In this document: in pieces, positions 1-30,543 of the stretch
Numbering within the stretch: position 1 is the stretch's first letter
How the letters are laid out: the number at the start of each line of letters is the position of its first letter
From: a virus
Direction: 5' to 3' (one strand)
DNA length: 30,543 nt
IMG/VR virus record: IMGVR_UViG_3300046167_000268
Span: 1-30,543 of that record
Made by a program: the position numbers and the translations under genes
Notes under the pieces: model-generated
Told to the model about the DNA's origin: nothing
The model's database searches: none
What the model saw: the letters and a program-made list of their open reading frames with translations, nothing else

Positions 1-71
1 GGAACCCAGTTCTCGCGAAAGGACTTGGCTTTCTCATACTTTTGTATGTACTGCTTGGCAACTTTTTCCAT
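1..71 (-). CDS. Portal protein, N-terminal fragment (cut by window edge)
   Basis: Only the first 23 codons are present, beginning MEKVAKQYIQKYEKA and ending near ENWV at the window edge. The ATG overlaps the TAA of the preceding small gene by one base (TAATG), which fixes the start. A helical, charged N-terminus followed by an N-W motif, directly downstream of the terminase large subunit and one small gene, is what portal (head-tail connector) proteins of T7-like podoviruses look like. The portal forms the dodecameric DNA channel of the capsid. The assignment rests mainly on gene order, because too little sequence is visible for a domain call. Confidence 0.6.
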   Translation of the reverse strand, partial: MEKVAKQYIQKYEKAKSFRENWV

Positions 72-316
72 TAACTAAACCGATCTAAGAATCCACCGCC
101 ACCTGCTCTAAATAAAGAACGACGACCTGTACCGCCACGCATAGCTTTACTTTCAGCGCGTGACTCTACTGCTTCACCAATGTCTTCGCGTTTCTTTTCT
201 GCTTTTGCTTCAGCTTCTTTACGTTTCGCATCTTCTGCTGCTATACGAGCATCCGCTGCTTCTTTCGCCTCGCGATCTATATCAGCTTGGCTTCTTCTGC
301 TACCGCCACCACACAT
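71..316 (-). CDS. Small Cys/Gly-rich, coiled-coil protein (MCGGG type)
   Basis: This 81-aa protein begins MCGGGSRRSQADIDREA. It continues with a long Ala/Glu/Lys-rich helix (about residues 12-55) and ends in an Arg/Gly-rich tail (GGTGRRSLFRAGGGGFLDRF). The start at 316 has a strong ribosome-binding site (AAGGAG, then 6 nt). A frame extending upstream to 394 is ignored because it overlaps the end of the terminase gene and lacks such a site. It lies between the terminase large subunit and the portal, a spot where many marine podoviruses carry a tiny protein starting MC-GGG. Function is unknown; a minor virion or assembly role is inferred from position only. The gene at 3027-3251 has a similar N-terminus. 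Confidence 0.75.
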   Translation of the reverse strand: MCGGGSRRSQADIDREAKEAADARIAAEDAKRKEAEAKAEKKREDIGEAVESRAESKAMRGGTGRRSLFRAGGGGFLDRFS

Positions 317-378
317 ATTATTCTCCTTGGTTGTTTTACATTGGTTGGCATAGAAAAGAAAAGTTTTCAATGCACAAT

Positions 379-1902
379 TTAGAGTCTTGACCACAATCCT
401 TGTCTACGCTGTGGCTTCTTTCGGTTATCAAATACATTAAAACTGCCCTTTGCTACTGTTGCAGAGGCTGGTTTCTGGTTGTTTATTAAGGCTCTGCCCT
501 CTCCAGCACCTAACATTTGGTACTGTAGCGCATCATGTACGTGTGAAAACATATTTTTATCAGGCTTATCTGCGTATCTTTCGCCAGAAACCTCCATACG
601 TCTGTACTGATACCCACCTTCAAAGCCTTTTATTAGCTGCTGACAGCGCGGATCTATAAGAAATGCTGGCTTTCCTTCTGTCATTTTCTGTAATTGGGAC
701 GCAACACTCTCTAATCTTAGGTCAACAGAATTAGACGGAGCAGGGAAAGCACGCAAACCAGCACCACGCAGTATGTGAAAGGGCGTTGATTCATCAGTTT
801 GAGCGCGGAAATCACCAGCAGGGTCGCCATATATAAATACCTCCGAACAAGTTGAGAACCTAGTAGCTATCTCTTGGCGCAAAACCTCTGCAAATCTAAC
901 GATACCCATGTCAAATGCAACGATTTCTTGCTGTATTAGCCACCTACCACGCACCTTTTGCCCCATTGTAGCAGCAGGTGTAAGCCCAAAATCTATACCA
1001 ATGTATAGGGGAAGCCCAGCAGCGATAGGTATTTCCTCTTTTGCTACGTGCATATCGCTAGCAAACATCTGATAGATAGGTTTACCCTCTTGGATAGAGC
1101 CTAATTTGTTCATAACGTATACGTCAATCCAGCTTTTTGTCTTACCACGTATCAAATTAGGGTAGTAATCCTGACGCATATACTCCCTATTCTCTGCTAC
1201 ATCGTTAGGAACGTAGTCATCTATCTCGCCATCTTCGTCAAACTTCTCAATCATACCGCTAGGTTGGGTATAAAACGACCAGTTGTCGGGTTTTACCAGC
1301 ATTTTAGCCTGTTCTCTAGGGATATGGTCAGGCACTGGCACTTCGCCAGACATGATAGGCCACCAATGATCTTCCTCTGGAGCGTTGGTATCACAGATAA
1401 CGCCTGTCCAAGTAGCTCCGCCATCACGCATGGAAGGGAAACGACCTACACGCATGGTACATGCATCGATAATTGACTTAGGAATCTCTCTTGCTTCGTT
1501 AACCCATATGCCTGTCAGCTCTAAAGATAGCAATTTCTTGACATCTTCTGGCCTATCAAGTGCTAAGAAGAGGACTTCAAGCTCCAGATCACCTTTTTTT
1601 ATCATATGTGTATAGGGAACTGACCAAGTAAACTTACCCCACTGCTCTTCTGGGAACCAATCAAGCCAAGTTTTTATGGTTGTAGTCTTTAACTGTGGGT
1701 TTGTATTACGGATTATTGCCCATCTGCTGCGGCGTATCCCTTGTTTATTAGGCTTCTGTGCTAGTGCGCGTCTAAAAATTTCTACGCAACAAGACACTGA
1801 CTTACCAGAACCAACAGGCCCACGAATGCCACGAAAGAATGTGTCGTCTTTCATAAACGCCTTAACAACTTCGCCATCTGGCCTGTATTTAAAATCTATC
1901 AC
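379..1902 (-). CDS. terL: Terminase large subunit (packaging ATPase/nuclease)
   Basis: This 507-aa protein is the DNA-packaging motor that pumps DNA into the prohead through the portal and cuts it. The N-terminal ATPase has a Walker A motif, GPVGSGKS, at about residues 28-35. The Walker B/catalytic region is GIWVNEARE at about 131-139. The C-terminal RNase H-like nuclease shows three acidic residues in the expected places: D304 in YIGIDFG, D360 in YGDPAG and D457 in HVHDALQY. Length is normal for the family. The start is GTG at 1902, overlapping the TGA of the upstream gene (GTGA), so translation is probably coupled. Cohesive-end or headful cutting cannot be decided from the protein alone. 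Confidence 0.95.
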   Translation of the reverse strand: MIDFKYRPDGEVVKAFMKDDTFFRGIRGPVGSGKSVSCCVEIFRRALAQKPNKQGIRRSRWAIIRNTNPQLKTTTIKTWLDWFPEEQWGKFTWSVPYTHMIKKGDLELEVLFLALDRPEDVKKLLSLELTGIWVNEAREIPKSIIDACTMRVGRFPSMRDGGATWTGVICDTNAPEEDHWWPIMSGEVPVPDHIPREQAKMLVKPDNWSFYTQPSGMIEKFDEDGEIDDYVPNDVAENREYMRQDYYPNLIRGKTKSWIDVYVMNKLGSIQEGKPIYQMFASDMHVAKEEIPIAAGLPLYIGIDFGLTPAATMGQKVRGRWLIQQEIVAFDMGIVRFAEVLRQEIATRFSTCSEVFIYGDPAGDFRAQTDESTPFHILRGAGLRAFPAPSNSVDLRLESVASQLQKMTEGKPAFLIDPRCQQLIKGFEGGYQYRRMEVSGERYADKPDKNMFSHVHDALQYQMLGAGEGRALINNQKPASATVAKGSFNVFDNRKKPQRRQGLWSRL

Positions 1903-2093
1903 TTATCTAAAATCTTATTATCTATGCCAACTTTAATCATTCTTGCTGCAATTTCGGGGCCAATAGCCTCAATAATCTTGTCAGCTTCGTGATCTGTCTG
2001 AAAATCTTTAGGATGATGCTTCATATGTACTATGCGCACCACCCTACGTAGTGTATCGCGCTCTTTAGGCTGCAATGTATTTAGAAAACTCAA
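1899..2093 (-). CDS. Small helical protein upstream of the terminase large subunit
   Basis: This is a 64-aa protein with helical, charged segments (KERDTLRRVVRIVHMKHHP, then EADKIIEAIGPEIAARMI). It uses a TTG start at 2093, supported by an AAAGGAAAAG ribosome-binding site on the minus strand and by the previous gene's stop lying 3 nt upstream. An internal ATG at residue 24 would drop the conserved-looking N-terminal helix. Its stop overlaps the terminase start by 4 nt. Proteins of this kind sit immediately before the terminase in other marine podoviruses as far as I recall, but no function is assigned. A packaging accessory role is only an inference from position. Confidence 0.75.
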   Translation of the reverse strand: MSFLNTLQPKERDTLRRVVRIVHMKHHPKDFQTDHEADKIIEAIGPEIAARMIKVGIDNKILDK

Positions 2094-2095
2094 GG

Positions 2096-2275
2096 TTACT
2101 TTTCCTTTTTAAAGGGTGTCGCTCTAGTTTTTCGTTCTTTCTTAGGCTTTGCTGCCTCTTTTACCTCTATCAGAGGCTTAGAATCGCGTGTGCGCGTCTT
2201 TCCAGAGTAAGTCATGCCAGCTAATTCGTGTGTGTCACCCACATATGGGTCACCATTTTTAAATGTCCAAGCCAT
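2096..2275 (-). CDS. Small phage protein (MAWTFKNGDPYVGDTHEL type)
   Basis: The 59-aa reading frame begins MAWTFKNGDPYVGDTHELAG, continues MTYSGKTRTRDSKPLIEV and ends in a very basic, Lys-rich tail (KKERKTRATPFKKEK). The compact YVGDTHELAGMTYSGKTRT core looks like a short beta-rich fold. I associate this pattern with small proteins encoded next to terminase genes in marine phages. The ATG at 2275 overlaps the TAA of the upstream gene by one base. No catalytic or binding motif is visible, and function is unknown. Confidence 0.75.
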   Translation of the reverse strand: MAWTFKNGDPYVGDTHELAGMTYSGKTRTRDSKPLIEVKEAAKPKKERKTRATPFKKEK

Positions 2276-2424
2276 TATTTATCCTTTTTCAATAAAGTTT
2301 TCTTTTTAGGGAAGCCAGCTTTCATATTTTTGTAAGCCTTGTCGCTAATGGTAGAGTCTTTCTTAGATCTACTAATCCCTTTTTTCTTACGCTTATTTAT
2401 GTTTGCATATAATCCTTCAGCCAT
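2275..2424 (-). CDS. Small basic protein (MAEGLYANIN...KKKG type)
   Basis: This is a 49-aa, strongly basic protein: MAEGLYANINKRKKKGISRS, then KKDSTISDKAYKNMKAGFPK and a Lys-rich end. The start overlaps the previous TAA by one base and its own stop overlaps the next start by one base, so it is embedded in a coupled string of genes. The LYANI...KR..G.S pattern recurs in small proteins of tailed marine phages. The charge suggests contact with DNA or with acidic scaffold proteins, but that is conjecture. Confidence 0.7.
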   Translation of the reverse strand: MAEGLYANINKRKKKGISRSKKDSTISDKAYKNMKAGFPKKKTLLKKDK

Positions 2425-2741
2425 TACTGGGGCTTCCCTGCTCTGTAGTCTTTAAGAAGACGTTTTACTTTTTTCTCTCTGTTTAGCAAAGAAGAACGAC
2501 TTTCTTGACCTTTCACTTTTCTTTTAGCTGCATCAAATCCTGCGGATATAGCACTAGCAACTTTTCTTGGAGACATTAGCTTTTCAACACGCTTACCTTT
2601 TATTGTGGTAAAGTCGCTTTCAAACTTTGATTGCCCATCATAGCCAACTGTTTTCTTTAACTCGCTTTGTATTTGTCTTAATAATGTTTTTGCTGCAGGG
2701 GCTTGTCCTGTCATTTTTTTATTTTCAATTTTGCTAGGCAT
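2424..2741 (-). CDS. Small basic phage protein, unknown function
   Basis: This 105-aa Lys/Arg-rich protein appears mostly helical (KTLLRQIQSELKKTVG; KVASAISAGFDAAKRKVKG; KKVKRLLKDYRAGKP). Its ATG has an AGGAA ribosome-binding site about 8 nt upstream and overlaps the end of the preceding gene by 8 nt. It is one of a run of basic proteins encoded between the two terminase subunits. I do not recognise a family. A DNA-associated or capsid-assembly role is possible, but nothing in the sequence shows it. Confidence 0.7.
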   Translation of the reverse strand: MPSKIENKKMTGQAPAAKTLLRQIQSELKKTVGYDGQSKFESDFTTIKGKRVEKLMSPRKVASAISAGFDAAKRKVKGQESRSSLLNREKKVKRLLKDYRAGKPQ

Positions 2742-3030
2742 TCTTTTTATTCCTTTTACTAATGGCTGCTGCTTTTGACTTAGCGTCAGCTTTTGACGAT
2801 GCTCCCCATGCCTTTAGGCTAAGAAGAAGTCTAGTGGGTTTACCCTTAGAGTCACGCTCTGGCCCCTTCATACCACCCATTCGTGCTAAGAAAGAAGCTC
2901 TCCTTGGGTTATCTCCAGACTTAACTGGGGCTTTAAGAGTACCACCTTTATAACTAGCACGCCCTTTAGCATTAAGACCGCCTTTGGGATTCTTCCCTGC
3001 TTTACGTGTCCATGCTGGAGTCTTACTCAT
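2734..3030 (-). CDS. DUF6321-like basic protein
   Basis: This 98-aa protein opens MSKTPAWTRKAGKNPKGGLN and contains AKGRASY, RRASFLARMGGMKGP and LSLKAWGAS. This W-T-R-K-x-G-K-x-P-x-GGLN/AKGR...R..S(F/C)..R..GM pattern matches my memory of the family named DUF6321, found in many marine phages and of unknown function. It is very basic (Lys/Arg-rich C-terminus). The ATG overlaps the stop of the preceding gene by 4 nt (ATGA). The family name is from memory and was not searched. Confidence 0.7.
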   Translation of the reverse strand: MSKTPAWTRKAGKNPKGGLNAKGRASYKGGTLKAPVKSGDNPRRASFLARMGGMKGPERDSKGKPTRLLLSLKAWGASSKADAKSKAAAISKRNKKNA

Positions 3031-3251
3031 TTTGCATACGGCATTAACAATGATCTAGCTGCATTAGCAACCGATTTGTTAACGTCCTTTTTCTTTTTCT
3101 TAGGATCAGGCAAGTCTGCCATACCATCCTCTGTGCGCTCTACCTTATCACCCACTGCTAGGGAAGGTAAGTCACCATAGTCCTTCTTTTCTTTCTGGTA
3201 GATCTCTTCAGTCTTTGCAGACACCGATCCACCTCCACCACCAAAACACAT
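3027..3251 (-). CDS. Small protein with MCFGGGGG N-terminus
   Basis: This 74-aa protein starts MCFGGGGGSVSAKTEEIYQK. It then has an acidic middle (DLPSLAVGDKVERTEDGMAD), a lysine run (KKKKKD) and a short hydrophobic end (SLLMPYAK). The Cys-2/poly-Gly start resembles the protein at 71-316 and other small podovirus proteins. The role of such N-termini is unknown. The start overlaps the stop of the 35-aa gene upstream by one base (TAATG). Confidence 0.75.
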   Translation of the reverse strand: MCFGGGGGSVSAKTEEIYQKEKKDYGDLPSLAVGDKVERTEDGMADLPDPKKKKKDVNKSVANAARSLLMPYAK

Positions 3252-3358
3252 TACTCAGTCTCCTTTGTATATCCACTACTCTTCAACGCCTTCTTAGCTG
3301 TAGAGTTATCACTACTGTTATCAAACGTCTCTGGAACCTTATCACCAAATCTACTCAT
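3251..3358 (-). CDS. Very small protein, 35 aa
   Basis: This short frame reads MSRFGDKVPETFDNSSDNST, then AKKALKSSGYTKETE. It has an AAGGG ribosome-binding site about 8 nt before its ATG, and its TAA overlaps the next ATG by one base, so it behaves like the first member of the coupled series running towards the terminase. It is hydrophilic with no membrane segment or motif. It could be missed by size-filtered annotation. Function is unknown. Confidence 0.55.
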   Translation of the reverse strand: MSRFGDKVPETFDNSSDNSTAKKALKSSGYTKETE

Positions 3359-3465
3359 TTACAAAACCCTTTTTAATCCAAATATTTTTAGCTCTTTTGT
3401 TCGAGCCTTTTTTAGTAATCATGTGAGTGAGGGACGTAACATAACTTAGTGCCCGAGAGTTTTGA

Positions 3466-3477
3466 CCCCCCACCCCC
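3466..3477 (-). other. G-rich tract immediately after the terminase small subunit stop
   Basis: The minus strand reads GGGGGTGGGGGG directly after the TAA of the terminase small subunit gene. It lies in a 119-nt gap that otherwise holds no convincing gene. Such G/C blocks next to a terminase small subunit gene can be packaging (cos or pac) sites, but this is inference. Confidence 0.35.
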
Positions 3478-3855
3478 TTATCCTAAGTCTATTGACACCT
3501 TGATGTCCCCTGCTAATTGCACCTGAGATCTATCTATCGGCTTAAACCCTGCCCTGTCGAGCAAATCCTTGCTAGCTTCCAGCTGCACGTACTCAGATTT
3601 AGCCTGCTTGGCTAGCCCTGCTAACTGGTGTACAGCTGCAGGAGCATGTCTGCTAAACTCCTTTGCCACCACTTCCATCATGTACTGTTGCACATGGGCT
3701 AGCTTCATACTCTTCTGTGCAGTAACTCTTCCGCTGTCGCCTTCAGCGTATCCAGCTTCTTGTGAGGCTTGTGTAAGATTCCCACCATTTGCTACATACG
3801 CTTCAACGAGTGCAGTCTGTTTCTTTGTTAACTTCCTTAGTGCTATGTTTGCCAT
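3478..3855 (-). CDS. terS: Terminase small subunit (Terminase_2-like)
   Basis: This 125-aa protein recognises phage DNA and delivers it to the large subunit for packaging. The N-terminus reads RKLTKKQTALVEAYVANGG, then NLTQASQEAGY. This is the helix-turn-helix pattern of Terminase_2-type small subunits (LT.KQ..FV..Y....N.TQA...AGY). The middle is a helical oligomerisation region and the C-terminus is a short beta tail (VQLAGDIKVSIDLG). The start at 3855 has an AGGAG site 6 nt upstream. The frame stays open for 89 more codons upstream, but that part looks unlike protein and crosses C-rich tracts and hairpins, so it was not used. It is the first gene of the minus-strand packaging operon. Confidence 0.85.
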   Translation of the reverse strand: MANIALRKLTKKQTALVEAYVANGGNLTQASQEAGYAEGDSGRVTAQKSMKLAHVQQYMMEVVAKEFSRHAPAAVHQLAGLAKQAKSEYVQLEASKDLLDRAGFKPIDRSQVQLAGDIKVSIDLG

Positions 3856-3872
3856 ACTAACTCCTACTGTAG

Positions 3873-3895
3873 CCCCCCTCTCCCTCTCTCCCCCC
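3873..3895 (-). repeat. Homopurine near-mirror tract upstream of the terminase small subunit gene
   Basis: On the minus strand this 23-nt block is pure purine, with two G6 runs around GAGAGAGGGAGAG, and nearly reads the same in both directions. Such tracts can form triplex or G-quadruplex structures. It lies about 17 nt upstream of the gene start, in the 5' leader of the packaging operon, and pairs conceptually with the G-rich tract after the same gene. Confidence 0.45.
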
Positions 3896-4091
3896 ATGTT
3901 TAGCACATCAATTATACCCTGTGTCAACGCACAAAACAGATGTTGGGCGATTAACAGGCTATCGTGAACGGAGCCTAAAGTCTCCGCCCTTCGGGCTTCT
4001 ATCCTGATCGCGGTGCTTATCTCTTCTTCTGCGCTGAACACTAGCCGTTTGATCGGCTCTACAAGGATGCTTGAACTATGTTCGTCGGTGA

Positions 4092-4143
4092 ACAACATTA
4101 CATGGCAACTTGCCTTCAGCAAGTTGGCTACACTTCATGTTGT
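4092..4143. other. Compound two-tier hairpin in the control region
   Basis: An inner perfect 8-bp stem (CAACTTGC at 4106-4113 with GCAAGTTG at 4119-4126, 5-nt loop) sits inside an outer perfect 7-bp stem (ACAACAT at 4092-4098 with ATGTTGT at 4137-4143). There is no T-run, so it is not a standard terminator. It could be a structured leader RNA of either operon or a protein-binding cruciform. Confidence 0.6.
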
Positions 4144-4318
4144 CCAACGAGAACAGAGTCCTAGTAGCATCCTTATTCGCAGATCAAATGTATTAACATA
4201 CACACACATGAACCCCCGTGCGGATTCTGCCTCGCTTCGCAACATAAAATACAGTCCGTCAACCCCTCATGCTCATTCACAAGAGTTCATTTGCGCGTGA
4301 GAGGTAATGAGATTATCA

Positions 4319-4337
4319 ATTTTTCTTTTAGAAAAAT
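4319..4337. promoter_or_regulatory. AT-rich 7-bp dyad upstream of the early operon
   Basis: ATTTTTC-TTTTA-GAAAAAT is a perfect 19-bp interrupted palindrome about 104 nt before the first early gene. It could be an operator or a weak hairpin. The T-richness on both strands would also fit a terminator for transcription entering from either side. No partner protein is identified. Confidence 0.35.
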
Positions 4338-4380
4338 GGTCGCTTTGCTTAATCTCAATGACTGACAGTATTTTCCGTGC

Positions 4381-4414
4381 ATATGTATTGGCATATCCAC
4401 AAGGTGGTCTTGTG
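4381..4414. promoter_or_regulatory. Two adjacent operator-like dyads before the early operon
   Basis: ATATG-N6-CATAT (4381-4396) is followed at once by CACAAG-N5-CTTGTG (4398-4414), a perfect 6-bp dyad spanning 17 bp, the usual size of lambda-type repressor operators. They end 27 nt before the first early start codon. The XRE-type proteins encoded at 6647-7115 are the obvious candidates to bind here, but that link is inferred. Confidence 0.4.
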
Positions 4415-4440
4415 TGAGTATTAATATAAGAGGAAAGACA

Positions 4441-4614
4441 ATGTATACAGTAAATAGATTACCATACAAAGATGGCATAGCAGAAATAGAGTTAGAAGAA
4501 ATAGGTAGATATAAATCATACACAATAGCTCATACTATAGCCGAAGCTCTCGAGTATCAGCACAAGCTAGATTATTTCTTCGTAATAAAAGAACAAGAGA
4601 TAGAAATAGTATAA
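4441..4614 (+). CDS. First early-operon protein, unknown function (57 aa)
   Basis: This 57-aa protein begins MYTVNRLPYKDGIAEIELEE. It is acidic, alternates beta-like stretches with a helix (TIAHTIAEALEYQHKLDYF) and ends FVIKEQEIEIV. The start was set at 4441 because an AGAGG ribosome-binding site lies 7 nt upstream; an earlier in-frame ATG at 4414 has none and sits inside the operator-like dyad. It is the first gene after the control region, the position of small early host-takeover proteins in many phages. No family is recognised. Confidence 0.7.
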   Translation: MYTVNRLPYKDGIAEIELEEIGRYKSYTIAHTIAEALEYQHKLDYFFVIKEQEIEIV

Positions 4615-4721
4615 AGATATAAGAAGTTCGCCTGCCCCGATGACTGACAATAGTCAAGGGTTCCCTTTGGCTTGCGCCCTTGACTATCATCAGTCTTCGG
4701 TGCTGGCCAGAGATATAAGAA
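4615..4721 (+). repeat. 11-bp direct repeats flanking a long hairpin
   Basis: AGATATAAGAA occurs at 4615-4625 and again at 4711-4721, exactly bracketing the imperfect hairpin at 4630-4707. Direct repeats around an inverted repeat resemble a target-site duplication around a small inserted element. They could also be repeated leader or ribosome-binding sequence. Confidence 0.5.
4630..4707 (+). ncRNA. Long imperfect stem-loop, possible RNase III site or small RNA
   Basis: The core is a perfect 11-bp stem (ATAGTCAAGGG at 4650-4660 with CCCTTGACTAT at 4677-4687). Below it are a 3x3 internal loop, GACTG/CAGTC (4642-4646/4691-4695), a T/T mismatch and CCGA/TCGG (4637-4640/4697-4700). Further mismatched GC pairs continue to 4630/4707. 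The 16-nt loop carries CCCTTT, which can pair with the AAGGG of the left arm, giving an alternative fold. There is no trailing T-run. Long stems with internal loops between early genes resemble T7 RNase III processing sites. Confidence 0.6.
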
Positions 4722-4747
4722 ACAGTAATATATAAAGGATATATACA

Positions 4748-5215
4748 ATGACTAATTTAATCACAACAATGACTGAAACATATGTAAACAATACAGAACT
4801 ATTCAACAACAGACCTACGCTATCTGACAAAGATGGTTGGTACAACGCAGATAGCATGACCTTTTTGCGTAAGATGAAGTTACAACAAGAGATACGTTTC
4901 TTAGAGTACTGGATACCACGTCAAGAACGTAGGCTCGATCAGCAAAAAGGTTGGGTATCACATTGGGCAAGACGCCGCAATGGTGACGAGATCTCAGAGA
5001 ATAATTACCAAGCATCTTTGGCTCAGGCAAAGGCTGACCAATACAACGTAGAGTTTCTTCAAGCTCAGTTAGATGATGCGCAACTTGCGTATCAAGCAGA
5101 GAACGAAGAAGTATATACAACTGTTACTAACTCTAACGTAGCACCAGATGGCGCACCGACAGAGATAGACTCAGAGACAGCGCAAGATCTAGCGTCGCTA
5201 GGTATTACGCTTTGA
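4748..5215 (+). CDS. Early protein, coiled-coil rich, unknown function
   Basis: This 155-aa hydrophilic protein has an AAAGGA site 8 nt before its ATG. The central part is helical with coiled-coil character (MKLQQEIRFLEYWIPRQERR; then AQAKADQYNVEFLQAQLDD). It contains several Trp residues (GWY, YWIP, GWVSHWARR) and an acidic C-terminus (EIDSETAQDLASLGITL). No enzyme motif or membrane segment is visible. It is the second gene of the early operon, after a long hairpin. I do not recognise the family. Confidence 0.7.
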   Translation: MTNLITTMTETYVNNTELFNNRPTLSDKDGWYNADSMTFLRKMKLQQEIRFLEYWIPRQERRLDQQKGWVSHWARRRNGDEISENNYQASLAQAKADQYNVEFLQAQLDDAQLAYQAENEEVYTTVTNSNVAPDGAPTEIDSETAQDLASLGITL

Positions 5216-5289
5216 TAAAAGATATAATCTTAGGCTTGGTCATGGGTATTACCCTTGGCCTTGCCCTTTTTATTGGTGTGTACTTTTAG
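5212..5289 (+). CDS. Possible single-membrane-span micropeptide
   Basis: A 25-codon frame starts with a TTG that overlaps the previous gene's TGA and reads (M)IKDIILGLVMGITLGLALF, then IGVYF. Almost the whole peptide is one predicted membrane helix with a Lys/Asp N-terminus. There is no separate ribosome-binding site, so it would depend on coupled re-initiation. An internal ATG would leave only 13 residues. Small early membrane peptides exist in phages, but coding status here is unproven. Confidence 0.35.
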   Translation: MIKDIILGLVMGITLGLALFIGVYF

Positions 5290-5309
5290 AAGACACGCCA
5301 AGGAATTGT

Positions 5310-5338
5310 TTGCACTGCGCGTGTGCTAGTGCTAACAT
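5310..5338 (+). promoter_or_regulatory. Candidate promoter with extended -10
   Basis: TTGCAC (5310-5315) and TAACAT (5333-5338) are separated by 17 nt, with TGC just before the -10 (extended -10 element). Both hexamers are imperfect. A dyad GCACT-N11-AGTGC (5312-5332) fills the spacer and could be an operator. It precedes the 5374 gene in one of the few longer early gaps. Confidence 0.3.
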
Positions 5339-5373
5339 ACTGAATAGAAATGGAAAACAAAATGAGGAATCAA

Positions 5374-5607
5374 ATGGAAAAAGAAACAATGTTTAACACG
5401 CCAGATTACGAGGCGTTAGATTATTTATTTAACACTGTATACAAACAGATCGTTGCATCAGGTATGCTAGCTGACAAGTACATAGAAGATAATGATTGTG
5501 AGCTTGCTAAAGAAACTAAAGAAAGCAATCCGTTTTCAATTATATCACTGATGCAAATCAAAAACTTTATAGTGGAGAAGCACAATGAAACACACACAAC
5601 TGATTAA
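5374..5607 (+). CDS. Small early protein, unknown function
   Basis: This 77-aa acidic, helical protein starts MEKETMFNTPDYEALDYLFN and ends IKNFIVEKHNETHTTD. The start at 5374 is preferred because AGGAA lies 5 nt upstream; in-frame ATGs at 5350 and 5362 lack a clear site. Its end overlaps the next gene by 23 nt. No motif or family is recognised. Confidence 0.6.
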   Translation: MEKETMFNTPDYEALDYLFNTVYKQIVASGMLADKYIEDNDCELAKETKESNPFSIISLMQIKNFIVEKHNETHTTD

Positions 5608-5848
5608 GTTTATGCGTGAAGACTTAGGTCTTCAAGGCTACTCGTATAAAGTATTAAAACTTGTAATGAAAACTAGTTCATCAGTAATTGCTGAGAAGAT
5701 AGATCACCATCTTGCTCAAGAAATTATACATCAAGATGGTGAGCGTCATCCATATCATGCTTATCAAAGAGAAGCATTCATGTATAAAGTAGCGGCTCAG
5801 TTCTTAGATCTGTATCCGAACGAAACAATAGAGGAGTATTACCCATGA
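5585..5848 (+). CDS. Small early protein, unknown function
   Basis: This 87-aa protein has a GGAG ribosome-binding site. It is largely helical and His-rich in the middle (KIDHHLAQEIIHQDGERHPY, then HAYQREAFMYKVAAQFL) and ends PNETIEEYYP. The H-x-x-L...H...H pattern might bind metal but does not match a known motif. Its TGA overlaps the next start (ATGA), so the two are translationally coupled. Function is unknown. Confidence 0.65.
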   Translation: MKHTQLIKFMREDLGLQGYSYKVLKLVMKTSSSVIAEKIDHHLAQEIIHQDGERHPYHAYQREAFMYKVAAQFLDLYPNETIEEYYP

Positions 5849-6087
5849 TAGAAGTATACGATTGCTTTCAACGCACATGGTGGAAAGACAACAGCGACTG
5901 GCCTAATGGTTTAGAACCACATGCTGGTCGTAAGAATTACTATTTCAAAAACGAAATAGGAAGTGAGACACACGCCTTCTTCACTGAAGAGGAGGCTGTC
6001 GATTTTTGTAGACAGTGGAACGACACGCATGATGCAGGTCGATACAGTCTTAAAGCAGAGTACCAAGTAAGAGGAACAGGGAGATAA
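5845..6087 (+). CDS. Small early protein, Trp/His-rich
   Basis: This 80-aa protein begins MIEVYDCFQRTWWKDNSDWP and continues with an alternating beta/turn pattern (NYYFKNEIGSETHAFFTEEE). A helix then includes AVDFCRQWNDTHD. An AGAGGAG site precedes the ATG, which overlaps the previous stop by 4 nt. The pattern looks like a compact alpha/beta fold in which the EEEAVDFCRQWN helix follows a strand. No family is recognised. Confidence 0.65.
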   Translation: MIEVYDCFQRTWWKDNSDWPNGLEPHAGRKNYYFKNEIGSETHAFFTEEEAVDFCRQWNDTHDAGRYSLKAEYQVRGTGR

Positions 6088-6089
6088 CA

Positions 6090-6269
6090 ATGAACATAAC
6101 TATTATGAATGCAAGTAAGATTAGACAAGTGCGTAAGATCTTCAAAGATTTTACTGCTCTTGAACTCAAGGTAACTGACACCAAAGGCAATGATGATTAT
6201 ATTACATTGCACTTTGACAACAACAAGCAGCTTAAATGGGAGGCTTTGCCAGATGACCAACACAATTAA
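6090..6269 (+). CDS. Small early protein, unknown function (59 aa)
   Basis: The frame begins MNITIMNASKIRQVRKIFKD and continues FTALELKVTDTKGNDDYITL, ending KWEALPDDQHN. It has a GGGAG ribosome-binding site 6 nt before the ATG, immediately after the preceding stop. It has one basic helix followed by a beta-hairpin-like part. Its last 17 nt overlap the next gene. No family is recognised. Confidence 0.6.
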   Translation: MNITIMNASKIRQVRKIFKDFTALELKVTDTKGNDDYITLHFDNNKQLKWEALPDDQHN

Positions 6270-6477
6270 AACACCGCCGATGACACGGCAGCACTATGAA
6301 TTTATAGCAGATCTAATGGGGCCAATGGTTGCTTGGCCTTCACATCTCATTGACATTGCAGATGCATTAGAGAAATCAAATCCTAAATTTGTGCGCAAGA
6401 AATTTCTTGAACGAGCAACCAAAGCATGGGAGGATAATCAAAACACAGGAGATTTAGATGACACAATTCCATACTGA
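6253..6477 (+). CDS. Small early protein, unknown function (74 aa)
   Basis: This protein starts MTNTIKTPPMTRQHYEFIAD. It contains a helical HLIDIADALEKSNPKFVRKK segment and then FLERATKAWEDNQN. A GGAGG site lies about 8 nt upstream of the ATG at 6253; an in-frame ATG at 6190 lies inside the previous gene and is not used. The pattern of a short helix, a P-x-F-x-x-x-x-F segment and an ATKAWE helix recurs in small early proteins of marine phages as I recall, without a known function. Confidence 0.65.
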   Translation: MTNTIKTPPMTRQHYEFIADLMGPMVAWPSHLIDIADALEKSNPKFVRKKFLERATKAWEDNQNTGDLDDTIPY

Positions 6478-6628
6478 AGTTGCAGCTAAGTTCAATGATT
6501 GTCCTGAGTGTGATGGTACTGGCGTAGTTGTATACTCCAGTCTCAACGACGACATACCATTAAGAGCATGCACTAACTGTAACGGAGATGGTTACGTAGA
6601 GATGGATAAACTTGACTGGCTTGATTGA
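6458..6628 (+). CDS. DnaJ-type zinc-finger small protein
   Basis: This 56-aa protein contains two CxxCxGxG-like knuckles: CPECDGTG (residues 15-22) and CTNCNGDG (38-45). They are separated by about 16 residues (VVVYSSLNDDIPLRA). This is the arrangement of one zinc site of the DnaJ cysteine-rich domain, used for protein or nucleic-acid contacts. A GGAG site precedes the ATG, and it overlaps the previous gene by 20 nt. Its TGA runs directly into the hairpin at 6628-6646. Zinc binding is predicted from the cysteines; the target is unknown. Confidence 0.75.
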   Translation: MTQFHTEVAAKFNDCPECDGTGVVVYSSLNDDIPLRACTNCNGDGYVEMDKLDWLD

Positions 6629-6646
6629 CTGCTGCATAAGAGCAGT
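6628..6646 (+). promoter_or_regulatory. Hairpin filling the gap between two early genes
   Basis: ACTGCT (6628-6633) pairs perfectly with AGCAGT (6641-6646) across a 7-nt loop. It starts on the last base of a TGA stop and ends one base before the next ATG. The likely ribosome-binding sequence AAGAG of the downstream Cro-like gene is split between the loop and the 3' arm, so folding could restrict its translation. Confidence 0.55.
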
Positions 6647-6886
6647 ATGATACAAAGTTATTGGCATACCATACAGGAAAAGCATAAGGAATTTAATATT
6701 CCTTTGCATAAAGTATTCATCAAGGCAGGGCTACCAACCTCAACGTATTATCGTACGTTAAATGGCAGCACTGAATTGAGATATGAAACCGCAAAGAAAA
6801 TTATGAGAGTGATGGAACTAATGGAAGGTGCATATCCTACGAGCAGGGATAAGCGTAAGCTGCATGCAAAAGTTTCCAAACTATAA
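6647..6886 (+). CDS. Cro/C1-type helix-turn-helix protein
   Basis: This 79-aa protein has a helix-turn-helix at about residues 19-52: PLHKVFIKAGLPTSTYYRTL, then NGSTELRYETAKKIMRVMEL. The S/T-T-Y-Y-R recognition-helix pattern and the A-K-K-I tail are typical of small Cro/C1 repressors. It probably binds DNA as a dimer and controls the early or late promoters. Candidate sites are the dyads upstream of 4441. A hairpin immediately before the ATG may regulate its synthesis. It overlaps the next regulator gene by 23 nt. The family call is moderately firm; the target is inferred. Confidence 0.65.
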   Translation: MIQSYWHTIQEKHKEFNIPLHKVFIKAGLPTSTYYRTLNGSTELRYETAKKIMRVMELMEGAYPTSRDKRKLHAKVSKL

Positions 6887-7115
6887 ACGTGATACATATG
6901 TAACAACATCTTATGATGAAATGATTACAAGCCTGATTGATAGACGGAATCAATTAGGTATGTCACAAGAAGGGCTTGCATTTAGTATAGGTTGTACGCC
7001 ATCATTGATTCATAAGTGGGAGCAGTACAAGCGAGTTCCCTCAGGTTTCATGTTCGCTTGTTGGGTAGAAGCACTTGGCTGTCAGATCGAAATCAGCACG
7101 AAAGATATTAAGTAA
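6864..7115 (+). CDS. XRE-family transcriptional regulator
   Basis: This 83-aa protein has a canonical HTH_3 domain: SLIDRRNQLGMSQEGLAFSI, GCTPSLIHKWEQYKRVPSG, then FACWVEALGCQIEI. The Q-E-x-L-A....G....I..WE...R.P pattern is that of lambda-repressor-like proteins. It is too short for a cleavage or oligomerisation domain. The ATG at 6864 is preferred; a later ATG at 6921 would still keep the domain. Two adjacent small HTH genes suggest a Cro/repressor-like switch or an early-to-late control pair, but no integrase is visible. Confidence 0.75.
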   Translation: MQKFPNYKRDTYVTTSYDEMITSLIDRRNQLGMSQEGLAFSIGCTPSLIHKWEQYKRVPSGFMFACWVEALGCQIEISTKDIK

Positions 7116-7395
7116 TCCCACGTATCCGTGTGATGCATGTAATAATCGTACTGAATTTTTTGTTCAGATCATGGCAACAACAAGTCCAGCTACATATCAT
7201 ACCATATGTATGACATGTTATGAGGAGCAGACATGGCAAACAAAAATAAGTCTAAAGGAATCTACCACGAAAAAAGATTCTGCGAATGGCTCGACAAAAT
7301 CGGCATCGAAAACTACCGAGTCCCACTCTCAGGTGCGCTCGGAGGTGAGTGGAGTGGTGACATCCACGTCACACTGGGCGGACGAAAGCTGGTAG
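7075..7395 (+). CDS. Zinc-ribbon ORF overlapping the nuclease gene
   Basis: The frame carries CDACNN (about residues 19-24) and CMTCYEE (about 45-51), a four-cysteine zinc-ribbon pattern, followed by a low-complexity Lys/Ser/Thr-rich tail. The only in-frame initiator upstream of the first cysteine pair is TTG at 7075, inside the preceding regulator gene; the first ATG (7171) would lose that pair. The last 163 nt overlap the PD-(D/E)XK nuclease gene in another frame, which is unusually long. The cysteine part is probably coding. The tail may be an incidental read-through, or the true end may involve recoding. Confidence 0.4.
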   Translation: MAVRSKSARKILSNPTYPCDACNNRTEFFVQIMATTSPATYHTICMTCYEEQTWQTKISLKESTTKKDSANGSTKSASKTTESHSQVRSEVSGVVTSTSHWADESW

Positions 7396-7574
7396 CCGAG
7401 GTAAAGTACAGAGATAAATCTAATTTCCCTAGTCCATTTACTGTACTGGATGGCAGGGACATAGCCTTCTATAAAAGAAAGACAGGCAAACCACAGTCCC
7501 TGGTCATTATGCCAGCGGAATTATTTGAACACTTACTAGGAGAGACAAATGGAAAACCAAACGAAAATGATTAA
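7233..7574 (+). CDS. PD-(D/E)XK nuclease, Holliday-junction-resolvase-like
   Basis: This 113-aa protein has the restriction-endonuclease-like core: E13 in the first helix (YHEKRF), D43 in GEWSGDIHV and E56-x-K58 in VAEVKYR. A helix then contains DGRDIAFYKRKTGKP and a strand, SLVIMP. Size and order match small archaeal-type resolvases (Hjc) and phage VRR/HJR-like nucleases, which cut branched DNA during recombination or before packaging. A GAGGAG site lies 5 nt upstream. It sits between the regulators and the replication genes. Structure-specific cleavage is inferred from the family; a different DNA target is possible. Confidence 0.75.
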   Translation: MANKNKSKGIYHEKRFCEWLDKIGIENYRVPLSGALGGEWSGDIHVTLGGRKLVAEVKYRDKSNFPSPFTVLDGRDIAFYKRKTGKPQSLVIMPAELFEHLLGETNGKPNEND

Positions 7575-7752
7575 AGCACACCTTGATAAAGGTGAATCAA
7601 TCACAGCCATTGAAGCATTGAATATGTTTCAGTGCTTTAGATTAGCAGCACGTATGCATGACCTTAAAGAAAGTGGCTATCCTTTTATGAAAGAAATGGT
7701 TAAGCTAGATAACGGCAGAGCTATCGCTCAGTACACAAAGGTAAACCTCTAG
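7549..7752 (+). CDS. Helix-turn-helix protein (HTH_39-like)
   Basis: This is a 67-aa protein: a first helix (MIKAHLDKGESITAIEALN), then MFQCFRLAARMHDLKESGYP and a beta wing (GRAIAQYTKVNL). The S-I-T-x-x-E-A-L-x-x-F-x-C-x-R-L-A-A-R-x-x-D-L pattern matches the small winged HTH family HTH_39 as I recall it, common in phages next to replication genes. AGGAG precedes the ATG. Its TAG stop lies inside the 13-bp hairpin at 7742-7777. It is probably a DNA-binding regulator or excision-like accessory protein. Confidence 0.7.
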   Translation: MENQTKMIKAHLDKGESITAIEALNMFQCFRLAARMHDLKESGYPFMKEMVKLDNGRAIAQYTKVNL

Positions 7753-7777
7753 TACGGCTCATGATACTAGAGGTTTA
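7742..7777 (+). terminator. Perfect 13-bp hairpin with embedded stop codon
   Basis: TAAACCTCTAGTA (7742-7754) is perfectly complementary to TACTAGAGGTTTA (7765-7777), with a 10-nt loop. The TAG of the preceding gene is in the left arm. No U-run follows, so it is a poor Rho-independent terminator. Processing or mRNA stabilisation just upstream of the replication initiator is more likely. Confidence 0.55.
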
Positions 7778-7811
7778 ACAGTAAGAGGACATTAAGAAAT
7801 GGAAAGACCTA

Positions 7812-8483
7812 ATGTATGCAGACATATTACTACGAGATGTAATTGATTGGCAAGTAAACAATCCTAATGCTAAATATATTTTGATTGTGCTTGCACGTTA
7901 CACAGATTTAAATGGTGAGTGCTTCCCAAGCATACCAACTTTAGTCAAGACTACTGGCCTCAGTAGAAGTACAGTCATACGTGCTATCAACTGGTGCATA
8001 GATAATAATTATATAACAAGAAAGTCTGGACGCACTGGCATAGCTAGTGTGTATAGATTCAAACATTTAATGGAGGATGATATGAAGAAGACCAGTGTCA
8101 CACAGACACCCCAAGTTATATCTAATGTAATAGATATTAATAGTAATAGTAATACTACTTGGAGTGTCACACAGACACCCCCCTTCGATGCGTTCTGGTC
8201 AGTGTACCCACGCAAGATAGCAAAGGGACACGCTCGCAAGGCATTCGATAAAGCATGTAAGATTGCAGATCCCATTGCAATTCTTACTGCTGTTAAAAAA
8301 TTTGCTGATGCTACTCAAGGCACAGACAAACAGTTTATCCCTCACCCTACCACATGGCTCAATGGTGAGAGATGGGAAGACGACATCGAGGACGTTGCAC
8401 CTAGCAACAGAACCAACACAGATTTCTTAGATGAAATCATCAATGATATGTCGCATAAAAAATTAGCCATAGATAAGGAGTAA
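7812..8483 (+). CDS. Replication initiation protein (lambda O / DnaD-like)
   Basis: This 223-aa protein has an N-terminal winged HTH (about residues 20-75; FPSIPTLVKTTGLSRSTVIR, then AINWCIDNNYITR), the HTH_36 type seen in phage and plasmid initiators. A low-complexity linker (about 90-124) follows. The C-terminal domain reads FDAFWSVYPRKIAKGHARKA and has a FIPHPTTWLNGERWEDD motif at about 175-191, typical of phage replication protein O/DnaD-type proteins. The gene contains two iteron-like repeats in its linker, as lambda O contains ori. It probably binds them and recruits the host helicase. The ATG at 7812 has a GGAAAG site. Confidence 0.8.
   Translation: MYADILLRDVIDWQVNNPNAKYILIVLARYTDLNGECFPSIPTLVKTTGLSRSTVIRAINWCIDNNYITRKSGRTGIASVYRFKHLMEDDMKKTSVTQTPQVISNVIDINSNSNTTWSVTQTPPFDAFWSVYPRKIAKGHARKAFDKACKIADPIAILTAVKKFADATQGTDKQFIPHPTTWLNGERWEDDIEDVAPSNRTNTDFLDEIINDMSHKKLAIDKE
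8094..8181 (+). repeat. ori: Two iterons with an AT-rich spacer: candidate replication origin
   Basis: AGTGTCACACAGACACCCC occurs identically at 8094-8112 and 8163-8181. Each copy is itself an interrupted palindrome (GTGTC-ACACA-GACAC). Between them lies a strongly AT-rich stretch with TAGTAATAG-like repeats. The layout mimics lambda ori: palindromic iterons plus an AT-rich unwinding region inside the initiator gene, between its two domains. The repeats encode SVTQTP twice, so a protein-level explanation must also be considered. Confidence 0.6.
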
Positions 8484-8486
8484 CAC

Positions 8487-8972
8487 ATGGACTACAACCA
8501 ACGCACATCAATGATAGGTGTCTGGCTACAGGGTATCTTAAAACGCTACACGCCACCATCTAGCATGGATCGTGACACACTCGGTCAAGAGCTTCAGCTT
8601 ATTGTCGAGGACATCAACAACAATATACCATCATCATACGAGAAGGTAGACCTAGAGGTCGTGCTAAAAAAGATCGATGGTCACGTCCGACAGTATCAAG
8701 CTTCTCGTACGTGGCCGACAATCAAGACGTTCATCATGTCGACGAAGACAGCTGTCGACGAATACTCGCGCAATACAGAGAGCTTGAAGGTGACATCACA
8801 GAGCAAGCTCGACGCAGCTGTACTCATGGTCAAGCGAATCAAATCTGGCGGCGCAATACCAGAGTGGATACTCAACCCTGACTCTATCTATCGACAGCGA
8901 CTGCTGCTTGACACAGATCTTGTCGAGTCTGACTTCAATAAATATCTTGATCCTACTGCAACAATGCAGTAG
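8487..8972 (+). CDS. Unknown protein at the helicase-loader (lambda P) position
   Basis: This 161-aa, mainly helical protein follows the initiator gene by 3 nt with an AAGGAG site. It contains GQELQLIVEDINNNIPSSYE, a QASRTWPTIKTFIMSTK segment and SGGAIPEWILNPDSIYRQRL. No Walker A motif is present, so it is not a DnaC-type ATPase. Position directly after an O-like initiator suggests a replication partner, such as a helicase-loading adaptor, but no family is recognised. Its stop codon TAG is part of the hairpin at 8953-8972. Codons use GTCGAC/GTCGA strings more than neighbouring genes, which may hint at a different origin. Confidence 0.65.
   Translation: MDYNQRTSMIGVWLQGILKRYTPPSSMDRDTLGQELQLIVEDINNNIPSSYEKVDLEVVLKKIDGHVRQYQASRTWPTIKTFIMSTKTAVDEYSRNTESLKVTSQSKLDAAVLMVKRIKSGGAIPEWILNPDSIYRQRLLLDTDLVESDFNKYLDPTATMQ
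8953..8972 (+). terminator. Perfect 8-bp hairpin ending on a stop codon
   Basis: CTACTGCA (8953-8960) pairs with TGCAGTAG (8965-8972) around a 4-nt loop; the last three bases are the TAG of the preceding gene. No U-run follows. It separates the replication pair from the recombination genes and fits the series of junction hairpins in this operon. Confidence 0.5.
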
Positions 8973-8999
8973 ACAAGTACATATAAGAGGAGAATAATA

Positions 9000-9119
9000 A
9001 TGGAACGTAAAGGATTTATTGGCGGCAGTGACGCTGTCAAAATAATGAACGGCAACTGGTATGAACTCTGGCAGATCAAGACAGGTCGTGTCGAGCCAGA
9101 AGATTTGTCACACAAGTAG
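9000..9119 (+). CDS. YqaJ-type exonuclease, N-terminal part (frameshifted)
   Basis: A 39-aa frame with an excellent AGAGGAG site reads MERKGFIGGSDAVKIMNGNW, then YELWQIKTGRVEPEDLSHK, and stops at TAG. GGSDA...NWYELWQIKTGR is the N-terminal signature of YqaJ-like viral recombinases (lambda Exo fold), which resect dsDNA 5' to 3' for single-strand annealing. The missing remainder is encoded from about 9116 in the -1 frame, where VAVQMGILSEDMN continues the family pattern. One lost base near 9115-9116 would explain it (an ancestral DN/HN-x-AVQMG motif). Confidence 0.75.
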   Translation: MERKGFIGGSDAVKIMNGNWYELWQIKTGRVEPEDLSHK

Positions 9120-9127
9120 CAGTACAG

Positions 9128-9778
9128 ATGGGCATACTATCAGAGGACATGAACCTCGGTTGGTTTGAAAGAGAGTACAGCAAAAAAATATTAGAGAAGC
9201 AAGACAAGTATACACGCACACACAATGGCGTGCCGTATGTGGGTACGCTTGATGGTGTGCTAGAAGATACCAACGACATTGTTGAGGCCAAGCATACGTT
9301 TGCACACAATACATTAGACAAAGTGTGTGACTACTACATGGCGCAGGTGCAGCTGTATCTATGGCTATCCAATATGGATGGTGCATACATGTCAGTATTC
9401 TTTGGTAACAACAGATGGGAATGTGCATACGTTAAGAAGCATGACCCATACATAAGTGTAGTGCTTGATGCTTGCACAGATTTCTGGGCGCACGTTGAGA
9501 GTGACGATGAACCTATCGGACACGACCAACCAATCGCATCACCTAAGAATCTAGTACCTGTAGATGATATGATTAAACGTGACGCTAGTTCGGACAATCA
9601 TTTCACATACCTAGCACAAGAATACCTAGAGTTTGAACCTGCAGCTAAGTCATTCGAGTCAGCCAAGAAAGATCTAAAGGCTATAGTTGCCGACAATGAA
9701 CGTGAGGTATACTCAGATCTATTAACCATACGCCGTGATAAACGTGGCGCATTACGCATTAGCAAGAGGAGTAAGTAA
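9128..9778 (+). CDS. YqaJ-type exonuclease, C-terminal part (frameshifted)
   Basis: This 216-aa continuation of the preceding fragment contains the catalytic PD-(D/E)XK residues: D42 in GTLDGVLE and E53-x-K55 in IVEAKHT. YYMAQVQLYLWLSN follows, the Q-containing helix of the lambda-exonuclease/YqaJ fold. The ATG at 9128 has no ribosome-binding site, and the real homologous start lies upstream in the other frame, so this ORF is unlikely to be made alone. It could be expressed by a -1 frameshift, or the gene may be inactive or the read in error. Its TAA overlaps the next ATG by one base. Together with the Rad52-like protein it forms a recombination pair. Confidence 0.8.
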   Translation: MGILSEDMNLGWFEREYSKKILEKQDKYTRTHNGVPYVGTLDGVLEDTNDIVEAKHTFAHNTLDKVCDYYMAQVQLYLWLSNMDGAYMSVFFGNNRWECAYVKKHDPYISVVLDACTDFWAHVESDDEPIGHDQPIASPKNLVPVDDMIKRDASSDNHFTYLAQEYLEFEPAAKSFESAKKDLKAIVADNEREVYSDLLTIRRDKRGALRISKRSK

Positions 9779-10230
9779 TGGAAAAATTAGAAATATGGAA
9801 CAGACTAAAACATTCAGACCCTAAGTATCTGAAGAAGGTTAGCTTCGGGTCGCGTAGCTTTACAGCTATCGATCCGCAATACCAAGTACGCATGATGACT
9901 GAGGAGTTTGGTGCTGTTGGTCACGGCTGGAGTTGGGAAAGCACAACAGAAATTGTGCAATTAAGTAATGGTGATGCAGCTATACTAGCTCATGTAAGCG
10001 TATGGCATGGCGCACGATCAAATAAATATGGCCCCTTCACTGGGTGTCGTAAGTTCTTCGATGCAACCAAAGGCAGACTAGCAGAGGATGCACCTAAGAT
10101 GGCTGTCACTGATGGCCTAACCAAAGCCTTATCACATCTAGGATGTAACGCTGACGTGTTCCTAGGTGAGATGGATGGCAATAAATATGCAGCTGACACT
10201 GGTACTAAATCTGCAGGTAGCAGTTGGTAA
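9778..10230 (+). CDS. Rad52-like single-strand annealing protein
   Basis: This 150-aa protein resembles phage Rad52/Sak-type annealing proteins. It has an N-terminal SRSFTAIDPQYQVRMMTEEF segment (about residues 25-44), a beta region ending WHG...GPFTGCRKF (77-93), and AEDAPKMAVTDGLTKALSHL (102-120) followed by GCNADVFLG. That last segment matches the A-x-T-D-x-x-x-K-A-L-x-x-L-G motif of the family. It anneals complementary single strands exposed by the exonuclease encoded just upstream (TAATG coupling). Rad52 versus DdrA/Sak subfamily cannot be settled by eye. Confidence 0.7.
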   Translation: MEKLEIWNRLKHSDPKYLKKVSFGSRSFTAIDPQYQVRMMTEEFGAVGHGWSWESTTEIVQLSNGDAAILAHVSVWHGARSNKYGPFTGCRKFFDATKGRLAEDAPKMAVTDGLTKALSHLGCNADVFLGEMDGNKYAADTGTKSAGSSW

Positions 10231-10467
10231 ATGGGTGGCTGGTATAGCAAAGAAGTTATACAAAAGTTTTGGTGTCCGCGCTGTGGTGCGGCGCCAAGAA
10301 TGCCCTGCTATAATAATGAAGGGCGTAACCATCTTGAGCGTATGAAGAAAGCACAAGATTTAATAAACAAGACTATCAAACAAAAAAACAAAGCAATAAA
10401 GAAAAGGAGCCAGAAGCATGGCATACGACAACACAAACACAGGCGCAGCATTCAAACCTTTCGATAG
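10231..10467 (+). CDS. Phage zinc-finger DNA-binding protein
   Basis: This 78-aa protein has FWCPRCGAAPRMPCYNNEGR, then NHLERMKKAQDL. The C-x2-C-G-A-x-P-x-x-P-C-x(6,7)-H-x-x-R pattern (Cys 15, 18 and 26; His about 34) is the small zinc finger found in many phage DNA-binding proteins. A very basic Lys/Arg-rich tail follows. It starts immediately after the Rad52-like gene's stop and overlaps the SSB-like gene by 50 nt. It is likely a DNA-associated accessory of replication or recombination. Confidence 0.7.
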   Translation: MGGWYSKEVIQKFWCPRCGAAPRMPCYNNEGRNHLERMKKAQDLINKTIKQKNKAIKKRSQKHGIRQHKHRRSIQTFR

Positions 10468-10813
10468 CATGAAGATGATATTGCAGGGCAAGATAAACCT
10501 AGAGGGTAATGATCGTAAGGTCGTACTCGTAGCAGATACAACCAAGAGTGGCATGAAGATCATTGAGGTTTATCAGAAGGTAGGCGTGTTGTTTGAGAAC
10601 GACAAACGTGGTAATGATAATGCCCCAGATTATTCTGGGCCAATGGAAGACTACGCTGCAAGAACACAAATGCAGATCGCTGGCTGGAAGAAACAGAAAG
10701 ATGATAACAATTATCTTTCTATGCAGATCAGTCAGAAACATGGCGGTCAACAACAGGCACAACAGGTTAGCACAGCACATCTCGATGTAGATGATGACTC
10801 AATACCATTCTAA
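10418..10813 (+). CDS. SSB-like protein
   Basis: This 131-aa protein starts after a strong AAAAGGAG site. It has beta-rich parts (KMILQGKINLEGNDRKVVLV; KSGMKIIEVYQKVGVLFEND) and GPMEDYAARTQMQIAGWKKQ, then NNYLSMQIS. A Gln-rich linker leads to the acidic tail DVDDDSIPF. The D-D-D-x-I-P-F ending is the hallmark tail by which single-stranded DNA-binding proteins contact partners. The G-W-K-K...Y-L-S-M-Q-I part also resembles DUF736-like beta proteins. It probably protects ssDNA made during replication and resection. Confidence 0.7.
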   Translation: MAYDNTNTGAAFKPFDSMKMILQGKINLEGNDRKVVLVADTTKSGMKIIEVYQKVGVLFENDKRGNDNAPDYSGPMEDYAARTQMQIAGWKKQKDDNNYLSMQISQKHGGQQQAQQVSTAHLDVDDDSIPF

Positions 10814-10821
10814 AAACTAGG

Positions 10822-10837
10822 GCGAGCTTCGGCTCGC
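10822..10837 (+). terminator. UUCG-tetraloop hairpin after the SSB-like gene
   Basis: GCGAGC-TTCG-GCTCGC is a perfect 6-bp, highly stable C(UUCG)G hairpin 9 nt after the SSB-like gene's stop and 18 nt before the next ATG. No U-run follows. It fits attenuation, 3'-end protection or processing between two early genes. Confidence 0.6.
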
Positions 10838-10854
10838 TCACACACGGAGGACTT

Positions 10855-11295
10855 ATGACTACACCAATCACACCAGAACTAATCGCACGCATAAGATTCT
10901 ATGCAAACAATGGCATGACAAAAGCACAGGCCAACAGGATCTATGGCATACCACGTCACGCAATCAGGGTAGCTGTTGAGAATCACGATGTAAAATTTAC
11001 AACAGGCTACACGACAGGCGTTGAGCGTGCGTTCAGAAACCAAACAGATAAAGAGTACGAAGAGAAAGAACTTATTTATAAGTCAACAGTACAGCGCAAC
11101 AGGTACGAGCAGTATCAAGAGATACTAAAGACTGCAAAGACAGCAGCTGAACGTAAAGAAATTACTTATGGTTTTGTGCTGCATGAGTTTGAACTAACAC
11201 AAGCTGCAAAAAATAATAGACCGCCCTTACCAGGATTTACTTCAAAATTTTCTAGTCATCCAAGGATAGCGGACATGCTTCGTGCGGAGCATTAA
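10855..11295 (+). CDS. Helix-turn-helix protein, last gene of the early operon
   Basis: This 146-aa protein has a GGAGG site 5 nt before its ATG. The N-terminus (ELIARIRFYANNGMTKAQAN, then RIYGIPRHAIRVAVENHDVKF) is a homeodomain/resolvase-like HTH. The middle is a charged helix (EYEEKELIYKSTVQRNRYEQ) and the C-terminus is KFSSHPRIADMLRAEH. The end resembles how small phage transcription or DNA-binding proteins look, but no family is named. Being last in the plus-strand block, it could act in late-gene control. Its TAA lies in the loop of the convergent hairpin. Confidence 0.65.
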   Translation: MTTPITPELIARIRFYANNGMTKAQANRIYGIPRHAIRVAVENHDVKFTTGYTTGVERAFRNQTDKEYEEKELIYKSTVQRNRYEQYQEILKTAKTAAERKEITYGFVLHEFELTQAAKNNRPPLPGFTSKFSSHPRIADMLRAEH

Positions 11296-11302
11296 GCTCC
11301 GC
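11284..11302. terminator. Hairpin between convergent operons
   Basis: GCGGAGC (11284-11290) and GCTCCGC (11296-11302) form a perfect 7-bp GC-rich stem with a 5-nt loop (ATTAA) that contains the TAA of the early operon's last gene. It lies 15 nt from the end of the convergent endolysin gene and would fold in both transcripts. No clear U-run follows on either strand, so termination strength is uncertain. Confidence 0.6.
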
Positions 11303-11317
11303 CAGAAATCTATATAC

Positions 11318-11941
11318 CTATACACCAACGTGTGCAATCCAAGAATGTATTTTCTTTGTCTGCTCCATACGATCATCAAGCCCATGTACTCCACCATTCA
11401 CACGCTTGGTTATGCTAGTGATAACTGAATCATTCACACCATCATCAGCCATCTCGAACAAGCCATTGGATTCAAAGAACCACATGGCAGATTCAAATGC
11501 ATACTCAGTTGCAACAAGATCAGGGTCAGTCATCACATCAGGCAGTCCCATGTCACTAGCAAAAGCTCTATAGTTTGCCTTGCCTGTTAACTGGATGAAG
11601 CCGCGGCCTACCCATAACGCCCCTTCATTCTCCCCATTGCCCATGCGATTAGAGTACACCTTGTTAGCTAGTGCCTCTGGGTTACGCGCATAAGGTGCAG
11701 CCGATTCCATAGTTGGAAATCTCTTAGGCCACACACGCATCATAGACTCAGCAGAGTAATTAAGATTCTCTCTGGTTAAGCGAAACATTCCTGACTCATG
11801 TGCTGCTTGACCAAGCAAATGTGCGCCGCGCTTACGATTCAAACCAAAGTGTTCAACGATTGCTCTCGCTGTATTGGGGCCGAAGTTACCATCAGGTGTT
11901 GAGCCAATGCGAGTCTGCAATATCTTCATTGCCTCAGTCAT
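11318..11941 (-). CDS. Endolysin, GH19 (chitinase-class) glycosidase
   Basis: This 207-aa enzyme degrades host peptidoglycan for lysis. A short peptidoglycan-binding-like segment (LQTRIGSTPDGNFGPNTARA, residues 8-27) precedes the GH19 domain. Catalytic Glu49 is in LLGQAAHESGMF, a second acidic pair is in NGENEGALW (E104/E106), and the family signature GRGFIQLTG is at 112-120. NGGVHGLDDR near the end is also typical. No signal peptide is present, so release should depend on the holin encoded just upstream, which it overlaps by 4 nt (ATGA). It is the promoter-distal gene of the minus-strand lysis block. Confidence 0.92.
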   Translation of the reverse strand: MTEAMKILQTRIGSTPDGNFGPNTARAIVEHFGLNRKRGAHLLGQAAHESGMFRLTRENLNYSAESMMRVWPKRFPTMESAAPYARNPEALANKVYSNRMGNGENEGALWVGRGFIQLTGKANYRAFASDMGLPDVMTDPDLVATEYAFESAMWFFESNGLFEMADDGVNDSVITSITKRVNGGVHGLDDRMEQTKKIHSWIAHVGV

Positions 11942-12285
11942 TTTTTAAATCCCTTCATTGTACGGATACCAAAGCTGGCTGCTATGCTGGCATACAACGA
12001 CCATTGAAACCACTGCGGCGCAGCTTCGAGATTAGCAAAGCCCTCCCTCATATAGGGCTGCAGCGGTGGTACAAATGAACACCCAACGATTGCAATGAAA
12101 CACACAGTCCAAGCTTCATCCTTCCAGCTATTGTCGCTGGCCTTGATAGCTGCTTGTTCCCAAGAGATCTCACCAGTTGCAATCTTCATATTGGTTTCGG
12201 CCTCTGCTTTCTTAACGGCAGTCTTACCATCAATGTAACTACCAGCTAAGTCAGCAACCTTACCTGCTAAACTAAGTCCAAACAT
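11938..12285 (-). CDS. Holin (GTA_holin_3TM / DUF3154-like)
   Basis: This 115-aa membrane protein has an amphipathic N-terminus (MFGLSLAGKVADLAGSYIDG, then KTAVKKAEAET) and a KASDNSWKDEAWTVCFIAIV segment entering the first membrane span. An APQWFQWSLYASIAASFGIR span precedes a basic tail. ATGEISWEQAA..NSWKDEAW matches the holin family first described in gene-transfer-agent release. The start at 12285 has AAGGAAAG 6 nt upstream; a longer frame to 12330 has no site. It should form membrane lesions that release the endolysin. Confidence 0.8.
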   Translation of the reverse strand: MFGLSLAGKVADLAGSYIDGKTAVKKAEAETNMKIATGEISWEQAAIKASDNSWKDEAWTVCFIAIVGCSFVPPLQPYMREGFANLEAAPQWFQWSLYASIAASFGIRTMKGFKK

Positions 12286-12286
12286 A

Positions 12287-12598
12287 TTACTTTCCTTTCG
12301 CAAACGCTGACGCACCAAAGAACGCAGCAACTATACCAGCAACCGATACAAAATATACACTTGCCATGCTACCAAGTATCTTAGCAGCCTCAATCAAAGT
12401 CAAGAGATCTGCTAGCACCACCGCCAAGGGGTATAGGAGCATCCCTGACAGGGCGAACCATGTCATCTTACGTTGAGCATCACGCTGGGCATCTTCATCC
12501 TCTAGGCGACGCTTACGATCCTCGTACTCAAGTGCATCCCATTCTGCTTTGTCTATGTTGCCATCACCATTGACATCAAATTTTTTAAACTCATCCAT
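12287..12598 (-). CDS. EF-hand membrane protein in the lysis block
   Basis: This 103-aa protein has one textbook EF-hand loop, DVNGDGNIDKAE (residues 8-19), with D8, N10, D12, N14, D16 and E19 at all six coordinating positions. A charged helix (EYEDRKRRLEDEDAQRDAQR) and two membrane spans follow (MTWFALSGMLLYPLAVVLAD; KILGSMASVYFVSVAGIVAA). AGGAG lies 7 nt before the ATG. It ends one nucleotide before the holin start. A second holin, antiholin or Ca2+-sensing regulator of lysis is plausible from topology and position, but unproven. Confidence 0.8.
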   Translation of the reverse strand: MDEFKKFDVNGDGNIDKAEWDALEYEDRKRRLEDEDAQRDAQRKMTWFALSGMLLYPLAVVLADLLTLIEAAKILGSMASVYFVSVAGIVAAFFGASAFAKGK

Positions 12599-12607
12599 GT
12601 TATTCTC

Positions 12608-13087
12608 CTAATCAGCCAGAGGATTATCCAATGCCCTCTGTAATTTACCCATCAATTTATCTTCAAGGTCTTTCATCTCAGCATCTTGGTTTGATCGCAA
12701 GCGTTCGCGTTGCGATTCAAATCTAAGATCTGCTGCATCTATCATAGTGCGTACCTTCTCTTCTGTCTTGCGCACCAATGACTCAACTCTATCTGCTTGC
12801 TGCTCAACTCTAAGAAGATCATCACGTAAATTATTTTTAATGTCGCGTGTGTACTCAACTGTCTGCTGTACCTGCGCATCCATCAAATCCATTTGCTGTT
12901 GATATTCTCCTAGGTCTAAGCCAGCTACCTCTTCTATCTTCTGGTACATAACAAACCCACCATACAGGCCAGCAACTACAGTAGACACAAAGGTAATGAT
13001 TGCAAAGACAGATGCAGCCGATAGCTTAAAGCCACCAGCACTAATCTTTTTATCAGCAAGCCCATCAAATTCTGTTAGGTCAACCAT
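12608..13087 (-). CDS. Single-span membrane protein with long coiled coil
   Basis: This 159-aa protein has one N-terminal membrane span (residues about 22-48, SAASVFAIITFVSTVVAGLY). A long heptad-rich coiled coil follows (MDAQVQQTVEYTRDIKNNLR, DDLLRVEQQADRVESLVRK), ending QRALDNPLAD. The topology (inner-membrane anchor, rod outside) is like spanin or tape-like proteins. Its position beside the holin favours a role in envelope disruption or in anchoring the secreted proteins encoded upstream. The ATG overlaps the previous TGA (TGATG). Confidence 0.7.
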   Translation of the reverse strand: MVDLTEFDGLADKKISAGGFKLSAASVFAIITFVSTVVAGLYGGFVMYQKIEEVAGLDLGEYQQQMDLMDAQVQQTVEYTRDIKNNLRDDLLRVEQQADRVESLVRKTEEKVRTMIDAADLRFESQRERLRSNQDAEMKDLEDKLMGKLQRALDNPLAD

Positions 13088-13476
13088 CAGTTCTCAAAGT
13101 CCATATCATCTTGTAAATTTTTAAGCTGCTCTAATTCATCACGCAGCTTTTGTATCTCTAGCCTACGTTGTGCTAGCTCTACTTGGTATAGATCATCACA
13201 GTTAATACGAGACTTAGGTTTATCTAAGGGTATAACTATACGTGCATATACACCTATGTCCTTACCTCTGCTGCTTGTTTCTAAACCAGACAGTACACCA
13301 GTAATACCATACTCAAGGTTAACACCACCACCTACTGCATTACTACATCGCAAGTTGTTTGCTTGAAAGCTATCAGACTGCCCATTGATAGGTGGACTAG
13401 GCAATGACAATCCAAGAGAACTATTGTCTGCACATACGCTACTTGCTAATAAATAAAAAAATACTGCAAGTCTCAT
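13087..13476 (-). CDS. Secreted protein with C-terminal coiled coil (cassette gene 5)
   Basis: This 129-aa protein has a clear Sec signal peptide (MRLAVFFYLLASSVCADNSS, likely cut after CA). A glycine/asparagine-rich region with two cysteines (NNLRCSNAVGGGVNLEYGIT; RINCDD) follows, then a C-terminal coiled coil (ELAQRRLEIQKLRDELEQLK). The start at 13476 is fixed by an ATGA overlap with the gene upstream. VNLEYGITG...DIGVYARIVIPLD looks like outer-membrane beta strands. Together with the four upstream genes it forms a secreted-protein set. Function is unknown. Confidence 0.7.
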   Translation of the reverse strand: MRLAVFFYLLASSVCADNSSLGLSLPSPPINGQSDSFQANNLRCSNAVGGGVNLEYGITGVLSGLETSSRGKDIGVYARIVIPLDKPKSRINCDDLYQVELAQRRLEIQKLRDELEQLKNLQDDMDFEN

Positions 13477-13856
13477 GCTGGCATCCCATCCAATCGTGAG
13501 CAAATCTTAGAAGATACTAGCGTTTTAGTTTCAAGCTGCCTTCTAATCTTAGAGGTAGTACATACATACACTGCTTCATCTAAGTCAGACTCACGTATGT
13601 ATACACTAAAGTTCTTACGTTCCTTGTATCCTACCTTGATGATTCGGTACACAGCAGAGAAAGGAATCCTATCCCAGTTCAAATCATATAGACCTATCTC
13701 ATAGTAGTTGATCTCTTCCCTTGAATTAAACAAAGACAGATCAACCTTAACCACACCAGTAACATGTGATGGTTTTACTATAGGATAGGCTGGTGTCATC
13801 TCATGTGCAGAGATAGCAGTTGCCCACCCTAGAAATATAAGTACCTTACTTAGCAA
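13473..13856 (-). CDS. Secreted beta-sandwich-like protein (cassette gene 4)
   Basis: This 127-aa protein has a signal peptide (MLSKVLIFLGWATAISA, cut before HEMTP). Its body is beta-rich: VVKVDLSLFNSREEINYYEI, then IPFSAVYRIIKVGYKERKNF and SVYIRESDLDEAVYVCTTSK, with a possible disulfide between the Cys of YVCTTS and that of SKICSR. It resembles a single Ig-like domain; the R-x-I-x-x-V...R-x-F-x-V-x-I-R pattern is reminiscent of pilus-chaperone N-domains, but the second chaperone domain is absent. The start is TTG inside the end of the pilin-like gene; the first ATG would destroy the signal peptide. Confidence 0.65.
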   Translation of the reverse strand: MLSKVLIFLGWATAISAHEMTPAYPIVKPSHVTGVVKVDLSLFNSREEINYYEIGLYDLNWDRIPFSAVYRIIKVGYKERKNFSVYIRESDLDEAVYVCTTSKIRRQLETKTLVSSKICSRLDGMPA

Positions 13857-14334
13857 TGCAGCTAGCCTGTACTACCGCAGTATATATACCACCAGTAAAA
13901 GGTTTACTTGCAGCTAGTGTTGCAGTGCTTGATGTACTAAACCAAGTGCTGCCAGCTACAGTTAAATCAAATACAGTTGTGTTATCATATACAACCTTGG
14001 CTGATTCATAGCCTGACATACCAGCGTCACTTGTTTGCGTTACTGATGTAGACCCTGCCCAAGTTACATTATCTGTAAGAACTGGCGATGAAGAAAACGA
14101 TGAAGGGTGAGTTATGTTTGCAGTATAGTAGTCAGCTAAAGCTACATCAAATCTTATAACAGGTAACACACCACCATCAGAAGGTGCGGTGCTTAGAACT
14201 GATGCACTTGGATTGCCATACACACCAGCTTTATCTGTTTGTATTACGCACTTAGCTGCAACATTACCTGTAATATCTACGTCAGCGTATGCTGGTAATG
14301 CACAGAGTGAAAGTATTGCCAAAGAATATTTCAT
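13846..14334 (-). CDS. Secreted pilin/spore-coat-U-like protein (cassette gene 3)
   Basis: This 162-aa protein has a signal peptide (MKYSLAILSLCALPAYA, cut before DVD). The mature part begins DVDITGNVAAKCVIQTDKAG and ends GGIYTAVVQASCIAK, giving one N-terminal and one C-terminal cysteine that could be linked, as in fimbrial and spore-coat-U beta sandwiches. The middle is Ser/Thr/Val-rich beta. The start at 14334 has AGG 7 nt upstream; an ATG 12 nt earlier overlaps the previous stop but has no site. Its immediate neighbour encodes the Ig-like secreted protein. Assembly into a fibre is inferred, not shown. Confidence 0.65.
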   Translation of the reverse strand: MKYSLAILSLCALPAYADVDITGNVAAKCVIQTDKAGVYGNPSASVLSTAPSDGGVLPVIRFDVALADYYTANITHPSSFSSSPVLTDNVTWAGSTSVTQTSDAGMSGYESAKVVYDNTTVFDLTVAGSTWFSTSSTATLAASKPFTGGIYTAVVQASCIAK

Positions 14335-14342
14335 GTTAAACC

Positions 14343-15206
14343 TCATTTGTTGTACTGCATATCAACCATTTGTTCATGCAGTATCTGTTGTGCTAAGTTA
14401 TTGCGCAAGGCTTTCTTGTTGTCAGCTATCTCTGAATCAGCAAGACCAGCAACGTCAGCATACACGCCACCATTGATAGATGCATTGTAGTACATAGCTA
14501 TATTAGTTTGTTGATTGATAGCCATAATAATATCATCTTGTCCTTGTGCTTGGAATAGAGTCAGCGCATTGGCAGATGCAGTTAACCCCATCTCAATTCT
14601 AGTTTCTTCTTCTTCCTCTTCTTCACTAAGAATCAGATTACCATCTTCATCATACTGAAACTCATCAGCTTCTAGTGTCTCGATTACAGCATCATCTTCT
14701 AATGCATCATAGACTACTACCTCTGGTAACTCAGGCATTGGCTTTACATATCCAGCACAAGTAGGATCAGACTGTGGGTCAAAGCATCTATCTATTCTGT
14801 AGTTGTAAATAACAACAGCATCCTTAACGCTGCCCTCTCCCTCTACTTCAATAGATCCTGTACCCCAGTTTGTTGCTGGTATGTTGCTAAGATTAAAAGA
14901 CTTTACGATTGTATTGCTTGGCATACCTGACCAATCATCTGTCTCTCTGAATATATAACCGCTGCCGTTTGCATTCTTATTGCCAACGTGTACCAGCATA
15001 TCATCTTCAGTGTTCTTTACTGTGGTGTACCTATAGATCAAACCATTTATATCTATGCCAGATGCATCAGGTAGGACACCTGTCATGCTCCAGCTTAGTG
15101 AACTAGATGCAGCGTTACCTGTAGCCCCATAACTATAAGGATCAGAGTGCAAGTAAGAAGGCAAGAGTGCTAAAGATAACACCCAAACCAATTTTTGTTT
15201 CACCAT
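14343..15206 (-). CDS. Secreted protein with acidic linker (cassette gene 2)
   Basis: This 287-aa protein has a signal peptide (MVKQKLVWVLSLALLPSYLH, cut near HSDP). The N-terminal domain is beta-rich with Gly/Ser/Asn and a cysteine pair (RCFDPQSDPTCAGY). An acidic linker has seven consecutive acidic residues (LSEEEEEEETRIE). The C-terminal part is helical (ALTLFQAQGQDDIIMAINQQ; KKALRNNLAQQILHEQMVDM). The start is ATG at 15206; a TTG 9 nt upstream is also in frame. It overlaps the previous gene by 65 nt. The acidic linker may bind divalent cations. No family is recognised. Confidence 0.65.
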   Translation of the reverse strand: MVKQKLVWVLSLALLPSYLHSDPYSYGATGNAASSSLSWSMTGVLPDASGIDINGLIYRYTTVKNTEDDMLVHVGNKNANGSGYIFRETDDWSGMPSNTIVKSFNLSNIPATNWGTGSIEVEGEGSVKDAVVIYNYRIDRCFDPQSDPTCAGYVKPMPELPEVVVYDALEDDAVIETLEADEFQYDEDGNLILSEEEEEEETRIEMGLTASANALTLFQAQGQDDIIMAINQQTNIAMYYNASINGGVYADVAGLADSEIADNKKALRNNLAQQILHEQMVDMQYNK

Positions 15207-15696
15207 TTTTATCAAAGACTTTCTTGATTACATTGTTTTGATCACGCTCGATCTCTTCTTTAACCGCTTCCATTTCCCATGCTAGCCTAGCTTTATCACC
15301 TACCAACCCATTCTTGGGACAGGGCGTACCTGCATTAAGCATGGCTTCAAATACTCTTTCGTCCTGACACATTACAGATACAGCTGCAACTTTCATCCCC
15401 ATATCATACATGGTTTTGGCGTTCTTTAATTTTTCACAGTTCATATCTCTAACAGTACGACCAGCAGAGATACCAAGTATCTGTGTCTGCACAGCACCAG
15501 CAACACCAACAGTACATAAGTCAGAGTTACTTGCGCTAATCTGGGGAGAAATTGCAGAAGGTGGTGGACTATTAATTGTAGTATCCATCGACCCATCAGA
15601 GGTTATTGTACTGTTAGTGTCAGTGTAGATTGTGTCATCAGCAGCAAGACTGCTGCCGATTAAGATAAACAAACCAATTAATATTGTTCGTAACAT
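15142..15696 (-). CDS. Secreted or envelope protein with C-terminal span (cassette gene 1)
   Basis: This 184-aa protein has a signal peptide (MLRTILIGLFILIGSSLAAD). A Thr/Ser/Asn-rich, Pro-containing stretch (INSPPPSAISPQISASNSDL) follows, then a compact domain with cysteines (CTVGVAGAVQTQILGISAGR; MNCEKLKNAKTMYDMGMKVA; VSVMCQDERVFEAMLNAGTP). A final hydrophobic segment (GLGVIFSTLAFLLAL) can anchor it in the inner membrane. The VQTQILGISAG...MNCEKLK..YDMGMKVAAVSVMCQD pattern occurs in marine podoviruses as I recall, without known function. It begins the secreted cassette. Confidence 0.7.
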   Translation of the reverse strand: MLRTILIGLFILIGSSLAADDTIYTDTNSTITSDGSMDTTINSPPPSAISPQISASNSDLCTVGVAGAVQTQILGISAGRTVRDMNCEKLKNAKTMYDMGMKVAAVSVMCQDERVFEAMLNAGTPCPKNGLVGDKARLAWEMEAVKEEIERDQNNVIKKVFDKNGETKIGLGVIFSTLAFLLAL

Positions 15697-15697
15697 G

Positions 15698-15889
15698 TTA
15701 CATTTTCATTAGTACCGCAACGAGTAGGGTTAGTATTGCTCCTGTTGCTGCAATCATAATGCTTTCCATACGTTTAACTCGACCAAATAGATCTTTAAAT
15801 TGTATCTTAACTTCTGTTTTAATTGCAACCACTTGCTTTTCTAACTCGTCAAGCCTGTCATGCGCAGAAGATATAGTTCTTTTATTCAT
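15698..15889 (-). CDS. Small coiled-coil protein with C-terminal membrane anchor
   Basis: This 63-aa protein has a coiled coil (AHDRLDELEKQVVAIKTEVK, then IQFKDLFGRVKRMES) and a C-terminal membrane span (MIAATGAILTLLVAVLMKM). This is the layout of tail-anchored haemolysin-XhlA-like and pinholin-accessory proteins. AAGGAAG precedes the ATG. It lies between the secreted cassette and the fibre-associated genes, two base pairs from the former. A role in lysis or envelope attachment is possible but unproven. Confidence 0.65.
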   Translation of the reverse strand: MNKRTISSAHDRLDELEKQVVAIKTEVKIQFKDLFGRVKRMESIMIAATGAILTLLVAVLMKM

Positions 15890-16094
15890 CTGTACTTTCT
15901 TCCTTTAGGGAATCACCAAGCATTTTAACAAACGCTTCCTTCCCTACTTTAAGTTGGTCTAAGTTAAATTCTGCTGATCCAATTTTTTGCTGCAGAGAAT
16001 TGATATGGTTAATAATAGTTTTCTGCGTATCAGTTAGTTGGTCTTCAGTGTAGTCTTTATCATCAATCGTAATAACCTTTTTATCTTCAGCCAT
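15882..16094 (-). CDS. DUF6447-like small helical protein
   Basis: This 70-aa protein starts MAEDKKVITIDDKDYTEDQL and continues with helices (TDTQKTIINHINSLQQKIGS, then AEFNLDQLKVGKEAFVKML). The I-T-I-D-D-K-D-Y....L-T-D-x-x-K-x-x-I...L pattern followed by a coiled-coil hairpin matches DUF6447 of cyanophages and other marine phages, from memory. AAAGGAG lies 6 nt upstream. Located with fibre-helper genes, it may be a minor virion or assembly protein. Confidence 0.65.
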   Translation of the reverse strand: MAEDKKVITIDDKDYTEDQLTDTQKTIINHINSLQQKIGSAEFNLDQLKVGKEAFVKMLGDSLKEESTDE

Positions 16095-16120
16095 TTTGAT
16101 CTCCTTTAGTTAAGTTAAAA

Positions 16121-16423
16121 TTACCAAGGCATCCCAGTTGTGGATGTTGGGTTTGCAAGTTCAGCTATCTTAGCATCATTCGCCGCTTCAGTATCAGCTT
16201 TGACTACTTGTTCGTGTACCCATTCTAATACGTTTGCCTCTGTTAGATCATCATAAGGAATGTAATCATCGTCTGATGGTACACCTGTATGAGATGTAGT
16301 TCCATATGCTGATGCAGTGTTAGTTCCATCTGTGCTTTCGCAACGCCAGTGTGCTATTGTTACTGAGTTGTCAGATGTGTTTCGCTCTAGGTTAGCGATA
16401 GACCATGTGTGTGTTGTTGCCAT
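16121..16423 (-). CDS. Small fibre-linked protein (DUF7936-like)
   Basis: This 100-aa protein begins with a beta part (MATTHTWSIANLERNTSDNS, then VTIAHWRCESTDGTNTASAY). It then has DDDYIPYDDLTEANVLEWVH, a C-terminal helix and the ending NPTSTTGMPW. The T-W-S-I.....T....V..V-H-W-x......T-P-Y-x-D-L-T-E...W-V...(N/K)P...TG.PW pattern recurs in marine phages beside tail-fibre genes and is named DUF7936 as I recall. A chaperone or fibre accessory role is an inference from position. Confidence 0.65.
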   Translation of the reverse strand: MATTHTWSIANLERNTSDNSVTIAHWRCESTDGTNTASAYGTTSHTGVPSDDDYIPYDDLTEANVLEWVHEQVVKADTEAANDAKIAELANPTSTTGMPW

Positions 16424-16433
16424 TTTCTTATCC

Positions 16434-16853
16434 TTATGCTGGTTTAGTAGGCCATGTTACTGAGTTAGGGAAACCAGATTGCTCTGGTAGGTTAAGTAAG
16501 TCAGTTCGGTACTGTGTCCACTCTGCTTGTTTAGCTTCTGTAAGTTCAGCCCAGCGTAGGGGATTAGTAACTATAGGGTCTACTTCTTGAACTAACTTCT
16601 GGTCACGCTGACCTCGTAGATTTGCCGCTAGTTCTGCATCTAGTTCTTCTTGAGTAGGTGCTACATAAGCCTCAAAGTCTGTGCCAATTAGTTCAAGCAA
16701 TACGCTGTTGTCTACAGTCATATCTGTATCATCAGGGTCTAATCCGTAAGGTATCCAGCCGTGTTCTGGATGGTTAATCTCTACTTCAAACCAAGTGTTC
16801 TCTGCGTTAAGTGATTGTGCGTTACGCACTTCTGTTATTGTTACTTGTGGCAT
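16434..16853 (-). CDS. Tail fibre assembly chaperone-like protein
   Basis: This 139-aa protein has an N-terminal beta part (MPQVTITEVRNAQSLNAENT). Its C-terminal part is R-x-x-R-D-x-x-L-V...D-P-I...R-W-x-x-L-T-E....W..Y-R-x-D-L-L-N-L-P-E-Q....P-x-x-V-T-W-P-x-x-P. This matches the Phage_tail_APC/tail-fibre assembly protein family, which helps distal fibres fold and trimerise and sometimes stays bound. A strong AGGAGG site precedes the ATG. It follows the fibre gene by 28 nt, the usual arrangement for such chaperones. Confidence 0.8.
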   Translation of the reverse strand: MPQVTITEVRNAQSLNAENTWFEVEINHPEHGWIPYGLDPDDTDMTVDNSVLLELIGTDFEAYVAPTQEELDAELAANLRGQRDQKLVQEVDPIVTNPLRWAELTEAKQAEWTQYRTDLLNLPEQSGFPNSVTWPTKPA

Positions 16854-16881
16854 AAACGCCTCCTGTTGTTATAATTCTTTA

Positions 16882-19800
16882 TTAAGATATTCTGACCCAA
16901 AGTCCTGTAACCCCAACATTTCCACTTCCCCCTGCGTATGACATTAATCTCCACGTCCCACTACAAGTAGAATTGCCACCATAAGCAGAATTACTACCGC
17001 CAGACGTAACTCCTTGCCACCCACCAGCATAATACCAAGCCGAACCAGATGATATATACAAAGAGCTTCCAGCTACAGTTGTTCCAGTAGTGTATGTAGT
17101 ATAATTGGCAGGTCGTCCTGATGTATAAGTACCAACAGCACCAGCAGTTGTACTACCGCCAACACCTGTTAGGTTAGAGCCATCGCCGTGATAGTTTACA
17201 GCGTATACGTCTTTCCAACGAACCGAAGATGCACCTAAGTTTAGAGTGTTGTCATTATTAGTACCAGTTCCGTTAACTGGTAATAAAGTTCCACCACTTT
17301 CGTCTACTGCAATACCTCGATTGGCTGTACCTAGATATATTCTATCTGTGTTTATACCAATCCCACCACGGTCTACTCCACTTTTATGTAGTTTTATTAC
17401 ACCGCCATCACTGCCTGTACGATTAGCAATAATTGGACTGTCGTTGTTTTTTGCTACTGAAAGAATGCCAGATGAACCTAGTGCAATACCATTATCTGCA
17501 GTTGAATTTGCACTGTTATTATAAGGCGTTGTATCAGTAGTACCCACCAACAAGTTACCTGATGAGTCAATGCGCATACGTTCTGAGCCAGCGTTTGTTA
17601 AAAATATTAGGCTAGCCTCTGAACGTACAGCTAAATCTCCCACGCCGCCTGAACCAAGGCCGTTAGCACTACCTATATACCCTGCTGTCCCTGATGTGTT
17701 AACCCAAGAGGTGTAAGAGTTTGTAGCACCTTCAAATGTAGCAACGAAAGAGTCGCCAGTGTTTTTGACATGCAAGCGTCTACTAGGTGAACTCGTACCA
17801 ATACCAACGTTTCCTGATGAGTCTATGCGTACTTTTTCTGCTCCTCCAGTAAATATTCTAAAATCACCATTAGGGATAACTAATGCTGGGGTGTTTTCAT
17901 TTAGGGTAACATTATTTTCAAACTTAGCTTGTCCATTAACATGAAGCAAGGTATCAGGAGAACTAGTCCCAATACCAACGTTGCCACCGTTAAAATAACT
18001 ATCCCCACTGGTGTTTAAAAATACCTTTGAAGTATGTGAAGAGTTATTTAACTCAAGAAGACCATTGTTTGAACCTGTAGAACCCAGTTTGGCGGTTTGT
18101 CCTCCACCTGAATCAGTAAGTAGAATGTCTGCACCATCACCCTGTACATGTAATTTCTCACTAGGAGAACTCGTACCAATACCAACTTGGCCTGATGAGT
18201 TTATTACTAATCTATCAGCAGATGCCTCAACATCATGAATAGTTAGACCACCATTTGTTACCCCAGTTATACCTTGATATATCTCAAAAGTGTCTGCGTC
18301 TGAAGCCGTACCTGACAATCTTATTTTAGCATGACCTACTGGGTCGTGTACGTGTAGCTCTGCTTGTGGAGAACTTGTCCCAATACCAACGTTTCCTGAT
18401 GAGTTGATGCGCATGGCTTCTGAGCCGTCAACACTAAATCGTATGTCAGAGCTTGCTTTTGAGTTTGACCTATCTGAAAAGAAATACAAAGAAGTATCAC
18501 TCACAAGTATTTCACCTGTGTTTCCAGAGGATGTGTCTTCAAGTTTTAACTGATAGCCTTCATCCTTTAAATGCATTAAGTTAGTAGGATTATTAGTACC
18601 AATACCTAAATTCGCTCCTGATAAAAACATATCACCGCCATTAGAACCTAATGCCGCTATTTGCCCAGAACTATCGTGGAAAGTTAGATGATTTGCTGAC
18701 GTTGTTACATCAACCTTAGTGTTAATTGGGCGACCACCCCCTGTGGAACCTGCAATTTCTAATGCCGCAGGATATGCACCTACACTACTTGTAGTGCCTA
18801 AATCTAAACTTTCAGCACTAGCATCCCAGAAGAACTTAGCAGTTGTGCCTGTGTCCTCGTAGAAGCTGATGTCGCCGTTGTAGCTAATAGATTGACGTAG
18901 ATTAGTATTTCCTAACGTATCTGTAGTGTAGAGATACATGTTAGCGGCAGGAGAACCTGAACTATTCTTTACTGCGATTTGACCATTTGGTGCAGTAAAG
19001 TTTAACGTCATTGTATCGTTAATGAAGCTGTTAGAGCCTTGAAAATAACCGCTGTCGCTGGTCACTGTGCCTGTTACGTTAATACCTGTTGATGTTGTGG
19101 CTAGTTTGGGGGCATTATCATAGTAAAGAGTAACTGCACCGTCATTAACCATCGTTGCCATGTAGTCATTGGCACCAGATAAAAACTGTATTTGAGTTGT
19201 CCCACGCAAGCGAAGCTGACCAGTGCCTTGATCGTCCAAATAACTATGTGACCCATCATGATAAATCTGTAGGTCAGACCCAGCACCGAATATGGCTTTG
19301 TCGTTGTCGCCAAATGACAAGTTGCCTGTCATTGTGCCGCCAGTTGTAAGCAATCCAGATGCATTAGTAACGTCAGCAGAGCTTAATGTAACAGCGCCAG
19401 ATCTAGTATTAAAAGATGTAACAGCACCAGATGCAGTAAACGCAGCATCATCCCATGCAGAACCTGTCCAAATATAAAGCTGGTCTACTCCAGTGTTCCA
19501 ATAAATACTACCTGTTGCTAACGCATTGCCATCATTATCAACTGTTGGTGCAGAAGATTTACTACCTAAATAAATATCAGTAAATTCATCTAATGCAGTT
19601 TCAGCAGCAGTCTTAGCTGTTTGTGCTGCTGTTGCAGAAGTAGCAGCCGCTGTTGCAGAGTTAGCAGCATTTGTTTCTGCGCCTGTTATTGAAGATGCAC
19701 TTGCTGCAGCTGCTGTAGCTGAACTAGCACTTGCAGTTGCACTGTTAGCTGCATTAGTTGCGCTTGTAGCCGCTGCATTTTTACTTGCCAATGCATCTGC

Positions 19801-20904
19801 TGCAGATCCAGCTGCTGAATTGATAGTAGAAATATTAGTTGCTACAGTATTTATATTGCCAATATTTGCAGATACAGTAGATATTTCTGATACTTTTGGC
19901 GCAACAGTATTAACATTGCTAATGTTATCAGCAACAGTAGTTACTTTTGTTATTACATTACCAATATCATTAACGTCATCTATGTTGTTAGCGACTAAAT
20001 TAATGTTAGTTGCGTTTGCATTAGCTGTAGTTATTGCAGATATATTGCTATTAACACCAGTAACGTCAGCAATATTAGAAGCTACGCTATTAACCTGAGT
20101 TATAGACCCAGCTACTGTACCTATATTTGTAGATGCAACAGCTACTGTATCTATGTTTGTTAACTTTGCTTGTACCGCAGTTATCTCGCCAAGAGAATCA
20201 GCTACATCATTAACGTCAGCAATAGATCCACCAACTAAATTGATGTTAGATATGCCTCCAGCTACAGTATTTACGTTTGCAAGCGCAGAATTGATTGCAG
20301 TTATGCTAGTCATTGAGTTGCCAACAGCAACAACTTGCGCGTTAGAGCCAGCAACAGTAGTAATATCACTACTAATTCCAGCTAATGTAGCAATTTCGGA
20401 CGTTACAGAACCGATTGCTGTTAAATCCGCGCCAGTAGGGCCAACCTCTAAAGCACCAGAACTGGTGTTAAATTGGATAGTCTTACCTTTGCGGCTGTCA
20501 AGTGCAGGGAGGAGTAAACCACTTGCCAACTCATAGTCATTAATTTGTATTGTTCGTGACACTCGATCATCAAGGTCTGCAATCTCTGCAACAATGCGAT
20601 CTAGCTGCGCATCTATAGACGCAGCGTTATAACTAGACGTTAAATCGGTTGTACGCTCCAAAGGAACGTCCCTGACAAGCGTTACCTCATCATTTAACGT
20701 AACACCAGCGGACATGGTTACAGTCCCTGTAGAGCCATTTCCTCCAGAAACTGTATAATGTGTGGTAATTGTTTTTAGTGTACCCTCGATATAAACTTTT
20801 ATGTCTGTGTTATCAAAGAACTCAAACGGAACTGTAAACACAGTCTGATTTGCTGTTGCTGTGTAGTTTATTCGTGGGTTGTTGTTAGCTATATTTATTG
20901 TCAT
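16882..20904 (-). CDS. Tail fibre protein with T7 gp17-type N-terminus
   Basis: This 1340-aa receptor-binding fibre has a T7-fibre N-terminal virion-attachment domain at residues 1 to about 115 (INYTATANQTVFTVPFEFFD; VTLVRDVPLERTTDL; IDAQLDRIVAEIADLDDRVS). About 165-370 is a repeat array of V-x-x-N-I-x-x-V/T-x-x-V units (INTVATNIST-like), a long fibrous stalk. About 370-435 is an Ala/Ser/Thr coil. The C-terminal half has GxDLQIYHDGSHSYL and five GIGT(S/N)(S/N)P units at about 770-1035. The tip ends WRLMSYAGGSGNVGVTGLWV. No S74 peptidase dyad was recognised. AGAGG precedes the ATG. Chaperone-like genes follow. Confidence 0.92.
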   Translation of the reverse strand: MTINIANNNPRINYTATANQTVFTVPFEFFDNTDIKVYIEGTLKTITTHYTVSGGNGSTGTVTMSAGVTLNDEVTLVRDVPLERTTDLTSSYNAASIDAQLDRIVAEIADLDDRVSRTIQINDYELASGLLLPALDSRKGKTIQFNTSSGALEVGPTGADLTAIGSVTSEIATLAGISSDITTVAGSNAQVVAVGNSMTSITAINSALANVNTVAGGISNINLVGGSIADVNDVADSLGEITAVQAKLTNIDTVAVASTNIGTVAGSITQVNSVASNIADVTGVNSNISAITTANANATNINLVANNIDDVNDIGNVITKVTTVADNISNVNTVAPKVSEISTVSANIGNINTVATNISTINSAAGSAADALASKNAAATSATNAANSATASASSATAAAASASSITGAETNAANSATAAATSATAAQTAKTAAETALDEFTDIYLGSKSSAPTVDNDGNALATGSIYWNTGVDQLYIWTGSAWDDAAFTASGAVTSFNTRSGAVTLSSADVTNASGLLTTGGTMTGNLSFGDNDKAIFGAGSDLQIYHDGSHSYLDDQGTGQLRLRGTTQIQFLSGANDYMATMVNDGAVTLYYDNAPKLATTSTGINVTGTVTSDSGYFQGSNSFINDTMTLNFTAPNGQIAVKNSSGSPAANMYLYTTDTLGNTNLRQSISYNGDISFYEDTGTTAKFFWDASAESLDLGTTSSVGAYPAALEIAGSTGGGRPINTKVDVTTSANHLTFHDSSGQIAALGSNGGDMFLSGANLGIGTNNPTNLMHLKDEGYQLKLEDTSSGNTGEILVSDTSLYFFSDRSNSKASSDIRFSVDGSEAMRINSSGNVGIGTSSPQAELHVHDPVGHAKIRLSGTASDADTFEIYQGITGVTNGGLTIHDVEASADRLVINSSGQVGIGTSSPSEKLHVQGDGADILLTDSGGGQTAKLGSTGSNNGLLELNNSSHTSKVFLNTSGDSYFNGGNVGIGTSSPDTLLHVNGQAKFENNVTLNENTPALVIPNGDFRIFTGGAEKVRIDSSGNVGIGTSSPSRRLHVKNTGDSFVATFEGATNSYTSWVNTSGTAGYIGSANGLGSGGVGDLAVRSEASLIFLTNAGSERMRIDSSGNLLVGTTDTTPYNNSANSTADNGIALGSSGILSVAKNNDSPIIANRTGSDGGVIKLHKSGVDRGGIGINTDRIYLGTANRGIAVDESGGTLLPVNGTGTNNDNTLNLGASSVRWKDVYAVNYHGDGSNLTGVGGSTTAGAVGTYTSGRPANYTTYTTGTTVAGSSLYISSGSAWYYAGGWQGVTSGGSNSAYGGNSTCSGTWRLMSYAGGSGNVGVTGLWVRIS
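17798..18611 (-). repeat. Five dispersed direct repeats inside the fibre gene
   Basis: The plus strand reads CCAATACCAACGTT or a near variant at 17798, 17969, 18176, 18380 and, diverged, 18599, spaced 171-219 nt. The copies at 17798 and 18380 are identical over about 25 bases including CCTGATGAGT. They encode the (N/Q)VGIGTSSP motifs. Such repeats offer sites for recombination that could expand, shrink or shuffle the receptor-binding shaft. Confidence 0.75.
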
Positions 20905-20972
20905 GTGTCACCTCTGTACCCTTTTTTCCATTGATTGCATAGAAGCGCAACGCACAAAACATGCCGCACAAT

Positions 20973-23900
20973 TTACATTCTGTTAGGTAATTGTCCTACA
21001 ATATCTTTCATAGATTCTTTAATTGTATCACCTGTAGCCATTGTTTCTATTAGAGGTAACATATTTACAAATTTCTTTGCACCTTCACCTATATCACCTT
21101 CAACCATAAGTTTTATTGACCGCATCATTTCTAATGTCCAATCAGCAGGTGCGCCACCTATACTTACTGCTGCACCAAATGGATCATATCCACCGCTATA
21201 CTTAGGTTGTATTGGAAATCCGCTATCAAATCCAATTTCATGTGCCATTGTAATTGTTCTATACAACAAATCACTATGTAATGCTGCAATACCTGACATA
21301 TCAAAAGATCTCATTATCTTGTCTTCTATGTCCATTTTTTCCCAAGCCCAATCAGGAGTGCGGAATTTAGTAATACTATAGCCTAACGCCATAGCTACAA
21401 CTATGTGTGCTGTTTTATTTCTTACCGCACCTGCTGCCATGTTTCCTGTTATTTTATTTAACGCACCAGCAACAAAGCTATAAAAAGTAAATGGCAATGC
21501 TAAGAAACCAGACTCAAATCTTACATAACCTTTAACCCTAGAGTCTTTTGGCATCTTGTCATAGTATGGCAATGTTCTAGCTATGTGATCTGGTATGTAA
21601 GCAACACCATCCATAGTTATAGGCTTATCTTCTGGGCCACCCATAATAATTCTATTCATTACGCCGCTACGCAATGCGTTTCTAAATTCTTGCACAGCCT
21701 CTACATCTGTCCACGCTTCAGTGTTTGGGTGTATTAACTCATTACCTTTTGACTTTTCCCAAGGCATTTTACTTATACGTTTAGCCATAGCTGGCGTAAT
21801 ATTATATCTAGCTAAAAATTCTTTTTCAAAATCATTTGCTTGATTTTTTGACAATCGTATTGAGGCTTCAATAATTGTGTGTCCGCGTGCAATACTGTCT
21901 AATACCTTCATCCCTATTGTTACAGGGGCAAGACCATTGGCAACAAAGAAAGCATTATTAAGTCTATCTGGCACAGTTTTATTAAACATATTGTTAGATA
22001 AATTTTCCATATATCTTAGATGTGAAGTGCCTAGTTTCATCTCTAAGCCTTCTCCAGCAAGTTTTAATTCTCTTGCCCCCATTCCCCAGGATACATCATC
22101 TGCTAAACCTATAACAGTACGACCTATAACATTAAGTTCGTGATCCATAAATATAGATGCAGCATCGCCAAAAGCCGCTACGCCAGAACCACCAAGAAAT
22201 GTCCAACTTGTAGCAGATCTAAGCATATCGGCTGTTTTTGTATCCCAAGCATCAGGTCTTTTTAATACACTTCCAACTACGCGGTCATATGTATGAACAT
22301 AATTTTTTATAAACTTATCTATTTTTTTGGGAGGCACGTTGTCTTTTTCCATATCCTTTCGCAATCTAAGTATCTTTTCTTCAAAAGTCATAAGATTGCC
22401 ATTGTCAGGATTTAGGTTAGCTTTGTGATATTCAAGCTTTGGAGCAACTCTTGCGCCATAATTAATCATTAACTCTTTAACGTCAGTAACTAAATAGTCT
22501 TTTATTGCAGTATTAGGTATGCTTAATCTGCGAGAAACAAGAGGACCGCTACGACCATAACCAGTAAAAATAGCGTCAAGGGCATCTTCTTCAGTTTCCT
22601 CCATAATGTTTTCTATTGTTTCTTCTGCTCTACGATACAACGAATCTGGATCAGTTGCTAGTCTTTGCACAACATACATACCTTTTGCGTCTTTACTTAT
22701 AACAGTAGGATCTTTTTTATATGCTGCAATTAAAGCATTTCTAAATCCATCTCTATCTTTGTGTATTTTTTGTCTGTTAAATATACGTGGTAAATCGTAT
22801 TTAGTCTTTGTAGTCTTTTTATCGTTGTATTTAATTATATCAGCAGCATTATCTATTTTTGCCCTAATATCATTTATTGCTACATTTAAATCAGCTAAAC
22901 CTTTTTCCATTTTTTTTGTAAGATTTAGTTTGCTATGTGCTAATTGTAGCTCTTCTATTGATTTTGCATTATTTATTATATCAAATTGTTTATTAAAGTT
23001 ATCAATCTGATCTTGATAATTTTGAATTGTAATTTCTACGTCTGATTTTAATTTAACTTGCTTAGAAGTAAGACCTCTATCTGCTTGCTGTGCAATTAAT
23101 GATTGTTTTATTTTTGTTTGCTTATCAATAATGGCTTGCATGTCTGATATTTCAGAAGTCATCCATTTTTTGTTTTGATCAATTATTTTATTAGTAACGC
23201 TTATTACCTCAAATGCTCTGCCAATATCTTTATTATAAGATTCTTCAAATATATCTCGGGTATTAATTAAACCTATGTCTGTAAGTTCTTTACCATACGG
23301 CTCAAAGTAAGCTCTTACAGCTTGCATTGCTTCAGCTTCATTAGCCGTTACCTTATCATAAGGAACGTCATCCATAATTAACCTGCCAATATGATCTTGC
23401 CAATCCGCAGGTGAATAGCTTGTCATGCCAATTCTTTTTCTTACAGACTCTATAACTCCAGCAACACTAACATTAAATACTTCTGGTGCACCTCTTGGAC
23501 TTACAGCTCTATAGTTTTTGTCAACTATTTCCATAGCTTTATACCACTCACCTTGACGACGACCAGCATTTATATTTACAGAATTACCTACACTTTTACC
23601 CATTTGATTTGCAACAAAAGGCAATCCGTTAGCTCCACCTAACAACAGCATTTCTTCAGTGTATTTGTCTGGTATATCTTTATCTACAACTGTTGCTTTT
23701 ATTGGACTTGGTAACATTTTCCCAAACCAAGATTCGTTAAACCATTTACCAGCATAGGAAAGCTCAGTACCATCTTTTGCTGGTTTTGAGTTAACACTAT
23801 TTAAATGTAGTTTATATTTAGTGCTAAAGTTTTTAACTCTTACTTTACCATTTTGCGGACGCTCAATGTATTTACCAATACCATAACCAAATGCGCTAGA

Positions 23901-24563
23901 TATTGCAGTATCAGCTAATGTACTTAGTGCTGCAGAAAACATTATGTCATCAACGTCATCAGGGTTTACACCTATATCAGTTAACGCAGTTGACATATTA
24001 TATGCACCACTTGTTACTGCCGCATCTAATGTAGCTATTTTTGCAATTTCTTTTGCTGTATATTTTTTACCAGTAAGTAATTGATTCGCTCTAGCTATTT
24101 GTTCTACGCCGCCTTTAAAGCCACCTTTAGCTAGTGCAAAACCTGTTGCCCTAGATAAATTTACAGCAACATATGGCGTTGCTATTGTTATAGGCAACAA
24201 TGGGTCACTTACAAATGCTGTTAAAGTAGAGGCATTGTTCATAGCCTCTTTGTCTCTATTCTTTTGACCAATATAATCTAAAGCTGCAATAAAATTTTCT
24301 TCACTGCCTAGCCCATAAGCTCTTAAATACTGTGCATCTTGTGCATATAAATCATTATTTTCAATGTAAGTTTCTATTCTGTCAATTGAGTCAGGATCAT
24401 AAGGCTTATCGCTTGTAAAATAATTAAATTGATTTATTGGAGCTGCTACTATGTTTCGCGTCTGTGCCGCTAGTGCTTGCCCATAACTTGTTTTAACTAC
24501 ATCTTTAGGTTTACCTGCTGGCTCACTGTAAACTGGAGCTAATGGAATTTCTATATCTGCCAT
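20973..24563 (-). CDS. Internal virion protein, T7 gp16 position
   Basis: This 1196-aa protein is the largest of the internal virion genes. T7 gp14, gp15 and gp16 equivalents are ejected with the DNA and build a conduit across the envelope. Visible parts include a Gly/Ala-rich hydrophobic segment at about residues 105-155 (LLPITIATPYVAVNLSRATG), a second one at about 205-225, and a long coiled coil at about 430-600 (KQTKIKQSLIAQQADRGLTS; VEITIQNYQDQIDNFNKQF). The C-terminal helical part is about 800-1196. No lytic transglycosylase motif was found at the N-terminus. The start overlaps the preceding TAA by one base. Confidence 0.7.
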   Translation of the reverse strand: MADIEIPLAPVYSEPAGKPKDVVKTSYGQALAAQTRNIVAAPINQFNYFTSDKPYDPDSIDRIETYIENNDLYAQDAQYLRAYGLGSEENFIAALDYIGQKNRDKEAMNNASTLTAFVSDPLLPITIATPYVAVNLSRATGFALAKGGFKGGVEQIARANQLLTGKKYTAKEIAKIATLDAAVTSGAYNMSTALTDIGVNPDDVDDIMFSAALSTLADTAISSAFGYGIGKYIERPQNGKVRVKNFSTKYKLHLNSVNSKPAKDGTELSYAGKWFNESWFGKMLPSPIKATVVDKDIPDKYTEEMLLLGGANGLPFVANQMGKSVGNSVNINAGRRQGEWYKAMEIVDKNYRAVSPRGAPEVFNVSVAGVIESVRKRIGMTSYSPADWQDHIGRLIMDDVPYDKVTANEAEAMQAVRAYFEPYGKELTDIGLINTRDIFEESYNKDIGRAFEVISVTNKIIDQNKKWMTSEISDMQAIIDKQTKIKQSLIAQQADRGLTSKQVKLKSDVEITIQNYQDQIDNFNKQFDIINNAKSIEELQLAHSKLNLTKKMEKGLADLNVAINDIRAKIDNAADIIKYNDKKTTKTKYDLPRIFNRQKIHKDRDGFRNALIAAYKKDPTVISKDAKGMYVVQRLATDPDSLYRRAEETIENIMEETEEDALDAIFTGYGRSGPLVSRRLSIPNTAIKDYLVTDVKELMINYGARVAPKLEYHKANLNPDNGNLMTFEEKILRLRKDMEKDNVPPKKIDKFIKNYVHTYDRVVGSVLKRPDAWDTKTADMLRSATSWTFLGGSGVAAFGDAASIFMDHELNVIGRTVIGLADDVSWGMGARELKLAGEGLEMKLGTSHLRYMENLSNNMFNKTVPDRLNNAFFVANGLAPVTIGMKVLDSIARGHTIIEASIRLSKNQANDFEKEFLARYNITPAMAKRISKMPWEKSKGNELIHPNTEAWTDVEAVQEFRNALRSGVMNRIIMGGPEDKPITMDGVAYIPDHIARTLPYYDKMPKDSRVKGYVRFESGFLALPFTFYSFVAGALNKITGNMAAGAVRNKTAHIVVAMALGYSITKFRTPDWAWEKMDIEDKIMRSFDMSGIAALHSDLLYRTITMAHEIGFDSGFPIQPKYSGGYDPFGAAVSIGGAPADWTLEMMRSIKLMVEGDIGEGAKKFVNMLPLIETMATGDTIKESMKDIVGQLPNRM

Positions 24564-27208
24564 TAGTTATTGTCTCCATTATATATTTGTTTTTTTGCAT
24601 TAAATATATCTGCAATTTGTTCTACAGTATAAACTTCTTTTAATTGTGGATATTCTTTAAGATTTTCAAGCTGCGTTGGGCTTTCAAAATGTTCTAATGT
24701 TGCCATTAATTCAATAAAAAACTTTGACCTAACAGACAAATCGTTACTCATTAAAGAGCTAGAGTGTTGCTGTTTTGCAATAAATCTCATTTTATCTTTA
24801 GAGCCATCATCTGATGGAGTTAATGTCCAAGGCTCACCTTCTACAGATATACTCTCCCATCTATCAAAATCATTTATATACCCAGCTGTCCACTTAGGTA
24901 CACCATTAGCAAAAGAAACTGTATCTGGTTTCCAAACTATACTAGCTTGCAATTTACTTAAACCTTGCCTTACTCTTTCTTGATTATACAAATTAGCAGA
25001 TGCATCATAAGAGCCTTCTTGAAATCCTATTGCTTCTAAAATTGTACCAATTAATAATCCAGCGTTCATACCAAGTATATCTCTGAATCCTTGACGTACT
25101 TGATCTAATGTAGTTGTTTCACCAATTAATGGGCTAGTTGGGTTGTCTCTTATTAATGCATCTGTCAATGCTCCAAAAGAATTTATAACTTCCATTTTGC
25201 TTACATGCGCAGATAAAGCATACTCAACGGCTCCATCTATTGTAGGTGCAAGAACATTAGCATCTGCATTTGCGTTAATTTCTTGTGTGTAGTTTTGTAT
25301 TAATTCATCAACGTATTCATCATCTATTGTAATATTTCTAGCCTTTGCCATTTTCATAGCAGCAATTAATTGATTTTTATAATTTGGACTTAAATTTCTA
25401 TTATCAAAGTAACGATATAAATTCTTGTATGTTTTTTTATCGCCACTTAAATCATTTAATATATCTTGTGTTATGTTTCCATCGTATGAATTTAACTCAA
25501 AAATTGCAGTAGAGGGTAAAATGTTTTCACGTTTTGCTGTGTAATGCGCTGCTGCTAATTTATTATATGCAGCTGTACTAATTTTGTTTTTTATTCTGTC
25601 ACCTTTATATGGTGTCCCATTAGAAGTTGTTTGTGCATTTGTATACTGTGCAAACTTAGCAACACCATTGTTTATATCATCTTCGTTTGTTGAATTTACC
25701 AATCCTTCAAAGTATTCAGTAACTGCTGGCATCATGTTTCCGTCAAGCATCATATCAAATAATGGTTGAGATTGTTTTAAATTATTTGCGTTGATAAAAA
25801 AGTCTTTACCAAAAACTTCATCTTGGTAAAACTGCAAGTCATCTGCTGGTACTTGACCTTGGTTTTGCATCGTTACATTAATTGAATCTAACCGCATTTC
25901 TTTTTCATATGCTTTGTTTTCATTTTCAATATCATTAAGTCTAGCAGATATACCTGCATCTATAACTTTAGGTATATCATCATAAGCATTTCTATAAGCA
26001 GTTAAGACATATTTACCATTTTCTGATAATTCTTTTTCAGTATGGTCAGATGGATTCTTTAACAATGATTTTATTTTAGTTAACTCATTATAAGAAACGC
26101 TTGTTTGTTTTGCTATTTCATTCATACGGTGCGCAAAAACATTACCCAACGTATTTAACTCTGATTGTTGATTGCTAAATTTTGAATTAATAATATGCTT
26201 TTGTGCTTCTGTATAAAAACCTACTGGATCATTTGTTGTTTGCATGGTTCTTAAATTATTTTGCGCTTGCATTTGATTTTCATCAAACACTAATGAATCT
26301 TTTGTTCTTATATGTGTAATTTTACTATTAAGGTAAGTAACTAATTCTTTCCTACCTTCGATGCCCATATCTATAATAAATTGTGCAAGCTCACCTGTAT
26401 CTTCAACTAATTCGTTTTCATCAACTTGATGAGAATCTAACAATGCAGTTAATTGTATTAAATCTGGATTTGGTTTATTAAGCTCAAGTTGTAAGTTATT
26501 AATTTTTTGCTCATCATCTGATGCAAAATCTATTTTCATAGATATATGATGTGACATTAATTTTTGTTTTACTTGATCTCTGTATTCTATTGGTACATTT
26601 TTAATTCTATCTGTAATATCACTAACTTGTGTAACATTAGTTATAGTTGGGATTATAGTAGTAATAAATGAATCTACTGCGCTTTCTACATATTCTTCAC
26701 GCCTAGCAGATCCGCTTTGTAATGCATTTGCTAATGTTTCTGGTTTAGTATTTATTAAAGCATCTATTGTTAATTGCCTTAATTCAAAGTTTTTAATTGA
26801 TTGTGGGTTTACTAAGACACTTAGAAATTCTTTTTTTTGCACATTATCAAATTCTGAAAACTGTTGTGCCAATGATGTATGCGCTGACAATATTCTTAAT
26901 GAATCAATTTTTTCTAAATTTTGTGTATATTCTGCAAAAGAAATTCCTTCACCTTTATACAACCTAACTGAACGTGCTTCTTCTTTATCTAACGATTCTA
27001 AGATTTCAGCATGTACTGAAACCCCACTTGTGATTGTTTCTTTAATTGCGTTCATATGATCATGGCCATTAGCACGATCACCCATTATAGCAGACTTTCT
27101 AATCTTTTCTATTTCTGCTGCTTTCATAGAAGTATATGTTTTATTTGCGTATGCAGTACCAGCTTCACTTATATACCGACTGAAAATATGTATCTTCGCC
27201 ATCAGCAT
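24563..27208 (-). CDS. Internal virion protein (gp15 position), C-terminal part after frameshift
   Basis: This long helical frame (881 aa as an isolated ORF) is rich in Asn/Ile/Lys. It most likely continues the gene at 27165-27623. Read through a +1 shift at TTT-C (27182-27185), the upstream frame's ...GEDTYF joins SRYISEAGTAYANKTYTSMK without a gap. The first nine residues of the isolated ORF (MLMAKIHIF) are then only a shadow of the upstream frame. The composite, about 1,020 aa, is a virion protein of the gp15 type, ejected with DNA. No enzymatic motif is seen. Confidence 0.75.
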   Translation of the reverse strand: MLMAKIHIFSRYISEAGTAYANKTYTSMKAAEIEKIRKSAIMGDRANGHDHMNAIKETITSGVSVHAEILESLDKEEARSVRLYKGEGISFAEYTQNLEKIDSLRILSAHTSLAQQFSEFDNVQKKEFLSVLVNPQSIKNFELRQLTIDALINTKPETLANALQSGSARREEYVESAVDSFITTIIPTITNVTQVSDITDRIKNVPIEYRDQVKQKLMSHHISMKIDFASDDEQKINNLQLELNKPNPDLIQLTALLDSHQVDENELVEDTGELAQFIIDMGIEGRKELVTYLNSKITHIRTKDSLVFDENQMQAQNNLRTMQTTNDPVGFYTEAQKHIINSKFSNQQSELNTLGNVFAHRMNEIAKQTSVSYNELTKIKSLLKNPSDHTEKELSENGKYVLTAYRNAYDDIPKVIDAGISARLNDIENENKAYEKEMRLDSINVTMQNQGQVPADDLQFYQDEVFGKDFFINANNLKQSQPLFDMMLDGNMMPAVTEYFEGLVNSTNEDDINNGVAKFAQYTNAQTTSNGTPYKGDRIKNKISTAAYNKLAAAHYTAKRENILPSTAIFELNSYDGNITQDILNDLSGDKKTYKNLYRYFDNRNLSPNYKNQLIAAMKMAKARNITIDDEYVDELIQNYTQEINANADANVLAPTIDGAVEYALSAHVSKMEVINSFGALTDALIRDNPTSPLIGETTTLDQVRQGFRDILGMNAGLLIGTILEAIGFQEGSYDASANLYNQERVRQGLSKLQASIVWKPDTVSFANGVPKWTAGYINDFDRWESISVEGEPWTLTPSDDGSKDKMRFIAKQQHSSSLMSNDLSVRSKFFIELMATLEHFESPTQLENLKEYPQLKEVYTVEQIADIFNAKKQIYNGDNN

Positions 27209-27623
27209 TAATCATACTTGCAACATGGCTACTTATTAATTCATTATACTCATCTGCATTTCTTGCAGATTTTGCATAATACGCACCTTGCGCTACTAAT
27301 TCAGCATCAACCGATTGCTCAAAACGTTTATTAATTATCTCTTGATATGCAGCTGTTGCTTGTGTACCAAACTGCGCTGGAGACGGAAACTTAACTGGCT
27401 TATTTGTTTTGGGGTCTAATGCTACTATATCTGAAGATGATAGTGACATAGCCTCTTCAGCACCAGCTTGCCTTGCTGCTATAACATCTTTTTTATATGC
27501 ACGCTCACTAAACTCGTTTGCTGTTGCAGCTACTTGTTCCCATAACTCAGCTTCACCTGTGTCTATTCTGCGAACGCCAACTGGCTTATTGAAGACTTGT
27601 GTTTGTTGTCTGATTACAGCCAT
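27165..27623 (-). CDS. Internal virion protein (gp15 position), N-terminal part before frameshift
   Basis: This 152-aa fragment begins MAVIRQQTQVFNKPVGVRRI. It is helical (TGEAELWEQVAATANEFSER; QEIINKRFEQSVDAELVAQG) and ends at a TGA soon after INADGEDTYF in an unrelated tail (QSVYK). The tail is produced by a TTTT run at 27183-27186; with three T residues the frame would open directly into the 881-aa ORF. AGGAAAA precedes the ATG. The gene is either frameshifted in this genome, miscalled in a homopolymer, or expressed by +1 slippage. Confidence 0.8.
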   Translation of the reverse strand: MAVIRQQTQVFNKPVGVRRIDTGEAELWEQVAATANEFSERAYKKDVIAARQAGAEEAMSLSSSDIVALDPKTNKPVKFPSPAQFGTQATAAYQEIINKRFEQSVDAELVAQGAYYAKSARNADEYNELISSHVASMINADGEDTYFQSVYK

Positions 27624-27646
27624 GTTATTTTCCTGTAGTTAATTTC

Positions 27647-28090
27647 TTATTTTGCTGTGTCAATAGCACCTTGTATTCCATAGGCCATAGTAGCCGTAGC
27701 CTTTAGCATAGAAGCACGTCTTGCATTTCTACCACCACGTCGCAATGCCATAGCTTCTCTAGTTCTTGCGCTAGCCTCCATTTGCCTTTGCTCTGCAAGC
27801 CTACTAAGATCTGTAGCTGCAATTTCTTTTTGTTTTTCTAAAAATGCTTCAACTGATCTATCTGATCCTATGTCACGTCCACTAGCAGCAAACATAGCTA
27901 CGTTTGTTTTTGTTGCAATATCGTACTCGTATCTGCGTTGCGCTGCTTGTTGCAGTGCTAGCACCTCGCCTTGCTCACGCTCAGTTTCAGTGTTAAATGC
28001 ATCCATTCTAGCTGCATCTTCTTTAGCTTTACCTGCCTGTATTGAAGCATACGCTGATATTCCAGCACCAAGTAATTGAAAAAAAGCCAT
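27647..28090 (-). CDS. Internal virion protein, T7 gp14 position
   Basis: This 147-aa protein has a short hydrophobic start (MAFFQLLGAGISAYASIQAG) and a long Ala/Arg/Glu-rich helix (ALQQAAQRRYEYDIATKTNV; SRLAEQRQMEASARTREAMA) with TGRD-like and Gly-rich breaks. Size, Ala-rich helicity and position between the nozzle and the gp15-like gene match gp14-type proteins, which form the outer-membrane end of the ejection channel. TAATG coupling with the nozzle gene fixes the start. Confidence 0.75.
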   Translation of the reverse strand: MAFFQLLGAGISAYASIQAGKAKEDAARMDAFNTETEREQGEVLALQQAAQRRYEYDIATKTNVAMFAASGRDIGSDRSVEAFLEKQKEIAATDLSRLAEQRQMEASARTREAMALRRGGRNARRASMLKATATMAYGIQGAIDTAK

Positions 28091-30279
28091 TATGTAATTA
28101 ACTCCGATATTAAGCCATTAACTTGCAATGGCATGGGATCATCTTGCTCGATAGTAACTTGTGGGTTTCTACCATATCCTAAAAGCCTAACCTCTTTGTT
28201 ACCTGTAAATCCAGTAATATTATTAATAGTTCTGTTATTTACCTTAATAGATGTAGAGTCTTTCACATTAAGCACAACTGTACTTATACCGCGCACATCG
28301 CCTGTTACTGGCCCATTAGCTGCTACAGTGTCTATTGCATTGGTAATTACTTTAGATGTAAATTTTTTACCCACATAGAAATGTGTATAACTACTATGTG
28401 CTGTCATAGTAATATTACCACCACTTACAGTAAATTCACCTAAGTAAACTTTATCAGTACCATCATAACCAATGACATCTACTGTACCACTAGAATATAA
28501 ACTACTTACGCTTACTGTACCATTGCCATACGCAACGTATAAGTAGTTATCTAAACCTATATCATCTACAAATTCTGACAGTACATAGTTATTATTTATA
28601 TCTTTTGCATAATAAAACAATCTTTCACCTACAGACGCTGTAGCTAAATAATCACCTTGTGTTGTTACTTTTGTCCAAGCTGCACGTTTTTCTGCTCTGT
28701 TAGAGCTAAACAATGCCATATCGCCATTACCCATAACCATAGCAGCATAAGACTCCTGTGTTTTAAAACCAGAATGAACAACAGCTATATCAACTGGATC
28801 TACTATAAGATGACTTGCTACTGTAGACACACCTGTAGATATGTAAGCATCCTCTGCATCTGAATATATATACTCACGCACTGCCCTACCACCACGCTCA
28901 ACAAATATAGTAGCACCATCAATAGATGTAGGTAATACAAACTCAGTACCAAATGGCGTTTGTTTTCTTATCTGCGCGTTTGTAGGTGTAATAGCTTGGT
29001 TAAGATATGTAGGTACATATAGCTCATCTGACAGCGTAAAAATCTGTAGGTCACGATTTGACCTCATATATCTTATTTCGTTTACGTCACCTGTTGCTGC
29101 AACTAAGTTTATAGCGTCGGTATCGTCACCTTCTCCAACATTGTAATTAAAGAACTCACCTAATTGACTCATAAATATTGTGTCTGGTTCTGCTATTGTA
29201 CCAGCAAAACATAGTCTATTTTCATGAAATGTAACTGCTGCTGGGTATCCGCGCAATGCAGAGAAAGATTGTTCATCCCATCTTGTAGTCGTTGCGTTAG
29301 AGCTAATTTTAACAAAACCACCACCATCTTCGGATGCATTTGCATTAGTGCTACTAACAATAGTATATGTATTTTCGTCTAAAATTTCTAATACTGATTT
29401 AGTTCCATTTATATTACTTGCATTAATGCCGCCAACAGCTACAGCATCTGCAACTACAATAGTAGCACCACCTGTTATCCCATGATCTATATGCGTTACT
29501 TCAATAACATTTGAACCATCTCTAGTACGCAATGGGTTTGAAACTGTAAGCCTAGTAGATAACTCTCTTATAATAGTACCAGTAGCAATTGTTGATGATG
29601 TTACTGAATCTATTCTTATTTCATTTCCACCATATCTTAATACAACATTGTTATGTTTTCCTGTTGTATCAAAGTAAGGAGAGCTAACGGTTAGCGTTCT
29701 ACCACTACCTTCAGTATATGTACTTGCTGTTAATGTTTGATTGGTACTATGAAAAACACTGTATGGTTGATATGTATCTTTATTGTCATAGCTTGTATCA
29801 AAGCTGTATACACTAAGTTCAAATGTTGTAAGTGATGTACGTGTAAGCATACGCGGTGCAAACAATGGGTGACATATAAACATAACATCACCATATTGCG
29901 CGGTGTTATACTGATGTAAGTAATCTTTATCAAACGGCAGCACATTGCTTTGTGTGTCTTGTGTAATTGTAGCTACTAAACTTAAATTATTATTAGCAGT
30001 AATCCTCCAGCACAGTATATATGCTTCACCAATACCAATTATATATTCTTCGTTATCGTCAAATATAAACGGAGCTAAATATAATTCTTTGTTTGTTTGT
30101 GTATTTTTATAATGAAACTTAGCACCATGCCGCTTCTTTACAGCACCTTCTGGCAATACAATCATATTTTCTAGGCTTTGCGCAGACGCAGCATAGATAG
30201 GACTATCAGTCCTCATTACAGTATTGTCACTTATTTCGCCGTACTGAAAGCTATTCTGTGGTATTCTTACTTTCTGCAT
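28090..30279 (-). CDS. Tail nozzle protein (T7 gp12-like)
   Basis: This 729-aa, beta-rich protein starts MQKVRIPQNSFQYGEISDNT. It has ASAQSLENMIVLPEGAVKKR at about residues 31-50, the opening of phage nozzle proteins (I-P-x-N-F-x-x-G-E....R-x-D....Y..A...L-x-N....P-x-G-G-x-x-K-R-x-G). A characteristic GYPAAVTFHENRLCFAGT motif at about 340-360 precedes a beta-propeller-like C-terminal half. A domain of about 170-320 inserted in the middle looks like an extra beta sandwich (THIDHGITGGATIVV). The nozzle closes the tail tip and carries the fibres. It is coupled to the adaptor by TAATG. Confidence 0.85.
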   Translation of the reverse strand: MQKVRIPQNSFQYGEISDNTVMRTDSPIYAASAQSLENMIVLPEGAVKKRHGAKFHYKNTQTNKELYLAPFIFDDNEEYIIGIGEAYILCWRITANNNLSLVATITQDTQSNVLPFDKDYLHQYNTAQYGDVMFICHPLFAPRMLTRTSLTTFELSVYSFDTSYDNKDTYQPYSVFHSTNQTLTASTYTEGSGRTLTVSSPYFDTTGKHNNVVLRYGGNEIRIDSVTSSTIATGTIIRELSTRLTVSNPLRTRDGSNVIEVTHIDHGITGGATIVVADAVAVGGINASNINGTKSVLEILDENTYTIVSSTNANASEDGGGFVKISSNATTTRWDEQSFSALRGYPAAVTFHENRLCFAGTIAEPDTIFMSQLGEFFNYNVGEGDDTDAINLVAATGDVNEIRYMRSNRDLQIFTLSDELYVPTYLNQAITPTNAQIRKQTPFGTEFVLPTSIDGATIFVERGGRAVREYIYSDAEDAYISTGVSTVASHLIVDPVDIAVVHSGFKTQESYAAMVMGNGDMALFSSNRAEKRAAWTKVTTQGDYLATASVGERLFYYAKDINNNYVLSEFVDDIGLDNYLYVAYGNGTVSVSSLYSSGTVDVIGYDGTDKVYLGEFTVSGGNITMTAHSSYTHFYVGKKFTSKVITNAIDTVAANGPVTGDVRGISTVVLNVKDSTSIKVNNRTINNITGFTGNKEVRLLGYGRNPQVTIEQDDPMPLQVNGLISELIT

Positions 30280-30543
30280 TAGCTACGCCTTTGTGCTATA
30301 AACCTTGATGTCATTAACTTGCGTGTTGTCTGTTGTTGCGAGTCAAGTCGTCTGGCTTTTATCATCTGTCTTTCAGCTTGTTGATCCATCATACTACCTA
30401 AAGAAGCATCTCGTGCTATAGATATTGATAGCATTGCAGCTACTTGAAACTCTACAGCTAGTGTAAAGTAAGAAGGCCAAGAAGATTCGCTGGCTCTGTA
30501 TATATAATCTGCAACAACAACTTCTTCTGTGGTTGTATCGCAA
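30279..30543 (-). CDS. Tail adaptor (gp11-like), C-terminal fragment at window edge
   Basis: The last 87 codons are present. They include YIYRASESSWPSYFTLAVEF, then VAAMLSISIARDAS and ending DSQQQTTRKLMTSRFIAQRR. W-P-x-Y-F-x-x-A....L-A...A-R-D-x-x-L......A......A-R-x-x-D-S-Q matches tail tubular protein A/gp11 adaptors, which connect portal and nozzle. The remainder lies beyond the right edge. Its TAA overlaps the nozzle ATG by one base. Confidence 0.75.
   Translation of the reverse strand, partial: CDTTTEEVVVADYIYRASESSWPSYFTLAVEFQVAAMLSISIARDASLGSMMDQQAERQMIKARRLDSQQQTTRKLMTSRFIAQRRS

Follow-up and report, generated by a model that had tools for sequence, protein, structure and literature searches.

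Background

Studies of replication origins that lie inside the initiator gene have been limited to few replicons, among them lambda and pSK41. In lambda, the origin is located in gene O (as it also is in the Stx phages P27 and 933W), with the sites in the middle of the initiator gene, the same position as in the locus described here, which belongs to a stretch of marine phage DNA of 30,543 nucleotides (positions 1 to 30,543 of IMG/VR record IMGVR_UViG_3300046167_000268; hereinafter, the window denotes this whole stretch). The lambda iteron, CCCTC-AAAAC-GAGGG, is an interrupted palindrome with the 5-N5-5 geometry that is common to the sites in the window, and in both cases, an AT-rich tract adjoins the sites. 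However, the lambda origin contains four iterons in tandem, spaced by 20-24 bp, and its AT-rich tract is on one side of the array, whereas the window has two iterons 69 bp apart that face each other across the AT-rich tract; the array of four or more tandem iterons that defines a lambda-type origin is not present in the window. Two lambda iterons together with the AT-rich tract make up the minimal unit, which is sufficient for unwinding in vitro (PMC7466680).

In pSK41 and pTZ2162, which are staphylococcal RepA_N replicons, the Rep boxes are central in the rep gene, the linker that they encode is dispensable, and the N-domain binds semi-palindromic iterons (PMC5703833, PMC7145576). The pSK41-type replicons have four boxes, in contrast to the two head-to-head sites of the window, and no RepA_N domain was detected in the window initiator among Pfam matches up to E = 0.1. 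Vibrio phage 1.061, Pseudomonas phage JBD68, Bordetella phage PHB09 and Arthrobacter phage Kuleana encode initiators with the same type of N-domain (HTH_36/PHROG 270) and carry an array at the same position within the gene, but differ from the window in having GTGAC or GTGCA arms, a tandem arrangement with spacing of mostly about 22 bp, and other C-terminal domains. The retrieved records of these phages contain no origin annotation at the array.

An initiator gene with a pair of palindromic iterons

The gene at positions 7812-8483 (plus strand; 223 amino acids) matches PHROG 270, 'replication initiation protein' (E = 2.6 × 10−39), over residues 8-200, i.e. most of the protein, and Pfam HTH_36 (E = 1.8 × 10−12; 47 bits against a cut-off of 25). 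By these profile matches, the product is a phage replication initiator of the PHROG 270/HTH_36 type. The initial annotation, made from the letters of the window, had described a lambda-O/DnaD-like protein; the initiator with a helix-turn-helix domain stands, in the form of HTH_36, whereas the DnaD match falls under the Pfam cut-off and the assignment to the lambda O family is not borne out. The lambda O domain TIGR01610 matches lambda O itself at 5 × 10−39 but not the window initiator, and hhalign comparison of the lambda O family with this initiator gave no domain match, placing the protein, as judged by sequence, outside that family.

The AlphaFold2 model comprises a winged-helix DNA-binding domain (residues 1-88, positions 7812-8075, plus strand), with helices at residues 2-12, 18-29, 41-48 and 52-64 and wing strands at residues 68-71 and 80-83, followed by a linker predicted to be disordered (residues 88-121, pLDDT <50) and a C-terminal helical part; confidence is high for the winged helix (about residues 2-83) and weaker for the C-terminal part. 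A Foldseek search against the PDB yielded only generic winged helices (AspA, TubR), none with E ≤ 0.001. The C-terminal domain (FDAFW...HPTTWLNGERW, residues 125-223, positions 8184-8480, plus strand) matches other phage initiators and primosomal proteins and is presumed to be the partner of the helicase or helicase loader. The initiators of two contigs with GTGTC iterons, L233 and L189, have the same type of N-domain as the window and C-terminal domains quite different from that encoded at 8184-8480, as if the DNA-binding domain and the iterons moved as a unit while the C-terminal domain was swapped.

A 19-bp repeat, AGTGTCACACAGACACCCC, is found in two exact copies, at 8094-8112 and 8163-8181 (plus strand), 69 bp from start to start; no further copies with up to three mismatches were found in the window, and 100 dinucleotide shuffles yielded none. 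The core of both iterons, GTGTCACACAGACAC (positions 8095-8109 and 8164-8178), is the interrupted palindrome GTGTC-ACACA-GACAC, the arms of which are kept in relatives. Exact GTGTC-N5-GACAC occurs in the window at these two sites only. The two iterons are located between the predicted DNA-binding and C-terminal parts of the initiator. All these features, namely, the identical repeat and its spacing, the interrupted palindrome, and the position between the two domains, had been noticed in the initial annotation and were recovered here.

Several features of the surrounding DNA were observed. A perfect 13-bp inverted repeat, at 7742-7777, lies between a small HTH_39 gene and the initiator gene; a hairpin with a different sequence is kept at this position in some relatives (e.g. 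L020 and L034), which suggests that a structure, for instance a terminator or a processing site, is conserved there. The downstream exonuclease gene (RecE/YqaJ type, 9001-9778) lacks one base near position 9116 that is present in its aligned relatives and appears to be split in this contig, probably because of an error in sequencing or assembly. L049 (FZLS01000129.1), a contig that encodes a 98% identical initiator, is found inside a Rhodobacteraceae metagenome bin and either hints at the host or is a binned phage contig.

Palindrome arrays in other phage initiator genes

In 14 related contigs (26-53 kb), GTGTC-N5-GACAC is present in 2 or 4 copies each, always in a single cluster, and the reversed control pattern does not occur in the same contigs. 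When IMG/VR was scanned for two GTGTC-N5-GACAC palindromes 50-80 bp apart, using no protein information, at least 120 stretches were identified, and most of those listed fall inside an open reading frame (ORF) that matches initiators. Among the loci newly found with pairs 17-29 bp apart, 64 of 85 were initiator-like by profile. In tandem arrays, the most frequent spacing between adjacent sites is 21-23 bp, close to two turns of the helix. Altogether, an ORF with the winged helix spans the pair in 286 of 323 GTGTC loci, a set that is not deduplicated and includes some loci fetched by protein. In a sample of 299 bacterial genomes from one phylum, no GTGTC pair was detected.

Other arms occupy the same position in the gene: those of Vibrio phage 1.061 and Psychrobacter Y8A are GTGAC-type, and those of JBD68 and PHB09 are GTGCA-type. 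Scans for GTGAC and GTGCA pairs recovered at least 120 stretches each, compared to 5 for the control arm GCTGT; 2 of these 5 (apparently one gene) are also within an initiator-like ORF, and GCTGT probably represents a further arm class and, hence, is no pure negative control. Among the matches listed, an ORF with the same winged helix spans the pair in 54 of the 121 GTGAC loci and 86 of the 120 GTGCA loci; the remaining 67 and 34, respectively, have no such ORF across the pair. When the first named homologues were subjected to a general palindrome test, the output was noise for several, and some named homologues showed no clear array; direct reading of the linkers revealed clear arrays in some. 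In L255, L290, L293 and L294, three GTGTC palindromes 23 bp apart are found outside the initiator-like ORF, about 45 bp from its end; thus, the position within the gene is not universal.

Covariation of the predicted recognition helix with the iteron arm

To relate the protein to its sites, we compared 101 initiator clusters (one representative per 60%-identity cluster). Two columns of the alignment, 53 and 57, both in the predicted recognition helix (residues 52-64, positions 7965-8003, plus strand; the window has S53 at 7968-7970 and R57 at 7980-7982), covary with the arm far above all others (z = 32 and 18 vs. label shuffles) and constitute candidate specificity residues. Residue 57 is Arg in all 64 clusters with an arm ending in C and in none of the 37 with an arm ending in A (Fisher p = 1.9 × 10−28); in clusters made at 35% identity, independently of the arm and with the helix masked, the split persists (19/0 vs. 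0/10). Residue 53 is Ser in 28 of the 39 GTGTC clusters and never in the other arm classes, where it is always Arg; with Arg also present in 8 of the 39 GTGTC clusters, the residue-53 rule is not strict.

Residue 57 differs in every one of the 26 disjoint nearest cross-arm pairs, and it is the only column among residues 45-66 with this property. In the natural pair L546 (N57, GTGCA) vs. L408 (R57, GTGAC), the N-domains are 81% identical outside the recognition helix. On the helix-free N-domain tree, which is poorly resolved, the arm classes are not clustered (44 changes vs. 46.0 in shuffles), so that shared descent is unlikely to explain the link between residues and arm; with only 2 well-supported branches or pairs in this tree, the independent-pairs sign test and formal phylogenetic contrasts have no power. 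Three phages that were read afterwards agree with the pattern: in Arthrobacter Kuleana (R53, N57), there are five GTGCA sites with a spacing of mostly 22 bp; GTGAC half-sites accompany R53 and R57 in Leuconostoc LLC-1; and the arms of Pseudomonas U2, a phage close to JBD68, are GTGCA. The link of residues 53 and 57 to the bases of the arm is strong, if indirect, evidence that the initiator binds the palindromes.

Binding of this kind could also serve transcription: the palindromes could be operators for control of the gene by the initiator or by another regulator, with no origin at the locus. Palindromic operators are common and the protein contains a winged helix, but no promoter-like match was found near the sites, which are located about 280-370 bp into the gene; in the window's clade, they are always accompanied by the AT-rich stretch; and arrays that reach 8 sites, with a spacing of about 22 bp, are more origin-like than operator-like. 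For an unrelated regulator, covariation with the initiator's own helix would be hard to accommodate. We consider an operator-only role unlikely; the sites may serve autoregulation on top of origin function.

The AT-rich stretch and the inward AAG tags

The DNA between the iterons (8110-8163), a candidate DNA unwinding element, is about 76% AT, ranks among the least stable 0.14% of the 54-bp stretches of the window and encodes most of the predicted disordered linker, in keeping with the AT-richness and the interdomain location originally claimed. Throughout the window's clade, the number of sites is only two; their distance is 63-75 bp, the AT content between them is 68-77%, and the 60 bp downstream of the pair are not AT-rich. 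Just inside both iterons, the motif NNNAAG is present in inverted orientation in 25 of 25 distinct spacers of the clade, although the encoded residues vary; in the window, the AAG tag of iteron 1 is at 8113-8115 on the plus strand and that of iteron 2 at 8158-8160 on the minus strand (CTT on the plus strand). Tandem-type relatives have a similar flank, CCNAA, after the last iteron and none before the first, which suggests that the tag could indicate on which side of an iteron the unwinding element lies.

The locus had been proposed to be a minimal two-iteron version of the lambda design. The location inside the gene, the palindromic sites and the AT-rich tract are retained from that proposal, but the window's clade has a head-to-head iteron pair around an AT-rich stretch rather than a shortened tandem array. 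Descent of this clade from a four-iteron ancestor by loss of the two inner iterons is attractive but unproven: in L233, site 1 and site 4 are 68 bp apart, compared to 69 bp between the two sites of the window, yet inward tags on both sides are not expected from simple loss.

The stretch might instead act as a hairpin in RNA or single-stranded DNA, that is, as a terminator, an attenuator or a single-strand origin, and the single strand indeed folds far better than shuffled sequences (z = −5.0). This fold is attributable to the inverted-repeat flanks inside the iterons, where NNNAAG is invariant on both sides while other flank positions often fail to pair; such non-pairing changes favour a DNA motif over a hairpin. 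Furthermore, the arms are unchanged throughout the relatives selected by protein, most of the distant relatives have tandem palindromes without such a dyad, and covariation with a helix that binds double-stranded DNA would be left unexplained. Thus, a hairpin function appears very unlikely.

Conservation of the iterons at the DNA level

Both palindromes were found in every complete relative that was identified from its protein, at identities down to about 50%, and in every distinct gene of a second, protein-only set that reached down to 51-55% identity; a homologue that keeps the protein and lacks the palindromes, which the initial annotation had named as a refuting observation, was not found in the clade. 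The peptides encoded at the palindromes vary (SVTQTP, GVSVTH, GVSETP, GVNETP, SVRETL), and so do the five spacer bases. Among more distant relatives, which have from 2 to 6 palindromes about 22 bp apart, the palindrome is found in all three codon phases.

In a check that the initial annotation had suggested, the repeats keep identity at synonymous sites beyond the requirements of the peptide. In relatives with 65-70% protein identity, about half of the comparable synonymous codons differ elsewhere in the gene; for the whole linker, the number is 1-2 of 24-26, and in the iterons there is no difference (p = 1 × 10−6 and 2 × 10−4). No synonymous change was observed in the iterons of L034, L038 or L041, the last of these with only about 47% protein identity. 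The persistence of the palindromes through changes of spacer, peptide and coding phase indicates that selection acts on the DNA. Hence the repeats are most improbable as a mere by-product of a repeated linker peptide, SVTQTP, needed by the protein: in the window's clade, both copies are in one coding phase and encode similar peptides, but relatives encode VSVTH, VSETP, VRETL or SVPQTP at the same palindromes, distant ones use all three phases (KCLTDT, VSHRH, GVTQTP), synonymous sites are frozen, and the linker is predicted to be disordered.

Proposed mechanism and implications

The stretch very probably is the replication origin of the phage, located inside the initiator gene and acting as follows. 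A dimer of the initiator would bind each GTGTC-N5-GACAC palindrome through the N-terminal winged helix; the two bound sites, pointed at each other by the NNNAAG tags, would flank the AT-rich stretch and help its opening; and the C-terminal domain would then recruit the replicative helicase. The helicase is probably that of the host, given that no polymerase or helicase family matches were detected among the window proteins scanned. Dimeric binding, strand opening, helicase loading and origin activity are what we infer from the sequence comparisons. Cooperation between sites of this type is not obvious because the pair is 63-75 bp apart, compared to 20-24 bp in lambda. Cumulative GC skew, suggested earlier as a check, follows gene orientation and the direction of transcription in the window and is uninformative with respect to the origin.

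It also seems likely, with somewhat less assurance than the origin itself, that initiators of a widespread phage family and their in-gene palindromes are connected by a simple recognition code (Arg at residue 57 with C at base 5 of the arm, otherwise A; Ser at residue 53 with T at base 4, and Arg mostly with A or C) and that, in the window's clade, the array was rearranged to two facing, AAG-tagged iterons. No description of a recognition code for phage initiators was found in the open-access literature. What appears to be new here is that scans for palindromes alone often land in winged-helix genes and that residues 53 and 57 follow the arm. We infer that, in the window's clade, the in-gene iteron origin takes a variant form and comes with a recognition code.

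The head-to-head layout raises the question of whether two facing sites open DNA in the way tandem arrays do. Natural pairs such as L546 and L408 are ready-made specificity switches. If the code is true, origins and their specificity would be readable from sequence in a large phage family, given that uncultured phages yield the site along with the residues that apparently read it.
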